Shown: piece after piece, positions 1 to 55,939 of the stretch | Layout of the letters: the number at the start of each line of letters is the position of its first letter | Position numbering within the stretch: position 1 is the stretch's first letter | Virus record (IMG/VR): IMGVR_UViG_3300042987_002196 | Span: 1-55,939 of that record | Strand: one strand, 5' to 3' | Length of the DNA stretch: 55,939 bases | DNA from: a virus | Translations under genes and position numbers: made by a program | Notes under the pieces: generated by a model | What the model was told of the DNA's origin: nothing | The model's database searches: none | The model's input: only the letters and a program-made list of their open reading frames with translations

Positions 1-132
1 GATCATCGTCGATGAGTGCCACCTGGCTATCGCCGACACCTACAAGAAGGTGATCGAGGCCGCAGGCAACCCACCGCTCCTAGGTCTTTCGGGCTCGCCA
101 TGTCGTCTCGATTCCCGTGGCATGGGCGAGAT
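1..132. repeat. terminal direct repeat closing the circle (left copy)
   Basis: Bases 1-132 recur at 55808-55939 with one difference (C at 127, T at 55934). The reading frame of the helicase runs from the right copy into the left copy without interruption. This shows the contig wraps on itself: the unique length is about 55,807 bp and the ends are an arbitrary cut, not a physical phage terminus. The single mismatch could be population variation or a sequencing error. Confidence 0.95.
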
Positions 133-1039
133 GTTCGACGTACTGGTCCCCACCTGCTCCACCGGCGACCTGATCGCCGAGGGCCTGCTCGCACCCATCC
201 GCTACTACGCACCCACCAAGCCTGATCTCAGTGACATCCGCACCCGCGCCGGTGACTACGCGCTAGACCAGCTTGCAGAAGCCGTTGATCGGCCGTCCAT
301 CATCGGAGACGCAGTTGCTCACTACCGCAAATACGCCCACGGTCGCCGTGCAGTCGCCTTCTGCGTCAACATCAAGCACGCAGAACACACAGCTGCTGCC
401 TTTACTGAGGCCGGCTACCGCGCTGTCGCTATCTCAGGCAACTCCACCCGCGAAGAGCGGCGGCAAGCGCTAACCGGCCTGCGCCAGGGCACCATCGACA
501 TCGTCTGCAACTGCGCTCTTTGGGTGGCCGGTGTCGACTGCCCAGAGATCGGCTGCGTCATCCTGCTGCGCCCCACCAAGTCGCTCACCATGTACCTGCA
601 GTCCGTTGGTCGTGGTCTGCGCACATGTGCTGGCAAGCCGGATTTGATCGTCTTAGATCACGCAAGTTGCGTCTTTACGCATGGCTTACCGCAGGATCCA
701 CGCGAATGGACGCTTGATGCCAAACCCAAGCGAGCCAATGCCAACGCTCCTGCTGTTCGCGAATGTCCGTCCTGTTTTGCCTGCCATGCTCCAGCTCCTG
801 TTTGCCCCTGCTGTGGCCACGTTTATGTCCGGGAGACAGTGCCGCAAGGCCCTCAACAGATCGACGGCCAGCTGGTGGAGGTGGATGAAGCAGTTGTACG
901 GCGTCAGCGGAATCGGGAGCAGGCAAACGCTCAAACGCTCGAAGAACTGATCGAAATCGGCCGCAAGCGCGGAATGAAGTCGCCCTACGGCTGGGCGAAA
1001 CACGTCCTTGCGGCCCGGCAACGGAAGAGGGCCGCATGA
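2..1039 (+). CDS. DEAD/DEAH-box SF2 helicase, C-terminal part (gene starts at 55479)
   Basis: This is the C-terminal 345 residues of a 455-residue SF2 helicase whose first 110 codons lie at the right end of the window. It probably unwinds or remodels DNA in phage replication or recombination. The fragment begins inside motif II (VDECH, residues 113-117 of the joined protein). Motif VI reads QSVGRGLR at about residue 310, the arginine-finger motif of Ssl2/UvsW-like and restriction-ResIII helicases. After the helicase core, residues about 364-384 hold paired cysteines (CPSC, then CPCC), probably a zinc ribbon, followed by a basic tail. Its TGA overlaps the ATG of the next gene (ATGA at 1036), so the two are translationally coupled. 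Family call is firm; the exact substrate is not known. Confidence 0.9.
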   Translation: MIVDECHLAIADTYKKVIEAAGNPPLLGLSGSPCRLDSRGMGEMFDVLVPTCSTGDLIAEGLLAPIRYYAPTKPDLSDIRTRAGDYALDQLAEAVDRPSIIGDAVAHYRKYAHGRRAVAFCVNIKHAEHTAAAFTEAGYRAVAISGNSTREERRQALTGLRQGTIDIVCNCALWVAGVDCPEIGCVILLRPTKSLTMYLQSVGRGLRTCAGKPDLIVLDHASCVFTHGLPQDPREWTLDAKPKRANANAPAVRECPSCFACHAPAPVCPCCGHVYVRETVPQGPQQIDGQLVEVDEAVVRRQRNREQANAQTLEELIEIGRKRGMKSPYGWAKHVLAARQRKRAA

Positions 1040-1245
1040 CAAACGACTACACCTACCCAGGTCAGGCGCACCTAGCAGACTCATCCATCGGCGCTGACTG
1101 TAAGGACTGCCTCTATTACGTTCCCCGACCCTTCGTACAGATCAAGCGGAACTGCTGCTCCAAAGCCAAGCAGATGGCTGGCAAGTGGCTCAAGCCGATC
1201 CCGCCTTACGCCACCGCCTGCAAATACTTCACGCGGCGAACATGA
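1036..1245 (+). CDS. small Cys-rich hypothetical protein
   Basis: A 69-residue protein that overlaps the helicase stop codon by 4 nt, so it belongs to the same transcription unit. It has cysteines in a C-x2-C (CKDC, about residues 22-25), a CC pair (about 40-41) and one near the C-terminus (CKYF), a spacing compatible with a small metal-binding fold, though the set is too irregular to assign. No membrane segment or signal peptide is visible. It lies between a helicase and a nuclease, so a role in DNA metabolism is plausible by position only. I do not recognise the family. Confidence 0.6.
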   Translation: MTNDYTYPGQAHLADSSIGADCKDCLYYVPRPFVQIKRNCCSKAKQMAGKWLKPIPPYATACKYFTRRT

Positions 1246-1270
1246 TGGGAGCCAGCTGCTGCCCGGCTCC

Positions 1271-1654
1271 ATGGCGAACCAGGAAACCGATCTGCAGCAG
1301 CGGATACGGTTGGCCCTCGGCCAGCTGCCCGACATCCGTCTCTGGCGCAACAACTCCGGCAAGCTCCCCGACCCACGTACTGGCCGCTGGGTCCAGTTCG
1401 GTGTCGCCTCGCCCGGTGGCTCCGATCTCATCGGCTACCGCTCCATCACCATCACACCCGACATGGTCGGCCGTACCGTTGCCGTCTTTACCGCAATCGA
1501 GGTCAAGACGCCCACTGGCCGGGCAACACCAGCTCAGCGGCACTTCATCGATCACATCCGGCGGGCTGGTGGGATCGCGGGCATTGTCAGGTCGGTAGCC
1601 GATGCGCAGCGGATCCTTGGCGATTCAGCACCTCCTTCACGCGAGCACCAGTGA
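1271..1654 (+). CDS. VRR-NUC domain nuclease
   Basis: A 127-residue single-domain VRR-NUC protein of the PD-(D/E)xK nuclease superfamily. The conserved core is visible: GGSDLIG at about residues 48-54, then IEVKT at about 76-80 (the catalytic E-x-K), then a T-x-AQ-x2-F block and a GGIAGIVRS strand close to the C-terminus. Stand-alone VRR-NUC proteins are common in phages next to SF2 helicases and are thought to cut branched or structured DNA during replication and recombination. That pairing is seen here, with the helicase 230 nt upstream. The start is the ATG at 1271. The last 68 nt overlap tail-to-tail with the minus-strand CoiA-like gene. Family assignment is strong; the role is inferred from family and neighbours. 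Confidence 0.88.
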   Translation: MANQETDLQQRIRLALGQLPDIRLWRNNSGKLPDPRTGRWVQFGVASPGGSDLIGYRSITITPDMVGRTVAVFTAIEVKTPTGRATPAQRHFIDHIRRAGGIAGIVRSVADAQRILGDSAPPSREHQ

Positions 1655-3002
1655 GCTCCTGCCCTGTCTCTACCTGCCACATCAGCGCCAGCGTGTAGTA
1701 GTGCAGGCCCGGCTCAGCATGCTTCCAAGCCAGCAGCTGCGCCCTAGCGCGTTCGGCAAACTCCTGCTTGGCCTGTTCAATCCTCCGCTTCTCCTCCTGT
1801 TGCCTTTCGACTTGCAGGCGCTCCCGCAGCGCCAGCTCCTTCGCCCATTCTTCGCGCTCACGACGGTCGATCTCCTCCCTTTCTTTGCGCAGCTCCTCGT
1901 TTCGACGCCGATACTCAGCCATTCGCTTCTGAAACTCTTCCTCCGAAATCTTTCGCGCCTCCTCAAGCTCCCGCTGCCGCTGTTCTTCCTCCGCCCTTTG
2001 CTTGATCTCCAGACGGATGCGTTCCGCCTCAGCAGCCTCACGCAGCGACCGCTCGTGCTTCAGCCGCTCCTGCTCCTTCCTCTCCCACTCAGCCTGTTTC
2101 CTCAGCTCGCGAATCCGCTCCTTCTCGGCAAACACCTTCAAGTCGGCAATGGCTTTTTCCGCCGCCTCAAATTCCACGTCAGCGTGTTCAATGAATTCTT
2201 CATCAATGAAGCGGTCAACTCCGCTCGAGGAGACCAGCCAGGTCGGTGGGTTACTGAATTCCGACGCCCACCAAAAGCGCCTTCGGTACTCGTCCGGCGC
2301 CTTCGTCCACTGACGCCTCAATCGCGTCATTTCGTCGAACACGTGCTCTCGCCGCTTCCGCGCCTCCGACAGCACTCGATCCCGTTCGTGCCATTCGTGC
2401 GGCACTACCGGTACATCATCGCCACAGACCATGGTGTACAGCTCCTGCGAGGTCAGATAGCGCCCCACAGCGGCTTGGTGCCTTGTCGAATGACTGAGCT
2501 GAAACAACCCGCCGGGCAAATCCAAGATGATCGGTTTTGTCGCGTCCGCAAAACTGCGCTTCGGGCCTTTGCGCTTCCAACGGTAGAAGTACCTGCCCTT
2601 GCCTTCATAAGAAATTGCTATGTCGTCCGCAAACCCTGTGCCCCCAAATCTCACGGCGTCAAGCACCCACAGCATCTCGCCGTAGAACTCTTCTCGCTCA
2701 CGGATCGCCGTCAAACTGATACTGCTGTGCTGCACCTCAAGAACCGCCAGCGGACCCTTAACGTCGGCGCGATGGTTCTCGATCGAGACTTCCTGGCACT
2801 CAATCGGGAACCGGCTCTTCCAATCGAGGTGCCACTCAGTCTCCGGCTCAGACAGGTAGTTGCACTCGGCCACCCGGTGCGCCCAGTGCCAGACAACCTT
2901 CTCGCCGCACTTGGCGACAACCTCGCCACCGCACCCAGGGCAGGCCCCGCGAAAGCCGGGCTTGGGCTGCGAACGCTGCCCGTCGACCAAGGCGACCAGC
3001 AT
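1587..3002 (-). CDS. CoiA-like nuclease with long coiled-coil tail
   Basis: A 471-residue protein resembling the competence protein CoiA family. The first 35 residues hold a CPGC zinc-knuckle-like motif and a WHWAH motif. Next comes a PD-(D/E)xK nuclease core, with ETEWHLDWK (about residue 53), HRADV and VLEVQHS (E-x-Q, about 88-94), all hallmarks of CoiA proteins. From about residue 285 to 445 the protein is an extremely charged Glu/Arg/Lys/Gln helix with heptad character, a long coiled coil. In naturally competent bacteria CoiA acts on incoming DNA; phage and prophage copies are of unclear role. It is transcribed against its neighbours and converges with the VRR-NUC gene (overlap 1587-1654). 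The ATG at 3002 gives a sensible N-terminus just before the zinc motif. Confidence 0.8.
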   Translation of the reverse strand: MLVALVDGQRSQPKPGFRGACPGCGGEVVAKCGEKVVWHWAHRVAECNYLSEPETEWHLDWKSRFPIECQEVSIENHRADVKGPLAVLEVQHSSISLTAIREREEFYGEMLWVLDAVRFGGTGFADDIAISYEGKGRYFYRWKRKGPKRSFADATKPIILDLPGGLFQLSHSTRHQAAVGRYLTSQELYTMVCGDDVPVVPHEWHERDRVLSEARKRREHVFDEMTRLRRQWTKAPDEYRRRFWWASEFSNPPTWLVSSSGVDRFIDEEFIEHADVEFEAAEKAIADLKVFAEKERIRELRKQAEWERKEQERLKHERSLREAAEAERIRLEIKQRAEEEQRQRELEEARKISEEEFQKRMAEYRRRNEELRKEREEIDRREREEWAKELALRERLQVERQQEEKRRIEQAKQEFAERARAQLLAWKHAEPGLHYYTLALMWQVETGQELTGARVKEVLNRQGSAAHRLPT

Positions 3003-3082
3003 GACGATTTGAGAAAAACTGGTCGAACCGTAGCACCCCTCAGGGTCATCGGGGTATCATTCCAAGCACACTCAATGCACAC

Positions 3083-3220
3083 ATGAAACGCATTCCGCTC
3101 TTGCTGCCTCCAGACATGCTTGCCTGGCTCGATGCCAAGACCAGAGGCGTCGAAAACCGGAACACCTTTATCCGCCGGCTGATCGCCGAAGCCATGAAGC
3201 ACGACCAGGAGGCCCGCTGA
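3083..3220 (+). CDS. tiny ribbon-helix-helix (CopG/Arc-like) protein
   Basis: A 45-residue protein below the usual length cut-off for gene calling. The start (MKRIPLLLP) could form the single beta strand, and the following PDMLAWLD...NRNTFIRRLIAEAM part matches the two-helix pattern of ribbon-helix-helix proteins, including the N-x2-FIR-x-L-I-x2-A-M signature of the second helix. Its TGA overlaps the ATG of the primase-helicase gene (ATGA at 3217-3220), which supports translation and coupling. Such proteins are dimeric DNA binders that often repress their own operon. It may control this replication operon, whose leader (3003-3082) holds a TATCAT box at 3055-3060. Function is inferred from fold. 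Confidence 0.7.
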   Translation: MKRIPLLLPPDMLAWLDAKTRGVENRNTFIRRLIAEAMKHDQEAR

Positions 3221-5865
3221 TGCAGGCGCCTGATTTCGACGCCGCACGCCAGTTCCTGGCTGCCCTCGGCAAACCCAAGGGCGCCATACGCCTGCGTGGC
3301 TTCTACGCCAAGACCGACCCGCGCAAGGCCAACGATCACGGCGCCAAGGGTGACCCCACCAAGGCCCTGATCGAGGGCTGGGTGGCCGACAAACGCGGCG
3401 TCTACGTCGTGATCAACAACGGCGGTGACAAGGATGTCGACATCACCGGCTGCATTGCCCTGTTCTGCGAATGGGACGATCGCCCCAAGGACTGGCAGGT
3501 CACGGCATGGCAGGAACTCGGCCTGCCCGAGCCCAGCCTTCAGGTCGACACTGGCGGTAAATCCATCCACAACTACTGGATCCTCTCCGAGCCGGTGACC
3601 GCCGAGCAGTGGAAGCCCATCCAAACCCGCCTGCTTGACTACGCCGACGCCGACCGCCAGCTCAAGAACCCCTCGCGGGTCATGCGCCTACCTGGCACGC
3701 CGCACCCCGAGACCGGACAGCAGGCAGCGATCATCCACCAGAGCGACGCCCGCTACACGCTCGCGGATTTTGCAGCCAGGCTCCCCGAGCCGGTGGTTGA
3801 TCGCCGCATTGAGCAGGCCCGCACCTTCACCGACTACGAGGCCCAAGGGCTTGACGAGATCCAGAAGGCGCTCAGCTGCATACCGCCTCGAGTACCCGGT
3901 GGTGGCACATATCCGATGTACCGCAACATCCTCTGGGGCTTGATCAAAGCCTGCGAGGAGGCCGGCAGCTCAGCCGATACCGCCATCTCGATGATGGCCA
4001 GCCACAGCCCGCAGTGGACCGGCATCGAACAGATTGCACGATCCGGTGGTGCAGATATCACCGCCGGCAGCTTCTGGTACTGGGCCAAGCACCACGGCTA
4101 CCAGGCGCCGCGCAAGGTGCGACCTGGGCCGCCGGAGCTGCGCAACTTGCCTCCCACGCCCGCTGCAGAACCTGCTCACGAGCCGGCCGAGATCCCAGAC
4201 GAGGAGCCGGATCTCGAGGACGATGCTCCGGGATCTTCCCTGCCATTTCGCCCCCTAGGCTTCGATCACGGCATCTACTACTACTTGCCGGCCGCGGCCT
4301 GCCAGGTTCTTGCCCTGACCGCCGCCCAGCACAACAAGTCCCATTTCTTGCAGCTCGCAAATCTCGAGTGGTGGGCAAACGGCTTCGGCAATGAGCGCGG
4401 CCGCATCGACTGGGATTCGGCGCAGAACGCCGTCATGAGTTCCTGCATCGCGCAGGGCGTCTACGATCCGTCACGTCTGCGTGGTCGCGGCGCCTGGGCT
4501 GATGCCGATCGCGTCATCCTGCACCTCGGCAACCGACTGGTAATCGATGGGTGCTCAAGCCCCATCACCAAGTTGCCCAAAGGTTTCAAGAGCTACTACT
4601 TCTACGAAAACGCCAAGGCCATTGACGGTCCCGGCAACGAATCTCTGTCCGACGACCTTTGCAACAGCATCAAGAAGATCGCTCGTCGGTTCAGGTGGGA
4701 AACTCCAGCATCGGCCAACCTGTTGCTCGGCTTCATCGTCCTCGCACCTGTTTGCGGCTCCCTCAAGTGGCGCCCGCACATCTGGGTCACCGGTGGTGCC
4801 GGCACCGGCAAGACCACAATCCTGGGCTCTTTCATGAAGCCCTTGCTCGGTGGCATGTTCGAGGGCGCGACCGGTGGAACCACGGAGGCCGGCCTGCGCG
4901 GCCAGCTGCGCTCTGACGCCATCCCGGTAGTGTTCGACGAGCTCGAGCAGAACGAGCTCAAGGACAAGCTGCAGGTTCAGAACATCCTCGCCCTCGCCCG
5001 GATCGCGTCATCTGAAGGCGGCAAAATATACAAGGGCACGACAAGTGGTGGCTCGAATACGTTTGAGATCCGCTCAATGTTCTGCGTCAGCTCAATCAAC
5101 GTCGCCCTGATCCAACGCGCCGACCTCGACCGTTTTTGCGTACTTGGCCTGCGCAAAGATCAGATGGACAAGGATGATTGGACCGAATTTGAGCAGGAAA
5201 TCTTGAAGACCTGCACCGAAGACAACGGCCGCCGTTTGGTGGCACGCACGATTAAGCAAATCCCCACGATTCGCACCAACGCCAAGACACTTGCATCGGT
5301 GCTTTCGCAGTGTTTCGGGCAGCGATTTGGTGATCAGTACGGCACCTTGCTTGCCGGCGCGTGGACCCTCGAGGCCAACGGCGGTGGCGAGCTAACGGTC
5401 GAGGCCGCAAAGAAATGGGTCGACGGCATGGACTGGAACAGCCGTGAAGTCGATCGCAACGACGCCGATGAGATGAAGTGCCTCAACCACATCCTTCAGG
5501 CCATGGTGCAGGTGGATGGCGGCCGCCGTATGACCCTGCTGGAGCTGGTGCAGATGGCCGTCGACGATGTCTTGTACGTCGGACACAGCACCACGGAGGA
5601 GGTGGCAACGGTGCTGGGGCGGCACGGCCTCAAGGTGACCGCCGGCTGCCTTGCGATCTCGAATAACAGCACCGCGCTGCAGAACCTGCTTAAGGACACC
5701 CCTTGGGCAGGCAACGCATACCGTCAAGCGCTGCGTCGATTACCCAATGCAACGGCGTCGACGACCACGGTGCGGTTCCCGGCGAGCGGAGTGGCTCGCG
5801 CAACGTTAATCCCACTTGAGACACTTGAGACTGAGGGTGAAACGGCCGAAACCGTTACAAAGTAA
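3220..5865 (+). CDS. bifunctional primase-helicase replication protein
   Basis: An 881-residue replication protein, probably the main DNA replication enzyme of the phage. The N-terminal third looks like an archaeo-eukaryotic-type primase/RepB-like domain: FCEWDD near residue 85 and SRVMRLPGTPHPETGQ near 160-175, typical of phage and plasmid prim-pol proteins. A primase C-terminal region follows (VPGG...YRNILWGL, about 228-245). After a low-complexity acidic linker (about 315-335) comes an AAA+/SF3-like helicase domain with Walker A GGAGTGKT (about 525-532) and Walker B VVFDELEQ (about 569-576). No DNA polymerase was found in the window, so elongation presumably uses host enzymes. The gene is coupled to the small RHH gene by ATGA. 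Its 3' end overlaps an inverted repeat (5851-5869) that begins the GTAACGGT repeat cluster. Confidence 0.85.
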   Translation: MQAPDFDAARQFLAALGKPKGAIRLRGFYAKTDPRKANDHGAKGDPTKALIEGWVADKRGVYVVINNGGDKDVDITGCIALFCEWDDRPKDWQVTAWQELGLPEPSLQVDTGGKSIHNYWILSEPVTAEQWKPIQTRLLDYADADRQLKNPSRVMRLPGTPHPETGQQAAIIHQSDARYTLADFAARLPEPVVDRRIEQARTFTDYEAQGLDEIQKALSCIPPRVPGGGTYPMYRNILWGLIKACEEAGSSADTAISMMASHSPQWTGIEQIARSGGADITAGSFWYWAKHHGYQAPRKVRPGPPELRNLPPTPAAEPAHEPAEIPDEEPDLEDDAPGSSLPFRPLGFDHGIYYYLPAAACQVLALTAAQHNKSHFLQLANLEWWANGFGNERGRIDWDSAQNAVMSSCIAQGVYDPSRLRGRGAWADADRVILHLGNRLVIDGCSSPITKLPKGFKSYYFYENAKAIDGPGNESLSDDLCNSIKKIARRFRWETPASANLLLGFIVLAPVCGSLKWRPHIWVTGGAGTGKTTILGSFMKPLLGGMFEGATGGTTEAGLRGQLRSDAIPVVFDELEQNELKDKLQVQNILALARIASSEGGKIYKGTTSGGSNTFEIRSMFCVSSINVALIQRADLDRFCVLGLRKDQMDKDDWTEFEQEILKTCTEDNGRRLVARTIKQIPTIRTNAKTLASVLSQCFGQRFGDQYGTLLAGAWTLEANGGGELTVEAAKKWVDGMDWNSREVDRNDADEMKCLNHILQAMVQVDGGRRMTLLELVQMAVDDVLYVGHSTTEEVATVLGRHGLKVTAGCLAISNNSTALQNLLKDTPWAGNAYRQALRRLPNATASTTTVRFPASGVARATLIPLETLETEGETAETVTK

Positions 5866-6101
5866 CGGTGCCTGTTTCGCCCAAAACCCTTGCGCCGCAA
5901 CGGTTTTTGAAATTCGTAACGGTGTAACGGTTTCTCCCGAGAAACACCCAGAGAGATATACAGACCCCCTCCCTGTCACAGACCCCCTCTCCCTCTCTAC
6001 TACTACTATCTATTTTTATAAAGATTATTGTTACAACGTTACAAGCCAGATCCAGCAAGGGGTTTGGGCGTAACGGTCGATGTTTCACGCTGTTACACCG
6101 T
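5851..6101. repeat. cluster of GTAACGGT repeats with AT-rich segment (possible replication origin)
   Basis: A 19-bp inverted repeat, ACCGTTAC-aaa-GTAACGGT, lies at 5851-5869 over the stop codon of the primase-helicase gene. A tandem pair GTAACGGTGTAACGGT follows at 5916-5931, a related GTTACAAC/GTTACAAG pair at 6030-6045, GTAACGGT at 6070-6077 and GTTACACCGT at 6092-6101. Between them (about 5940-6040) is a pyrimidine-rich then AT-rich stretch unlike the 60%+ GC surroundings. Iterons beside an AT-rich segment next to the replication gene are the usual make-up of an initiator-dependent origin, but an operator cluster is equally possible. No protein-coding gene is seen between 5866 and 6107. 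A further copy, GTAACGGT-tt-GTTAC, sits at 7163-7177. Confidence 0.55.
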
Positions 6102-6107
6102 TTCACC

Positions 6108-6323
6108 ATGCCCCAGCCCACTCCTGACCACCAGCGCCTCGTCGCTAGCCCCACCAGATGGCCCGCTAAGCCCCGCGGAACCGCCTGCAAGGTCTTCATG
6201 GGCTCCCAGTGGGCCTCAGGCACCTGGGAGGGCCTGCAGGGCGATCGTGGGGCCATCTGGGTGGGCAGGGAGCAGCGGATGGTCTTCTGCAGCGATTCAC
6301 GCAATGTCCGCTTCGGCTCTTGA
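6108..6323 (+). CDS. small hypothetical protein
   Basis: A 71-residue protein with a Pro/Arg-rich start and a Trp/Gly-rich middle (ASGTWEGLQ, AIWVGR), suggesting a small beta-rich fold. It begins 7 nt after the last repeat of the GTAACGGT cluster and is followed 33 nt later by a strong hairpin terminator, so it looks like the last short cistron of the replication unit. No motif, membrane segment or signal peptide was recognised. It could also be spurious, as the region is short and GC-rich; the codon pattern and the position between repeat cluster and terminator favour a real gene. Confidence 0.5.
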   Translation: MPQPTPDHQRLVASPTRWPAKPRGTACKVFMGSQWASGTWEGLQGDRGAIWVGREQRMVFCSDSRNVRFGS

Positions 6324-6355
6324 CGACCTGCTACCTTTGGAGCGCGATGGGAGCT

Positions 6356-6399
6356 CTCGGACCTGCCAGCATGGTGCTGGCTCCGAGGGCTTTTTCTTT
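6356..6399 (+). terminator. Rho-independent terminator
   Basis: A hairpin with outer stem CTCGGA/TCCGAG (6356-6361 with 6382-6387) and inner stem GCCAGC/GCTGGC (6365-6370 with 6376-6381), followed by GGCTTTTTCTTT. This is a classical intrinsic terminator ending the replication unit 12 nt before the next gene. The short distance to the 6411 start could also let it act as an attenuator. Confidence 0.8.
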
Positions 6400-6410
6400 G
6401 CGAGGGCGTC

Positions 6411-7166
6411 ATGGCCGGTGAGATCCAGTTCGAAGGCAACAAGCTGGTGCGCGACCTCGATGTGTTCGCCAAGGTCCAGCTGCCGTTCATGTCGTCGCTG
6501 GCGATCAACCGCACCGCCACCCACGTCCGCGATTCGCTGCGTGGCTCGATGCGTGGGACGTTCACCTACCTGACGCCCTACACGCAGAACTCGCTGTTCA
6601 TGCGCGTCAGCACCAAGCAGAAGCTTTACGCCGACGTTGGCATCAAGGAATTTGGCTCTAAGGGCAACGCAGCTGCTGATTACCTGCGGCCGCAAATCTT
6701 TGGCGGTCCGGTCTATCGAACGCGGTTCCAACGCCGCCTAGAACGTCAGGTCGGGCTGGGGTCTGGTTATATGCTTCCGCTGCACAGCAGTGACGCTGCG
6801 CAGCTGGGGCCGAGCGGCCGGATCATCGCAGGACAGTACACCGCAGCGCTGTACGGAATTCGAGCGATGGAAGATATTCGCGGCTCGGGGAGATATGGCA
6901 AGTTCGACTACAAAACACTCGGCACCTACACCTACATCCGGCCGGGGCAGCTGGTGTTTGGGCGCAACAGCAACAGGCCGCTGGCGCCGGGCATCTACCG
7001 GGTGCAGGGCACGGACCTGTCAATGCTGTTCAAGCAGCTGCGGCGGACGCCGAGCGTGCAGAAGAAGTGGGACTTCTACGGCATCGCGCAGACAAGCGCC
7101 GAGCGGAAGCTGCCCAAAGCGTTCGACGAGGTGTTCCGCGAGGTGATGGGCAAACCGAATGTGTAA
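6411..7166 (+). CDS. gpZ/virion-morphogenesis-like protein
   Basis: A 251-residue protein. Its N-terminal pattern (a strand, then LDVFAKVQLPFMSSLAINRT, then a helix TATHVRDSLR, then TP-x-TQNSL and an ADVGIKEF strand) resembles the lambda gpZ-like/minor tail 'virion morphogenesis' family, whose members connect head and tail. The middle is Gly/Tyr/Arg rich and the C-terminus is charged and helical. Unusually it is not in the structural block but between replication and packaging genes, downstream of a strong terminator. A TACCTT box at 6332 may supply a promoter. The family call is by pattern only. The gene ends just before GTAACGGTTTGTTAC (7163-7177), a copy of the repeat seen at 5851-6101. 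Confidence 0.6.
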   Translation: MAGEIQFEGNKLVRDLDVFAKVQLPFMSSLAINRTATHVRDSLRGSMRGTFTYLTPYTQNSLFMRVSTKQKLYADVGIKEFGSKGNAAADYLRPQIFGGPVYRTRFQRRLERQVGLGSGYMLPLHSSDAAQLGPSGRIIAGQYTAALYGIRAMEDIRGSGRYGKFDYKTLGTYTYIRPGQLVFGRNSNRPLAPGIYRVQGTDLSMLFKQLRRTPSVQKKWDFYGIAQTSAERKLPKAFDEVFREVMGKPNV

Positions 7167-7238
7167 CGGTTTGTTACAGCAGTGGGCGTGAGCTGGGCAT
7201 GCGTGGGGTACGGTGGCGGGGTATTTGACGCATTACCC

Positions 7239-7427
7239 ATGGCCACCGACCCCAAGGTCGCCATTGCTTTGCACGGCCTCGTCAGCAACCAGCTCAACCG
7301 CGGCCGCACGCTGGAGCAGATCCGCGATCAGTTCTTCGATGCCGACACCGATCTTGAGCTGATCGAGGCATTCAGCGAGCCCGAGTGGCTGCAGTCTGTG
7401 CTGATCGAAGCGAGGGCAGCGCAATGA
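7239..7427 (+). CDS. small hypothetical protein
   Basis: A 62-residue acidic, helical protein (from MATDPKVAIALHG to ARAAQ). An upstream in-frame start at 7182 would add a Gly-rich leader that looks non-coding, so the ATG at 7239 is preferred. A TATTTG box lies 20 nt upstream. Its stop overlaps the start of the next gene (ATGA at 7424-7427). The mix of short helices (LVSNQLNRGRTLEQIRDQF, ELIEAF) could be a small three-helix bundle. I do not recognise a family. The overlap and even size with the next gene raise the thought of a two-gene module, but nothing marks it as toxin-antitoxin. Confidence 0.6.
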   Translation: MATDPKVAIALHGLVSNQLNRGRTLEQIRDQFFDADTDLELIEAFSEPEWLQSVLIEARAAQ

Positions 7428-7660
7428 CGGCGGTTGAGAGCTACGTGATGGCGCTGGTGCTCGGCGCCATTGATGGCGGCAGCCGTGAGCTGTGCCAAGA
7501 CATCGCAGTGGAGCTGGCACTGAGCAACGACTTCAGCTTTGAGGAGCGGCTGGCGATGCGCGACGCAGCTGCAATGGTCCTGCGCACCCGTCATCCTGAG
7601 GTTGAGCTGCTGGATGCCATCCGCATTGCACTGGATTGCTATCTGATACCAGCGGGCTAA
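7424..7660 (+). CDS. small hypothetical helical protein
   Basis: A 78-residue protein that starts at the ATG overlapping the preceding stop codon and is followed 30 nt later by an intrinsic terminator, so it ends this short two-gene unit. It is mostly helical and acidic (AIDGGSRELCQDIAVELAL, FEERLAMRDAAAMVL), with two Cys residues too far apart for a metal site. No domain was recognised. Translation coupling and the terminator support it as a real gene. Confidence 0.6.
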   Translation: MTAVESYVMALVLGAIDGGSRELCQDIAVELALSNDFSFEERLAMRDAAAMVLRTRHPEVELLDAIRIALDCYLIPAG

Positions 7661-7689
7661 GCTGCGTGCGGACAAGGAGAGAGGACCAG

Positions 7690-7718
7690 CGGTCTGTCGG
7701 GAGGCAGGCCGTTTTTTT
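7690..7718 (+). terminator. Rho-independent terminator
   Basis: Stem CGGTCTG (7690-7696) pairs with CAGGCCG (7705-7711) with one G-U pair and an 8-nt loop, followed directly by seven T residues. It ends the unit of the two small genes and lies 22 nt before the end of the minus-strand HNH-AP2 gene. Confidence 0.85.
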
Positions 7719-7739
7719 GTGGCCTTGAGTCCCCTCGAC

Positions 7740-8246
7740 CTATCCGAAGTTCGCAAATTCACCGAAGTGGTCGTGGGCGGCCTGGCAATACGCCATGTGG
7801 GCGGCCAGCTCGTCATGAAAGTAGCCGAGATGAGTCGATCTACCGTTGATGCGGATCTGGGCCATCCACTTGCGCTTGCGCTTGTACCAGCTCACGCCTT
7901 TATAGGCAGAAGTGGTACTGCTTCTTTTTCGCTGGTTGCGCACGTTTTCTGCAGCGGTGGCAAGTCGCAAATTGCAAATTCTGTTGTCGCTTGGGTTTCC
8001 GTTGATATGGTCAATTGCTTTCTCGCCTGGATTTTCACCATAAGCAAATAGCCATGCAAGGCGATGGGACTGCATGTTTATCCCGTGCAAGCGAATTTGC
8101 TTATAGCCGCTTCCGTTCGTCCAGCCAGCCTTCTTGCCTGGTTGCATCTTCTTGCCTGAGCACTTTAGCCAGAAGAACTCGCCAGTTTCCGCGTCGTAAC
8201 GCAGCCACTCCCTCAGCTTCGCGAGGTGCGGTAAACTCTTTGCCAT
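7740..8246 (-). CDS. HNH homing endonuclease with AP2 DNA-binding domain
   Basis: A 168-residue protein of the HNH_3-AP2 class of free-standing homing endonucleases found in phages. The N-terminal part (FFWLKCSGKK, SGYKQIRLHG...HRLAWLFAYGE) is the conserved lead-in; the HNH core is IDHINGNPSDNRICNLRLAT (about residues 77-96). The AP2 domain follows (YKGVSWYKRKRKWMAQIRI, then THLGYFHDELAAHMAYCQA, about 112-155). Such enzymes cut DNA and spread themselves and linked sequence between genomes. It is encoded against its neighbours at the left edge of the accessory region, with a repeat-rich non-coding stretch upstream, as expected for a mobile gene. The AP2 part is related to the solo AP2 protein at 47181-47453. 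Confidence 0.9.
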   Translation of the reverse strand: MAKSLPHLAKLREWLRYDAETGEFFWLKCSGKKMQPGKKAGWTNGSGYKQIRLHGINMQSHRLAWLFAYGENPGEKAIDHINGNPSDNRICNLRLATAAENVRNQRKRSSTTSAYKGVSWYKRKRKWMAQIRINGRSTHLGYFHDELAAHMAYCQAAHDHFGEFANFG

Positions 8247-8323
8247 CAGCCTGGGTTTGCGGGTTGATCACGCCTCGGGAGTTTGCGGCTCGCCGGGGCA
8301 CAAAAATCCTACCGCAGGCCATC

Positions 8324-8447
8324 GAAAAACTTAGGGACCCGGGCACTCGAGGCTTAATAGGAGTGTGTTTTGAAGCTCCTGGCCGTTCAAAAAAATTAGG
8401 GACCCGGGGGGCAAAGGTTTAATAGGGGGTGTTTTTGACCCTCCTGT
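8324..8447. repeat. two imperfect direct repeats, each with a hairpin
   Basis: Two copies of an about 57-nt unit lie at 8324-8380 and 8389-8447. Shared blocks are an A-run, TTAGGGACCCGGG, TTTAATAGG or CTTAATAGG, and a hairpin. In the first copy AGGAG pairs with CTCCT; in the second AGGGGGT pairs with ACCCTCCT around GTTTTTG. They sit just upstream of the HNH-AP2 gene and could be transcription signals or remnants of an insertion boundary. The stretch 8247-8928 holds no gene that I can support; it is repeats and GC-rich leader. Confidence 0.6.
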
Positions 8448-8465
8448 TTTCGTGTTTTGGCTGAA

Positions 8466-8480
8466 AATGAGAATCATTCT
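8466..8480. promoter_or_regulatory. Fur-box-like palindrome
   Basis: AATGAGAATCATTCT is a 7-1-7-type palindrome matching the form of ferric-uptake-regulator boxes (core TGAGAAT-n-ATTCTCA). A second copy is at 8674-8688 and a denser group lies at 12073-12234, so the motif flanks the GC-rich cassette on both sides. Whether it binds host Fur or a phage protein is unknown. Confidence 0.45.
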
Positions 8481-8520
8481 GAATAGGGCCAATGTCAGCG
8501 ATTCCACACACACACACGAC

Positions 8521-8661
8521 TAGTACATCCGTTCGCTAATACATTTGTACTACCCGTATTTGTAGTACATTTGTACTACTTAAAGAGTACATTTGTACGC
8601 TAGTACATTTGTACTATTGTCATTTGCAGTACATTTGTACGCTAGTACATTTGTACTATTA
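8521..8661. repeat. iteron array of AGTACATTTGTACT palindromes
   Basis: Five full or nearly full copies and one lead copy of AGTAC-ATTT-GTACT occur at 8540-8552 (partial), 8563-8578, 8586-8600, 8601-8616, 8629-8642 and 8643-8658; a partial TAGTACATCC starts the array at 8521. The last four form two direct copies of a 33-bp unit (8586-8618 and 8629-8661), each holding one GTACGCTA-type and one GTACTATT-type site. Regular short palindromes in an AT-richer island are typical of iterons bound by a replication initiator or of clustered operators. Confidence 0.85.
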
Positions 8662-8673
8662 AGCCCGGCCGAG

Positions 8674-8688
8674 AATGAGAATCATTCC
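8674..8688. promoter_or_regulatory. Fur-box-like palindrome (second left copy)
   Basis: AATGAGAATCATTCC lies between the iteron array and the first cassette gene, set between GGCC-rich flanks (GGCCG before, ACGGCC after). It is the same element as at 8466 and at 12073-12234. The position, about 240 nt upstream of the cassette's first ATG, allows a role in its transcription. Confidence 0.45.
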
Positions 8689-8928
8689 CACGGCCAGGCC
8701 GGCAGGATCCCCCCACCCGACGCGCCGCGGTTTCGATCGGCGCTCTCCTTATGTATGGGGCGGCCAGGCCGACCCATTGCCTAGGTGCGTCCGCACAGTC
8801 GCAAGGAGCGCCGCGCCAGTGGCAACTAGGCCAATTGGCAAACTGACCCCACGCCCTCGCATCCGGGCCGGCCAGGGGGCATCATTCCCGCAGGCGCCAT
8901 CGCGCCATCCCATCGCGCCTAACACCAA

Positions 8929-9270
8929 ATGACCCTTACAATCACCCGGGCGCCCGCGCCCGCCTTCCCTCCCATTGATGATGCGATCGCCGCCCTTAGC
9001 GCGATCGATTGGCAAGCGGCCGCCGCCCGCGCCCTCGCCCTCGCCCTGACCGTTGCCGCGGTCTGCCACGCCCTCGCTGTTCGCCTGGCCCCGATCGTGG
9101 CCGCCGCCCTACGCGCCCTCGCCGATCGGATCGACCGGCCCGCGCCCATCGCGCCCGCCGCCCGCCTGACCGTGGCCGAACTGCGCGCCGCCGCCCGCGC
9201 CGCCGGTCTGCCGCGCCGCCTTTATATGTACGGCCGCCGGGCCGAGCTCCTGGCCGCCCTCGCCGTGTGA
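8929..9270 (+). CDS. Ala-rich cassette protein 1, possible SAP-like C-terminus
   Basis: A 113-residue, strikingly Ala/Arg-rich protein, the first gene of the GC-rich cassette. Residues about 25-60 are long Ala/Leu stretches that could be one hydrophobic helix, possibly a membrane segment. The C-terminal 35 residues (LTVAELRAAARAAGLP...YGRRAELLAAL) resemble a SAP-type helix-loop-helix DNA-binding motif. The ATG is preceded directly by the cassette leader CATCGCGCCTAACACC (8911-8926) and not by a Shine-Dalgarno sequence. A HIP1 octamer (GCGATCGC) lies at 8983-8990 within the gene. Codon use (GCC and CGC dominate) differs from the head and tail genes. Function unknown; reality of the gene rests on the leader and frame-specific composition. 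Confidence 0.6.
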   Translation: MTLTITRAPAPAFPPIDDAIAALSAIDWQAAAARALALALTVAAVCHALAVRLAPIVAAALRALADRIDRPAPIAPAARLTVAELRAAARAAGLPRRLYMYGRRAELLAALAV

Positions 9271-9298
9271 CGGTCGACAATCCGCACGCCCGCCCCTT

Positions 9299-9322
9299 GA
9301 TGGCGCCCCGTGAGGCGCCATC
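9299..9322. promoter_or_regulatory. perfect 9-bp hairpin in cassette intergenic leader
   Basis: GATGGCGCC (9299-9307) pairs perfectly with GGCGCCATC (9314-9322) around a 6-nt loop. No T-run follows, so it is not a standard terminator. It is followed by ATTCCATC and a near-palindrome ACGGCCGAACGGTCGT (9332-9347), then the cassette leader before 9366. A similar but shorter GGCGCC/ATCATTCC arrangement precedes the first cassette gene (8879-8900). Confidence 0.6.
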
Positions 9323-9365
9323 ATTCCATCAACGGCCGAACGGTCGTTCCATCGCATCTAACACC

Positions 9366-9608
9366 ATGCCTGCCCCTTCCTTCCGCATCGAAACGTTCCG
9401 TGGCACGGCCGCCGGATGGGCGCCCGCCTCGCCCGCCGCTGTCAGTGCTGATACGGCCGCCCGTCGGCTCCGCCTGTATCAGGCCGTACGCGGCGACGCC
9501 CGCCTGTATCGGGTCGCGCCCGTGATCCTGCCGGGCGAATCTGCCGCCGCTGTCGCCGCCCTGCCGCGCCCCGTTGTCACCGGCGCCGCCCTTCCGGCGA
9601 TCGCCTGA
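9366..9608 (+). CDS. cassette protein 2, hypothetical
   Basis: An 80-residue Ala/Arg/Pro-rich protein preceded directly by the leader ATCGCATCTAACACC (9351-9365) and by the hairpin at 9299-9322. The N-terminus reads as a short beta strand (SFRIETFRGTAAGW), the centre as a helix (AARRLRLYQAVRG), and the C-terminus as an Ala/Pro-rich tail. A HIP1 octamer covers the stop codon region (9597-9604). I recognise no domain. In the same place another frame is also open because of the GC content; this frame is chosen for the leader and ATG. Confidence 0.5.
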   Translation: MPAPSFRIETFRGTAAGWAPASPAAVSADTAARRLRLYQAVRGDARLYRVAPVILPGESAAAVAALPRPVVTGAALPAIA

Positions 9609-9633
9609 CCCTTCCCCATCGCATCTATCACCC

Positions 9634-9864
9634 ATGGCACGTATCACGCCCAATCAGCTCCACAAGGCCGCCGAGCGGGTCAGTTGCGCCCTCTACGGCG
9701 ACAGCCGCCCTAGCGAAATCTTCTGCCAACGTTCGGCCACCGGTTGGCACGTCATGCGCCGGTTCGGCGCCGGAGCTCAGCCGCTCGGCGAATGCTTAAC
9801 GCCCGGCGAGGCTCAGCAGTTGCTGAGCGGTCTGGCCATCGGCGCCGCCCTCGTTCGGTCATGA
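9634..9864 (+). CDS. cassette protein 3, hypothetical
   Basis: A 76-residue protein with less biased composition than its cassette neighbours, which makes it a convincing gene. It starts at the ATG right after the leader CCCATCGCATCTATCACCC (9615-9633). Segments ITPNQLHKAAERV, GWHVMRRFGAGAQPLGECL and TPGEAQQLLSGLAIGAAL suggest a small alpha/beta fold. It looks like the short single-domain proteins found on cyanobacterial plasmids and phages, but I cannot name the family. Its stop overlaps the next start (ATGA at 9861), the only gene in the cassette that lacks the leader. Confidence 0.6.
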   Translation: MARITPNQLHKAAERVSCALYGDSRPSEIFCQRSATGWHVMRRFGAGAQPLGECLTPGEAQQLLSGLAIGAALVRS

Positions 9865-10037
9865 CCCGCCCCGATCGCGCCCCGTGGCGCCAGTTACCGG
9901 CGGGCATGGTTGCCTCGTCCGATCCGGCCATGGCCGATCAGCTCGCCGCGATTCTCGCCGCCTACGCCGCCCGCGTCGCCGCCGGCCACCACGCCGCGCC
10001 ATCGCCTGATCGTTGGGCGATCAGCGACCGCGACTGA
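9861..10037 (+). CDS. cassette protein 4, small hypothetical
   Basis: A 58-residue protein translated by overlap with the preceding gene (ATGA at 9861-9864) instead of having its own leader. It is predicted to be mainly one Ala-rich helix (AMADQLAAILAAYAARVAAG) between basic, Trp-containing ends. No motif recognised. A longer in-frame version from 9744 exists, but its extra part is a frame-shadow of cassette protein 3. Confidence 0.5.
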   Translation: MTRPDRAPWRQLPAGMVASSDPAMADQLAAILAAYAARVAAGHHAAPSPDRWAISDRD

Positions 10038-10067
10038 TCGCCCGCCCATCCCATCGTACCTAGCACC

Positions 10068-10631
10068 ATGCCTACTGTTCAGACCTGCCGCGTCGCCACC
10101 AAGATGGGCGACGCTATGGCGCCCGCCCATTGGGTGGGCCAATGGGTCGCCCTGACCCCGCCCTGTGATTCCGCCCGCCATTTCCCGGTTTGCCGCGGCC
10201 AATGGGTGATCACCCATAGGGCATCAGGCCTTAGCGCCGGGACTCTTCGCTGCAGCAAGCGGCGGGCCGCTGAGATCGCCCGCCAATGGGATCACCGGTT
10301 CGCGCTGATCGATCCTGCCGACGCCCGCGCCTGGCCGTTCGCCCGCCAATGGGCCGATCTGGTTGCGTCGATTAATGCACCATGGCGCGATCCGGCGCCC
10401 GCCGCCAATGATTCCACCGAGACCGCTTGTGAGCTCGCCGCCCGCGCCGGTCTGCCGATCGATCAGGCCGGCGGCGCCCGCCGGATCTGGTGGCGCGGCA
10501 AATTCTGGCCGCCCCCCACCAACGGCGAGCTCGAGCTCTGGACTCTGGACAGCTGCTGCGAGACGCCCGACGGCCGAACTGTTGAGCCGGACGCGCCCGA
10601 TTCTTGGCTGTCGATTCTCCGCCTGATCTGA
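10068..10631 (+). CDS. cassette protein 5, hypothetical
   Basis: A 187-residue protein with the leader CCCATCGTACCTAGCACC (10050-10067) directly before its ATG. The first 110 residues are rich in Trp, His and Cys (WVGQWVALTPPCD, HFPVCRGQWVITH, LRCSKRRAAEIARQWD), suggesting a small globular, possibly metal-binding or beta-barrel domain. The second half (WWRGKFWPPPTNGELELWTLDSCC) may be another small beta domain. Composition is close to a normal protein, which supports reality. I do not recognise the family. It ends 19 nt before the next cassette gene. Confidence 0.65.
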   Translation: MPTVQTCRVATKMGDAMAPAHWVGQWVALTPPCDSARHFPVCRGQWVITHRASGLSAGTLRCSKRRAAEIARQWDHRFALIDPADARAWPFARQWADLVASINAPWRDPAPAANDSTETACELAARAGLPIDQAGGARRIWWRGKFWPPPTNGELELWTLDSCCETPDGRTVEPDAPDSWLSILRLI

Positions 10632-10650
10632 TCACCCCGCACCTAACACC

Positions 10651-11718
10651 ATGCCCGCCGCTCTGATCCGCTCAAACGCCCGCGTTGCCCTGCCCGCCGA
10701 CGTGGCCGCCCATCTCGCTCGGTTCGGCCTGACCCTGGCCGACGTGCTGACAGACTCGAACCAGAAGCTAGGCAAAGGCGCCGAGATCGCCCGCGCCGTC
10801 ATTCACCACGGATTGCCGGGCCGCGCCCTCGCCGCCGCGATCGATCCCGCGAACCGGTCGACCGTGGCGCCCCGCGGCCATCTCGCCGCCCTCGCCGCCC
10901 TCGCCGATCGCGAGGGTATGACGGCCGCCGCGTCGGTGTTCAATGCCTGCCCGTGGGCTACGGAAGGTTGCGCGTCGGCCTGTCTAGCGTGGGCCGGCCA
11001 CGGCGGATTGTCGCCCGCGGTCGCCGCCGCCCGTGGCCGCCGGACTCTGGCAATGATCGCCGACCCCGCCCTCTACGGCCGGGCGATCCTATGGGCGATC
11101 GCCCGCCAATGGTCCCGCGCCCAGGCCGACGGTCTGCCCCTGGCCGTTCGGCTCCGTGGCACGGATGATCAGCCATGGCACGTTCGGCGGTTAAATGTCG
11201 ATCTGCCGGAGGCGATCGCGATCCGTCGCCGGTTCGGTCTGCTGATCGCGAACGGCGAGGGCCGGACTCTGGCCGAGCTGCTGTCGCCGGCCACGGCCGA
11301 CGGATCGATTCGCCTATATGAATACAGCAAAGCGCCGGTCGACGGGCCGCTCGGTCTGATCGCGCAACGGGCCGCCGGCTGGGATATCACCGCCAGCCTG
11401 GCCGGCGATCGCCCGACGGCCGCCGCCGACGCGATGGCCGCCGCCCTCGCCGGCTTCCGTCTCGCCGTGCCGATCGATCTACCTAAGGGCGCCCCGATCC
11501 CGGCCCGCGTGCTGATCAGCCATGGCGGCCAGACCGCCGCCCTGCGGGCGATCGATGGCGACGCCACCGACCACCGGTGGGCGGATCCTGCGCCCGTGGC
11601 TGTGATCCTGAGGGCGAAGCGATCCCGCGGCGCTGATCCGAACCTGGCCGGATTCATCCTGCCCAACGCGCCGCTAGTCCGCCTGCCCGACGGAATCATT
11701 CAGCTGATGCCCGCGTGA
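10651..11718 (+). CDS. gp88-like Cys-motif protein of the GC-rich cassette
   Basis: A 355-residue protein, the largest of the cassette. Residues about 90-130 carry a block resembling the 'gene product 88' family of actinobacteriophages and related phage proteins: FNACPWATEGCASACLAWAG, then an AAARGRRTLAMI helix and a D-P-x-LYG segment. A downstream strand VRLRGTDDQPW and the YEYSKAP motif (near 225) correspond to later conserved blocks of that family. The biochemical role of gp88-like proteins is not established; the three cysteines suggest a metal or Fe-S site. The leader CCGCACCTAACACC ends at the base before the ATG. Three HIP1 octamers occur inside the gene (11095, 11212, 11405). Two terminators follow at 11743 and 11783, ending the cassette. 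Family match moderate, function unknown. Confidence 0.7.
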   Translation: MPAALIRSNARVALPADVAAHLARFGLTLADVLTDSNQKLGKGAEIARAVIHHGLPGRALAAAIDPANRSTVAPRGHLAALAALADREGMTAAASVFNACPWATEGCASACLAWAGHGGLSPAVAAARGRRTLAMIADPALYGRAILWAIARQWSRAQADGLPLAVRLRGTDDQPWHVRRLNVDLPEAIAIRRRFGLLIANGEGRTLAELLSPATADGSIRLYEYSKAPVDGPLGLIAQRAAGWDITASLAGDRPTAAADAMAAALAGFRLAVPIDLPKGAPIPARVLISHGGQTAALRAIDGDATDHRWADPAPVAVILRAKRSRGADPNLAGFILPNAPLVRLPDGIIQLMPA

Positions 11719-11742
11719 TCCGTTCCGGCGATCGATCGACCG

Positions 11743-11767
11743 GCCCGCCAGTTCGGCGGGCTTTTTA
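11743..11767 (+). terminator. Rho-independent terminator of the cassette
   Basis: GCCCGCC (11743-11749) pairs with GGCGGGC (11755-11761) around AGTTC and is followed by TTTTTA. It lies 25 nt after the gp88-like gene and closes the plus-strand cassette unit. Confidence 0.85.
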
Positions 11768-11782
11768 GTTTGCATAAAGAAA

Positions 11783-11800
11783 GGGGGGCAATTGCCCCCC
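11783..11800. terminator. bidirectional terminator, perfect 18-bp palindrome
   Basis: GGGGGGCAATTGCCCCCC is a perfect palindrome. On the minus strand it follows the stop codon of the 49-residue gene by 3 nt and is followed by TTTCTTT, so it should end that transcript; on the plus strand TATTTAG follows. It separates the convergent cassette and small-gene transcripts. Confidence 0.75.
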
Positions 11801-11803
11801 TAT

Positions 11804-11953
11804 TTAGTATTCAGTTTCGAGATCGATTGCTTCGATCTCTTTAATTAATGCTCGCGTCCGTTTGAGTAACTCTTGCGTCCGACGGTTCGACTCTTCATCG
11901 ATGCGGCGCAGTTCTTCTAATCGAGCTGCGAACATATCAGCGATTGATTGCAT
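11804..11953 (-). CDS. 49-residue coiled-coil protein
   Basis: A small gene on the minus strand. It encodes 49 residues, almost all one charged amphipathic helix (ARLEELRRIDEESNRRTQEL, then KRTRALIKEIEAIDLETEY), so probably a coiled-coil oligomer. Codon use is AT-rich and unlike the GC-rich cassette beside it. Evidence for reality: a TATAAT box at 12003-11998, a perfect 8+8 palindrome at the expected transcript start (11974-11991), ATG at 11953, TAA at 11804 and a perfect terminator immediately after. An own promoter, own operator and own terminator around a 49-codon gene suggest a regulator or an antisense-strand accessory protein. No family recognised. Confidence 0.65.
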   Translation of the reverse strand: MQSIADMFAARLEELRRIDEESNRRTQELLKRTRALIKEIEAIDLETEY

Positions 11954-11973
11954 AAATTAAAGTGCAACGAAAA

Positions 11974-12003
11974 GTGAGCAGAACTGCTCACACTATAATT
12001 ATA
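11974..12003 (-). promoter_or_regulatory. promoter with overlapping operator palindrome for the 49-residue gene
   Basis: On the minus strand, TATAAT occupies 12003-11998. Seven to twenty-four bases downstream is the palindrome GTGAGCAGAACTGCTCAC (11974-11991; arms GTGAGCAG/CTGCTCAC). A repressor bound there would cover the transcript start. No good -35 hexamer is seen at the right spacing. The box is itself palindromic (TATAATTATA), so a plus-strand promoter towards the terminase genes is also possible. A further inverted repeat GAGTAG/CTACTC is at 12047-12065. Confidence 0.6.
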
Positions 12004-12072
12004 GCAAATACTGGCGCGATCGGGCGAGATTGTAACAATTCTTAATGAGTAGTTCCGTACTACTCTCGGGTA

Positions 12073-12234
12073 AGAATGATTCTCATTCTCGCGGCCCCGC
12101 CGTTTAATGAGAATGATTCTCATTCTCCTGGCCATGGGTATTGAGAATGATTCTCATTCTCGCGGCCCCGGCTTATTGATTCTCAATTGCAAGTGTTATT
12201 GATTCTCAATGGGTCCCTGCAAATGATTCTCAGC
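12073..12234. repeat. array of Fur-box-like palindromes
   Basis: Three strong copies of GAATGATTCTCATTCTC occur at 12073-12090, 12106-12127 and 12141-12160; the first and third also share the following GCGGCCCCG. Weaker half-type copies (TTATTGATTCTCAAT, TTATTGATTCTCAAT, AAATGATTCTCAG) follow at about 12173-12187, 12198-12212 and 12221-12233. The strong copies have the TGAGAAT-n-ATTCTCA form typical of Fur boxes. The array lies between the cassette and the terminase genes, with sister copies on the other side of the cassette. Confidence 0.8.
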
Positions 12235-12430
12235 GGGGGTGAATTCGAATCTCGTTATTGATCTAGGCATCGGCCGCGCAACTTGGTTTGAGTCCAGCCT
12301 GTCTCACGCAAAGACCCCCCTTTCCCCGCCAACGAGGCAACCGACCAGACTACCCTCCAGGACAGCGTTTTGGGGAGAGTGTCAACCAAGACTGTAAACC
12401 TGTAACATCGGTTCACATCAACGGCATCCC
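12235..12430. other. candidate cos region upstream of terminase
   Basis: About 190 nt without a gene precede the small terminase gene. In lambda-like phages with gpA-type terminase the cos site lies exactly here. The stretch holds a C-rich run (GACCCCCCTTTCCCCGCC, about 12312-12330) and a G-rich GTTTTGGGGAGAG (12366-12379). I cannot point to the nicking site, so this is a positional inference. Confidence 0.3.
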
Positions 12431-12967
12431 GTGCCGCTCATCACCAAGTCAGAGGCGGCCGACGCGCTGGGCGTGTCCCGCACGGCGGTCTACAAGGCGA
12501 TCAAGCAGGGCCGGCTCCCGGTCGTGCGGACCTCTGATGGCAAGGAGCTGATCAAGTCCGAGACGCTGCGCGAGGACTGGTTCGCCAACACCATGGCCAA
12601 GATCGGCGTTGGCCCCAAGCCGCCGATGGGCGAGACCGCCTTTCCTCCAGAGCGACCCAAGCGAGACCGATCACTCACCGAGCCCGAACCCGGTGACATT
12701 GTCCCCGACTACAACGAAAGCCGAGCCCGCACCGAGTACCTCAAGGCCGAGCTGCTTGAGCTGGAGCGCAAGGAGAAGGAAGGGCTGCTGGTGCGGGCGG
12801 CCGAGGTCGAGGCGAAGTGGGTCGAGGTAATCACGATCAGCCGCACCAAGGTGCTCGGCATCGCCAGCAAGGCGAAGCAGCGGATCCCCGATCTCACCCA
12901 AGATCAGATCGCGATCTTGGAAGACATCGTGCGCGAGGCGCTCGAGGAGCTGGCGAGCGATGGCTGA
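12431..12967 (+). CDS. terminase small subunit, Nu1-like
   Basis: A 178-residue protein that recognises packaging sites in phage DNA and recruits the large subunit. The N-terminus is a helix-turn-helix of the lambda gpNu1/excisionase type (ITKSEAADALGVSRTAVYKAI, residues about 3-24), followed by a flexible Pro-rich linker and a long charged helix (TEYLKAELLELERKEKEG) that would serve oligomerisation. The start is a GTG at 12431, with no clear Shine-Dalgarno. An upstream ATG would lie outside the conserved HTH. The TGA overlaps the start of the large-subunit gene by 8 nt. The position directly before a gpA-family terminase makes the assignment solid. Confidence 0.85.
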   Translation: MPLITKSEAADALGVSRTAVYKAIKQGRLPVVRTSDGKELIKSETLREDWFANTMAKIGVGPKPPMGETAFPPERPKRDRSLTEPEPGDIVPDYNESRARTEYLKAELLELERKEKEGLLVRAAEVEAKWVEVITISRTKVLGIASKAKQRIPDLTQDQIAILEDIVREALEELASDG

Positions 12968-14813
12968 CATCAGCGACATCGCGAAGGCCGCGCTGCAGGC
13001 GTGGAAGCCACCGGAGAAACTGACGCTGAGCGAGTGGGCAGACCGGTATTTCTACCTATCGGCGGAGTCGAGCGCTGAGGCCGGCCGCTGGCACACGCTG
13101 CCCTACCAGAAGGGCATCATGAACGCGATCACGGATCCAGCGATCGAGCAGATCTCGGTGATGAAGAGCGCTCGAGTGGGATACACCAAGTGCCTCAACG
13201 CCTGCATCGCGTTCCACATCCACCAGGATCCGTGCCCGATGATGCTGGTGCAGCCGACGATCGAGGACGCCCAGGGCTACTCGAAAGAGGAGATCGCGCC
13301 GATGCTGCGCGACGTGCCGGTGCTCAAGGGATTGGTGAGCGACAGCAAGGCCAAGGACGGCGCCAACACGATCCTGCAGAAGCAGTATCCGGGCGGCACT
13401 CTCGGCCTGGTGGGTGCTAACTCGCCGCGGGGCTTCCGTCGTGTGAGCCGCCGGATTGTGATGTTCGACGAGACCGACGGCTACCCACCGAGTGCTGGCC
13501 CCGAGGGCGACCAGATCAAGCTCGGTATCCGACGGACGGAGTATTACTGGAACCGCAAGATCGTGGCTGGGTCGACGCCGACCCTCAAGGACGCGAGTCG
13601 GATCGAGCGGCTGTTCAGCCAGGGCGACCAGCGGCGGTATTTCGTGCCCTGCCCCGATTGCGGACACATGCAATACCTGAAGTGGGCAAACATGCGCTGG
13701 GACGATCAGCTGTCGCCAGTGAATTACGTGTGCGAGAGCTGCGGCGTCCTGATCCCGCATTCAAAGAAGCGCTGGATGGTGGAGCGCGGCCAGTGGCGGG
13801 CGACAGCACCGGGCAACGGCAAGCACGCGAGCTTCCACATCTGGGCGGCCTACAGCTACTCACCGAACGCCAGCTGGGACAACCTGCGCGATGAATTCCT
13901 CGAGGCGAAGTCTGACCCTGAAGCGCTGAAGACGTTCGTCAACACGGTGCTTGGCGAGAGCTGGGAGGACGATTATGCGGCGAAGGTGGGCGCCGACAGC
14001 CTGCTGGAGCGTGCGGAGTTCTACGAGAGCCAGATGGTGCCGGCCGAGGCATCAGCGGTGACGATCGGATGCGACGTGCAGGACAACAGGCTGAGCCTGT
14101 CGATCTGGGCATGGGGCCGCGAAGAAGAAGGCTGGCTGATCGATCGCCAGGTGATTCACGGCGACCCGAGCCGGCCGGAGCCGTGGAAGCAGCTGGATGA
14201 GATTTTGCTGAAGCCGTTCAAGCATGCGCTGGGCGCCGAGATCAGGCCGGACGTTGTCTGCATCGACTCTGGCGGCCACCACACAATGGAGGTGTACCAA
14301 TACGCGAGGGAGCGCCAGAACATGGGCGTGATCGCGATCAAGGGTCAGAGCCAGAAGGGCAAGCCACCGATCGGCAAGCCAGCGAAGGTGGATCTGAACC
14401 ACAAGGGCAAGGCGCTGAAGAAAGGCGCTGAGGTGTATCCGGTCGGATCTGACACGGTGAAGAGCCTGCTGTTTGGCCGGTTGAAGCACAACGAGCCTGG
14501 GCCGGGCTACCTGCACTTCTATGCAGAAGCCGGGAAGGAGTATTTCGAGGAACTGACTGCAGAAAAGCAGATCACAAGGTTCGTGCGGGGCTACCCCGAA
14601 AGGGTATGGGTAAAGAAATCAAGCCAGCGCAATGAAGCGTTAGACGAACTGGTTTATGCGTACGCAGGATTAAATCGGCTGTACCAGCGGTACGACCGAA
14701 GAACAATCTGGGATCAGCTGGAGAAACGGCTCGAAAAGCCCGTAGAAAGGGAGCGAAAGGCCCCGCTAAGATCGAACAAGGCTCCAAAACGGAGTTTTGT
14801 CCGCCAGTGGTGA
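12960..14813 (+). CDS. terminase large subunit, lambda gpA family
   Basis: A 617-residue packaging ATPase-nuclease of the GpA family. The N-terminal ATPase domain shows a variant Walker A (SARVGYTK, about residues 69-76) and Walker B IVMFDETDGY (about 164-173). A CPDCGH...CESCG zinc-binding pair lies at about 231-260. The C-terminal RNase-H-like nuclease domain begins at IGCDVQDNRLSLSIWAW (about 369) and contains VVCIDSGGHHT (about 428-438). Length is typical of the family (about 600-650). GpA terminases cut at cos sites, which fits a circularly assembled cos-type phage. The ATG overlaps the small-subunit stop. The end of the gene contains a CTCC-AAAAC-GGAG hairpin with TTTTG (14782-14799) and a TAAGAT box at 14767, perhaps signals for the next gene. 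Confidence 0.95.
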   Translation: MADISDIAKAALQAWKPPEKLTLSEWADRYFYLSAESSAEAGRWHTLPYQKGIMNAITDPAIEQISVMKSARVGYTKCLNACIAFHIHQDPCPMMLVQPTIEDAQGYSKEEIAPMLRDVPVLKGLVSDSKAKDGANTILQKQYPGGTLGLVGANSPRGFRRVSRRIVMFDETDGYPPSAGPEGDQIKLGIRRTEYYWNRKIVAGSTPTLKDASRIERLFSQGDQRRYFVPCPDCGHMQYLKWANMRWDDQLSPVNYVCESCGVLIPHSKKRWMVERGQWRATAPGNGKHASFHIWAAYSYSPNASWDNLRDEFLEAKSDPEALKTFVNTVLGESWEDDYAAKVGADSLLERAEFYESQMVPAEASAVTIGCDVQDNRLSLSIWAWGREEEGWLIDRQVIHGDPSRPEPWKQLDEILLKPFKHALGAEIRPDVVCIDSGGHHTMEVYQYARERQNMGVIAIKGQSQKGKPPIGKPAKVDLNHKGKALKKGAEVYPVGSDTVKSLLFGRLKHNEPGPGYLHFYAEAGKEYFEELTAEKQITRFVRGYPERVWVKKSSQRNEALDELVYAYAGLNRLYQRYDRRTIWDQLEKRLEKPVERERKAPLRSNKAPKRSFVRQW

Positions 14814-14817
14814 GGCC

Positions 14818-15402
14818 GTGAAGATTCCTTCCAAAATCCGGGCAGGTGACACGGTGGTGTGGCTCGACGAGCCCACGGTGGATGTGTTTGGCGCAGCCAT
14901 CGACAGTTCGACCCATACCCTCACCTACTACCTGCGCACCAACACCGCGAGTGAGGGTGCAACCGTGGTCGGCGTAGCTGAAGGCAGCGGTTGGAAGGTA
15001 ACCCTCCCTGCTAATACAACCGCGAACTTCGACGCAGGCACTTGGTATTTCCAGGCGGTCGGCACAGCCGTTGCCGGAGGTGCCAAGACAACCCTCGGCT
15101 CGGGGCAGATCGAAGTTCTTCCCAGCCTCAGCTACGCCGGCACCCCCGGCGCGTTCGATGGCCGCAGCCAGGCGCAGAAAGATCTGGATGCAGTGCAGTC
15201 GGCAATTCGCAGCTTGATGAGCGGCGGTGCGGTGCAGGAGTACCGGATCGGCACTCGCAACCTGAAGCGCTATGACCTGGCCGAGCTGCTGGCGCTTGAA
15301 TCACGGCTCAAGGCTGTGGTCGCCCGCGAGGGCAAGGCGGCGATGATCGCCAACGGCCTGGGTAATCCCCACAACCTGTTTGTTCGCTTCGGTGGCCGCT
15401 GA
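14818..15402 (+). CDS. gpW-like head-tail connector with extra N-terminal beta domain
   Basis: A 194-residue protein between terminase and portal, the position of lambda gpW. The C-terminal about 70 residues (QAQKDLDAVQSAIRSLMSGG, then VQEYRIGTRNLKRYDLAELL) match the gpW pattern: helix, beta hairpin, helix. The N-terminal about 110 residues are different and look like an all-beta, Ig-like or BACON-like sandwich (AGDTVVWLDEP, LTYYLRT, WKVTLPA, AGTWYFQAVG). Lambda gpW is only 68 residues, so this is a fusion or domain gain. The GTG at 14818 starts the protein 4 nt after the terminase stop; an in-frame TTG at 14797 is possible. The stop codon overlaps the portal ATG by 1 nt. In lambda, gpW seals the portal after packaging and is needed for FII binding. 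Confidence 0.75.
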   Translation: MKIPSKIRAGDTVVWLDEPTVDVFGAAIDSSTHTLTYYLRTNTASEGATVVGVAEGSGWKVTLPANTTANFDAGTWYFQAVGTAVAGGAKTTLGSGQIEVLPSLSYAGTPGAFDGRSQAQKDLDAVQSAIRSLMSGGAVQEYRIGTRNLKRYDLAELLALESRLKAVVAREGKAAMIANGLGNPHNLFVRFGGR

Positions 15403-17018
15403 TGGGACTCCGCACTCGCGTAATGACCGCCCTTGGATTCGGGCCAAAGCAGCAGCCGGAGCAGCCGCGTCGCCGGCGCCGCACCTATGCCGGCGCGATC
15501 ATCAACCGACTGACCAGCGACTGGATCAGCAACGGCACCAGCGCTGACGCTGAGATCAAGACGAGCCTGCGCAAGCTGCGTGATCGCAGCCGCCAGATGG
15601 TGCGGGACAACCCGTATGCACGGCAGGCGAAGCGCACCACGCAGATCAACGTGGTCGGCCAAGGCGTCAAGCTGCAGTCGCAGGTGATGAGCCTGCGCGG
15701 TAACAAGCGGGACGATCGGATCAATGGGCTGATCGAAGCGAAGTGGGAGCGCTGGTGCCGCAAGGACCACTGCGATGTGGCTGGCAAGAGCAGCTTCAAC
15801 ATCTTTGAATGGCTGGCAGTTGGCGCCCTGCCCGAGAGCGGCGAGGTGCTGTTCAGAATCCACCGCAAGCCGTTCGGCGGCAGCAAGGTGCCTATCGCCC
15901 TGGAGATCATCGAGAGCGACCTGCTCGACGATGAGTACAACGGCGCAGTGAGCGCCAAGGGCAACGAGTGGCGCATGGGGGTCGAGATCGACCGCTACGG
16001 CCGGCCGGTGCAGTATGCCTTCCTGACGCGGCATCCGGGCGATTACTGGTTTGCGGGCTCCACCGAGAAGGCCGGCTCGAAGCATGTCTTCCTGCCGGCC
16101 AAGGACGTGATTCATTTGTTCGTGCCGGAACGCCCGTCGCAGCACCGCGGTGTGCCCTGGTTTGCGCCGGTGATCACCGATGCCCACCAGCTGGCCGGCT
16201 ATGAAGAGGCTGCGGTGGTGCGTGCTCGTGCCGCCAGCTCGATCATGGGCTTCGTGAATTCGCCTGAAGGTGAGCTCGAGGCTGATGACGTTGAAGGCGA
16301 ACAGCGGATCACCGAGTTTGAGCCTGGGGTCTTCAAGTACCTCGAGCCTGGCCAAAGCGTGACGGTGCCGGATCTCAAGTCACCAGACGCGCAGTACGAA
16401 GAGTTTGTGCGGGCCAAGACGCGCCGGTTCGCGTCGGGCTTCGGTTGCTCGTACGAGACCTTGTCGAGGGATTTCAGTGAGACGAACTACAGCAGCAGCC
16501 GCCTGAGCCTGCTTGAGGACCGTGACCACTGGAAGGTGGTGCAGCAGTACCTGATCGAGAACTTCCACATGCGGGTGTTCCGCGAGTGGCTGGATGTGGC
16601 GGTGCTGAGCGGTGAGCTGGCTCTGCCGGATTACGAGCTACGGCCTGAGCGTTACGACAGCCCGAAATGGCTGGCCCGCGGCTGGAGCTGGGTGGATCCA
16701 CTCAAGGAAGTCAAGGCTTACCGCGAAATGGAAATGGCGGGTTATATGACGAAGGCACAGATCTGCGCTCAGCTGGGCGGTGATCTGGATGACAACCTTC
16801 AGCAGATTGCACGCGAGCGCAAGACTGCTACCGACCTCGGCGTTTCACTGGATGCCGACATCAATCCGGCTGCTCCCCTTCCCCAGGAGCAGCCGGTAGG
16901 CGGGGAGGCCGCGAGCCCCACCGATGAGCTTCCCCGCCGCCCCGCCAGATCGCGTCGCAAGAAAGCGTCTAAGGTGGATGAAGTTCAATCTGAGCGTCCA
17001 GAAGGACCGCTTAACTGA
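15402..17018 (+). CDS. portal protein, lambda gpB family
   Basis: A 538-residue phage portal protein of the lambda family, forming the dodecameric channel at one capsid vertex. Typical features: the RDRSRQMVRDNPYARQAKRT block near residue 60, VVGQGVKLQS, FNIFEWLAVGALPESGEVL around 130-148, and the DVIHLFVPERPSQHRGVPWF segment near 237-255. The C-terminal 60 residues are a disordered Pro/Arg/Lys-rich tail. Length is as expected (lambda gpB 533). It starts at the ATG overlapping the gpW-like stop and its last base overlaps the start of the protease-capsid gene. A TAAGGT box at 16970 lies 48 nt before the next start. Confidence 0.95.
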   Translation: MGLRTRVMTALGFGPKQQPEQPRRRRRTYAGAIINRLTSDWISNGTSADAEIKTSLRKLRDRSRQMVRDNPYARQAKRTTQINVVGQGVKLQSQVMSLRGNKRDDRINGLIEAKWERWCRKDHCDVAGKSSFNIFEWLAVGALPESGEVLFRIHRKPFGGSKVPIALEIIESDLLDDEYNGAVSAKGNEWRMGVEIDRYGRPVQYAFLTRHPGDYWFAGSTEKAGSKHVFLPAKDVIHLFVPERPSQHRGVPWFAPVITDAHQLAGYEEAAVVRARAASSIMGFVNSPEGELEADDVEGEQRITEFEPGVFKYLEPGQSVTVPDLKSPDAQYEEFVRAKTRRFASGFGCSYETLSRDFSETNYSSSRLSLLEDRDHWKVVQQYLIENFHMRVFREWLDVAVLSGELALPDYELRPERYDSPKWLARGWSWVDPLKEVKAYREMEMAGYMTKAQICAQLGGDLDDNLQQIARERKTATDLGVSLDADINPAAPLPQEQPVGGEAASPTDELPRRPARSRRKKASKVDEVQSERPEGPLN

Positions 17019-19003
17019 TGGACGAACTCAAAGAACAAAACCAGACACCCGAGGAAGATCGCGCTCTTGCTGATCTGACCGAAGAGCAAGTGGCCGCTGT
17101 CAGCGAAGCTATCGCTGAAGTTGTGGCCGAGCACATGGACGAAATCGTCGAGGACACGGTCGAGACATTAATGGGTGTCGACCCCGAGGCTGAGTCCGAT
17201 GCGCAGGAAATAGCCGAAGGTGGCGATCGCTCACTGGAGGGCAAGTACCAGCGCACCGAGGTCACTTCATTCTCCGAGCTTGAAGATCGAACTTTCGAGT
17301 TCCCCTTCAGCTCCGAGTATCCCGTGGCCCGGTACTTCGGCAACGAAGTTCTGAGCCACGAGATGGACGCCGCCGACCTCAGTCGCCTGAACGACGGCGC
17401 TCCACTGCTCTTCAACCACAACCCTGACAAGGTCGTGGGTGTCGTCGAGCGTGCCTGGATCGACGGCAAGAAGAAGCGGGGCTACGTCAAAGTACGTTTC
17501 TCCCGCAACAGCTTCGCCAAGGAAGTGATGGCTGATGTCAAAGATGGCGTTCTTCGGGGCGTCAGCTTTGGCTACTCCATCAACAAAATGGAGGAGCGAG
17601 GCGACAACTTCGTAGCTACTCAATGGAGTCCGTACGAAGTCTCGGTTTGTAGCATCGCTGCAGACCCGAGCGTCGGCCTTGGCCGGTCGCTTGCGATCGA
17701 CTCTGCGGCCACCGCCGCATCACCAACCCCTCAAGAACCTGAGGTTCACATGGAGAACACCACCCCTGACGTGGAGGTGATCCGGTCCAAGGCCGTCGAG
17801 GCCGAGCGCAGCCGTATCGCTTCCATCACCGCCCTCGGCGACAAGCACGGCATGACCGAGCTTGCACGCGAGCTCATCGACGGTGGCCGCAGCCTCGACG
17901 AGGCCCGTGCTGCCTTCCTCGAAAAAATCGACACCCGCAGCACCAAAGTGGAGCACCGCATCGCCGAGACCCAGGAAGTGGGTCTGAACGACAAAGAGAC
18001 CCGCAGCTACTCCTTCCTGCGTGCTCTGAACTACCTCGCCAACCCTGGCGACAAGCAGGCTGCTGAAGCCGCCGCTTTCGAGCGTGAGGTTTCTGACGCT
18101 GCTGCCAAGGCTTATGGCAAGCCCGCCAACGGTCTGATGGTGCCCAACGAGGTGCTCCGTCGTGACCTGAACGTCGGCACCGCAAGCGCCGGCGGCAACC
18201 TGGTTGCTACCGACCTGCTGGCCGGTTCGTTCATCGAGCTGCTCCGCAACAAGCTGGCTCTGGCCAACGTGGGCGCCACCGTGCTCAACGGCCTGCAGGG
18301 CAACATCGCAATTCCCAAACAGACCGGCGCGGCGACCGCGTACTGGGTCGGCGAGGGCAGCGCTCCTACCGAGAGCCAGGAAACCCTCGGTCAGGTGACC
18401 ATGTCGCCCAAGACTGTGGGCGCCTTCGTGGATTACAGCCGCCGCCTGCTGCTCCAGAGCTCCATCGACGTGGAGCAGATGGTGCGCAACGACCTGGCTC
18501 GCGTGATCGCTCTCGAGATCGACCGCGCTGGCATCTACGGCTCCGGCTCCAGCAACCAGCCCCTCGGCCTGGTGAACACCGTTGGCATCAACACCAAGGC
18601 TCTAACCGGCTACGGCACCTTCGCCGAGCTGATCGACATGGAGACCGAGGTGGCCAAGGACAACGCCGACGCCGGCTCGCTGTTCTACCTGATGAACGCT
18701 GCTGCTCGCGGCGCTCTCAAGTCCACCGCCAAGTCTGCCTCTGCTGTGGCTGCTGGCTTCGTGTACGAGAACAACGAGGTGAACGGCTATCCCGCCGTGA
18801 TCTCCAACCAGCTGGCCTTCGACGACATCATCTTCGGTGCCTTCGACCAGATGATCATGGGCCTGTGGTCCGGTCTGGATCTGACCCTCGATCCTTATGC
18901 CGGCGCCACCAGCGGCACCGTTCGCATCATTGCTCTGCAGGATGTGGACTTCGCTGTGAAGCAAGCTGGCGCCTTCTGCTACGGCACCGGCGCTCTGAGC
19001 TGA
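17018..19003 (+). CDS. fused prohead protease (S78) and HK97-fold major capsid protein
   Basis: A 661-residue fusion of two head proteins. After an acidic N-terminus (residues 1-75), residues about 80-230 form an S78-family (HK97) prohead protease: LLFNHNPDKVVGVV with the catalytic His (about 133) and LRGVSFGYSI with the catalytic Ser (about 182). Residues about 245-320 are a charged helical delta/scaffold region (AVEAERSRIASITALGDKHG, then SLDEARAAFLEKI). The HK97-fold capsid domain follows, with VGATVLNGLQGNIAIPKQTG and VGAFVDYSRRLLLQSSIDVE characteristic. The protease would cut itself and the scaffold away during maturation, so mature capsid should start near residue 320-335. Separate protease and capsid genes are the rule; fused forms are known in some phages and prophages. 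Confidence 0.92.
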   Translation: MDELKEQNQTPEEDRALADLTEEQVAAVSEAIAEVVAEHMDEIVEDTVETLMGVDPEAESDAQEIAEGGDRSLEGKYQRTEVTSFSELEDRTFEFPFSSEYPVARYFGNEVLSHEMDAADLSRLNDGAPLLFNHNPDKVVGVVERAWIDGKKKRGYVKVRFSRNSFAKEVMADVKDGVLRGVSFGYSINKMEERGDNFVATQWSPYEVSVCSIAADPSVGLGRSLAIDSAATAASPTPQEPEVHMENTTPDVEVIRSKAVEAERSRIASITALGDKHGMTELARELIDGGRSLDEARAAFLEKIDTRSTKVEHRIAETQEVGLNDKETRSYSFLRALNYLANPGDKQAAEAAAFEREVSDAAAKAYGKPANGLMVPNEVLRRDLNVGTASAGGNLVATDLLAGSFIELLRNKLALANVGATVLNGLQGNIAIPKQTGAATAYWVGEGSAPTESQETLGQVTMSPKTVGAFVDYSRRLLLQSSIDVEQMVRNDLARVIALEIDRAGIYGSGSSNQPLGLVNTVGINTKALTGYGTFAELIDMETEVAKDNADAGSLFYLMNAAARGALKSTAKSASAVAAGFVYENNEVNGYPAVISNQLAFDDIIFGAFDQMIMGLWSGLDLTLDPYAGATSGTVRIIALQDVDFAVKQAGAFCYGTGALS

Positions 19004-19005
19004 GC

Positions 19006-20022
19006 ATGATCGCTGGGCTAATCGAGGCCAAGCGGAACTACAACCCCTCCCTGGTTTCGGCCGGGGAGGGCTTTCTGTTGGCGTACCGGTCTGAACCGAA
19101 AGACTTCAAGGTCAGCGAGATCATTCTTGCTGAGATGGATGCGGCGCAAAATGTGCTGCGCAACCAGCGCCTGAAGGTGCCTGGAATTGAGAAGGGATGC
19201 TCATTAGAGGATCCGCGGCTGTTTATGTACGGCGATTGTCCGTACATCGCGTTCTCGATCGCCCGGTATCGGCTTGAGCAAGGTTGGAAGTGCGTGCAGG
19301 CGTACGGCCGACTGATCAAGAAAAGCCGCAGCTGGAGCCTGACTGATGTGTGGGTACCGAAGTACGGTGTCAACGACTGGAGCAGCAAGGAAAAGAACTG
19401 GACGTTCTTCGAGGCTGAGGGTGCCCTGCGCTGCATCTACGACATGGGTGCGAGCGGCTGGGTCGTACTTGAACTTGATGGCGACGAGGTGGTGCAGGAG
19501 TGGAGGCACCCTCCCCTGCGCTGGCGCTGGGGCCGGATGAGCGGCGGCACGCCTGCTGTCGACTGGCAGGGCCAGAAGCTGACGATGTTTCACAGCTGGG
19601 AGAAACACCCGCGCCGCAGTCGGCTGTATCACGCCGCATGGGTGGCATTTGGTGCTACGGCGCCGCATGCGCCTTCGATGATGTCGACGGCACCGGTGCT
19701 GACTGCAAAAGAGGAATGGGGTGCGCCAGATGGTGCGCAGGGCTGGCAGCCGCTTTGCGTGTTCCCAGGCGGGCTTGAGGTGATTGGCCAGAAGGCACTG
19801 ATCGCCTACGGCAGGAACGACCTGGACTGCGCGATCGATGCGATCCGGGTGGAGCAGATGCGGCGCATCTCTACCGCCGTTTCGTCACGCGGCGAGGTAA
19901 GGATCCGCCTTACCGGAGATGTGATGATCAAGGGCCAGCCAGCCTGGGCTGGAACTGAAGTCGCTGTGCTGGCAAGCGATGCGGCTAGCCTGATTGCACG
20001 ACAGAAGGCGGTGCCGTTGTGA
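19006..20022 (+). CDS. GH130-like five-bladed beta-propeller protein fused to a small head-module domain
   Basis: A 338-residue protein. Residues 1-270 match the conserved landmarks of GH130-type beta-propeller glycan enzymes: NPSLV with FLLAYRSEP near the start, EDPRLFMYGDCPYIAFS (about 66-82), EKNWTFFE with ALRCIYD (about 127-146), GGTPAVDW and LTMFHSWE, CVFPGGL, and IAYGRNDLDC. The last about 55 residues (GEVRIRLTGDVMIKGQPAWA, then VLASDAASLIARQKA) look like a separate small phage domain of the type found beside capsid genes. The gene lies between the capsid and the FII-like gene, so the product is probably virion-associated, perhaps binding or trimming host surface glycans. Which acid residues are catalytic cannot be judged here. 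The ATG at 19006 is used; upstream codons are frame-shadow of the capsid gene. Confidence 0.7.
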   Translation: MIAGLIEAKRNYNPSLVSAGEGFLLAYRSEPKDFKVSEIILAEMDAAQNVLRNQRLKVPGIEKGCSLEDPRLFMYGDCPYIAFSIARYRLEQGWKCVQAYGRLIKKSRSWSLTDVWVPKYGVNDWSSKEKNWTFFEAEGALRCIYDMGASGWVVLELDGDEVVQEWRHPPLRWRWGRMSGGTPAVDWQGQKLTMFHSWEKHPRRSRLYHAAWVAFGATAPHAPSMMSTAPVLTAKEEWGAPDGAQGWQPLCVFPGGLEVIGQKALIAYGRNDLDCAIDAIRVEQMRRISTAVSSRGEVRIRLTGDVMIKGQPAWAGTEVAVLASDAASLIARQKAVPL

Positions 20023-20450
20023 TCACCGAGAACCTTGGAATGTTCCTCGAGGATTTCGGGGTCACCTGTACGGCTGGCGTGGTGACGGCCAAGGGCATCC
20101 TCGACATGCCCAGCCAGATCGTGGCTGACGGGATGGTGCTGACCACCGACTACAAGTTGACAGTGCGGACGGCTGATTTTGGCGGTTTGCTTTATGGCGC
20201 CGGCATCACGGTGGACGGTGTCAATTACCAGGTGCGCGAGGCGCTGAAGGTCGACGATGGTGCAATGACCGAGCTGATGCTGACGAGGCTGGCGCCCGAA
20301 AGCAGCGCACCAGGTCAGGATCCGAGACAGTTCGGCCTGGCTGATCTGACTGATGTGAACATCACCAACGCCCAGCAAGGCGATGCGCTGATCTACGACG
20401 GATCAGAATGGGTGGACACCAATGAGATCGACGGCGGAGGCGCGAGCTGA
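20019..20450 (+). CDS. FII-like head-tail joining protein
   Basis: A 143-residue protein in the position of lambda gpFII. The first about 90 residues show the FII-like pattern: FLEDFGVTCTAGVVTAKGIL, the strand-turn DMPSQIV, LTVRTADF, GAGITVDGVNYQVREA. The C-terminal about 40 residues (FGLADLTDVNITNAQQGDAL, then IYDGSEWVDTNEI) are a tail-fibre type motif, so the protein may carry an added surface domain. The start is a GTG at 20019 overlapping the previous TGA (GTGA). The last base of its stop is the first base of the next ATG, again coupling the genes. Confidence 0.75.
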   Translation: MITENLGMFLEDFGVTCTAGVVTAKGILDMPSQIVADGMVLTTDYKLTVRTADFGGLLYGAGITVDGVNYQVREALKVDDGAMTELMLTRLAPESSAPGQDPRQFGLADLTDVNITNAQQGDALIYDGSEWVDTNEIDGGGAS

Positions 20451-21568
20451 TGGCTACTACTCGCCAACGGATCAAGCTGCGGCGCGATACAGCGGCGAAC
20501 TGGACGGCGGCCAATCCCGTGTTGGCTGCTGGTGAGCTGGGCTACGAGACCGATACGAAGCAGGCCAAGATCGGCAATGGCAGCTCGACCTGGAGTCAGC
20601 TTGAGTATGCGCCGCTGAACCGCAATCCAACTCTTCAGTCGATTCAGCTACTGACGACGGGCGGTAACGCGGACAATGCCGGTGAGCTGGCCTGGAACGA
20701 GGACGAGCAGACGCTTGATGTCGCCAAGGGTGGCGGCACGGTGCTGCAGGTCGGCCAAGAGATGTCCTTCCTGGTTCACAACAACACTGCCAACACCATC
20801 GCGAACGGTGCTGCGGTGATGTATGTGGGCACCAACGGCAACAGCGGCCGACTGCAGGTGGCGCCAATGATCGCCAACGGCACGCTGCCTGGGCATGTGT
20901 TCCTTGGCGTGATGACCGAGGAAGTGCCCGCGGGTGGCGATGGGTTTGTCACGACCTTCGGCAAGGTGCGCGGCATCAATACCAGCGCGTATCCCGAGGA
21001 TTCAATTCTGTATTGCGACCCTGCCAACCCTGGCGGCTATGTGACCGCCGAACCTGATGGGCCGAACCTGAAGCTGTCGGTGGCGGCGGTGATTAGCTCA
21101 GCCAATAACGGCACGATCTTCGTGCGTGCAGCGACTGGTCAGTTCTTGAAGGACTGCCACGATGTTGTGACCAGCGACGCTCACGACGGCGATGTGCTGA
21201 CCTGGATTGATCCGATGAACCGCTGGGAGCATCGGCCGCCTGTGAATGGCAGCGCTCCTCGCAGCGTCACGATCGCCGGTCCGCAGGTCAATGACAGCTT
21301 CACGCTGTTCCGTACATCCCGCGAGACCACGATCAGCAGCGTGGTTGGCTTGGTGTCAGGCGGATCCGTCACCTACGAGCTGCGCTATGCGGCCGATCGC
21401 ACCACTGCGGGCACACTGGCGACCGTTTCTGACACGGTGACGAACACCACCACTGGCGATGCCGCCACGGTGCAGAACCAGCCGATTCCAGCCGACCGCT
21501 GGGTATGGCTGAAAATCACGGGCGTCACCGGCACCGTGGCTGAGTTCAGTTTGTCGGTGGCGTTCTGA
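20450..21568 (+). CDS. fibre-like structural protein with Mtd-type N-terminus
   Basis: A 372-residue all-beta protein. The first 45 residues (RIKLRRDTAANWTAANPVLA, AGELGYETDTKQAKIGNGSS) are the N-terminal domain common to phage fibres and the Bordetella phage major tropism determinant. The middle (FLVHNNTANTIANGAAVMYV, HVFLGVMTEEVPAGGDGFVT) resembles capsid- or fibre-associated beta domains, and the C-terminal 110 residues could be another jelly-roll-like domain. Placement in the head-tail connector region instead of after gpJ is unusual and suggests a head fibre or decoration protein. No reverse transcriptase or variable repeat was seen near it, so it is not part of a diversity-generating system. 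Confidence 0.7.
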   Translation: MATTRQRIKLRRDTAANWTAANPVLAAGELGYETDTKQAKIGNGSSTWSQLEYAPLNRNPTLQSIQLLTTGGNADNAGELAWNEDEQTLDVAKGGGTVLQVGQEMSFLVHNNTANTIANGAAVMYVGTNGNSGRLQVAPMIANGTLPGHVFLGVMTEEVPAGGDGFVTTFGKVRGINTSAYPEDSILYCDPANPGGYVTAEPDGPNLKLSVAAVISSANNGTIFVRAATGQFLKDCHDVVTSDAHDGDVLTWIDPMNRWEHRPPVNGSAPRSVTIAGPQVNDSFTLFRTSRETTISSVVGLVSGGSVTYELRYAADRTTAGTLATVSDTVTNTTTGDAATVQNQPIPADRWVWLKITGVTGTVAEFSLSVAF

Positions 21569-21603
21569 CCTAGACTGACCCCAACAGAGGAGCCCTTCGA
21601 TTC

Positions 21604-22023
21604 ATGGCAACCTTTACCAAGTTCAACTCCTTCGTAGAGGCGCTTGCCGAGAAGGTCCACAACCTCGGCAGCGACACGCTGACGGTGGCGCTGACCAATA
21701 CGCTGCCCGTGAACACGAACACGCAGCTGAGCAACATCACGCAGATCAGCTACACCAACATTCAGAACGGCACTACCACCGGCCGCAACCTGACTGGCGT
21801 AACTTCGGCGCAGACCAGCGGCACCTACAAGTTGGATGCCAACGATCTGGTGCTCACAGCGACGGGCACGGTTCCCGACTTCAGGTACGTTGTGCTGTAC
21901 AACTCCACAGCTACCAACGGCGAGCTGATCGGGTTCTACGACTATGGCGCGACCGTTTCGCTTCAGAACGGCGAGACCTTCACGATCACCTGGGACGCTG
22001 CTGGCATCCTGACCTTGGCCTGA
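21604..22023 (+). CDS. conserved phage structural protein, hypothetical
   Basis: A 139-residue beta-rich protein of a pattern often seen beside head genes of phages: FTKFNSFVEALAEKVHNLGS at the start, DTLTVALTNTLP, then FRYVVLYNSTATNGELIGFY and a C-terminal FTITWDAAGILTLA. Members are usually annotated as hypothetical or virion proteins; a capsid decoration or head-associated role is likely from position. A TAGACT box at 21571-21576 and an AGAGGAG Shine-Dalgarno at 21586-21592 lie in the 35-nt gap upstream, suggesting an extra promoter and strong translation here. Confidence 0.65.
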   Translation: MATFTKFNSFVEALAEKVHNLGSDTLTVALTNTLPVNTNTQLSNITQISYTNIQNGTTTGRNLTGVTSAQTSGTYKLDANDLVLTATGTVPDFRYVVLYNSTATNGELIGFYDYGATVSLQNGETFTITWDAAGILTLA

Positions 22024-22048
22024 TTTACCTGAGTGACGGAGGCGGACC

Positions 22049-24067
22049 GTGGCTGTAGCCCATAGCGCTGCCTCCGAGAGCCACACAGGTACAACAGGCT
22101 CAACTAACCAGGCGTCATTCAGCTGGACGCACACGCAAAGCGGCACGCCGCAGGGTGTGCTCGTTTTTGTTCACACGATCAGCGCCAGCGATTTCATCAC
22201 GTCGGTCACCTATGGCGGCACGGCACTGACTCGTGTCGCTGGCGCGGTCGCGATCGACTCGGCCGGTGAGCCTGGTCGCACCGACATGTTCTTCTTGGGC
22301 TCCGGGCTTGGCACCGGCAACCAGACGATCACGGTCAACCGGACCAATAACGCCACGGTCATGTATGCGTCGGCGGCGACCGTTACCGCCGCGACAAACA
22401 CCACCTGGGCCGGCGTTCAGATCAGGGAGGGTGACCAAGCGCTGGCGGTGGTCTCCATCGACGATGGAAGCGTCGGCGTTAACAGCCTGCGCTATGCCGC
22501 CACCTATTCCGGCCTGGCGACGCCACCGGGAGCCGGCACTGGCAGCACGGCTCTGACCAGCATTGACTTTGGCCAGTTCGGCGCCGCGATGGTCCGCGAG
22601 ACCACGGCGGGGCAAGGTGCTCGGAACGTTGGCTTCAGTGCCGGCTCAGATGACGTGGCTGCGGTCTATTTCGCGGTCCGCGAGCTGGTCAACCGGACTG
22701 AGACGCCGATCGTCGGCGACTTCACGCTGACAGGCAATGCCGCAGACCTCACGCGCAATCGTGTGATGACCGGCGAGCGCGGTGCGTTCACGCTTACGGG
22801 CAACCCGGCCGACACGCGGCACAACATCAACATTGCCGGCGAGACTGGCCTGTTTGCGCTGGTCGGCAACGACGCCACGCTTCAGCACCAGCACCAGCTG
22901 GCGGCGGACACCGGATCGTTCGCGCTGGTCGGCAACGACGCCACTTTTTCGATAGCAGCGGCCGAGGAGCTGCAGGCAGAAGCTGGCACCTTTGCCCTGG
23001 ACGGAAAGGCTGCCTCATTCAGCCGCACCTACTCGATCACGGCCGAGGCCGGCACGTTCGACCTTGTAGGCCATCCTGCCGGACTGGCTGACACCGACGA
23101 GTTGGCGGGCCAGACGGGCGCCTTCACGCTGACGGGCGGCGAACCAAGCCTGACCCGCAGCTACTCGCTGGTCGTTGAGGCTGGATCCTTTGCCTTGGTA
23201 GGCAACAATGCCGCTCTGCTACATGATCATGATCTGGCGGCCGACGCTGGATCGTTCGCGCTTAGCGGTGGCGAGCCCGCCCTGCTCCGCGGCTACTACC
23301 TCAGCGGCGGCGCCGGCACGTTCATCGAGACCGGGCAGTCGGTCACCTTCAGTCGCACCTGGGCGCTGGGCGCCGACGCTGGGCAGTTCTCGCTCACCGG
23401 CCAGCCCGCAGTGCTCACCACGCTGGGCGCATTTGAAATCGACCCGATCGTCGGCAGCTTTGCGCTGACAGGCCAACAGGCCGGATTGGCTCACAACCGC
23501 CTCTTCGGCGTCGACGCAGGCGGCTACAGCGTCACCGGCCAGCAGGCGAATTTCACGCAAAGTCAGGCTGTCGCTGCAGAAGCTGGGCAGTTTCAACTAG
23601 ACGGCCAACCAGTTGACCTTGTTCGCAGCTATGTGCTGCCGGTCGACAGCGGCAACTTCAGCTTCACCGGCCAGTCCATTACCTTTGCCGACAGTGAGCA
23701 GTTGGCGGCTGAGGCCGGCCAGTTCCTGCTCACAGGCGGCGGAGTCGCGATTTCGCGCAGCCATGTGCTGTCGGCTGACACGGGCGCGTTTGCGCTCAGT
23801 GGCGGCAATGCTGCATTTGCAACAAGCCGCACCCTATTTGCCGCAAATGCAGCATTCACGCTCACAGGTCGGCCGGCGGTCTTCAACCGCACCCGTGTTG
23901 TGCAGGCCAGTGCTGGCGTTTTCGCTCTCACCGGCAACAGCGCTGCGTTGACCGAGACGGGTGCCTTTGAGCTGCCGGCTGATGCTGGAACGTTTGCATT
24001 CACCGGCAATGCTGCAACGCTGGAGAAAACCAGCACAGCACGGCGCCGCAACGTGCTGATCTTCTAG
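22049..24067 (+). CDS. large repeat protein with about 20 copies of a 22-residue beta repeat
   Basis: A 672-residue protein. Residues 1-220 form a globular beta domain (VLVFVHTISASDFITSVTYG, ALAVVSIDDG). From about residue 228 to 660 it consists of about 20 tandem 22-residue repeats with consensus AGxFxLxGxxAxLxxxxxLxAE, for example TGLFALVGNDATLQHQHQLA and AGSFALSGGEPALLRGYYLS. The alternation of Phe-x-Leu and Gly suggests a repetitive beta structure such as a solenoid or fibre. The end is short and basic (ARRRNVLIF). Gene position between head and tail-terminator genes suggests a head-associated fibre. The start is a GTG at 22049 with a GGAGGCGG Shine-Dalgarno upstream (22038-22045). DNA repeats diverge, so this is an old expansion under selection, not assembly error. 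Confidence 0.75.
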   Translation: MAVAHSAASESHTGTTGSTNQASFSWTHTQSGTPQGVLVFVHTISASDFITSVTYGGTALTRVAGAVAIDSAGEPGRTDMFFLGSGLGTGNQTITVNRTNNATVMYASAATVTAATNTTWAGVQIREGDQALAVVSIDDGSVGVNSLRYAATYSGLATPPGAGTGSTALTSIDFGQFGAAMVRETTAGQGARNVGFSAGSDDVAAVYFAVRELVNRTETPIVGDFTLTGNAADLTRNRVMTGERGAFTLTGNPADTRHNINIAGETGLFALVGNDATLQHQHQLAADTGSFALVGNDATFSIAAAEELQAEAGTFALDGKAASFSRTYSITAEAGTFDLVGHPAGLADTDELAGQTGAFTLTGGEPSLTRSYSLVVEAGSFALVGNNAALLHDHDLAADAGSFALSGGEPALLRGYYLSGGAGTFIETGQSVTFSRTWALGADAGQFSLTGQPAVLTTLGAFEIDPIVGSFALTGQQAGLAHNRLFGVDAGGYSVTGQQANFTQSQAVAAEAGQFQLDGQPVDLVRSYVLPVDSGNFSFTGQSITFADSEQLAAEAGQFLLTGGGVAISRSHVLSADTGAFALSGGNAAFATSRTLFAANAAFTLTGRPAVFNRTRVVQASAGVFALTGNSAALTETGAFELPADAGTFAFTGNAATLEKTSTARRRNVLIF

Positions 24068-24122
24068 CAATGTCCCGGAATTGCCCGCGCTTCGACCTGT
24101 CGAATGCAGCTAATCTGAAGCC

Positions 24123-24545
24123 ATGACCAAGCGCGAACAGATCCTGGCCGCAATCCGATCGGCCCTCAATGGCACCACTGGTGTCGGCAACAGGATCTAT
24201 CGCAGCCGGGTCGAGCCAATGGCACGGCAGGAGAGCCCAGCGATTGTTGTCGAGCCGCTTGAAGACACCGCACAGCAGAACACCAGCCTGCCAACCCTGG
24301 ACTGGTCACTGACCGTGCGCGTGGCAGTAGTCGTGCGGGCCAATGTCCCTGATCAGGCTGCGGATCCGATTGTGGAATCGCTGCACAGCAAAGTGATGGC
24401 TGACTTAACCCTTGGCGGGCTTGCCATGGACATCCAGCCGTTGCGAGTAGAGTTCCAAACAGTCGAGGCTGATCAACCGGCGGGTGTCGTCATGTGCGAT
24501 TACCTTGTTCGGTACAGATCCTCTGTCACCAACCTGGCGGCTTAA
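24123..24545 (+). CDS. tail terminator, lambda gpU-like
   Basis: A 140-residue protein of the gpU/tail-terminator type, which caps the growing tail tube and joins it to the head. Features: an N-terminal helix (REQILAAIRSALNG), a PAIVVEPLED strand, LDWSLTVRVAVVVRA and a final VVMCDYLVRYRSSV strand, the usual alpha/beta order of this family. Size (lambda gpU 131) and position before the tail-tube gene agree. A TAATCT box at 24111 and no strong Shine-Dalgarno precede the ATG. The stop codon TAA shares bases with the next ATG (TAATG). Confidence 0.75.
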   Translation: MTKREQILAAIRSALNGTTGVGNRIYRSRVEPMARQESPAIVVEPLEDTAQQNTSLPTLDWSLTVRVAVVVRANVPDQAADPIVESLHSKVMADLTLGGLAMDIQPLRVEFQTVEADQPAGVVMCDYLVRYRSSVTNLAA

Positions 24546-24727
24546 TGATGGCTACCACGACCGATGAATACCATGGGCAAGGAGGCACATACCTCCAAGA
24601 CCCCAAAACCGGCAAGCGGAAGCTCATCGAGCGTACTGAGCCGGCCATCACCCCCGCTCACGCAACTCCTGAGGTAATCACCGATGGCTCTGCTGACCCG
24701 CAAGCGCCTGATTCTGGCGAAGACTGA
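24545..24727 (+). CDS. small hypothetical protein in tail module
   Basis: A 60-residue hydrophilic protein with the motif GGTYLQDPKTGKRKLIERT, a pattern found in short phage proteins located before tail-tube genes. The C-terminal half is Pro/Asp-rich and probably unstructured. It starts at the ATG coupled to the gpU-like stop (a second ATG follows three bases later) and overlaps the tail-tube gene by 44 nt. Role unknown; its place between terminator and tube genes suggests tail assembly. Confidence 0.6.
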   Translation: MMATTTDEYHGQGGTYLQDPKTGKRKLIERTEPAITPAHATPEVITDGSADPQAPDSGED

Positions 24728-25616
24728 ATCGACTTACGCCACCGACAGCACGCCTGCCGGCACTGATGCGATTCTGGTCCGCAATCTCGAGATCACCCCG
24801 CTCGATGCTGACACCGTCAGCCGCGACCTGATCCGCCCCTACCTGGGCAACTCCGAGCAGCTGCTCGCCAACACCCGCGTCGGCATCACCTTTGAGGTGG
24901 AACTGGCTGGTTCCGGCACTGCTGGCACCGCTCCGAAGTACGGCTCTCTACTGAAAGCCTGCGGCTTCTCTGAAACCGTCGTGGCTACCACCAGCGTGAC
25001 CTATGCGCCGGTGAGCTCCAGCTTCTCCAGCGCCACCATCTACTTCAACAACGATGGTGTACTGCACAAGGCGACCGGCTGTCGCGGCACCTTCACGATG
25101 ACCTGCAACCTGAATGAGATCCCGGTGATCTCGTTCACGATGACCGGCATCTACAACGCCCCAACCGACACTGCCGCTCCGTCTGTCACCTACTCGGCTC
25201 AGGCCACACCGCTGATCTTCAAGGAAGGCAACACCTCCGCGTTCAGCCTGCTGAGCTACAGCGGCTGCCTGATGAACTGCAGCTTCGACATCGCCAACGA
25301 GGTGGTGTACCGCGAGCTGATTGGCTGCACCAAGTCTGTCCTGATCACCAACCGCGCCCCCGCTGGTGAGGTCGTGATTGAAGCGCCCACCATTGCGCAA
25401 AAGGACTACTTCACGATCGCCAACAACAACACCACCGGCAGCCTGACCTTCGCGCACGGCACTACGGCTGGCAATATCGTGACCTTCACCGCACAGAAGG
25501 TCGACATTGGCAACCCCACGTATAGTGACAGCGACGGCATCCAGATGCTGAACCTGCCTTACGTGGCCATTCCCACCAGCGCAGGTAACGACGAGGTTTC
25601 GCTCGTTTACACCTGA
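24684..25616 (+). CDS. major tail tube protein
   Basis: A 310-residue tail tube protein of the gpV-like group that polymerises into the hexameric tail tube. The N-terminal part is typical (LLTRKRLILAKTESTYATDS, then NLEITPLDADTVSRDLIRPY), followed by a beta-rich body (GITFEVELAGSGT, YGSLLKACGFSETV, NEIPVISFTMTGIYNAP) and a C-terminal domain. Its position directly before the frameshifting chaperone pair and the tape measure gene is diagnostic. The ATG at 24684 overlaps the previous gene and has an upstream GAGG. Confidence 0.9.
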   Translation: MALLTRKRLILAKTESTYATDSTPAGTDAILVRNLEITPLDADTVSRDLIRPYLGNSEQLLANTRVGITFEVELAGSGTAGTAPKYGSLLKACGFSETVVATTSVTYAPVSSSFSSATIYFNNDGVLHKATGCRGTFTMTCNLNEIPVISFTMTGIYNAPTDTAAPSVTYSAQATPLIFKEGNTSAFSLLSYSGCLMNCSFDIANEVVYRELIGCTKSVLITNRAPAGEVVIEAPTIAQKDYFTIANNNTTGSLTFAHGTTAGNIVTFTAQKVDIGNPTYSDSDGIQMLNLPYVAIPTSAGNDEVSLVYT

Positions 25617-25634
25617 TCACCGGAGCACCCCTGC

Positions 25635-25961
25635 ATGGCATTCGTCCGCAAGAAGTCTTCGACCTTCAAATGGCCGGTCACCGTCGAATCACCCGTCGAC
25701 GGCGGCCGGTTTGAGAACGAGACCTTCGATGCTGTTTTCAAGCGCATCGGTCGTTCTGAATTTCAGAAGCTGATCGATAAAGGCGACATCGAGTTGATCG
25801 AGGCCGTCCTCCAGGGCTGGGAAGGCATCACGGACGAAGCCGGCAAGGAGCTGCCTTTCACCAAGGCCACCGTCAAGGAGCAGCTGGATGATCCCTACTT
25901 CACCCGTGGGATCATCGCTGCCTATCTGGCAAGCCTGGAAGGCAGCAAAGCAAAAAACTAG
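25635..25961 (+). CDS. tail assembly chaperone, gpG-like (zero-frame product)
   Basis: A 108-residue tail assembly chaperone equivalent to lambda gpG; it binds the tape measure protein and guides tube polymerisation. Features: VKK-type basic start, WPVTVESPVDGGRFENETF strand, FKRIGRSEFQKLI helix. The last codons GCA-AAA-AAC-TAG form the canonical -1 slippery heptamer A_AAA_AAC (25952-25958) right at the stop codon. A perfect 7-bp hairpin follows (GCGGCCC 25967-25973 with GGGCCGC 25980-25986) after an 8-nt spacer. Slippage joins this frame to the next gene, giving a fusion of about 216 residues, the counterpart of lambda gpGT. Confidence 0.9.
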   Translation: MAFVRKKSSTFKWPVTVESPVDGGRFENETFDAVFKRIGRSEFQKLIDKGDIELIEAVLQGWEGITDEAGKELPFTKATVKEQLDDPYFTRGIIAAYLASLEGSKAKN

Positions 25962-25986
25962 AGGAGGCGGCCCGCCACTGGGCCGC
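25952..25986 (+). promoter_or_regulatory. programmed -1 frameshift signal
   Basis: Slippery heptamer A_AAA_AAC in the correct frame (GCA AAA AAC TAG), an 8-nt spacer and a GC-only 7-bp stem with 6-nt loop. After slipping, the -1 frame reads without stop from CTA at 25958 through the downstream frame to 26284. All three expected parts (heptamer, spacer, stimulatory hairpin) and the frame relation are directly visible. Confidence 0.93.
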
Positions 25987-26284
25987 AGGTGGATCGGTGA
26001 AGGATGACACGGAGGACGATGCCAGGTTGATGGGTGTCGTCCTCCCTGAACCTGAGCCGGAAAAGGATTTTGAAGTCTGGGACGAGAACTGGGACATCGT
26101 AATGATGTTCATGCGCATGCAGACGCAGTGGAACGTCGTCATGGGTGGCTTCACAGGCTTGAAGTACGAGGTGCTCCGGTGGCTGTGCGACCTATACTCT
26201 GTTGAGGATCCAAAGGCCATGCTGGAGGGCATCCAGGTCATGGAAGCGGCCGCTCTTCAGGTGCTGAACGACCATGGCAAATGA
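25958..26284 (+). CDS. gpT-like tail assembly chaperone extension, made by -1 frameshift
   Basis: This frame extends the gpG-like protein after -1 frameshifting at 25958. It contributes 108 residues, beginning LEEAARHWAAGG and followed by the DUF1799-like core (WDENWDIVMMFMRMQTQW, GLKYEVLRWLCDLYSV). An internal GTG at 25997 could start a 95-residue protein, but the open frame back to the slippery site and the usual biology of this gene pair favour the fusion. Its TGA overlaps the tape-measure ATG region (26274), coupling the genes. In lambda the T part contacts the tail tube protein while G binds the tape measure. Confidence 0.88.
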   Translation, partial: LEEAARHWAAGGSVKDDTEDDARLMGVVLPEPEPEKDFEVWDENWDIVMMFMRMQTQWNVVMGGFTGLKYEVLRWLCDLYSVEDPKAMLEGIQVMEAAALQVLNDHGK

Positions 26285-29200
26285 GACGATCAGAGCCAGG
26301 ATCGAGGTCCTCCTCAAGGGGATGGATCAGGTCGAAAGCCTGAAGAATGCCGTTCGTCAGCTTCAGACCACCGCATCACCGGCTGCAGCCGACCTTCAGA
26401 AGCTCAAGAATGCTGCCCTGCAGCTAGGCGGCGCCGCTGACCGCAGCGAGAACGACCTGCGGCGATCAATTAACGCACTGAAGGATGTGCGTGCTCAGCT
26501 GTCCATAACGGACGCTGAGTACCGCAAGCTCACCGGCACGATCAACAAGTATCAGGCGCAGCTCGACAAGGCGACTGGCGCACAGCAGCGCGGCGGTAAA
26601 GCGCTGCAGTTCGCGCAGACCGCTGGTGCGGTCGCCGCATCGGGTGTGTTCGGCGGCCCCGAGGGCCTGATCGGCGCAGGCATCGGCGCTTTCTTCGGCC
26701 CGCAAGGAGCATTGGCTGGTGGCGCCATCGGAGCGCAAGTTTCGATCGTCCGGCAGCAGATTGCCGCGATGGCCGATCAGGCCGCTCAGTTCCAGCGCTT
26801 GCAGATCGCGCTCAAAGGCGTGACGCAGTCGTCTCGAGAGTACGAGGCGGCGATGGGCGTTATCAATAACGCCACTCGCTCATTCAACGTCACCAAGCAG
26901 GAGGCAATTCAAGGCTTCACCGGCCTTGCGGCTGCTGTTATTGGCGCCGGCGGCAAGGTCAGGGACGCAGAGCTGGTATTCAATGGCGTCTCCTCCGCTA
27001 TCCGAGCGACCGGCGGCAGCGCGGAAGACGTGCAAGGCGCACTGGTCGCCATGGCTCAGGTCTTCTCGAAAGGCAAAGCCACAGCGGAGGAAATCCAAGG
27101 TCAGCTGGGTGAACGCCTACCCGGTGCCGTAACGCTGTTCGCAGAGGCCACTGGCCGCACCGGCGCCGAACTTGCCAAGGCTTTTGAGCAGGGTACGGTC
27201 GGGCTGAACGACGTAATGAAGTTCGCCATTGCCCTTGGCGACAAGTACGCAGAGACCAACGAAAAAATTGCCTCGTCCTCTGAGGCTTCGGGCGAGCGCT
27301 TGAAGGTCGCATTTGCGACCTTGCGCGAAGAATTTGGCCGCACCTTCCAGCCGCTCGGAAGCGCGATTCAAGATATGACGGCCAGTCTGGCCGAAGCGGC
27401 TTCGCAGATGCTGTTGACCGCTCGCAATAGCGAAGAGCTGAATGCGGCGCTTGGCGAGGCAACAAAGAATTCAACTTCTGCAGCAAAGGCGCTTGAAGAG
27501 TTCAAGAAAACAGGCACAACAGGCGTCGATGGCGGCATCGGTGACGCCATACTTCAGTGGTTTAGCGGCACCACCGAACTTGAAACGCAGCTGCGAAACA
27601 CCGACACGCAACTGCAGGCAAGCATCACGCGCTTCTATGAAGCAGAGGGCGCCGTCGCCGCTCACCGAAAGGCTTTATTGGCCAGTGGCCAATCACTAGA
27701 AGAGCAAGGCAAAGCAATCAGCGCCGCCCAGGGTGCGTTGATTATTTTTGAGGGGCGCCTAAGAACCCTGGCGCTGCAGAACAAGAACAACACCAAGGAA
27801 GCCGAGTTTTACCGCGCCAAAGTCGCGGAGCTGAAAGGGGTACTTGATTCCGTCAAGGGGACCTACAAGGCCAAAATCGAAATTCAACAGATTTTCAGTG
27901 GCAATGCGCCCGGCGCTGGACCGAACGCTGGCAAAAGCATTCCTGACGGCTATCGCAAAATCGCCGGGAAGCTGGCTTATCAAGTGCCTGGCGTTGGCTG
28001 GGTTGATGCAAGAACGGGTCAGCCAATTTTCAAGTCCGGCTCCGGTGGGGACCGTGGGCAAAGCACCTTTCAGAATCCCGATAGCAAAGATGGATCTGGC
28101 GAGTCGGAAGCGAAGAAGGCTGCCGCGGCGGCCAAACGTGACGCAGATGAGCGACAGCGCACTGAAGAATCACTAGCGAAAGCACGCATTGCTCTTGATG
28201 ACGCAGTCCATCGCAATGCGATGGAACTGATCCGCAAGCGCTATGAGTACGAGCAGGAGCTGATCAACAAGCAGCGCGACAATTGGGTCAAGAGCCAGAC
28301 CGGCGCTGCGAGAACCACTGCCGGCATTGTTGCTCAGTTCTTGGGCGAGCTGGATCAGATGCAAGGCCGAATGGTTCAGGCCCAGCAGCAGCTTGCCGAT
28401 TCGACGCAGAAGCTTAAATCCACTCAAGCAATGGCAGTCACGACCGTTGGTGGTGGCGTCATGAGCGGGCCGGGCTTTTCGGCGGCCCAGCTGCAAGCTG
28501 CCGCTCAGGAGGCGAGCCGCTTTACCGGCATCGCCAACATGTGCGCCGAGTCGGTGAAGGCGTTTTACAAATCGCTCGGAATCTCCCTGCCAGGCGTCAC
28601 TGCTTGGGCCGACACCGTGCGCAAGGCCGGTCAGGTGATGACTGACTGGAGCAAACTCCAGCCAGGCGACATCGTCGCGACTGGGCGCCCTGGAGACACT
28701 CCTCACGTCGGCGTTTATACCGGTGGAGACAGCGTCTTCCATCAATCCAGAAGTCGTGGATTGGCGGTTGGCAACTATCCCGACCTTGGCTACTTCAAGA
28801 GTGGTGGCTACTTTGTTCGGCCCAGCGCTGGCGGCGGAGTCGGTGCTGCCGGACGCCGCGACATTGCGGCAGAGGGTTCTGCAAACATCGCTGAGCAGGA
28901 TCTGGCCACAGCAAATCAGTTGCTCAATCTTTACAACGAGCAATTAAGCAAACTCACGCCGGAGGCAGTCAAGGGCTTTGTGCTGAACCTCACCGACGAC
29001 CTTCGCCAGCAGAACGCTGCGCTTAAAGACAGCGCTGCAATTACCGCGTTAAGGAACCGGCTTCAGTTGGAGGGCGTTCGTCCCGAGATTATTGATAGCG
29101 AGGTCAAAAAGGCTGAGGCAGTTCAGCAGAACAGCCAGAGCCTCGCGACTTTGCAGACCTTGCTGGACGCGGCGAAAGCAAAGCTACAAGAGCTTGAGGC

Positions 29201-30089
29201 GGCAAACAAAGGCAACACGCAAGAAGCGATCAACGCCAAGACGCAGGTAGACGCCTACAGCCAAGGTATCGCCGCGCTGAATCCTCAGCTTGAAGAATTC
29301 AAGAATCGCACCGACGCAGCCACTGCGGCTCAAATCGCGTTCAGCGACGCCATGCGTTTCCGCCAAGACATGAACATCGGCGCCGGCATCCGCGAGGGTG
29401 CCCAGCAGTACGTCGACTCGATCGGCACAATGCGCGAGGCCACAGCCCAGCTGGCGCAGACCGGCATCAAGGGTGTCGAGGATGCTCTGGTGAGCCTGGT
29501 GACCACCGGCACTGCCAACTTCCGCGAGTTCGCGGCTTCGATCCTCAAGGACACGGCGCGGATGATCATTCAGCAGCTCGTCCTGCGCACGATTATGCAG
29601 GTGATCGGGGCGATTGGGGGTGGTGTTGGCGGTGGCGGGTTTAGCGGCTTCTCGGGCGCTGGCCCGGTGTCTGGCGCGTCGGTGTTCAGCAGTGGGCAGG
29701 CCGGGTTTAATCCGGGAGCCTTTTCCATGCCCAGCCTGCTTTCGGCCCAGGGCAACGTTTTCGACACCAAAGGCGTCGTGCCTTACGCAATGGGCGGCAT
29801 CGTCACCCGCCCCACCCTCTTCAAGTTCGCTAACGGCGGCTACATGAACACCGGCCTGATGGGCGAAGCCGGCCCCGAGGCGATCATCCCGCTGCGCCGT
29901 GGTCGTGATGGCAAGCTGGGCGTGGCTGGCGGCGGTGGCGCCACGAATGTGACCGTGAACGTGGACGCCAAAGGCACCAGTGTGCAGGGCAACAGCGGTC
30001 AGGGCGAGCAACTGGGTCGTGCAATCTCGCAGGCGGTGCAGGCAGAATTGGTCAGACAGAAACGGCCTGGCGGCCTGCTGGCGGCATAA
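26274..30089 (+). CDS. tape measure protein with embedded NlpC/P60-like peptidase domain
   Basis: A 1271-residue tail tape measure protein, which sets tail length and acts at DNA entry. The N-terminal 120 residues are a coiled coil, followed by the tape-measure domain near 125-340 (QAGAVAASG-like Gly-rich hydrophobic stretch, QEAIQGFTGLAAAVIGAGGK, GQLGERLPGAVTLFAEATGR). Residues about 755-845 hold an NlpC/P60-type domain: MCAESVKAFYKSLG (catalytic Cys), KLQPGDIVATG, HVGVYTGGDSVFHQS (His), which could cut cell-wall peptides. The C-terminus is lambda-gpH-like: FREFAASILKDTARMIIQQL and FANGGYMNTGLMGEAGPEAI. At roughly 3 residues per 4.5 Å this predicts a tail near 190 nm. The gene is followed 3 nt later by the gpM gene. 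Confidence 0.93.
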   Translation: MANETIRARIEVLLKGMDQVESLKNAVRQLQTTASPAAADLQKLKNAALQLGGAADRSENDLRRSINALKDVRAQLSITDAEYRKLTGTINKYQAQLDKATGAQQRGGKALQFAQTAGAVAASGVFGGPEGLIGAGIGAFFGPQGALAGGAIGAQVSIVRQQIAAMADQAAQFQRLQIALKGVTQSSREYEAAMGVINNATRSFNVTKQEAIQGFTGLAAAVIGAGGKVRDAELVFNGVSSAIRATGGSAEDVQGALVAMAQVFSKGKATAEEIQGQLGERLPGAVTLFAEATGRTGAELAKAFEQGTVGLNDVMKFAIALGDKYAETNEKIASSSEASGERLKVAFATLREEFGRTFQPLGSAIQDMTASLAEAASQMLLTARNSEELNAALGEATKNSTSAAKALEEFKKTGTTGVDGGIGDAILQWFSGTTELETQLRNTDTQLQASITRFYEAEGAVAAHRKALLASGQSLEEQGKAISAAQGALIIFEGRLRTLALQNKNNTKEAEFYRAKVAELKGVLDSVKGTYKAKIEIQQIFSGNAPGAGPNAGKSIPDGYRKIAGKLAYQVPGVGWVDARTGQPIFKSGSGGDRGQSTFQNPDSKDGSGESEAKKAAAAAKRDADERQRTEESLAKARIALDDAVHRNAMELIRKRYEYEQELINKQRDNWVKSQTGAARTTAGIVAQFLGELDQMQGRMVQAQQQLADSTQKLKSTQAMAVTTVGGGVMSGPGFSAAQLQAAAQEASRFTGIANMCAESVKAFYKSLGISLPGVTAWADTVRKAGQVMTDWSKLQPGDIVATGRPGDTPHVGVYTGGDSVFHQSRSRGLAVGNYPDLGYFKSGGYFVRPSAGGGVGAAGRRDIAAEGSANIAEQDLATANQLLNLYNEQLSKLTPEAVKGFVLNLTDDLRQQNAALKDSAAITALRNRLQLEGVRPEIIDSEVKKAEAVQQNSQSLATLQTLLDAAKAKLQELEAANKGNTQEAINAKTQVDAYSQGIAALNPQLEEFKNRTDAATAAQIAFSDAMRFRQDMNIGAGIREGAQQYVDSIGTMREATAQLAQTGIKGVEDALVSLVTTGTANFREFAASILKDTARMIIQQLVLRTIMQVIGAIGGGVGGGGFSGFSGAGPVSGASVFSSGQAGFNPGAFSMPSLLSAQGNVFDTKGVVPYAMGGIVTRPTLFKFANGGYMNTGLMGEAGPEAIIPLRRGRDGKLGVAGGGGATNVTVNVDAKGTSVQGNSGQGEQLGRAISQAVQAELVRQKRPGGLLAA

Positions 30090-30091
30090 TC

Positions 30092-30427
30092 ATGGCAAGC
30101 TTCACCTACGTCCCAAGCTTTGAGGCAACCGAGAGCAGCCAGCCTCGGGTACGGAAGTTTCAGGCTGGGGACGGGTATGAGCAGCGCGTGCGGTTTGGCC
30201 TTCACACCGATCCAAAGGAGTGGAGTCTGACGTTCGCAAACCGCACCGACACCGAGCGCGACGACATCCTGGTGTTCCTAGAAGCACGCGGCGGCGTGGA
30301 GTCATTCGACTGGATACCGCCACGCGGTACCGCTGGCAAGTACGTTTGCGAGAAGTGGCAGACCACGCTGAGCAACTGCAACAACAACCAGATTCAGGCC
30401 ACCTTCCGTGAGGTGTTTGAGCCCTAA
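30092..30427 (+). CDS. minor tail protein M (lambda gpM-like)
   Basis: A 111-residue minor tail protein matching lambda gpM in size and sequence pattern: YVPSFEATESSQPRVRKFQA, GDGYEQRVRFGLHTDPKEWS and FDWIPPRGTAGKYVCEKWQ. In lambda it joins the tail tip before gpL. It starts 3 nt after the tape-measure stop. The stop codon (TAA) shares its last base with the ATG of the next gene. Confidence 0.9.
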   Translation: MASFTYVPSFEATESSQPRVRKFQAGDGYEQRVRFGLHTDPKEWSLTFANRTDTERDDILVFLEARGGVESFDWIPPRGTAGKYVCEKWQTTLSNCNNNQIQATFREVFEP

Positions 30428-31899
30428 TGGCAGTCCCATTCTCCGATCTACAAGCCATTGCACCCAGCTCTGTGATCGAGCTGTTTGTACTGGAGCTGAA
30501 CGTCAAGCAGCACGGCGTAGCGGATGTCTACCGCTTTCACGCTGGCAGCAACCTGAACGCCAACGGCGAACTGGTCTGGGCTGGCAATAGTTATCTTCGG
30601 TTTCCAGTTGAAGCAGATGGCTTCGAGTACAGCGGCAACGGTCAGCTGCCGCGTCCGAAGATTCGCGTCGCCAACCTGCTCAGCACGATCACAGCAGTTC
30701 TCCTGACGCTGCCTGATGGATTGGAAGGTGCGAAGGTTACGCGCATCCGCACGCTGGCACGGTATCTCGACGCCGCCAACTTCCCTGGAGCGGTGAACCC
30801 GTATGGCACACCGGATCCGACCGCAGAGTTTCCACGCGAGGTCTATTACATCGACCGCAAGACGACTGAGAACCGTGATGTAGTGGAGTTCGAGCTGGCA
30901 GCAGCATTTGACTTGGCTGGTGTCCGCGCTCCAAAGCGTCAGTGTATCGCCAACGTCTGTCAGTGGGAATACAGATCAGCAGAATGTGGATATAGCGCGG
31001 CGGTTTACTACACGACTGATGACAAGCTGATCCGCACTGGTAGTGGCGCCCCATCGGCGGGAACCGGAACAGATGGGCAGTATTACTACGACACCACAAA
31101 CAATCTGTACTACGGACCGAAGACTGCTGGTGCATGGGGAACTGGCGTGAGCAAAAGCGGCATTGCTGCTGTTGATTTCTGCGGCAAGCGTTTGAGCAGC
31201 TGCAAGCTGCGGTTTGGCGCTCTCGTAAAGACTGGCACTATCACATCGGGCAGCACCACGTTAACTTTGAACAATACTGATGGGATTATCGCTGGTTTTC
31301 CTATTACCGGCCCTGGCATCCCTTCGGGCGCAACTGTTTCTAGCGTTTCAAGTGCAACGGTCGTTGTGATGAGCGCTGCTGCAACAGCGACCACCTCTCT
31401 ATCGAAAACAGGCACTGCCTCTGCGACAGCCCGTTCGATGACCGTCACCAGCGCAGCGGGATTGATTGCTGGCATGACCGTCACTGGCCTTTACATGCCA
31501 GCGAATACCACTATTGCCTCGATCTCTGGCACGACATTGACGCTCAATCAGCGGCCTTATCAGTACAAGAGGACAGCATGGACGTTGCCTGGACTTGTGC
31601 TACAGCTCACTGACGTAACTGGCCTTAGCGTTGGAATGCGAGTTCGCGGCGCTAACGGAATCAATACTACCATTGCTAGTAAAGACGCATCGCTAAATCG
31701 GATCACGCTCACGAACACGTCGGGATTGACTTTCAGCGGTTTCGCGCAACCAGATAAAATCACCCTCTATTTTATGCCAGCCTCCCCCGGCTCATCCACT
31801 TACACAATTCAAATAGCTACTCCGAACTATTCCTTCCGCAGCAATAACGAGTTACTTCCGTTTGGCTCTTTTCCTGGCGTTGGGAGCTATTACCAATGA
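30427..31899 (+). CDS. minor tail protein L (lambda gpL-like) with large inserted beta domain
   Basis: A 490-residue tail-tip protein. Residues 1-275 and the last 20 match lambda gp[41 protein letters not shown], the cysteines of [14 protein letters not shown] and [15 protein letters not shown] that bind the Fe-S cluster, and the terminal [13 protein letters not shown]. Lambda gpL has 232 residues. Here about 190 residues of Ser/Thr/Gly-rich sequence are inserted between CKLRFG and LPFGSFPG, composed of at least two beta modules ([20 protein letters not shown] and [20 protein letters not shown] are related to each other). Similar modules occur in gene 40372. A tail-tip surface domain gained by module shuffling is the likely explanation. 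Confidence 0.88.
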
Positions 31900-32618
31900 G
31901 TTGGCGTGATGCTGCACTAGAGCACGCCAAGGCCGAGGATCCGCGTGAGTCTTGCGGTTTGGTCGTGGTAGTCAAAGGGCGCGAGCGTTACTGGCCCTGC
32001 CGCAACCTATGCTCTGGCATCGACCAATTCATTCTTAATCCAGACGACTACGCAGCTGCAGAGGACGCTGGCGAGATAGCGGCTGTGGTTCATAGCCATC
32101 CGATCACGCCACCTGAGCCGAGCCAGGCCGACCTTGTGGCGATCGAGCGCGGCGACCTGCCTTGGTTCATCGTTAACCCCAAGACCGATCAGTGGAGCGC
32201 CGAGCTGCTGCCAACCGGTTACAAGGCGCCGCTGATCGGGCGGCAATGGGCATGGGGCCTAACGGACTGCTGGACGCTGGCGCGTGACTGGTACGGCGAG
32301 CACGGTTTGCTGCTGCGCGACTGGGAACGGCCTCTGACGCCGGAGCAATTCGAGGCGGAGCCGATGTTCGACGGCTGCTGGCGCGAAGCTGGTTTCCGAG
32401 AGCTGGAGGAAGATGAGCAGCTGGAGCCCGGCGACTTCATGCTGATGAACATCAGCGGCACCGGGCTCAACCACTGCGGCGTCTACCTGGGCGACCAGCT
32501 GCTGTTGCATCACGTCAGGGGCAGGCTGAGCAGCCGTGATCTCTACGGCGGTTGGCTGATGAAATGCACAGGGCGCAGGCTCCGCCACCCTGAGCTGCCT
32601 ACAATGGCGGGAGGTTAG
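31896..32618 (+). CDS. tail assembly protein K (JAMM plus NlpC/P60 peptidase)
   Basis: A 240-residue protein equal to lambda gpK. The N-terminal domain is a JAB1/MPN metallo-isopeptidase: E near residue 17 (PRESCGLVV), [15 protein letters not shown] (H-x-H...S-x2-D, about 65-79). The C-terminal domain is NlpC/P60: catalytic Cys in [10 protein letters not shown] (about 125) and His in [10 protein letters not shown] (about 192). In lambda-like phages it processes tail-tip components and may cut peptidoglycan peptides at infection. It starts 4 nt inside the gpL gene. A TACAAT box at 32600 lies between it and gpI. Confidence 0.92.
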
Positions 32619-32626
32619 AGCGGGCC

Positions 32627-33226
32627 ATGCTGCGGAAGATCCGGCTCTATGGAAGGCTTGCCAAGTTCATCGGCAGGCGCGTGCTTGAAGCCGATGTGGC
32701 AACCGCTGCTGAGGCTGTGCGGTTTCTGCTGACGAACTGGCCGGAGCTGGAGAAGCACATGGCGGATCAGCACTATCGCGTGAGCGTCGGTGACTACGAC
32801 CTGAGCGCAGACGAGCTGCATCATCCTGCAGGACAGCAGGAGATCAAGATTGTGCCGGTGGTTGCTGGCGCTGGTGCTACGGCGCGGATTATCGCTGGTG
32901 TAGCACTGTTTGCGATTGCAACTTTGGCCACAGCAGGAGGTGGGGCTATCTTCGGCGCAGCATTCGCCAAGAACATTGGCTTGCTAACTGTCCTGCAAGG
33001 CGTGGGTGTTAGTTTGGCGCTCGGCGGCGTGGCTCAACTGCTCACGCCTGTCCCCACAATGCCCTCCGGCAGCGATTCAATCAAGGATCCTCGAAAGTCC
33101 TACAGTTTTAGCGGCGTGCAAAACACCAGCCGCCAAGGTGTTCCGGTCCCGATTGTCTACGGCGAGATGATAGTGGGTTCGATTGTGATTTCCGCTGGCA
33201 TTGACACTGTTCGGGTGAAGGCATGA
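32627..33226 (+). CDS. tail assembly protein I (lambda gpI-like)
   Basis: A 199-residue protein like lambda gpI. The N-terminal ubiquitin-like domain (IRLYGRLAKFIGRRVLEADV, then EIKIVPVVAGAG) is followed by a hydrophobic Gly/Ala-rich stretch (ARIIAGVALFAIATLATAGG, about residues 83-130) and the terminal SGVQNTSRQGVPVPIVYGEM with VGSIVISAGID that is strongly conserved. The ubiquitin-like part is probably released by the gpK JAMM domain. The stop overlaps the gpJ start by 4 nt. Confidence 0.9.
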   Translation: MLRKIRLYGRLAKFIGRRVLEADVATAAEAVRFLLTNWPELEKHMADQHYRVSVGDYDLSADELHHPAGQQEIKIVPVVAGAGATARIIAGVALFAIATLATAGGGAIFGAAFAKNIGLLTVLQGVGVSLALGGVAQLLTPVPTMPSGSDSIKDPRKSYSFSGVQNTSRQGVPVPIVYGEMIVGSIVISAGIDTVRVKA

Positions 33227-36200
33227 CATTACTAATTGGCAGCGGCGGCGGCGGCGGCAAAGGTAGCGGCGGTGGCGGCGGCGGCACGCCTGATGAGGCT
33301 CAGGACAACCTCGAATCGACGCAATACGCAGAGGGCATAGATCTCATCAGCGAAGGAGAAATCCAGGGCCTTGTGGATGGCGATAAATCTATCTACCTCA
33401 ACAATACGCCGATTCGCAGCATTGGCGGCACACTTAACTTCAAAAACGTACAATGGGGCGTTGCAACCGGCTATCAGAACCAACCGCAGCTGAGACTGGC
33501 AAACACTGTCGAGGACATTAGGTCAGTCGATGTCGCTGTCGAAAAGGACGAGCCCATTATTAGAACTATTACTGATACCAACGTCACTGCGGTTAAAGTC
33601 ACGATTGGAGTCCCAGCTCTTCAAAGAGTCACGGACGATGGTGACATCGTTGGCGAAAGCGTTCGCTTTTGGATTCAAGCGCAGTACAACGGTGGAGGCT
33701 ATGCAACCACCGGTAGCGGCTTTATAGATGCCACGATTACAGGACGCACTCCAGACCTCTTTCAGCGTGACTACCAGCTAGCCCTGAATGGCGCTTTCCC
33801 CGTAGACATCAAAGTCACCAGAATCACACCTGATAGCACCAGCGCCAAGAAAGCAAACAGCATCACTTGGACTTCATACACGGAAATCATCAACGCAAAA
33901 CTAAACTATCCAAACAGTGCCATAGTAGCATTGCGGGCAGATGCAAAGCAATTCAGTAGCATCCCACAGCGCAGTTACCATATAAGAGGTATTAAAGTAC
34001 GCATCCCAAGCAACGCCACTGTTGACGCCACTACTGGGCGGTTGATCTATAGCGGGGTCTGGAATGGAACGTTTGCTGCAGCGCAATGGTGCAGCGACCC
34101 AGCTTGGATCCTGTGGGATTTGCTGACCTCAACGCGCTACGGTTTTGGGGACCACATTCTTACTGACGCCGAAAAAGCATCGTTTAACGGCAACGCTGCA
34201 AACCTAGACAAGTGGGCCTTCTACGCAGCCAGCCAGTACGCCTCAGAGCTGGTGCCTGATGGCTTTGGCGGCACGGAGCCTCGCTTCAGCTGCAACGTCA
34301 ACATCCAGACGCAGGAAGAAGCTTACAAGCTGATCAACGACATGTGCTCGGTGTTCCGCGCCATGCCGTACTGGAGCACTGGTGCGCTCACCGTTAGCCA
34401 AGACAAGCCATCTGATCCGGCTTACCTGTTCACGCTTGCCAACGTAACGGAGGAAGGCTTCAGCTATTCAGGCTCAAGCAAAAAGACTCGGCCAACAGTT
34501 GCGGTAGTCAGCTACTTTGACATGGCCACCCGCGACATGGCCTACGAGTCGGTCGAGGACGCAGACGGCATTGACAAGTACGGCGTCGTCAAAACCGAGG
34601 TCTCAGCATTCGCCTGCACATCTCGTGGCCAGGCCAGCCGCATCGGTGAGTGGCTCCTCTTTTCAGAACGCTACGAGTCTGAGGTAGTCAGTTTCACCGC
34701 TTCGATCGACGCAGGCGTCTTGGTGCGCCCTGGACAGATCATTCAGATCAGCGATCCGGTACGAGCTGGCTCTCGTCGTGGTGGTCGCATTACGTCCGCC
34801 ACGACAACTGCTGTGACCGTCGATGATGCCACTGGGCTTCCGACATCAGGCGGCACGCTCTCAGTCATCCTAAGCAACGGCTCAATACAGAAAACTGTGA
34901 TGACAAGCCGGACTGGCAATGTCATCACGGTCAGCACGCCTTTCACAACAGCGCCGAATAGTAACAGCGTTTGGATCTACGAAAACAGCACCCTGCAGAC
35001 AAGTACCTGGCGCGTTCTCAGCGTTCAGGAGCAGGATCAAGCGCAATACGCCATTTCGGCGCTTGCTTACAACTCAAGCAAATATAACTACATCGAACGC
35101 GGCGCTCCCCTTGAACCTCGTGACGTAACAGACCTTAACCAAATACCAGCTGCCCCAAGTAATCTTGCGTTTGCGGAAGCTCTCTATGAGTACCAAGGGC
35201 AGGTCAGGGCCAAGGTAATTACCTCTTGGCAGCCGGTCAATGGTGTCGCGCAGTATCGCGTCCGCTGGCGCAAGGATGAAGGGAACTGGACGACTGAGAC
35301 CGTAACCGGGCCTGACTACGAGATTTACGACATCACGCCTGGCACATTTGACTTTGAAGTCTATTCGCTCAGTGCCACCTTCAAGCAATCCGCCACCTCG
35401 CTGACCGGCAGCATTGCGGCATTAGGTAAGACAGCGCCGCCTAGTGATGTCACGAACCTTAACTACACGGCAGACAAGGATCTCGGCATCCTGCTGACAT
35501 GGACTTCAATCACGGACATCGACGTTGACCAATATGAGATCCGCCGTGGCACCAACTGGGGCACCGCCACGCTGGTGACACAGGTCAAGGCATCAACCTA
35601 CAAGTTGGGTTCACTGGATGACGGCACATACACCTATCTGGTGAAGGCAATCGACACCTCGGGCGTCTACAGCGCTAACGCCGCAAGCATTGCCGTCAGC
35701 GTCTCACCTCCTAATCCGGCGATCATCAGCAGCACAATCGAGGGCACTGATCTGGTGCTGAGCTGGACCACGCCAGTCGTAACCACCTATCAGATCGCTA
35801 ACTGCCGGGTTTCCTACGGCGGCACCTACGCCACATCTACAGAGTTAGCAGTCACGCAGAGCACCAGCTTCAAGGTGCCGATCACTTGGGCTGGTGCTCG
35901 CACCTTCTGGGTTGCCCCGATCGACTTAGTGGGCAAGGTCCCGGCATCGCCCGACAGCGAAGTCGTCACCATCAACACTGCAGGTGCTACGACAATCACC
36001 ACCACAGTCGGCGGCACCGACGCCACGCTCAGCTGGACTGCAGTAGCGGGCACCCTGCCCACCTCGGGCTATGAGATCCGGCAAGGCGTGACCTTCGCCA
36101 CGGCGACGGTGCTAGCCAACATCACCGGCACCACCTACACGCTGAGAGCCAGCTGGTCGGGCTCGCAGACCTTCTGGGTGGTGGCGCGTGATGTGAACGG

Positions 36201-37692
36201 CAACTACGGCACTCAGGCATCTGCGGTGATCTCCGTTTTGGCGGCTGGAGCACCTGCTCTGTCGTCAAGCTTTGCTGGCCAGAACGTTGTTTTGAGTTGG
36301 GCTGCTATCAAGGGCACCCTCGATACCGACTATTACCGGCTGAAGCGCGGCGCAACATGGGGTGCTGCGACAACGGTTGCCACTATCAATGGCACCGCCT
36401 ACACGCTGAAGGCCGACTGGAGCGGCACGCAGAAGTTCTGGCTGGCAGCGGTGGATGTCAACGGCACCGAAGGCACGCCGGACGATACCGATGTGATCGT
36501 GACCGTACCGTCAGCGCCGACCATCACGCAGCAGGTGATCGACAACAACGTCCTACTGCGCTGGAACGATGTCACGCAGACCCTGCCGATCTTGAGCTAC
36601 GAGCTGCGCAAGGGCGCAAGCTGGGCCGGCGGCACGGTGATCGGCACCAAGCAGGGCGGCTTCACCACGGTTTTCGAGACGCAATCCGGCACCTACACCT
36701 ACTGGCTGGCCGGTATCGACTCAGCTGGCAACTACGGCACGCCTGGCAGCGTCAGCGCGATCGTCAACCAGCCGCCGGACTATGTGCTGCAGCTCAACCA
36801 GAACAGCACCTGGGCTGGAGCCGAGACCAACATCTACACCGACTCGGTGCTTGGCCAGATCGTCAACGTCAACACAACCGAGACCTGGGAGGGTCACTTC
36901 ACCAGCCGCGGCTACACCAGCCCGCAGGACCAGATCAACGCTGGCTTCACCTACTACCTGATGCCGTCCACCACGACGGCCGCCTACGAGGAAGAGTTTG
37001 ATTACGGTACAGTGCTGGCTGGCACCAAGGTGAGCGCCACGCTGACCAGCAGCACCGTTGCCGGCTCGACCACCATCACGCCGACCATCCGCGTACGCGG
37101 CACCACCAGCACAGCTGCCACCTACTCGCAGACCACCACGACCATCACGGTCACCTCAACGGCGCACGGTCTGGTGGCGGGCGATTATGTCTACCTAGAC
37201 TTCACCAGCGGCACCGCAGTCGATGGCACCTACGAGGTGGCGACCGCTGCGACCAACAGCTTCACGGTCACGGCTGCCAGCGCCACGACCAGCGGCAACG
37301 TTAACTGGATCAAGTGGACCAGCTACGCCGGCCTGAGCGAGGTGTTCTCGACGCAGTTCCGCTACTTCCGCATCCGCTACGACTTCACCAGCTCAGGCAA
37401 CAACGACCTGCTCCTGCTGACCGCCCTGAACGTCCGGTTGGATTCCAAGCTCAGGAATGACGCCGGCACCGGAACCGCAAATAGTGGTGACAGCGGCGGG
37501 ACGACCGTGAACTTCAACGTGGCTTTCGTGGATGTGCAGAGCATCACGGTCACGCCGACCTCTACCACTGGCGTGATAGCGGTCTATGATTTCGTTGACG
37601 CGCCAAACCCCACGAGCTTCAAGGTGCTCCTCTTCAATACCTCAGGCACACGGGTGAGCGGCGGCTTTAGCTGGAGCGCGAGGGGGGTCTAA
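33223..37692 (+). CDS. host specificity/tip attachment protein J
   Basis: A 1489-residue central tail-tip protein like lambda gpJ, which binds the receptor and anchors fibres. The Gly-rich start (GSGGGGGKGSGGGGGGTPDE) leads into the conserved AEGIDLISEGEIQGLVDGDK block. Residues about 290-640 form the gpJ hub (QWCSDPAWILWDLLTSTRYG, INDMCSVFRAMPYWSTGALT, RPGQIIQISDP). From about 645 to 1190 come several fibronectin-type III domains (VITSWQPVNGVAQYRVRWRK and repeats such as DATLSWTAV, VVLSWAA, VLLRWND), then a beta-rich C-terminus that may carry receptor specificity. It is longer than lambda gpJ (1132) because of the extra FN3-like units. Its stop overlaps the next ATG by 1 nt. Confidence 0.93.
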   Translation: MTLLIGSGGGGGKGSGGGGGGTPDEAQDNLESTQYAEGIDLISEGEIQGLVDGDKSIYLNNTPIRSIGGTLNFKNVQWGVATGYQNQPQLRLANTVEDIRSVDVAVEKDEPIIRTITDTNVTAVKVTIGVPALQRVTDDGDIVGESVRFWIQAQYNGGGYATTGSGFIDATITGRTPDLFQRDYQLALNGAFPVDIKVTRITPDSTSAKKANSITWTSYTEIINAKLNYPNSAIVALRADAKQFSSIPQRSYHIRGIKVRIPSNATVDATTGRLIYSGVWNGTFAAAQWCSDPAWILWDLLTSTRYGFGDHILTDAEKASFNGNAANLDKWAFYAASQYASELVPDGFGGTEPRFSCNVNIQTQEEAYKLINDMCSVFRAMPYWSTGALTVSQDKPSDPAYLFTLANVTEEGFSYSGSSKKTRPTVAVVSYFDMATRDMAYESVEDADGIDKYGVVKTEVSAFACTSRGQASRIGEWLLFSERYESEVVSFTASIDAGVLVRPGQIIQISDPVRAGSRRGGRITSATTTAVTVDDATGLPTSGGTLSVILSNGSIQKTVMTSRTGNVITVSTPFTTAPNSNSVWIYENSTLQTSTWRVLSVQEQDQAQYAISALAYNSSKYNYIERGAPLEPRDVTDLNQIPAAPSNLAFAEALYEYQGQVRAKVITSWQPVNGVAQYRVRWRKDEGNWTTETVTGPDYEIYDITPGTFDFEVYSLSATFKQSATSLTGSIAALGKTAPPSDVTNLNYTADKDLGILLTWTSITDIDVDQYEIRRGTNWGTATLVTQVKASTYKLGSLDDGTYTYLVKAIDTSGVYSANAASIAVSVSPPNPAIISSTIEGTDLVLSWTTPVVTTYQIANCRVSYGGTYATSTELAVTQSTSFKVPITWAGARTFWVAPIDLVGKVPASPDSEVVTINTAGATTITTTVGGTDATLSWTAVAGTLPTSGYEIRQGVTFATATVLANITGTTYTLRASWSGSQTFWVVARDVNGNYGTQASAVISVLAAGAPALSSSFAGQNVVLSWAAIKGTLDTDYYRLKRGATWGAATTVATINGTAYTLKADWSGTQKFWLAAVDVNGTEGTPDDTDVIVTVPSAPTITQQVIDNNVLLRWNDVTQTLPILSYELRKGASWAGGTVIGTKQGGFTTVFETQSGTYTYWLAGIDSAGNYGTPGSVSAIVNQPPDYVLQLNQNSTWAGAETNIYTDSVLGQIVNVNTTETWEGHFTSRGYTSPQDQINAGFTYYLMPSTTTAAYEEEFDYGTVLAGTKVSATLTSSTVAGSTTITPTIRVRGTTSTAATYSQTTTTITVTSTAHGLVAGDYVYLDFTSGTAVDGTYEVATAATNSFTVTAASATTSGNVNWIKWTSYAGLSEVFSTQFRYFRIRYDFTSSGNNDLLLLTALNVRLDSKLRNDAGTGTANSGDSGGTTVNFNVAFVDVQSITVTPTSTTGVIAVYDFVDAPNPTSFKVLLFNTSGTRVSGGFSWSARGV

Positions 37693-39224
37693 TGGCTAAC
37701 TGGTCGAACCCGGTGCTCACGAGCACCTATACCGACTTCATGAACCAGCTGAAGGATCGGGACACCGACCTCGCCCTTCAGTTCGACGGCACGACCAGCA
37801 GCAACCTCGCCACTGGCACCGTCCGATGGGACAGCAGCGCAGGACGCTGGAAGAAATGGACCGGCAGCGCATGGGGTGAGCTGGCGGCAACCTATGCACT
37901 GACTGCGCTCAGCACCACCGGCAACGCCACAATCGGCGGAACACTGGGCGTTACAGGCACGACGAGCCTGGCAGCAGCCACAGCCACAACCCCAGCCACC
38001 GGCGATAACAACACCAACGTCGCCACGACGGCCTTCGTTAAGGCGCAGAACTACGCACCACTGGCCAGCCCCACGCTGACGGGAACGCCTGCGGCGCCCA
38101 CTGCGTCGGTTGGCACCAACACGACGCAGATCGCCACCACGGCGTTCGTCAACGCTGAGATCGCCAACGACGCGCTGCTGCTGACTGGCGGCACCATGAC
38201 GGGGGCGATCTCCCTGTCAGGCGATCCCACGGCCGAGCTACATGCCACCTCGAAACATTGGGTTGAGTCGCGGGCGGCAAAGGATGCTTGTCGTGTTGCA
38301 ACCACTGCAGCGCTGACAGTCACGGCAACCAGCACCACGCTGACCAACGCCGGCACCCTTGCTTCGCTGTCGATTGATGGCATTTCGCTGTCGGTGAACG
38401 ATCGCGTGCTGGTCAAAGACCAAGCCACCACCAACCAGAACGGCATCTACACGGTCACCACGGTTGGCTCCGGTTCTGTGGCGTGGGTGCTTACCAGGGG
38501 AACTGACGCCGATGTTTGGGCGGACCTGGTGGGCGCCTACACGACGGTGGAGCAAGGCACCACCAACGACGACACCTTCTGGATGTCCGAGACCTCCACC
38601 GGCGGCACGCTCGGCTCCACGGCGATCACCTGGCAGCTGGTGAGCAATGCCCAGCTGGCGGCAATCGGTGCGCTGGCCACGAACGGTCTGATCGCACGCA
38701 CTGGCTCTGACACGGTCGCCAGCCGCTCGATTGCTGTGTCGGGCACCGGCCTGACTGTCAGCAACGCAGACGGCGTTTCTGGTGATCCAACCGTTACCAG
38801 CAACGCGACCAGCACCGGCACCACGTCCGGCACGATCATCGCTCGCGGCACGAACGGCGACTTCACCGCCGGCACCGCCACGCTCACCTCGTTCAGCTAT
38901 TCCGGCAACCCGACCAGCTCTTCAACGGGTGCGATCCAACTGCCGCAGGGCACCACAGCGCAGCGGCCGACCGCAGCAACCGGCTTTGTTCGGTTCAACA
39001 GCACCCTGACGCAGTTTGAGGGCTACAACGGCACTGCCTGGGGCAAGATCGGCGGTGGTGCCACGGGTGGCGGTTCTGATGACGTGTTCATTGAGAATGG
39101 CCAGACCGTCACGACCAACTACACTTTGACCAGTGGCAAGAACGCCGTGAGCGCTGGCCCCGTTACCGTCAACTCTGGCATCACTGTCACAATTCCGTCC
39201 GGCGCGAGCTGGGTGATCGTCTAA
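37692..39224 (+). CDS. tail fibre protein
   Basis: A 510-residue fibre. The N-terminal part (VLTSTYTDFMNQLKDRDTDL, GTVRWDSSAGRWKKW) is an attachment domain found in fibres that follow gpJ. Next is a repeated Ala/Thr-rich shaft with two related copies of a NTNVATTAFVKAQ / NTTQIATTAFVNAE module (about 120-160). A collagen-like or SGNH-type AVTVDG... middle (SLSVNDRVLVKDQATTNQNG, about 236-255) follows, and the C-terminus is beta-helix like (NYTLTSGKNAVSAGPVTVNS). It probably binds carbohydrate on the host surface. Directly coupled to gpJ, which fits a fibre assembled at the tail tip. Confidence 0.85.
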   Translation: MANWSNPVLTSTYTDFMNQLKDRDTDLALQFDGTTSSNLATGTVRWDSSAGRWKKWTGSAWGELAATYALTALSTTGNATIGGTLGVTGTTSLAAATATTPATGDNNTNVATTAFVKAQNYAPLASPTLTGTPAAPTASVGTNTTQIATTAFVNAEIANDALLLTGGTMTGAISLSGDPTAELHATSKHWVESRAAKDACRVATTAALTVTATSTTLTNAGTLASLSIDGISLSVNDRVLVKDQATTNQNGIYTVTTVGSGSVAWVLTRGTDADVWADLVGAYTTVEQGTTNDDTFWMSETSTGGTLGSTAITWQLVSNAQLAAIGALATNGLIARTGSDTVASRSIAVSGTGLTVSNADGVSGDPTVTSNATSTGTTSGTIIARGTNGDFTAGTATLTSFSYSGNPTSSSTGAIQLPQGTTAQRPTAATGFVRFNSTLTQFEGYNGTAWGKIGGGATGGGSDDVFIENGQTVTTNYTLTSGKNAVSAGPVTVNSGITVTIPSGASWVIV

Positions 39225-39236
39225 CCCGAAAGGATC

Positions 39237-39683
39237 ATGCCCATTTCGATTGACGGCACAGGGAGCATCACGGGGTTGACGGCCGGAGGGCTGCCGGATG
39301 GATCGGTGGCAACGGCAGACATTGCAAGTGGTGCTATTACCGCACCGAAACTGGATGGTGCGCAATCCGGGTCTGCGCCGATCTATGGCGCAAGGGCGTG
39401 GGTGAACTTCGCTGGAGCCACTGGCACAATCAACGCATCTGGCAACGTGATCGGTGTCACCAGAAACAGCACTGGGACATATACCATCACCTTCTCGACA
39501 GCGATGGCTGATGCGAACTACAGCGTGGTGGGGACTGCTCTTCTCAACACGGCAGCTCAATACGCCAACGTCAAAGTCGCAACAATCGCTGCCGGTTCTG
39601 TGCAAATCACAACGACAACGCAAAACAGCGGCAACCCGGCGGTCTTTGATCCGACGACTGTGTGCGTGACCATCTTCCGGTGA
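39237..39683 (+). CDS. tail fibre tip protein (receptor-binding domain type A)
   Basis: A 148-residue short fibre component. The N-terminal 45 residues (ISIDGTGSITGLTAGGLPDG, ASGAITAPKLDGAQ) are a trimerising fibre stem; the C-terminal 100 residues form a compact beta domain (ARAWVNFAGATGTINASGNV, YTITFSTAMADANYSVVGTA, VCVTIFR). This last domain is clearly related to the C-terminus of the 40372 gene, so the two are paralogous receptor-binding tips. The ATG follows the previous stop by 12 nt with AAAGGA as Shine-Dalgarno. Confidence 0.75.
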   Translation: MPISIDGTGSITGLTAGGLPDGSVATADIASGAITAPKLDGAQSGSAPIYGARAWVNFAGATGTINASGNVIGVTRNSTGTYTITFSTAMADANYSVVGTALLNTAAQYANVKVATIAAGSVQITTTTQNSGNPAVFDPTTVCVTIFR

Positions 39684-39699
39684 TACCAGAGGTAACCCA

Positions 39700-40368
39700 A
39701 TGACTCTCAGACTCAACGGCTCCACCTCTGGCTACACCGAGATCGACGCACCAGCATCGGCCGGAAACAATACGCTGGTGCTGCCAACGGGGAATGGGAC
39801 TGCTCGGCAAACAATGATGACTGATGGCGCCGGTGCGTTGTCATTTGTGAATGATGCGGGGGCGCTTTACTACCGCCTCAACGCTGATCTTGCTGGCGCT
39901 AACGCCACTGGCGCACAGTCGGTGTTTGGTGTTGGTGTGACGTTGGCGGCTAGTACGGTTTATGGGTTTCAAGCAGTATACGGAATGACAAAAACCGCTG
40001 GAACCACATCGCACACTCTAGCTATTGGTTTTGGCGGCACCGCGACCGTCAACAATGTCGCCTATGAAGCCTTGCAAGCCACCGATGCTAGCTCAACTTT
40101 TACGGCTTTGACTTATGCGACAGGCGCCATCAATTTTTTAACAACAGCAACATCAAGCGTCATCAGCGCTGCATCAACAAGCGCCGCCCGTTGCTGGCTG
40201 GTCAAACTTTCTGGCACCGTCAGCATCAACGCAGGCGGCACCTTCATCCCGCAATACACCCTTAGCGCAGCTCCTGGTGGCGCCTACTCCACCGTCGCCG
40301 GTAGCTACATCCGGTTCACGCCCATCGGTGCCGCCGGCAGCAACTCGTCCCAAGGCACCTGGAGTTAA
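39700..40368 (+). CDS. fibre-associated beta-rich protein
   Basis: A 222-residue protein. The N-terminal 60 residues (TLRLNGSTSGYTEIDAPASA, GNNTLVLPTGNGTARQTMMT) are a fibre stem repeat common in phage tail proteins. The remaining part is a jelly-roll-like, C1q/TNF-type domain: YYRLNADLAGANATGAQSVF, VYGFQAVYGMTKTAGTTSHT, GTVSINAGGTFIPQYTLSAA, a family common in cyanophage and other fibres. The AGAGGT before the ATG is a fair Shine-Dalgarno. Encoded between the two paralogous tip genes. Confidence 0.7.
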   Translation: MTLRLNGSTSGYTEIDAPASAGNNTLVLPTGNGTARQTMMTDGAGALSFVNDAGALYYRLNADLAGANATGAQSVFGVGVTLAASTVYGFQAVYGMTKTAGTTSHTLAIGFGGTATVNNVAYEALQATDASSTFTALTYATGAINFLTTATSSVISAASTSAARCWLVKLSGTVSINAGGTFIPQYTLSAAPGGAYSTVAGSYIRFTPIGAAGSNSSQGTWS

Positions 40369-40371
40369 GCC

Positions 40372-41055
40372 ATGAGCACTCTCGCAGCCACAAATCTCAA
40401 GAACGCCAGCTCTGGCAGCAACAACATCGTTCTTAACAGTGATGGAACTGTTGGTGGAGCAGCTCTAGCCAGTACTAGTGACATGGCTGGTGTAACAACC
40501 ACCGGCACTAACACAGCCGGTAGCACGACCCTCACTGTTGGATCCGCTACCGGTGTCAGCGCAGGCATGTTCATCGTTGGCGAGGGCATTGCTCCTGGTA
40601 CCACGGTGAGTACGATTGTTGGCACCACGGTAACGATGAGCCAAGCATCGGCGGCATCGCCCAACCTTGGTTTAACTGGAACCGAACCAGTTACCTTCTA
40701 CGCCAACAACAAACTGGTCAGCCCCGGCGTGATTGGTCCCATGCTGTGCCGCGCCTGGGTCAATTTCAACGGCACCGGCACCGTGGCAATCCGCGCCAGC
40801 TACAACGTGAGCAGCATTACTGATAATGGAGTTGGATTGTTCACGCTAAACATGATCTCAGCTCTAGCAGATACGAATTATGTCATGATTGGCACTACGG
40901 GAACGACAACTACGACTGGAGGCACGGCCAACACCGCAGTGCAGGACACCTCGGCGGTTACGGCAAGAACTACAATCGCCGTGCAATTCAGGTGCAATAG
41001 TTCAGCGGGTGCAAATACTGATCATGACTTCAATAACGTCGCCATCTTCCGCTGA
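40372..41055 (+). CDS. tail fibre tip protein (receptor-binding domain type A, paralogue)
   Basis: A 227-residue fibre component. Residues 1-40 are a stem (LAATNLKNASSGSNNIVLNS); about 45-95 is a beta module (TTLTVGSATGVSAGMFIVGE) of the same type as those inserted in the gpL-like protein. The C-terminal 110 residues (RAWVNFNGTGTVAIRASYNV, FTLNMISALADTNYVMIGTT, FNNVAIFR) match the C-terminal domain of the 39237 gene. Two paralogous tips may broaden or switch host range. It starts 4 nt after the preceding gene. Confidence 0.72.
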   Translation: MSTLAATNLKNASSGSNNIVLNSDGTVGGAALASTSDMAGVTTTGTNTAGSTTLTVGSATGVSAGMFIVGEGIAPGTTVSTIVGTTVTMSQASAASPNLGLTGTEPVTFYANNKLVSPGVIGPMLCRAWVNFNGTGTVAIRASYNVSSITDNGVGLFTLNMISALADTNYVMIGTTGTTTTTGGTANTAVQDTSAVTARTTIAVQFRCNSSAGANTDHDFNNVAIFR

Positions 41056-41064
41056 GGTATCACC

Positions 41065-41472
41065 ATGCAACGCATCATCTACTCTCAACCCGATGGCACC
41101 GTTGCTGTCATCATCCCCGCCGAGTCCGTCGAACTGGCGCTCAAGGATGTGCCTGAGGGCGTTCTCTATGAGATCGTCTCTACCGACGATGTTCCAGCCG
41201 ATCGCACCTTCCGTGGTGCCTGGGTAATGGGCGACTGCTGCGTTGAGCACGACATCGACCGCTGCCGTGCCATCGGCCACGACATGCGCCGTGCCAAGCG
41301 TGCCGAGGAGTTCGCGCCGCACGATGAGGTGATCGCCAAGCAGATTCCTGGCGCTGATGCTGCCGCCGCCGAGGAGGCCCGCCAGGAGATCCGCGACCGC
41401 TACGCCGGTATCCAGGCGGCCATCGACGCAGCTGCCACGCCTGATGAAATCAAAGCCGCTCTCGAATCCTGA
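41065..41472 (+). CDS. conserved fibre-linked hypothetical protein
   Basis: A 135-residue protein with a pattern often found directly after fibre genes in phages and prophages of cyanobacteria: RIIYSQPDGTVAVIIPAES, then KDVPEGVLYEIVSTDDVPAD and RTFRGAWV. The C-terminal third is an acidic Ala-rich helix (EEARQEIRDRYAGIQAAIDA). It may be a fibre assembly chaperone by position. AGGT lies before the ATG. The last stop base overlaps the next small gene. Confidence 0.65.
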   Translation: MQRIIYSQPDGTVAVIIPAESVELALKDVPEGVLYEIVSTDDVPADRTFRGAWVMGDCCVEHDIDRCRAIGHDMRRAKRAEEFAPHDEVIAKQIPGADAAAAEEARQEIRDRYAGIQAAIDAAATPDEIKAALES

Positions 41473-41609
41473 TGGCAGTCCGCAGCAAAACTGGCACCGC
41501 TCGCGTTGAGCATCAGCCGGGGCCTCCCAAGACCACCCGCCAAGGGCACGGCCAGCACAGCCGGCCGCGGCGGCGTGGTCGCAAGCCACTACGCGGGCAA
41601 GGTCGGTAA
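41472..41609 (+). CDS. 45-residue very basic small protein
   Basis: A gene of 45 codons starting at the ATG that overlaps the preceding TGA. The product is Arg/Gly/Gln/Lys-rich (VRSKTGTARVEHQPGPPKTT, then RRRGRKPLRGQGR) and resembles small basic proteins seen in cyanophages with the ending K-x-R-GQGR. No fold can be given; nucleic-acid binding is plausible from charge. The TAA of this gene shares its last A with the ATG of the next (TAATG), which supports translation. Confidence 0.6.
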   Translation: MAVRSKTGTARVEHQPGPPKTTRQGHGQHSRPRRRGRKPLRGQGR

Positions 41610-41752
41610 TGGACGCCCAAACCCGCGAAAATTGGCGCAAAGTCAAGGAAGCGCTAGAGCGGGCGGGAAAAACCGACAACCACTACTATCGCCGGGCTCT
41701 TGCGATCCTAGCCACTGGTCGCGATCCTTTCGACAGCGAGCTGCCTCGGTAG
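41609..41752 (+). CDS. 47-residue small protein
   Basis: A short gene coupled to the preceding one (TAATG at 41607-41611). The 47-residue product begins MDAQTRENWRKVKEALERAG and contains YYRRALAILATGRDPFD, predicted as two helices. Its TAG stop lies in a TAGCAT box 25 nt before the next gene. Unknown function; position just before lysis genes. Confidence 0.6.
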   Translation: MDAQTRENWRKVKEALERAGKTDNHYYRRALAILATGRDPFDSELPR

Positions 41753-41776
41753 CATCGTTCAGTCGAAGGAAGGGGC

Positions 41777-42049
41777 ATGGAGCGCGAGGTGTCACACAAT
41801 GACATCTACCGTGAGCTCGGTGAGCTCAAGGGCATGATGTCTGCCCTCATCCTTCACCGGGATAGGGACAACGACGAAAAGAAAGACATTTTTAAGCGGA
41901 TCGGTACTCTTGAAACCCGCATGGGTCAGGTGGTCATCCTGGCCGTCGTCGCCAGCTTGGTCTTACCCCCGGTATTCTCCTTCGTTGGCCAGCACTTCCA
42001 GCTCAACATCAGGCCCACTGCTGCTGTTTTAAGCGGCAAGCAGGGCTAG
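41777..42049 (+). CDS. small membrane protein, XhlA/holin-module-like
   Basis: A 90-residue protein with a soluble charged N-terminus (DIYRELGELKGMMSALILHR, RDNDEKKDIFKRIGTLETRM) and one hydrophobic segment near the C-terminus (VVILAVVASLVLPPVFSFVG, about residues 52-71). This layout, coiled-coil then one membrane segment, is like XhlA-type proteins of phage lysis cassettes. It lies two genes before the endolysin, so a part in membrane disruption is likely. GGAAGGGGC precedes the ATG (41767-41775). Confidence 0.65.
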   Translation: MEREVSHNDIYRELGELKGMMSALILHRDRDNDEKKDIFKRIGTLETRMGQVVILAVVASLVLPPVFSFVGQHFQLNIRPTAAVLSGKQG

Positions 42050-42064
42050 CCTTGGAGAAACCTC

Positions 42065-42214
42065 ATGGTTCTCGGTATGGATCCCACCACTGCCGCCATC
42101 ATTGCGATCGGCGTTGCTGCGCTGTCTGAGGCAATCGCCCTCAGCCCACTGCGTGCCAACAGCATCATCCAGCTGATCCTGCAGTTCCTGCGCCTTGCAT
42201 TCCCAAAGCGCTGA
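42065..42214 (+). CDS. 49-residue small hydrophobic protein, possible holin
   Basis: A short gene with Shine-Dalgarno GGAG (42055-42058). The product, 49 residues, has a hydrophobic N-terminal helix (TTAAIIAIGVAALSEAIAL) and a second amphipathic stretch (NSIIQLILQFLRLAFPKR) with a basic end, the size and layout of a small class II/III holin-like protein. An internal ATG (42077) would give 45 residues. It directly precedes the endolysin region, which supports a lysis role. The assignment as holin is an inference from shape and place. Confidence 0.6.
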   Translation: MVLGMDPTTAAIIAIGVAALSEAIALSPLRANSIIQLILQFLRLAFPKR

Positions 42215-42273
42215 CGATCGGCCCACGGCTCGATCGCGCTATCGAGGACTGGCATGCAACCCAGCCACCCAGC

Positions 42274-42384
42274 ATGCCAGCCCCGGTGATCGAGCACCAT
42301 CCGATCGGCGACGAGCTGCAGACCGGCGATAGCCGGCTGCTTGGTGGTGCGATGGAGATCAAGTCGCCTTGGAGCCGAGAGTGA
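42274..42384 (+). CDS. 36-residue small protein upstream of endolysin
   Basis: An open frame with ATG at 42274 encodes 36 residues (PAPVIEHHPIGDELQTGDSR, then LLGGAMEIKSPWSRE). Its TGA overlaps the GTG start of the endolysin gene (GTGA at 42381-42384), a sign of coupling. The same frame is open back to 42211 and would add LTIGPRLDRAIEDWHATQPP if a non-ATG start were used or if ribosomes shifted at the end of the upstream 49-residue gene. Function unknown. Confidence 0.5.
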   Translation: MPAPVIEHHPIGDELQTGDSRLLGGAMEIKSPWSRE

Positions 42385-43556
42385 GCAACACCGCCCCGAT
42401 CAGCCTTGAGCAGCTATTCCGCTACTGGCGGAATCTCCCCCACCAAGCCGGCGCTATCGCTGAATTGGAGGTTGATCTGCGTGAAAACGGCTACGACGAC
42501 GCCATGCGTCGCGATCGGCCGTGGTTTGCCACGTGGAGCCAGGACGGCAAGCAGTCCGACCTGGCGCCGGCCTTGGCTTTGATCAAGTCGTTCGAGGGCT
42601 GTCACCTTGAGGCGTACCCAGACCCGCTGCACGGGTGGGACGTGGCCACGATTGGCTACGGCACCACTCGCTACGGCGACGGCCGCAAGGTGCAGAAAGG
42701 CGACAAGCTGAACGCCATTGAGGTCGACATGCTGCTGCGGCAGGAAGTCGATCGGATCGCCGCCAAGCTGAACAGCACCGTGCCCTTCTGGAAAGAGATG
42801 GGCGACAACCAGAAATCAGCCCTGATCTCCTTTGCTTACAACCTCGGCTCAGGCTTCTACGGCACCGAGGGTTTCAAGACCATCAACGGTGCATTGCGTG
42901 ACCGGCGCTGGAAGGATGTGCCCGCAGCAATGCTGCTCTACCGCAACCCTGGCACTAACGTCGAAGCCGGCCTGAAGCGCCGCCGCAAGGCTGAAGGTGA
43001 TCTCTGGCTGCAGGATATGGACGAGATGCCGGAGGAGCCGGTACGTCTTGCTGTGCCCTACTTCAGCCAGCGCGATAACCAGTCCGGTCAGGGCTATCGC
43101 GAGTGCTTCTCGTCGAGCTGCGCCATGATTGCAGCCTTCTACGGCAAGGTCAAAACCGACGACGAGTACAACACTGCTCGTGCGAAATTCGGAGACACCA
43201 CCGAGCCACTCGCGCAGGTCAAGACTCTGCAGTCTTTGGGGCTGAATGCACGTTTCATTCAGAAGTGCTCCGTCGCACAACTTGAGGCCGAGATCCGCGC
43301 TGGCCGGCCCGTTGCCGTTGGCTGGCTGCACCATGGCACAGCCGCGGCACCATCGGGTGGTGGGCATTGGACCGTGGCGATCGGCTTCAACCCGACACAG
43401 ATCGTCCACAACGATCCATACGGCGAGTGCGACATGATCAACGGCGGCTACCTCAACGCCAAGGGCGCCAGCATCGGCTACAGCCGCAAGAACTGGCTGC
43501 GCCGGTGGGAAGTGGAAGGCCCCGGCACTGGCTGGGCGGTGCTGGTCTCAAAGTGA
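42381..43556 (+). CDS. endolysin: GH24 lysozyme plus C39-like cysteine peptidase
   Basis: A 391-residue two-domain lysis enzyme. Residues about 60-210 are a T4-type lysozyme (GH24 muramidase): catalytic Glu in IKSFEGCHLEAY, TIGYGTT, QKSALISFAYNLGSGFYGT. Residues about 220-391 are a C39-like papain-fold peptidase: YFSQRDNQSG, Cys in ECFSSSCAMIAAFYG (about 241), His in GHWTVAIGF (about 329) and Asp in VHNDPYGE (about 345). Together they would cut glycan strands and peptide bridges. No signal peptide is present, so export depends on a holin. The GTG at 42381 overlaps the 36-residue gene; a TTG at 42369 is an alternative. A GGGCC-CGGC-GGCCC hairpin follows at 43581-43594. Confidence 0.9.
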   Translation: MSNTAPISLEQLFRYWRNLPHQAGAIAELEVDLRENGYDDAMRRDRPWFATWSQDGKQSDLAPALALIKSFEGCHLEAYPDPLHGWDVATIGYGTTRYGDGRKVQKGDKLNAIEVDMLLRQEVDRIAAKLNSTVPFWKEMGDNQKSALISFAYNLGSGFYGTEGFKTINGALRDRRWKDVPAAMLLYRNPGTNVEAGLKRRRKAEGDLWLQDMDEMPEEPVRLAVPYFSQRDNQSGQGYRECFSSSCAMIAAFYGKVKTDDEYNTARAKFGDTTEPLAQVKTLQSLGLNARFIQKCSVAQLEAEIRAGRPVAVGWLHHGTAAAPSGGGHWTVAIGFNPTQIVHNDPYGECDMINGGYLNAKGASIGYSRKNWLRRWEVEGPGTGWAVLVSK

Positions 43557-43580
43557 CGTTTTGCGACTGAACCGAGACTT

Positions 43581-43597
43581 GGGCCCGGCGGCCCGTA
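43581..43597. promoter_or_regulatory. hairpin and TATCTT box between endolysin and dCTP deaminase genes
   Basis: GGGCC (43581-43585) and GGCCC (43590-43594) form a short GC hairpin without a T-run. A TATCTT box starts at 43596, 27 nt before the dCTP deaminase ATG. This may be a weak terminator followed by a promoter that separates late and nucleotide-metabolism genes. Confidence 0.35.
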
Positions 43598-43622
43598 TCT
43601 TGGGGCATCACCTGCGACCCGC

Positions 43623-44144
43623 ATGATCCTTCACGACCGCGAAATCAAGCGCTTCTGCGAAGAGGAGCGGATGATCGTTCCGTTTGATCTCGATCAGCTC
43701 AACCCCGCCTCCTACGATCTGCTCCTCGGCAACGAGATCATGATCGAGAGCGCCACTACCGATGAGCTGATTCGCGTCGACATCAGCGACTGCGACGAGA
43801 ACAACCCCTACCTGCTCAAGCCTGGCCAGTGGATTCTCGCCGAGACCTGGGAGACATTCAACATGCCCGATGACGTGGCCGGGTTCCTCTTTCTCAAGTC
43901 GAGTCGCGCTCGAGAAGGTCTAGAGCACAGCCACGCCGGCTTCGCCGACCCGCAATGGAACGGCTCCAAGCTGACGCTGGAGCTCACCAACGCCCGCCGG
44001 CTGCGGCCGTTGAAGCTTTGGCCCGGCAAGAAGATCGGCCAGATGGTGTTCATGCTGATGGCCGGGATCCCGGATATCTCTTATGCCGCCGTCGGCCATT
44101 ACAACAACCACAAGCAGGTGATGCCGTCATGGGAGTCGAACTGA
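43623..44144 (+). CDS. dcd: dCTP deaminase
   Basis: A 173-residue member of the dCTP deaminase/dUTPase trimeric family. It converts dCTP to dUTP, feeding thymidylate synthesis by the ThyX encoded next door. The conserved core is present: ILHDREIKRFC at the start, LNPASYDLLLGNEI, KSSRAREGLEHSHAGFADPQ (about 91-110) and LTLELTN (about 116-122) containing the probable catalytic Glu, followed by KKIGQMVFM. Length fits monofunctional bacterial and phage Dcd (about 175-190). It overlaps the thyX start by 16 nt. Deamination versus dUTPase activity cannot be separated from sequence alone. Confidence 0.88.
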   Translation: MILHDREIKRFCEEERMIVPFDLDQLNPASYDLLLGNEIMIESATTDELIRVDISDCDENNPYLLKPGQWILAETWETFNMPDDVAGFLFLKSSRAREGLEHSHAGFADPQWNGSKLTLELTNARRLRPLKLWPGKKIGQMVFMLMAGIPDISYAAVGHYNNHKQVMPSWESN

Positions 44145-44755
44145 TTCACTGCACGCCGGACGCTGAGCGGCTCATCGTCAAGATGGCCCGCGTCAGCAAC
44201 CCGGCCAATCAAGACAACGAAGCGACCGGCCCCAAGCTGCTCCGCTACCTGATCAAGCACCGGCATTGGTCGCCGTTCGAGATGGCATCGATGTGCGTCC
44301 AGATCGATACTGAGCGCGACATCGCCGCTCAGATCCTGCGGCACCGGAGCTTCAGCTTCCAGGAGTTCAGCACTCGCTATGCGAAAACCGGCATGGCGGA
44401 AATTCCAGCACTTAGGCGCCAAGATGCCGTCAACCGGCAAAACAGCATCGACGATCTCCCGGACAACCTGTGCTCCGAGATGGAGCGAAGAATGTGCGTG
44501 CTGATGATGGACTCGTTTCGCTTATACGATGACATGCTGCACGAAGGCATCGCCAAGGAGACCGCTCGCCGGATCCTGCCGCTCTGCACGCCCACCACTC
44601 TCTATATGCACGGCACGCTGCGCAGCTGGCTGCACTACATCGACGTGCGCACCGAGGCCGGCACCCAGCTCGAGCACCGGCAGATCGCTGAGGCGATCAA
44701 AGGTATCTTCCTTGAGCAGTTTCCCATAATCGGAGAAGCAGCCTTCGGGTCATGA
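44129..44755 (+). CDS. thyX: flavin-dependent thymidylate synthase ThyX
   Basis: A 208-residue ThyX enzyme that makes dTMP from dUMP using methylene-tetrahydrofolate and NAD(P)H. The signature RHRSFSFQEFSTRY (about residues 70-83, R-H-R-x7-S) is complete, and the C-terminal HGTLRSWLHYIDVRTE with QLEHRQIAEA is typical. ThyX is frequent in cyanobacteria and cyanophages. The ATG at 44129 overlaps the dcd 3' end; longer in-frame versions are a shadow of dcd. Its stop overlaps the next gene's ATG (ATGA at 44752). Confidence 0.95.
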   Translation: MGVELIHCTPDAERLIVKMARVSNPANQDNEATGPKLLRYLIKHRHWSPFEMASMCVQIDTERDIAAQILRHRSFSFQEFSTRYAKTGMAEIPALRRQDAVNRQNSIDDLPDNLCSEMERRMCVLMMDSFRLYDDMLHEGIAKETARRILPLCTPTTLYMHGTLRSWLHYIDVRTEAGTQLEHRQIAEAIKGIFLEQFPIIGEAAFGS

Positions 44756-45054
44756 GATTCGCCTCTCGCGACGGCACGGTCACATTCGACGAGGGGCTTG
44801 AGACTGCTTATGAGCTGTTTCGCGAGGGTCGCATCCAAGATGCGGCCATGATGTTCCTCGTCTACGCAGACCCCGACGCGATCGGCATCGTCGGCGAGAG
44901 CGAGTACAACGCTCTCGCTGCCCATTTCAAAGAGATGATGGCGTACGTGAAGCTGTACCAAATGATCTGCGACGAGCTCGCGCAGCCACTGCTCAGCGAA
45001 AACGGCAAGCCGGCCTACATGGTCGGGCCGGCGGCTGAGGACGACGAAGACTAG
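44752..45054 (+). CDS. small acidic hypothetical protein
   Basis: A 100-residue acidic helical protein (FDEGLETAYELFREGRIQDA, ESEYNALAAHFKEMMAYVKL, ending EDDED) coupled to thyX by ATGA. The helix pairs give it a TPR-like or four-helix look. No named family recognised. Its stop codon (TAG at 45052-45054) overlaps by 3 nt with the stop of the integrase gene on the other strand (CTA at 45051-45053), a tail-to-tail arrangement. Confidence 0.65.
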   Translation: MRFASRDGTVTFDEGLETAYELFREGRIQDAAMMFLVYADPDAIGIVGESEYNALAAHFKEMMAYVKLYQMICDELAQPLLSENGKPAYMVGPAAEDDED

Positions 45055-46151
45055 ATCTGATCAGCCACAGCCCTCGCCATCGCTTGCGCTCCATCCTCGA
45101 GTAGGTGCGCGTAGCGGTTGGTGGTCAGCGGGCTGGCATGGCCGAGCAGATTGCCGACCTGCGGCAGCGTCAGGCCAACCTTGGTGATCGCCACCGACGC
45201 CCAGTGGTGCCGCAGGTCATGCACCTTCAGGTTCTTGATGTCGGCAAGGACCATCAGCTCTTCCCATAGGTTCTGATACCCCACCAGATAGCCATCGTCC
45301 TGCCCTGCGATAATCCATTGTGTATTTGATTTGAGTCTCAATTCTCTCAAAATGAGAATTCCTGCAGGAGGAATATGCACTACACGCTTTTGGCCAGTGC
45401 GATTGCCAGTCTTGTGACTGTCGGCGGGTATCGCGATCACGCCTGTTTTCTCGTCGAACCACTCCCATCTAGCGCGGCAGATTTCACTCACGCGGCACCC
45501 CGTCAGCATCAGCAGCCGTATCAGCTGAGCGAACCGCCAGCGCAATGGCGAGGTGGCTATCGCGTCCAGTGCGGCCACCAGCCGCTGTCGCTCTTCGCCT
45601 GACAGGTAACGCCTCCGCTTGCGCTCGGTGTTGGCCGGCACCTTGGCGCAGGGGTTGTCCGCCCGCAGGCCCCACAGGATCGACAGGTTGAACGCCTTGC
45701 GCAGCACCGCCAGCGTCCGGTTGGCTTGGATCGGCCGGATGCGCGACAGCAGACGCATCACCTCGGCGCTTGTGACCACCTGCACCTTCTGTCGCCCCAG
45801 CTTCGGGATGATGTGGACCTGCCAGATGCTCTGGTAGTTCTTCGCCGTGCCCGGCCGGAGCTTCGGGTAGTGCTCGGCCAGCAAGCGCTGGTACAGATCA
45901 GCCATGTCGGGGCCGCGGCGCAGTTCCTGGCGGGCGCTGGTGGGTGCATGCCCACGCGCCACGGCGGCAAGGATCTTGTGCGCCTCCTCGCGGGCCAGCG
46001 TGCGGTTGAGAATGTCAGCCCGGCCGATCTTGTGATGCTGCTGTTTGCCGCTCGGTTCGCGGTAGCGCAGATACCACGTTTCGACACCGCTCGGCAGCAC
46101 CAACAGGCCCAGTCCGGTGACCTTTGAGTCTGGCTTCCACTCGCGTTTCAT
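45051..46151 (-). CDS. int: tyrosine-recombinase integrase
   Basis: A 366-residue phage integrase. The N-terminal 70 residues are an arm-binding domain (GLGLLVLPSGVETWYLRYRE); residues about 85-170 are the SAM-like core-binding domain (LLAEHYPKLRPGTAKNYQSI). The catalytic domain has all residues (numbered from this start): Arg in TGCRVSE (220), Lys in DSHKTGN (247), HDLRH (311-315), His in LLGHAS (338), and the nucleophile Tyr in TTNRYAHL (347). The start is the ATG at 46151, because GGAGGG lies 4 nt before it; an in-frame ATG at 46163 lacks a ribosome site. Upstream is the attP region with repeated arm sites, so Int probably also represses its own transcription. Confidence 0.95.
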   Translation of the reverse strand: MKREWKPDSKVTGLGLLVLPSGVETWYLRYREPSGKQQHHKIGRADILNRTLAREEAHKILAAVARGHAPTSARQELRRGPDMADLYQRLLAEHYPKLRPGTAKNYQSIWQVHIIPKLGRQKVQVVTSAEVMRLLSRIRPIQANRTLAVLRKAFNLSILWGLRADNPCAKVPANTERKRRRYLSGEERQRLVAALDAIATSPLRWRFAQLIRLLMLTGCRVSEICRARWEWFDEKTGVIAIPADSHKTGNRTGQKRVVHIPPAGILILRELRLKSNTQWIIAGQDDGYLVGYQNLWEELMVLADIKNLKVHDLRHHWASVAITKVGLTLPQVGNLLGHASPLTTNRYAHLLEDGAQAMARAVADQI

Positions 46152-46161
46152 ACGTCCCTCC

Positions 46162-46433
46162 ATTCGCGCACTATTCGCGCAGATTTGCGCGAATTTGCGG
46201 TAACTTGCGCGAATCAGTGGGCAAAAGCAATCCCAATAAATGCTGTTTATTCAGATACTTGATGAGATTCCGTGAAGTTGCGTGAGACGTGCGAAAGAGA
46301 CTTTTAATCAGTAGGTCGTGGGTTCGACCCCCACAGCGCTCACCATAAAACACTAATGCGATCAATAACTTAACAAAGATTAAGTTACGGCGCTTGCCCA
46401 GCCGCAGCGGCCGTTCGCGCACTATTCGCGCAA
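46162..46433. other. attP region: tRNA-Lys core with integrase arm-type repeats
   Basis: The core is the 3' half of a tRNA-Lys gene: CTTTTAA anticodon loop (46301-46307, anticodon TTT), T arm GTGGG-TTCGACC-CCCAC (46318-46334), acceptor strand AGCGCTC and ACCA ending at 46345. The 5' half of a tRNA is absent, as expected if integration rebuilds the host gene. On both sides lie repeats: TTCGCGCACTATTCGCGCA at 46163-46181 and again at 46414-46432, and inverted copies TTGCGCGAAT at 46185-46194 and 46205-46214. Inverted repeats AATAAA/TTTATT (46235-46251) and AACTTAA/TTAAGTT (46367-46386) flank the core. This is the make-up of P and P' arms around a core site next to int. The stretch 46164-46519 has no gene. 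Confidence 0.9.
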
Positions 46434-46519
46434 CTCCAAACCCGCAGTGATCCCAAAGAAAACCTTGGCTCGCGGTGCCTCTGGCTACCGTTTGCAGAGA
46501 CCTTGTCCCGGTGGCGCCC

Positions 46520-46753
46520 ATGGCGGCCTACCTCCTCGAAGTGAGCGCCAAGGTCGTGGTGCATTCCGACGTGGAGTCGATCGAGGAGTTCCTCGAGGAC
46601 ACCTACGCCCGGATCTCCGAGTTCATCCCGAGCGACGAGCATATCGTCGACATTGAGCTGGATGCCTTTCCCTTACCCCAGGAATCAGGTGGATCACCAG
46701 ATCTCGGATACGGAGCTGATCCCGAGGAAGGAGGCGAAGCTCAGGTTTCGTGA
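46520..46753 (+). CDS. small acidic hypothetical protein
   Basis: A 77-residue acidic protein (AAYLLEVSAKVVVHSDVESI, EEFLEDTYARISEFIPSDEH) with an alpha/beta beginning and a disordered Gly/Glu-rich end. The ATG at 46520 is preferred; an in-frame ATG at 46475 would add 15 residues lying close to the attP right arm. It overlaps the HNH gene by 92 nt in another frame, an unusually long overlap, so one of the two starts may lie further downstream. Function unknown. Confidence 0.5.
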   Translation: MAAYLLEVSAKVVVHSDVESIEEFLEDTYARISEFIPSDEHIVDIELDAFPLPQESGGSPDLGYGADPEEGGEAQVS

Positions 46754-47006
46754 CCAGATCCTGCTGAGATGGGATTACAAGTGCGCATATTGTTCAGAGC
46801 CGCTGGGCCGCTCGGCGACGCTCGATCACGTCATTCCCAAGGCCAAGGGCGGCTCCACCGACCGCCAGAACCTAGTGCCAGCCTGTCTTGCGTGCAACGC
46901 CCACAAGCAGCATCACGACTGGCTGCCGTGGTTCGAGTCTCAGCCGTTTTTTTCTGAGATCAGAGCCCAGATCATCCACGAATGGGTTTCGCAGCCCATA
47001 GAGTGA
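46662..47006 (+). CDS. HNH endonuclease
   Basis: A 114-residue HNH nuclease of the zinc-containing type: CAYCSEPLG (C-x2-C), LDHVIPKAKGGST (the His-containing strand and loop), NLVPACLACNAHKQ (Asn and the second C-x2-C). Small HNH proteins of this kind near packaging or integration sites may help terminase or act as homing nucleases. The exact start is uncertain: ATG at 46662 or an in-frame TTG at 46653. It is the last plus-strand gene before the minus-strand early operon. Confidence 0.85.
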   Translation: MPFPYPRNQVDHQISDTELIPRKEAKLRFRDQILLRWDYKCAYCSEPLGRSATLDHVIPKAKGGSTDRQNLVPACLACNAHKQHHDWLPWFESQPFFSEIRAQIIHEWVSQPIE

Positions 47007-47101
47007 TGGTCCATTTGCCGCAAGGTAGTGGGATGTCCGCTGTGGCAGGCAGCGGTGAGGCGTGCGGATGCGTGAGTCGGCGTCACCTGCCACCTATTTC
47101 A

Positions 47102-47172
47102 GGGGAGCGGGCGGACTTGAACCGCCACTGAGTTCCAGTTGTCCTGGCTGCCTCTGCTTGGGCTACGCTCCT
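47102..47172 (-). other. tRNA-like sequence (degenerate)
   Basis: Read on the minus strand, the sequence has a nearly complete acceptor stem (AGGAGCG with CGCTCCC, first pair A-C mismatched), a short D stem GCC/GGC, a perfect T arm GGCGG-TTCAAGT-CCGCC and a discriminator base. The anticodon arm CCAG-GACAA-CTGG has a 5-nt loop, or a 7-nt loop with G at position 33 instead of the invariant T. It is therefore a tRNA relic, an unusual tRNA or a tRNA mimic. No amino acid can be assigned. Confidence 0.45.
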
Positions 47173-47180
47173 GGGCCAGC

Positions 47181-47453
47181 CTAACCCGGCGGTAGATCGT
47201 TCAGGATTGACTCATCGCCAATCACCCTGAGCACTGCTTCGTTGTAGGCGCGGGCAGCTTCCAGTTCATCGGCAAAAGCACCGATGTAGTAGCGCCGGCG
47301 GTTGAACGAAAAGCTGACCCGATAGGGCTTCTTGGGATTGTTGTTTTTCTGTACGCCGCGAAAGCGTGAGGTCTTGTTTTTCGGCAGCGGGCGGTTGGCC
47401 ATGCTGCGGTAAAAAGCATCGTCGGAGGAGCGTTTCCGAAAGTAGCGATTCAT
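47181..47453 (-). CDS. AP2-domain DNA-binding protein
   Basis: A 90-residue protein with a stand-alone AP2-like domain: SRFRGVQKNNNPKKPYRVSF, then RRRYYIGAFADELEAARAYN (about residues 32-74). AP2 domains bind DNA and in phages are usually the targeting part of HNH homing nucleases; here the nuclease part is missing. It resembles the AP2 part of the HNH-AP2 protein at 7740-8246. The ATG at 47453 overlaps the TGA of the gene before it (ATGA), so it is the last cistron of the minus-strand operon, 8 nt before the tRNA-like sequence. Could be a nuclease remnant or a regulator. Confidence 0.75.
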   Translation of the reverse strand: MNRYFRKRSSDDAFYRSMANRPLPKNKTSRFRGVQKNNNPKKPYRVSFSFNRRRYYIGAFADELEAARAYNEAVLRVIGDESILNDLPPG

Positions 47454-47623
47454 CGTGCAAGTAGATGATCTAGGTAAATTTCGGCCTGCCATAGGTCGGA
47501 GCTGTAGCGGCAGTAGCCCTTGGCGCAGCTGCGATAGTACAGCTCGCCGCCGCGCTCTGGTTCGAGCGTCTCGATGTAGCCGCCGTCCCGCTCGTGACGG
47601 CTGATCACTATCGGGTTGGGCAT
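47450..47623 (-). CDS. small hypothetical protein
   Basis: A 57-residue protein (MPNPIVISRHERDGGYIETL, RSCAKGYCRYSSDLWQAEIY). It overlaps the preceding gene by 16 nt and couples to the AP2 gene by ATGA. A start at 47641 is possible (63 residues). The short strands followed by a helix suggest a compact fold, and two Cys at C-x4-C spacing are seen. No family recognised. Confidence 0.55.
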   Translation of the reverse strand: MPNPIVISRHERDGGYIETLEPERGGELYYRSCAKGYCRYSSDLWQAEIYLDHLLAR

Positions 47624-47943
47624 GACTTGAAGACCGAGCACTGGGCAGCGAACCTTCCACCAGTCTGGCGAGCCTCGGGCCAGCCGAAGTCACAGTCAGC
47701 GTTCACTGGCAGCCAGTGGATGCACTGCCAGCACATCGGGCGATCCTTGGCGTTCTTCTGGTGCTTGCGGCGGAAGTCGAAGTAGATCCGCTCCGCCTTG
47801 AACACCGCTTCGTTCACGTCGGATGTCTCAAGGCAGGTCTTCAGCTGCTGCTCAGCTGTCGACCCGAGCCTGATGCGTAGATACCAAATGCCAGCCTCCT
47901 GATGGAGGATCATTCGGCCGGCGTGGTATCGCTTCTGGGCCAT
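47608..47943 (-). CDS. hypothetical protein with Cys motif
   Basis: A 111-residue protein. The first half resembles the N-terminal strand region of phage integrase-like arm-binding domains (EAGIWYLRIRLGSTAEQQLK, then AVFKAERIYFDFRRKHQ). The second half has MCWQCIHWLPVNADCDFGWP and QCSVFKSC, a pattern of C-x2-C...C...C that may bind metal. It overlaps the dNMP kinase gene by 34 nt at its start and the following gene by 16 nt. I cannot assign a function. Confidence 0.6.
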   Translation of the reverse strand: MAQKRYHAGRMILHQEAGIWYLRIRLGSTAEQQLKTCLETSDVNEAVFKAERIYFDFRRKHQKNAKDRPMCWQCIHWLPVNADCDFGWPEARQTGGRFAAQCSVFKSCPTR

Positions 47944-48470
47944 CCAAGGGCTGCGTCGATCTTGCGACGAAATTCTTCAATGCTGCCGTCATTATCGATG
48001 ACAACATCAAATCCGTCCCAATCGTCTAGGCCGCCTTCCGAAACGTGTTGCCCGTCGTGTACGGCAGATCGCCGTACGATCTTCCACAGCTGGCCGCCGG
48101 CAGCTTTGACTGCCAAAGCCTCGTTCAGGAAGCGCACGTCGTCTGTCACGACATTGTCGTGACGGCTGGCGCGGGCATGCCAACACTGCACCCAGGTATC
48201 TGCACCGATCTGCTCCCGACCCCACTCGGTGCCGAGCGTCTGAAGGATCCGGCGGACACTGCAGCCGAGCTCGGGCACGACGTAGCCCTTGTCAGTCCAG
48301 ACCAGCTTCAGGGCATGGTCTTCGCGATAGCCGAGGCTGACCAAGAACGACGCCGCCATCCGTTTGAGCGGCTCAGCAAAACTGACCGGCTGGAAGCAGT
48401 GGTGCGTGAGAACGGTTGCAACAAAGGTCTTGCCGGACTGCGGTGCCGGGCTGTAGAGGCCGATGATCAT
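47910..48470 (-). CDS. deoxynucleoside monophosphate kinase
   Basis: A 186-residue P-loop kinase of the phage dNMP kinase type (like T4 gp1). The Walker A is APQSGKT (about residues 9-15), followed by SFAEPLKRMAASFLVSLGY, a typical lid-side helix, RILQTLGTEWGRE, DVRFLNEA (the DVRF/N motif of the family) and a C-terminal DVVIDNDGSIEEFRRKI. It would phosphorylate dNMPs to dNDPs, acting with ThyX and Dcd in nucleotide supply. Overlaps both neighbours in the minus operon. Family call is good. Confidence 0.85.
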   Translation of the reverse strand: MIIGLYSPAPQSGKTFVATVLTHHCFQPVSFAEPLKRMAASFLVSLGYREDHALKLVWTDKGYVVPELGCSVRRILQTLGTEWGREQIGADTWVQCWHARASRHDNVVTDDVRFLNEALAVKAAGGQLWKIVRRSAVHDGQHVSEGGLDDWDGFDVVIDNDGSIEEFRRKIDAALGWPRSDTTPAE

Positions 48471-48679
48471 CGATCAAATTCCGCGGGGTCGAATTGCTGG
48501 GCAGCCCACCAGGCAGCGCGAGCCTCTTCGGCGCTGTTGCGCTGAAACTCCTGCCAGAGGCCGGTGTAGGTCTGGTGCAGCGGGTGGCCGCTAGGCAAGT
48601 TCGAGCGGCCGGACTGCTCATAGAGGTACTCGAGGAATTCGGCCTTGGGCTGTTCGGTAGCGGGGTGGCAGTCAAACAT
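48467..48679 (-). CDS. small hypothetical protein
   Basis: A 70-residue protein (MFDCHPATEQPKAEFLEYLY, GLWQEFQRNSAEEARAAWWA) that is helical and Trp-rich near its end. The ATG at 48679 is chosen; longer versions from 48817 are frame-shadow of the upstream gene. Coupled to the kinase gene by ATGA (48467-48470). Similar short proteins abound in early operons of cyanobacterial and other environmental phages. Function unknown. Confidence 0.55.
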   Translation of the reverse strand: MFDCHPATEQPKAEFLEYLYEQSGRSNLPSGHPLHQTYTGLWQEFQRNSAEEARAAWWAAQQFDPAEFDR

Positions 48680-48869
48680 CGTGTCCAGCAAGCAAGCGAG
48701 CGTGTGCGAGAGCCTCTGAGTGGGTGTCGTAGGACGGACCCCAGGTGACGTAGCTGCCGTCGAAGCACCAAGGCTGGAAGACCATGCCGAGGCCGCGATC
48801 GACGGGGTGGACGCCATAGCAGGGGTGGTTCTGGCCCTTCCAGACGCCCTGCTCAGAGTGAATCACCAT
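48672..48869 (-). CDS. small hypothetical protein
   Basis: A 65-residue protein (MVIHSEQGVWKGQNHPCYGV, GMVFQPWCFDGSYVTWGPSY, HSEALAHARLLAGHDV). It looks like a small beta sheet followed by a helix, similar in layout to the 48863-49018 product (strands, Trp, then an A-x-A helix), so the two may be related. It overlaps both neighbours by 7-8 nt. Function unknown. Confidence 0.55.
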   Translation of the reverse strand: MVIHSEQGVWKGQNHPCYGVHPVDRGLGMVFQPWCFDGSYVTWGPSYDTHSEALAHARLLAGHDV

Positions 48870-49018
48870 TCTGGGGCCAAGCCAAGGACTTCGACCTGGC
48901 AGCCGGGGTGAAGTTCTGCGGCGATCCAGTGGGCGTTGGTGGCGGTGACAGCCCACGTCTGCCAGAGGCTGGTGGTGCCGTCTGGGCGGGTGAGGCGGAT
49001 GCTGTAGAAGCCGGGCAT
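48863..49018 (-). CDS. 51-residue hypothetical protein
   Basis: A 51-residue protein (MPGFYSIRLTRPDGTTSLWQ, then NAHWIAAELHPGCQVEVLGL) with strand-strand-helix-strand layout. The start ATG at 49018 touches the stop of the upstream 29-residue gene (TGATG at 49016-49020), a translation-coupling arrangement. Longer upstream versions are out-of-frame shadow. No family recognised. Confidence 0.5.
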   Translation of the reverse strand: MPGFYSIRLTRPDGTTSLWQTWAVTATNAHWIAAELHPGCQVEVLGLAPEW

Positions 49019-49107
49019 CAGGGAAGGATTTTCTTGCAGAGACAGATGGCCGCGATGCAGAGCAGCCAGTAGCCGCAGGCTAGGAAGATGGCGGTTTCGA
49101 GGGTCAC
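49018..49107 (-). CDS. 29-residue membrane peptide
   Basis: A very small gene with GTG start at 49107 overlapping the TGA of the upstream gene (GTGA at 49104-49107) and a TGA that abuts the next ATG. The product (TLETAIFLACGYWLLCIAAI followed by CLCKKILP) is a single hydrophobic membrane helix with a basic C-terminal end. Coupling at both ends supports it as a real gene. Function unknown; may affect host membrane. Confidence 0.5.
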   Translation of the reverse strand: MTLETAIFLACGYWLLCIAAICLCKKILP

Positions 49108-49493
49108 GCCTCCACCTCCGGCGCCACCAACATCTGCCGGATCCTGGCCGCTGTGAACGACCCGCGGGCAATGCGGTTCCAGATCACGCGCATCGCAGCC
49201 ACAGCCTCCTGGTCAGCCATGCAACTGCCGCATTCATCCAGCGCTTTGGTCACGGCCTGGTGGGTCTCGCGGTACAGCTCAGGGTCAGGCTGCATCAGCG
49301 CATCACGCCACTCGGCAACCTCGCCGAGCGACTGAACGCCGAAGTTCTTGAGCTTCATCAGATCGGCCGTCGTGGCCAACATGATCTGCTCAGCAGTGAA
49401 GTAGCCGCCCTGCAGCAGGGCGTTGATGGTGCGGGTGCGCATGTAGCGCAGTGTTTCCGGGATCAGCCGGAAATCATCTTCAGTCGGGTGCAT
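49104..49493 (-). CDS. RNA-polymerase alpha-CTD-like helix-hairpin-helix protein
   Basis: A 129-residue protein. Residues about 18-55 (RTRTINALLQGGYFTAEQIM, then TADLMKLKNFGVQSLGEV) match the C-terminal domain of the RNA polymerase alpha subunit: S/T-x-R-x2-N-x-L, a middle helix and the LLKLRNFGKKSL-type end with its helix-hairpin-helix. The rest is helical (ELYRETHQAVTKALDECGSC, AVAAMRVIWNRIARGSF, RIRQMLVAPEV). In cells alpha-CTD binds UP-element DNA and activators. A free copy in a phage early operon could redirect host transcription, but the fold is also used in plain DNA-binding proteins. The start MHPTEDD at 49493 is chosen because upstream residues are frame-shadow. Confidence 0.75.
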   Translation of the reverse strand: MHPTEDDFRLIPETLRYMRTRTINALLQGGYFTAEQIMLATTADLMKLKNFGVQSLGEVAEWRDALMQPDPELYRETHQAVTKALDECGSCMADQEAVAAMRVIWNRIARGSFTAARIRQMLVAPEVEA

Positions 49494-49731
49494 TGATCGA
49501 GTTGAGGTGATCGATAAGTTCTTGGCGGGTCTGCCACATCGGGCGGCCGTCGATCTGGCGCTCCATCTCGGCAATAGCGCGATGGATGCCTTTCAGGAAC
49601 CAGAACCGGCTGATCGCAGCGACCTTGGGTGCATGGTCAAGCAGTTGGTCCCAGATCTTGTCTGGGCAGCTGTTCCAGTCGATGTCTTCGCGGAGAGTCA
49701 TCCAGGGCTCAAGCGCCTGCTGGAGTGTCAT
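49480..49731 (-). CDS. small hypothetical protein
   Basis: An 83-residue Trp-rich helical protein (MTLQQALEPWMTLREDIDWN, RFWFLKGIHRAIAEMERQID, TRQELIDHLNSIN). The ATG at 49731 is preferred over 49800 because the upstream part overlaps another small gene in a different frame. It overlaps the alpha-CTD-like gene by 14 nt. No domain recognised. Confidence 0.5.
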   Translation of the reverse strand: MTLQQALEPWMTLREDIDWNSCPDKIWDQLLDHAPKVAAISRFWFLKGIHRAIAEMERQIDGRPMWQTRQELIDHLNSINAPD

Positions 49732-49876
49732 CTTCCGGGTCGAGCCACTCGATGAGGTTCCACCAGGGGCCGTATTCATCGAAGGCTTTGGCTTTGGCAT
49801 CGGTGAAACTGGCGGCGGTGACGTAGTCGAAGACGTTCGACTGGGGAATGGTGAAGTGATAGTGGCGTTCTGTCAT
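49709..49876 (-). CDS. 55-residue hypothetical protein
   Basis: A short gene encoding MTERHYHFTIPQSNVFDYVT followed by AASFTDAKAKAFDEYGPWWN. It has strands then a helix and a Trp-rich end, the pattern of the small beta-beta-alpha proteins common in this operon. The ATG overlaps the TGA of the preceding gene (ATGA at 49873-49876) and its end overlaps the next gene by 23 nt. Unknown function. Confidence 0.5.
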   Translation of the reverse strand: MTERHYHFTIPQSNVFDYVTAASFTDAKAKAFDEYGPWWNLIEWLDPEDDTPAGA

Positions 49877-49995
49877 TCGCAAACGGGGAAAGGCCCGGCA
49901 GCAGGATGGTGAGCGACGCGACAGCTGACCGCGTGTTCGTGGACGATCAGCGCGATCGTGGCCACGGGGATCAAGAAAATCAGCAGGCGTTTCAT
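49873..49995 (-). CDS. 40-residue membrane or secreted peptide
   Basis: A 40-residue product beginning MKRLLIFLIPVATIALIVHE, which reads as a short signal peptide or single membrane helix, followed by a His/Pro/Cys-containing tail of 20 residues. The ATG at 49995 is used; a longer form starting at 50130 is shadow. Coupled by ATGA to the next gene. Could be a superinfection-exclusion or small lysis-accessory peptide; nothing proves this. Confidence 0.5.
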   Translation of the reverse strand: MKRLLIFLIPVATIALIVHEHAVSCRVAHHPAAGPFPVCE

Positions 49996-50054
49996 GTCTG
50001 ATGTGGTGGACAAGTCAATGATGCCGGGTGCCGCCGAGCGGTGGGTGCGAGTTG

Positions 50055-50531
50055 TCACACTTCGTAAAGGTCGCAGTCGCCGGCGAAACTGGTGCCCTCC
50101 TCCAGTGGATCCGGGAAGCCGATTCCACACTCAGTGCCACTCCAATGCCGGCACTGCGAGCAGTCGCTCCATGGCCGCCGCGGCAGCTCCGGGAACGCAC
50201 TGGCCCAACTGATGCCACGCCGGATCTGGCTGATCGCCTGGCGGCTGACACCAAGCTCCCGCGACAGCTTCACGTCAGAGATCTGCTGATCGGTAAGCGC
50301 ACGTCGGACCTGCTCCACGGTCAGCTTTTTCGGTGCCAGACGGCCCGGCTTGCGCTTTCGTGGTGGCTTGCGATCAGGCCCGATCGTCGTCCAGCGCTCG
50401 CAGCAGTCGTTGCATTGCCACCGGCGCCGCACCAACCCATCAAGGCGTGGCCTGCTTTCACGAACAAATCGGTTGTTGTGTTCACAGACAGGCGTGCCTA
50501 CCGTTGAAGAATCGCTGCTGTTGGAATCCAT
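50055..50531 (-). CDS. HTH regulator with two zinc-binding clusters
   Basis: A 158-residue DNA-binding protein. Residues about 16-47 form an NrdR-like zinc ribbon (CEHNNRFVRES...WQCNDCCERWTT). After a basic Lys/Arg-Pro linker, residues about 70-108 form a helix-turn-helix (VRRALTDQQISDVKLSRELG, VSRQAISQIRRGISW). The C-terminus has a second cysteine set (CSQCRHWSGTECGIGF, then GDCDLYE). It is one of only two clear HTH regulators in the window and so a candidate lysis-lysogeny or early-gene controller. Its start region is shared with a divergent small plus-strand gene (50560). A 59-nt gap separates it from the next gene of the operon. Confidence 0.75.
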   Translation of the reverse strand: MDSNSSDSSTVGTPVCEHNNRFVRESRPRLDGLVRRRWQCNDCCERWTTIGPDRKPPRKRKPGRLAPKKLTVEQVRRALTDQQISDVKLSRELGVSRQAISQIRRGISWASAFPELPRRPWSDCSQCRHWSGTECGIGFPDPLEEGTSFAGDCDLYEV

Positions 50532-50559
50532 GCAATTTGGTAGCTGGCTTCAAGCGGAA

Positions 50560-50724
50560 ATGAGTACAGAGGAAAAGTGGGCGATCGAAACCGTCGCACG
50601 CAAGGAAAATCCACGCACGGCCATGCTTTACAGGCTGTGCTGTCAGCAGCAGTTTCAGCTCCAGAGGGCGGTTAACGAAATCGCCCGCCTGGAGCTCCTG
50701 CTGATGGATCACTCAAACAGCTGA
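50560..50724 (+). CDS. 54-residue divergent small protein
   Basis: The only plausible plus-strand gene within the minus-strand operon. The ATG at 50560 is preceded by AAGCGG; an alternative ATG at 50530 adds ten residues. The product (MSTEEKWAIETVARKENPRT, AMLYRLCCQQQFQLQRAVNE, IARLELLLMDHS) is an amphipathic helical protein and its codon pattern is protein-like. It lies head-to-head with the zinc-HTH gene, a layout often used for a regulator and its target. It converges on the 50709-51017 gene with a 16-nt overlap. Confidence 0.5.
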   Translation: MSTEEKWAIETVARKENPRTAMLYRLCCQQQFQLQRAVNEIARLELLLMDHSNS

Positions 50725-51017
50725 ATCGCTTGCTCGTAGGTCGGCGCCTGGACGTGCCGGCTAAGCACCGTGCCATCGGGCTGCGGTATCTCCACCACAA
50801 ACGTCGGCATCTCGTCGCGCCACAGCCGCATCAGCTCGTTCACTTCATCCACCAGCGTGCCGGCTTGTTCGTAGGTCCAGCTGCGGCGAGCGACATTGAA
50901 CTGCGCCAGAGTCTCGATGCGATTGCACCAGCGGATCAGCGTCACCACATCCGGCGTCACCGGTGGCGACATCTGCTCGCGGTAGATCTCACGCAGGCGG
51001 TTTTGTGGGTAGGTCAT
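50709..51017 (-). CDS. small hypothetical protein
   Basis: A 102-residue protein (MTYPQNRLREIYREQMSPPV, DVVTLIRWCNRIETLAQFNV, AGTLVDEVNELMRLWRDEMP, TFVVEIPQPDGTVL). Helical first two thirds and a small beta end. The ATG at 51017 couples to the upstream gene (ATGA at 51014). No domain recognised. Confidence 0.6.
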   Translation of the reverse strand: MTYPQNRLREIYREQMSPPVTPDVVTLIRWCNRIETLAQFNVARRSWTYEQAGTLVDEVNELMRLWRDEMPTFVVEIPQPDGTVLSRHVQAPTYEQAIQLFE

Positions 51018-51220
51018 CGCCCATGCAGGTAATAGGTCCAGTCCTTCTTGAGACCGCCGAATTCGTTCAGGTTGCCTACGGCGGTCTTCTTGCCGCACAC
51101 ATCACAGCAGCGCAGCGTGTAGGTGGCAATGTGCGTCGCCGGGCCGACGAAGCGTTCGTCGATGTAGAAGCCGCCGAGTTTGCGGCCGCAGGGTTGGCAA
51201 AGTTTTTCGGGTGTCTTCAT
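51014..51220 (-). CDS. small zinc-ribbon protein
   Basis: A 68-residue protein with two C-x2-C pairs: LCQPCGRK (about residues 7-10) and CCDVCGKK (about 41-44), a standard zinc ribbon. Between them lie predicted strands (LGGFYIDERFVG, HIATYTLR). Such small zinc ribbons often bind nucleic acid or other proteins. The ATG at 51220 is used and overlaps the stop of the upstream gene (51217-51219). Function unknown. Confidence 0.65.
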   Translation of the reverse strand: MKTPEKLCQPCGRKLGGFYIDERFVGPATHIATYTLRCCDVCGKKTAVGNLNEFGGLKKDWTYYLHGR

Positions 51221-51363
51221 TGCTTTGGTTGATTGAGCCCCCACTCAGCCGCAAGATAAGCGACGTGGAAGGGGATTGTCTCGGGAGAGATTACGCCTTC
51301 ATGCACCATGTCGATGGCATCTTCAACCCAGTGTTCGACGAGCTCGAGGGGTGGTTCGGTCAC
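51217..51363 (-). CDS. 48-residue hypothetical protein
   Basis: A short gene with GTG start at 51363 overlapping the upstream TGA (GTGA at 51360-51363) and a TGA overlapping the next ATG (ATGA at 51217-51220). The product (TEPPLELVEHWVEDAIDMVH, EGVISPETIPFHVAYLAAEW, GLNQPKQ) is helical and acidic. Coupling at both ends supports it. Function unknown. Confidence 0.5.
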   Translation of the reverse strand: MTEPPLELVEHWVEDAIDMVHEGVISPETIPFHVAYLAAEWGLNQPKQ

Positions 51364-51587
51364 GCCGCCACCTCCACCTCAGCGCCAGGCCAGCGGTTGG
51401 TCGCATAGCGCACCGCCAGCTGCTTGTTTTCGGCCATCAACGTGACCTTCATCGCCCTTGACTTGCCATGCTTCACGTGAAGCACAAACGGCTTAGCCCG
51501 CTTTGGTTCAGCTGGCCGGCTGACACCAGGCCCGAAGCTGCCAGTGGGATGTTCATGCCACTGGAATGTGATCGGTTCGCCTTTCAT
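51360..51587 (-). CDS. small hypothetical protein
   Basis: A 75-residue basic beta-rich protein (ITFQWHEHPTGSFGPGVSRP, KPFVLHVKHGKSRAMKVTLM, AENKQLAVRYATNRWPGAEV). The last part resembles the strand-helix-strand units of the neighbouring 51- and 65-residue proteins. Coupled to the upstream gene by ATGA (51584-51587). No family recognised. Confidence 0.55.
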   Translation of the reverse strand: MKGEPITFQWHEHPTGSFGPGVSRPAEPKRAKPFVLHVKHGKSRAMKVTLMAENKQLAVRYATNRWPGAEVEVAA

Positions 51588-51775
51588 AGTTTCGAGAGTC
51601 CAACGATGAGATTGATGAGCTGAATTGCGACGATGGCGATCAGCATCAGTTCATGCCGGCGCAGCATCCGCCGCACCTCCTTGATCTGGCGCACGGTGGC
51701 CAGCTGCTGATCAACTGTCACGGCTGCTCCGCACGTTGGCGACAGCCTTTCGCATGTTTCCAGCGAGTTCTTCAT
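51584..51775 (-). CDS. small membrane protein
   Basis: A 63-residue protein with a soluble helical start (MKNSLETCERLSPTCGAAVT, QLATVRQIKEVRRMLRRHEL) and a C-terminal membrane helix (MLIAIVAIQLINLIVGL). The ATG at 51775 is chosen; upstream codons are shadow of the next membrane-protein gene, with which it overlaps by 65 nt. With the 51711-51947 protein it forms a pair of oppositely built single-span proteins, which recalls holin/antiholin or superinfection-exclusion pairs, but this is inference. Confidence 0.55.
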   Translation of the reverse strand: MKNSLETCERLSPTCGAAVTVDQQLATVRQIKEVRRMLRRHELMLIAIVAIQLINLIVGLSKL

Positions 51776-51947
51776 GTCCTTCGATGGTTGCCATGTCAGC
51801 AGCAGCAAGGATGCCGGCCTCAAAGGCGCCGCGCACCATTCGCTGCTCCAGTTCAAGGTTGTGCTTGGGACGACTGAACAGCCATGTAATTAACTGGCCA
51901 GCAACAGTGCCGAGCGCCACAGCGCCGACGATTTCAAGGGGTGTCAT
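51711..51947 (-). CDS. small membrane-anchored protein
   Basis: A 78-residue protein with an N-terminal membrane helix (MTPLEIVGAVALGTVAGQLI, then TWLF) followed by a soluble helical domain (NLELEQRMVRGAFEAGILAA, ELAGNMRKAVANV). The ATG at 51947 has the best Shine-Dalgarno of the operon (AGGAGG, 51953-51958, 5 nt before the ATG), so the gene is probably well expressed. Before it there is a 73-nt gap (51948-52020) that could hold a processing site or weak promoter. Confidence 0.6.
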   Translation of the reverse strand: MTPLEIVGAVALGTVAGQLITWLFSRPKHNLELEQRMVRGAFEAGILAAADMATIEGHEELAGNMRKAVANVRSSRDS

Positions 51948-52020
51948 CAAGTCCTCCTGTGTGGGACGCGCCTATCAAAGCAAGTTCGGCACCAAAACGG
52001 CCGGACTCTGTTGTAAAACT

Positions 52021-52506
52021 TCACGTCACATAAACCGGCTGGTGCCCTTCTTTCTCCAGCCATGCCTTGAACAGCTCCTCCGCTTCCTCGTGCGCCTCGC
52101 ACTCGATCTCCTCGAGCACACCAGGCCCCATCTCCTCCTTCAGTAGCTCCCGGAGGCGGTCGTTGCGGATGATCAAAAACTTGTCGCGCTGCATCTCGTA
52201 GGCCGAGCGCTTGCGGCGCACATCAGCGCCCTCAAGCCCCTCCAGCCGCAGCAGCCGGCGCTTCGTCTCACTGGCAAACATGATCGTGATCCGGCGCTTC
52301 TTCCGCGCCTTGTGCATCCAGTTTCGATCGAACGGGATGCCGGCATCATTCTCAAGGCGTTGTGCCTCGCGGATCGCATCATCCAGGCTCTGGACGCTCA
52401 GTGTCAGCTCCACATGGAACTGCCGGGCGTCGTCCAGATCCATCTCCCACACCTGCGGCAGCGTGATCTGGCGGTCGAGCTCACGGCTCGGAAAAATCAA
52501 AGTCAT
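52021..52506 (-). CDS. hypothetical early protein
   Basis: A 161-residue highly charged helical protein (MTLIFPSRELDRQITLPQVW, LDDAIREAQRLENDAGIPFD, NDRLRELLKEEMGPGVLEEI, EAEELFKAWLEKEGHQP). The ATG at 52506 overlaps the upstream TGA (ATGA at 52503). The N-terminal beta strand then long helices suggest a dimerising or scaffold-type protein. I do not recognise the family. Placed right after the winged-helix protein, so it may act in replication or recombination. Confidence 0.6.
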   Translation of the reverse strand: MTLIFPSRELDRQITLPQVWEMDLDDARQFHVELTLSVQSLDDAIREAQRLENDAGIPFDRNWMHKARKKRRITIMFASETKRRLLRLEGLEGADVRRKRSAYEMQRDKFLIIRNDRLRELLKEEMGPGVLEEIECEAHEEAEELFKAWLEKEGHQPVYVT

Positions 52507-52970
52507 TGCGTTACGAATTGCACAGGGTCGATTTCGATGCTCCATTTGCTCAGCAGTCGGTAGCAGCCCGTCCGCCGGCTCAGGAAGTTGCGTAGTGAAT
52601 TCTTGTCGATGCCCAGCCTTTCGGCTGCCTCGCTCTCCTTGCCCAGCAGCACCTCTACCTGACGCACCGCATTGGCACGTAGCACCCAGCGTGGAAATTG
52701 CGTCGCAGGATCCGGCCGCAGGTTGTTCCAGTCAGCCACCCACCAGACCAGCCGGCCTTTTTTCGGCCAGCCCTGGTAGCGCAGCAGCCCGGTGCATTGC
52801 AGCCGGGCAAGCGACGCCTGGATCACACTTGCGGTGATGCCTAGCAGTCTTGTCAGCTCCTCGCTGGTGTAGAGCCCCGGCCCGAGTGCGTGAAGCTGGA
52901 GCAGCGTCAGGACAGTCTCAGGCCGGTGCCGCTGGCGCAGATCAGCAATCCATGCCAGCCGCTCGTCCAT
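52503..52970 (-). CDS. winged-helix DNA-binding protein
   Basis: A 155-residue protein. Residues about 18-75 form a MarR/wHTH-like domain (ETVLTLLQLHALGPGLYTSE, ELTRLLGITASVIQASLARL, GLLRYQGWPKKGRLVWWVAD with a beta wing). A second helix-turn-helix-like part lies near the C-terminus (ESEAAERLGIDKNSLRNFLS). Two DNA-binding units in a protein encoded beside SSB suggest a replication or regulatory role, such as an initiator or repressor. The ATG touches the SSB stop (52970). Confidence 0.65.
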   Translation of the reverse strand: MDERLAWIADLRQRHRPETVLTLLQLHALGPGLYTSEELTRLLGITASVIQASLARLQCTGLLRYQGWPKKGRLVWWVADWNNLRPDPATQFPRWVLRANAVRQVEVLLGKESEAAERLGIDKNSLRNFLSRRTGCYRLLSKWSIEIDPVQFVTQ

Positions 52971-53380
52971 CAGAACGGGATCTCGTCGTCGTAGGCAGGT
53001 GCCGGCGCTGCCTGTCGCTGGACCGGAGCGGGCTGCTGCTGCATCGGCAGCGGCACAGGAGCGGCCTCCTCGGAGCGAGCCTGCCAGCTCTCCACCGAAG
53101 CGTTCCGAATCACCACGGCCTTCTTCAGCTCGCCGGTGTTCTTGTCGTTCCAGCTCTCCTCCGCCACCTGGCCGGTGACGCAGACGCTGTTGCCCTTCTT
53201 CAGGTAGTTGGCCACATACTCGGCTTGCTTACCCCAGACTTCCACCTTCACCCAGAACGCCGGAGCGTCCTTCTTCGGTTGGCGGACAGCCAGGGAGAAC
53301 TTGGCGACCATCTGGCCAGACTGCGTGGTCTGGAAGTCAGGGTCGCGGCCGAGATTGCCGGTGAGTGTTCCGTTGAACAT
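52970..53380 (-). CDS. ssb: single-stranded DNA-binding protein
   Basis: A 136-residue SSB. The OB-fold begins at once (MFNGTLTGNLGRDPDFQTTQ, MVAKFSLAVRQ) with the typical FWVKVEVWGKQAEYVANYLK and GNSVCVTGQV. A Pro/Gln-rich linker (about 108-130) ends in the acidic tip DDEIPF, the interaction peptide that recruits host repair and replication proteins. It protects single strands during RecE/RecT-like recombination and replication. The gene lies in the recombination cluster. Confidence 0.95.
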   Translation of the reverse strand: MFNGTLTGNLGRDPDFQTTQSGQMVAKFSLAVRQPKKDAPAFWVKVEVWGKQAEYVANYLKKGNSVCVTGQVAEESWNDKNTGELKKAVVIRNASVESWQARSEEAAPVPLPMQQQPAPVQRQAAPAPAYDDEIPF

Positions 53381-53383
53381 GAT

Positions 53384-53635
53384 TCAGTTCTCAGTGGGTT
53401 TGCAGATGATGAAGCAGCCGAGGCCGTCGCGACGCTTGCGCACCGAGTAACGGCGGCTCAGCTCACGGCGGCTCAAGTTGCCCACCACCTGGGTGATCGT
53501 TCCGGGCTTGTACTCGTCAAACCCGACTTCGATGGCTTCGCCAGGCTCAAGATCAAGGATCTCGGCACGCAGGGGCGCGGTCATCGATCGACGACCAACC
53601 TGAGCGAGCGCCTGTTCAGCAGTGATGCGGTTCAT
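53384..53635 (-). CDS. small basic hypothetical protein
   Basis: An 83-residue basic protein (MNRITAEQALAQVGRRSMTA, LRAEILDLEPGEAIEVGFDE, RRYSVRKRRDGLGCFIICKP). Strand-rich with an Arg/Lys cluster, so it may bind nucleic acid; the final GLGCFIICKP is similar to the last strand of small phage DNA-binding proteins. It sits between SSB and the excisionase-like gene and is coupled to the latter by ATGA (53632-53635). Family not recognised. Confidence 0.6.
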   Translation of the reverse strand: MNRITAEQALAQVGRRSMTAPLRAEILDLEPGEAIEVGFDEYKPGTITQVVGNLSRRELSRRYSVRKRRDGLGCFIICKPTEN

Positions 53636-53850
53636 TTCTCTGGTCGTGGGGTATTGGGGAAGCCGCGCATGTTGCGCTGCTCGAATTGAACGATTTCGTG
53701 GATTGGATAGAGCACTCGACCGCCGGCTTTGAACCAGCGCGGACCACGTTGCTGAGATCGCCAGTTGTCTAGCGTGCTCAGGCTGACGACATTACGCCAG
53801 CGCTCAGCCAGCTCACGTGGGGTCAAGTACGTCTCACCAGACTGAATCAT
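53632..53850 (-). CDS. excisionase-like helix-turn-helix protein
   Basis: A 72-residue MerR/excisionase-type HTH protein: YLTPRELAERWRNVVSLSTL (HTH), DNWRSQQRGPRWFKAGGRVL, YPIHEIVQFE. The pattern 'tPRELAERW...ST...NW...G...P.F.K.G.rv.Y...ei..fe' is the classic HTH_17 fold used by Xis and by small phage regulators. With an integrase and attP in the genome, it is the best candidate excisionase, though it lies 7.5 kb away. It overlaps the RecT gene by 17 nt. Confidence 0.8.
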   Translation of the reverse strand: MIQSGETYLTPRELAERWRNVVSLSTLDNWRSQQRGPRWFKAGGRVLYPIHEIVQFEQRNMRGFPNTPRPEK

Positions 53851-54499
53851 CCGTTGCCTCTTGTGGTTCAGTTTCTTGCTGAATTTTTTTGTTCAGGTCA
53901 TTCACGATGGTGGTTTGCTCTGTTACCTGCACCTCTTCAATATCAACGACTTCCTCCTGCGTCTTCATCCCAACCAAGAACTCCGGCACGTAAAGACGGC
54001 CCCAGAAGGCAGCTGCTCTGTACCTGCACATCAAGTCCGGCATCGTTTGCCATTTTGAGCCAGACTTCGTCGCCCATCCTTCGCGCTTCGCCATTGCCAT
54101 GGTCACAACCGGACCCTTCAGCTCCTTGCCGGTGGCAAGCTCTGTGGCATAGGCAAAACAACTGAGACTGTCCCCTTCGCCGCTGACGTTGTAGTCCAAC
54201 GGCGAGAACCTCCCGCACCCATTGATCATCGCGATGATGAACTGCGACGACCAGCTAGGGCGTCCATGGATGATGTGAAGGTTCTGCATCACCTGCAAGG
54301 GGCTGAGTCCCATGCGGCCAGCGATCTCCATCGCCACCAACGTGTTGGCCAGGCCCTGTTGTCCTTGGTATTCCTTGGGCACCAGCGCTGATGAAGAAAG
54401 CGCCTTGCCTATTCTCTGGGCATTTTCAAATTGTTGAATCCCAGTGAACACACCGTCACTCGGCTGGGTTACGACCAGCGCATTTTTTTCGTTTGTCAT
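53834..54499 (-). CDS. recT: RecT-family single-strand annealing protein
   Basis: A 221-residue annealing recombinase of the RecT type. Conserved parts: LVPKEYQGQQGLANTLVAME, AGRMGLSPLQVMQNLHIIHG, RPSWSSQFIIAMINGCGRFS, and WQTMPDLMCRYRAAAFWGRL with VPEFLVGMKTQEEVVD. It binds single strands and anneals homologous DNA. It is coupled to the RecE-like exonuclease gene by a shared base (stop and start at 54499), which is the normal RecET pairing, with SSB close by. The C-terminal 40 residues are a charged, variable tail. Confidence 0.9.
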   Translation of the reverse strand: MTNEKNALVVTQPSDGVFTGIQQFENAQRIGKALSSSALVPKEYQGQQGLANTLVAMEIAGRMGLSPLQVMQNLHIIHGRPSWSSQFIIAMINGCGRFSPLDYNVSGEGDSLSCFAYATELATGKELKGPVVTMAMAKREGWATKSGSKWQTMPDLMCRYRAAAFWGRLYVPEFLVGMKTQEEVVDIEEVQVTEQTTIVNDLNKKIQQETEPQEATDDSVW

Positions 54500-55374
54500 T
54501 AGAAACCTTCGATTTCAGTGATGGAGTCAGACTGATCTTCTTGAAGCCAGTCGGGAACTACTAGCGACTGTATTTCGTCGCCGTAGCCCGGCCACTTGTT
54601 TTCTTCCTTGCATGCGGCAAGGAGTCGCAGGTCTTGTAATGCATCCCGTGAACCACGTTCGAGCAGTTCTGGTGGCGTTGCGTACACCGCGACGCAGTAA
54701 GGCGGTTTCTTTTCGACTGCGATGAACAGAAACTCTTCTGCGCCAATGCCTTGACTGTAAAACGCTGCCTGCACGTGGTAGCGATACTTGATTACCGAAC
54801 GAATGAAGCTGCGAGGACTTGCGTCATCTGTCGTTTTGACATCGGCAATTAACTTTCGGTTATCGCTGTGCCAGTCCGGCCGGCACTTGCAGGCAACACC
54901 AGTAGTCTCGTCAGTCCAAAAGTAAGACTGCTCGCATTTACCAGGCAGTCGCAGGATCGTGCTGGCTGCGGGGTGGCGATGCACCGCCTTAGCCATCGCC
55001 TCGATCTGGGCAGCATCCTCGGACTTGAGCACCGTCTTGCCCTCGGCCTCGGCCTCGAAATCCGCCCACCGCAGCTTGCCCTCCTTGGTGCGGCGATCGA
55101 TGCCCTCCGGCGCGACCACGTATTCGTCGTCGAATAGATGCGGCTCCAGCACCCGTGCATGCAGCGCCGAACCGATCACCATCGCAGCAGTCGGTGGCTC
55201 AACGATCCGGTTCGGATTGAGGTAGCGGTTCCAGTAGTGCAGCGGCGAACGCCGGATCAGATCCAGCCCGCTTTTCGAGATCTCGGGTCTCGCGTGGTAC
55301 TCCGCGTTGGTCAGCCCCATAGGCTTAACTTGCGTCTGTGGACAAAAGCTTACCGCTGTTTCCCGCACCTTCAT
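54499..55374 (-). CDS. RecE-like PD-(D/E)xK exonuclease
   Basis: A 291-residue nuclease of the exodeoxyribonuclease VIII/PDDEXK family that resects double-stranded DNA ends for RecT. Conserved start EYHARPEISKSGLDLIRRSP and HYWNRYL, then VIGSALHARVLEP, and the catalytic CKCRPDW...LIADVKTTDD strand pair (D...D-x-K). The YRYHVQAAFYSQGI helix near the C-terminus is also typical. The ATG at 55374 is taken because AAGGAG lies just upstream; starts at 55404 (GTG) or 55320 (ATG before GLTNAEYH) are possible, and the GTG lies inside a long dyad. First gene of the minus-strand early operon. A TTGACC/GATAAA pair (55475-55470 and 55453-55448) could be its promoter. Confidence 0.88.
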   Translation of the reverse strand: MKVRETAVSFCPQTQVKPMGLTNAEYHARPEISKSGLDLIRRSPLHYWNRYLNPNRIVEPPTAAMVIGSALHARVLEPHLFDDEYVVAPEGIDRRTKEGKLRWADFEAEAEGKTVLKSEDAAQIEAMAKAVHRHPAASTILRLPGKCEQSYFWTDETTGVACKCRPDWHSDNRKLIADVKTTDDASPRSFIRSVIKYRYHVQAAFYSQGIGAEEFLFIAVEKKPPYCVAVYATPPELLERGSRDALQDLRLLAACKEENKWPGYGDEIQSLVVPDWLQEDQSDSITEIEGF

Positions 55375-55395
55375 CGCTCCTTGTCGCATTTCTTC

Positions 55396-55424
55396 GCACT
55401 TCACGGGAATTCCCGACTAAGTGC
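55396..55424. promoter_or_regulatory. large operator-like dyad between divergent early operons
   Basis: A perfect 12-bp palindrome CGGGAATTCCCG (55404-55415) is nested inside an outer inverted repeat GCACTT (55396-55401) and AAGTGC (55419-55424). It lies between the divergent starts of the RecE-like operon (minus) and the helicase gene (plus, 55479), the natural place for a switch controlling both. In RNA it would also form a strong hairpin, but no T-run follows. Confidence 0.75.
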
Positions 55425-55478
55425 TTATTATTGCTTGGTTTTTTGATTTATCCCTTGCAGACCAGTTAGGTCAAGACC

Positions 55479-55939
55479 ATGCTCAGACCCCGTCAACAGA
55501 AAGCCATCCAAGACGTTCGGGCGGCCTACGCCGCTGGACACAAGCGCGTGCTCCTAGTTGCAAGCACCGGTTTTGGGAAAACTCACACTGCTGCTGAGAT
55601 CATTAAGTCAGCAATTAAGCGTGGAAACGACGTGTGGTTTCTTGCGCACCTGCGCGAGATCCTCGACGACACCGCTCGCCGCCTCCAAGCTGCCGACATC
55701 CCGCACGGCTTCATCATGGCCGGCATGCCTCGCAACCCGTTCAAGCCGGTGCAGATCGTCTCTGTGCAGACCGCTGTCCGCCGGCCGGTGGCTCGCAAGC
55801 CTGGTCTGATCATCGTCGATGAGTGCCACCTGGCTATCGCCGACACCTACAAGAAGGTGATCGAGGCCGCAGGCAACCCACCGCTCCTAGGTCTTTCGGG
55901 CTCGCCATGTCGTCTCGATTCCCGTGGCATGGGTGAGAT
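55479..55939 (+). CDS. DEAD/DEAH-box SF2 helicase, N-terminal part (continues at position 2)
   Basis: The first 153 codons of the helicase. Motif I (Walker A) is STGFGKT at residues 29-35; the segment QKAIQDVRAAYAAGHKRVLL is the usual Q-motif-like lead-in; motif II is VDECH at 113-117, and SGSP near 137 is motif III. The last 132 bases repeat the window start, so residues after 110 are also encoded at the left end. Joined length is 455 residues. The ATG is preceded by AGG at 55468-55470 and by a T-rich stretch. It diverges from the RecE-like operon across the dyad at 55396-55424. Confidence 0.92.
   Translation, partial: MLRPRQQKAIQDVRAAYAAGHKRVLLVASTGFGKTHTAAEIIKSAIKRGNDVWFLAHLREILDDTARRLQAADIPHGFIMAGMPRNPFKPVQIVSVQTAVRRPVARKPGLIIVDECHLAIADTYKKVIEAAGNPPLLGLSGSPCRLDSRGMGE
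55808..55939. repeat. terminal direct repeat closing the circle (right copy)
   Basis: Identical to 1-132 except T at 55934 in place of C at 127. The difference falls in a third codon position (GGT for GGC, both Gly), so both copies encode the same helicase residues. Confidence 0.95.

Follow-up and report, generated by a model that had tools for sequence, protein, structure and literature searches.

Five of the six genes in one cassette of a viral genome begin 0-2 nt after variants of the same sequence, CATCGCAYCTANCACC, and we consider this element quite probably a leader for translation initiation independent of Shine-Dalgarno (SD) pairing. The genome is a 55.9-kb contig, IMG/VR virus record IMGVR_UViG_3300042987_002196, analyzed over positions 1-55,939 (hereafter, the window). 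The phage's other genes, unlike those of the cassette, use SD. How translation starts in picocyanobacteria and their phages is little understood, and an SD sequence is missing from many of their genes. A phage with SD sequences at most structural and replication genes and one repeated SD-free leader at an accessory cassette offers a clean natural comparison, and its leaders are ready-made sequences for tests of SD-free initiation.

The cassette and its leaders

The window encodes structural and lysis proteins (terminase, portal, capsid, tail tube, lysozyme), as well as a tyrosine integrase, SSB, ThyX and an RNA polymerase alpha C-terminal-domain-like protein. The host is likely a freshwater picocyanobacterium, because the best named relative of the terminase (TerL) is that of Synechococcus phage S-LBS1 (45%). 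The match to the RNA polymerase alpha C-terminal domain (E 7e-7) lies in a 129-aa protein (49104-49493, - strand), a possible transcription takeover factor. Within the window, Rfam gave 0 matches at gathering score and a tRNA search found nothing.

The cassette consists of six genes spanning 8929-11718, with ~70% GC:

8929..9270, + strand: p1, 113 aa; weak C-terminal SAP-like match (E 0.009, below cut-off)
9366..9608, + strand: p2, 80 aa; homologues in the relatives G015, G029 and G008 behind other leaders
9634..9864, + strand: p3, 76 aa
9861..10037, + strand: p4, 58 aa; start overlaps p3 (ATGA), without leader
10068..10631, + strand: p5, 187 aa; close relatives only in this phage family
10651..11718, + strand: p6, 355 aa; GP88 family (PF17338, phrog_1617)
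11742..11767, + strand: intrinsic-terminator-like hairpin and T run, closing the cassette

Most gaps between cassette genes measure 19-30 nt, which fits a single operon, and p4 is probably translationally coupled to p3. GP88 at p6 was the sole family above cut-off among the six genes: we found nothing else in Pfam, only phrog_1617 (annotated as of unknown function) in PHROGs, searched with all cassette proteins except p4, and nothing in NCBIfam or PADLOC. We found no GP88 gene on plasmids, and in bacterial genomes one short contig with the gene, which is probably stray phage DNA.

The copies of the leader are as follows:

8911..8926, + strand: copy 1, CATCGCGCCTAACACC, 2 nt before ATG 8929
9350..9365, + strand: copy 2, CATCGCATCTAACACC, adjoining ATG 9366
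9617..9633, + strand: copy 3, CATCGCATCTATCACCC, adjoining ATG 9634
10052..10067, + strand: copy 4, CATCGTACCTAGCACC, adjoining ATG 10068
10635..10650, + strand: copy 5, ACCCCGCACCTAACACC region, ending CACC, before ATG 10651

A preliminary description, made from the letters alone, had placed the same element directly before these five ATGs and had named the gene at 9861, which overlaps its predecessor, as the only one lacking it. All five sequences were located where it had put them, at 8911-8926, 9351-9365, 9617-9633, 10052-10067 and 10637-10650, and the exception at 9861 was confirmed by the ATGA overlap. The claimed distance of 0-2 nt from the ATG was borne out as well: the motif ends 2 nt away in copy 1, one more C separates it from the ATG in copy 3, and copies 2, 4 and 5 show no gap. 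Searching the window for ATCGCACCTAACACC with up to three mismatches, we obtained six matches. Five were the leader sites (1-2 mismatches, all on the + strand), and the sixth lay outside the cassette at 29600 on the - strand, with three mismatches; no other place in the window has the element at that quality, in line with the earlier claim that none is seen at the phage's other genes. Shuffled sequence contained 1.09 matches on average and 3 at most, and six were reached in 0 of 100 shuffles.

Leaders across related phages

We collected relatives of graded distance by GP88 and TerL searches; relatives within one lineage are non-independent samples, and gene starts were assigned by us from the sequence. 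Two of them, L002 (G001) and L004 (G003), with GP88 at 93% and 92%, have the same leader as the window before five genes each. Copy 5 is the most diverged; L002 has the identical variant ahead of its p6 counterpart, and L004 has it there with two changes. L004 also retains the leader at p3, where the start codon is GTG, an observation that supports the p3 start as assigned.

Behind this common leader, the three phages have three different second genes, p2 in the window and a 57-aa and a 69-aa gene in the two relatives, and BLAST homology stops no more than 3 nt from its ATG in both pairs, a break that can be seen in the sequences themselves. The window also encodes what may be a recombination pair for which short homologies suffice, one member of which is a weak RecT-like match:

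53834..55404, - strand: RecT-like annealing protein (weak, below cut-off) and exonuclease-VIII-like/DUF3799 nuclease

These observations, together with a leader type that follows the genome and not the gene, would fit a leader that is mainly short homology for gene exchange by RecT and exonuclease, any effect on translation being secondary. We regard this as unlikely. A pure boundary would need neither the 0-2 nt register to the ATG nor the low G content and openness found in every lineage. A junction also occurs at p4 (in G001), though p4 has no leader and starts inside p3. Finally, orthologous leaders (p1, p6) keep small differences of their own, so that homogenization appears slow.

In more distant relatives, homologous genes follow other leaders, again repeated within each phage (e.g., CCTTTACCRCTTACCTGCC and CTTTATCCTTTCCTGCC). 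The leader CTTTATCCTTTCCTGCC precedes three genes in G017, and CCCATCGCATCCATTCC precedes two in G004. G015 and L184 share CCTTTACCRCTTACCTGCC, with greater divergence in the first of the G015 copies; L184 has this leader additionally at a gene starting at 11352 that is not part of the cassette. Leaders are mixed in G002, and those of G008, G016 and G018 are pyrimidine-rich with weak repetition; in G002, G008 and G018, repetition is weak or absent. The GP88 gene of G018 has a true SD (AAAGGAGG), breaking the leader rule. Across all lineages the leaders are G-poor, pyrimidine-rich and adjoin the start codon. The motif first described is therefore one lineage-specific version within a wider leader family, which in relatives is also seen ahead of a few non-cassette genes.

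Leaders resemble one another by phage and not by gene. The mean leader score was 12.7 for non-homologous genes of one phage, 6.4 for homologous genes across lineages and 6.6 for unrelated pairs, the p-values of these scores being only indicative because pairs are not independent. Label permutation over seven phages reached the observed similarity in 0 of 5000 trials. Similarity was restricted to positions -24 to -1, with flanking segments at background. Since relatives use different leaders of their own, the leader belongs to the virus rather than to the gene behind it.

Every leader is poor in G and rich in C, in a region of ~70% GC, and one might suppose that C-rich, G-poor gaps in a GC-rich strand are alike by chance. 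This is scarcely credible: the similarity within a phage was matched by 0 of 500 composition-keeping shuffles in the window, G001, G003, G004, G017 and G015, and it stops at -24 and at the ATG. On the shuffles and these sharp boundaries we rejected chance and composition.

Two wider searches were made. Exact-pattern searches of IMG/VR (30, 7, 41 and 48 stretches) showed how far the motif has spread: outside the phage family the exact pattern occurred at chance-like levels, multi-copy contigs were relatives only, and one new relative, L184, was gained. Within IMG/VR, the outcome of the check set by the preliminary description, whether the motif is common before random ORFs, thus favored the element. 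Among the fetched loci, a scan for at least three ORF starts sharing an 11-mer returned only this family, a few AAAGGAGGTG phages and AT-rich cases. The AAAGGAGGTG phages are of the SD type, and from this outcome the leaders seem to stand in for a ribosome site.

A set of distant GP88 phages (L006-L017, L022, L023, L026, L030 and L031) was set aside, since their GP88 has a fused or added N-terminal part, Q-rich or of another kind, and their leaders do not allow comparison. In L007, L012 and L030, a long N-terminal extension precedes the GP88 domain, and a CAGCAG-rich stretch lies immediately ahead of the domain.

Probable initiation without Shine-Dalgarno pairing

The preliminary description had noted the lack of a purine-rich ribosome site at the five genes, and our calculations agree. 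The duplex energy with the 16S tail ranged from -1.1 to +1.9 kcal/mol at the five leaders versus a median of -7.0 kcal/mol at the 27 other window genes. In positions -20 to -1, the leaders had 1-2 G versus 3-11 at those 27 genes (p 0.0002), and 12-15 pyrimidines versus a mean of 9.3 at the other window genes. The predicted energy for opening positions -18 to +10 had a median of 4.5 kcal/mol over 40 cassette starts from 11 phages. It was 11.6 kcal/mol with the leader swapped for coding sequence, 16.5 kcal/mol at 31 internal ATGs of the window's cassette, and 13.3 kcal/mol at other gene starts of the window. For a message of 70% GC, an SD-free start would call for just such a low predicted opening cost.

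Three functions had been suggested for the element: a promoter -10 region giving near-leaderless mRNAs, a translation enhancer, and a site controlling all cassette genes together. The evidence favors the second. The first, in which each gene would have its own leaderless or near-leaderless mRNA, is very improbable. CTAACA, CTAGCA and CTATCA do resemble a weak TA box, and in G017 a TATCCT at -14 could give a leaderless start. In the window, however, the TA lies only 6-7 nt before the ATG (-7/-6), so that transcription would start inside the gene. TANNNT, expected some 7-12 nt before the ATG of a leaderless mRNA, is absent from the five leaders and from those of G004, G015, G002 and G029, and G017 alone among the relatives has it in register at all leaders. 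A consensus scan of 8200-12450 found no sigma-70-type promoter, and gaps of 19-30 nt fit one operon rather than a promoter per gene.

An SD-independent leader for translation initiation could work as follows. The cassette would be transcribed as one GC-rich (~70%) message, in which every gene that does not overlap its predecessor is preceded by a ~20-nt G-poor, pyrimidine-rich stretch. Such a stretch would be unable to fold with its surroundings, leaving the start codon open for direct binding of the 30S subunit, plausibly through ribosomal protein S1, as in SD-less cyanobacterial mRNAs. Besides its use by ribosomes, the leader would be a constant docking site for genes that are swapped in behind it, and short-homology recombination at the leader, by the phage RecT and exonuclease, may keep it uniform within a genome.

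Published work offers several points of reference. Initiation at cyanobacterial rbcS depends on S1 but does not require SD (Mutsuda and Sugiura 2006, as cited in PMC6847405 and PMC5607370). The region upstream of SD-independent cyanobacterial genes is less strongly structured (PMC6847405), and Prochlorococcus has abundant pyrimidine-rich tracts ahead of its gene starts (PMC5607370). The cyanophages that have been studied to date use SD (PMC6847405). As far as rbcS is described in those two citing papers, the leaders resemble it in the pyrimidine-rich, predicted-unstructured upstream region, the lack of SD pairing and the probable cyanobacterial host. In contrast, rbcS is there a host gene without an operon-wide repeat, and here one sequence precedes almost every cassette gene.

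Openness alone would allow any G-poor sequence, and the sameness of leaders in one genome must have an additional reason: the short leader may serve for recombination, or some factor may recognize its exact sequence. That genes change behind an unvarying leader tends to favor recombination as the putative cause. More tentatively, it is possible that each lineage has a private SD-free start code, with a ~20-nt leader before early or accessory genes that is replaced as a set and is either read by a phage- or host-specific factor or kept uniform by recombination. Were this true, and the leader kept by recombination, any gene dropped behind it would be expressed at once, as in an expression cassette; such a plug-in layout, with a constant leader and genes changing up to the ATG, would explain how small added genes work at once.

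Known repeat systems and the flanking sequences

The known systems that come closest are the Start Associated Sequences (SAS) found in Cluster K mycobacteriophages (PMC3203893) and a similar motif that Cluster EF Microbacterium phages carry (PMC7302621), for which a role in translation initiation is proposed but unproven. Like the leaders, SAS copies are short, asymmetric, gene-oriented and numerous in a genome, and take the position of a ribosome site before unrelated gene families, mainly of non-structural genes, as here. However, the Cluster K sequence, GGGATAGGAGCCC, contains an AGGAG SD core and lies 3-7 bp from the start, and the leaders have neither feature; the Cluster EF motif also has a purine-rich, SD-type core, unlike the leaders. 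Ours are C/U-rich and SD-free, adjoin the start codon and have no sequence relation to SAS. Moreover, SAS is uniform over Cluster K, whereas the leaders differ between lineages while the genes stay homologous. From the likeness in position and copy number, the missing SD core and the differences between lineages, we infer that the element is an SD-free, lineage-specific variant of start-associated sequences.

Two other repeat types bear a looser resemblance. Cluster A stoperators, as summarized in PMC3203893 and PMC4351075, are asymmetric 13-bp sites, oriented with transcription and present in many copies; in those accounts they act in transcription and are not bound to start codons, whereas the leaders always lie 0-2 nt from the start. 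The 17-bp repeats of Cluster O mycobacteriophages (PMC4351075) are likewise intergenic, with gene gain and loss between copies, but they are palindromic, occur also inside genes and are not start-bound.

Upstream of the cassette lies a further repeat:

8522..8660, no strand assigned: array of GTACATTTGTAC palindromes, kept in most relatives although the leaders differ

The palindromes form a candidate operator or promoter control region with repressor or activator sites, and those at 8565-8656 are better operator candidates than the leaders. They bear on the third suggestion, that of a shared control site. A classical DNA operator is made unlikely by the constant distance of 0-2 nt to the ATG and by leaders whose sequence differs from relative to relative. 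What is left of it is a site in mRNA or DNA for a phage or host regulator that switches the whole cassette, the differences between phages being changes of specificity. One sequence before unrelated genes of a phage and another in the next phage would agree with this, and a similar idea has been discussed for SAS/ESAS (PMC3203893). We nevertheless think it improbable: our analysis identified no candidate regulator gene; the search for antisense leader copies in the window gave only two matches with 4 mismatches in 16, taken as chance; and one site would be enough for a coregulated operon, which the palindromes upstream already offer.

The palindromes also occur in L004 (3925-4040), L176 (2438-2500) and L184 (12624-12820). 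Fur-box-like inverted repeats of the TGAGAATGATTCTCA type lie on both sides of the cassette (8463-8690 and 12070-12240) and in L002, L004 and L184. Many related contigs end near them, probably where assembly broke at the repeats. Just upstream of the cassette, at 7740-8246 on the - strand, is an HNH endonuclease with an AP2 domain, of the homing-endonuclease type. Imperfect 60-nt direct repeats (AGGGACCCGGG...TTTAATAGG) at 8322-8446 are possible iterons or an origin; related repeats (GGGACTTGC...GGTCGGTTTA) were found in L005 (4460-4610) and L184 (12400-12500). Directly before its cassette, at 12850-13090, L184 has tandem units of ~27 nt (ATCACTCAGGTGCGCGCACGGTGAGC).
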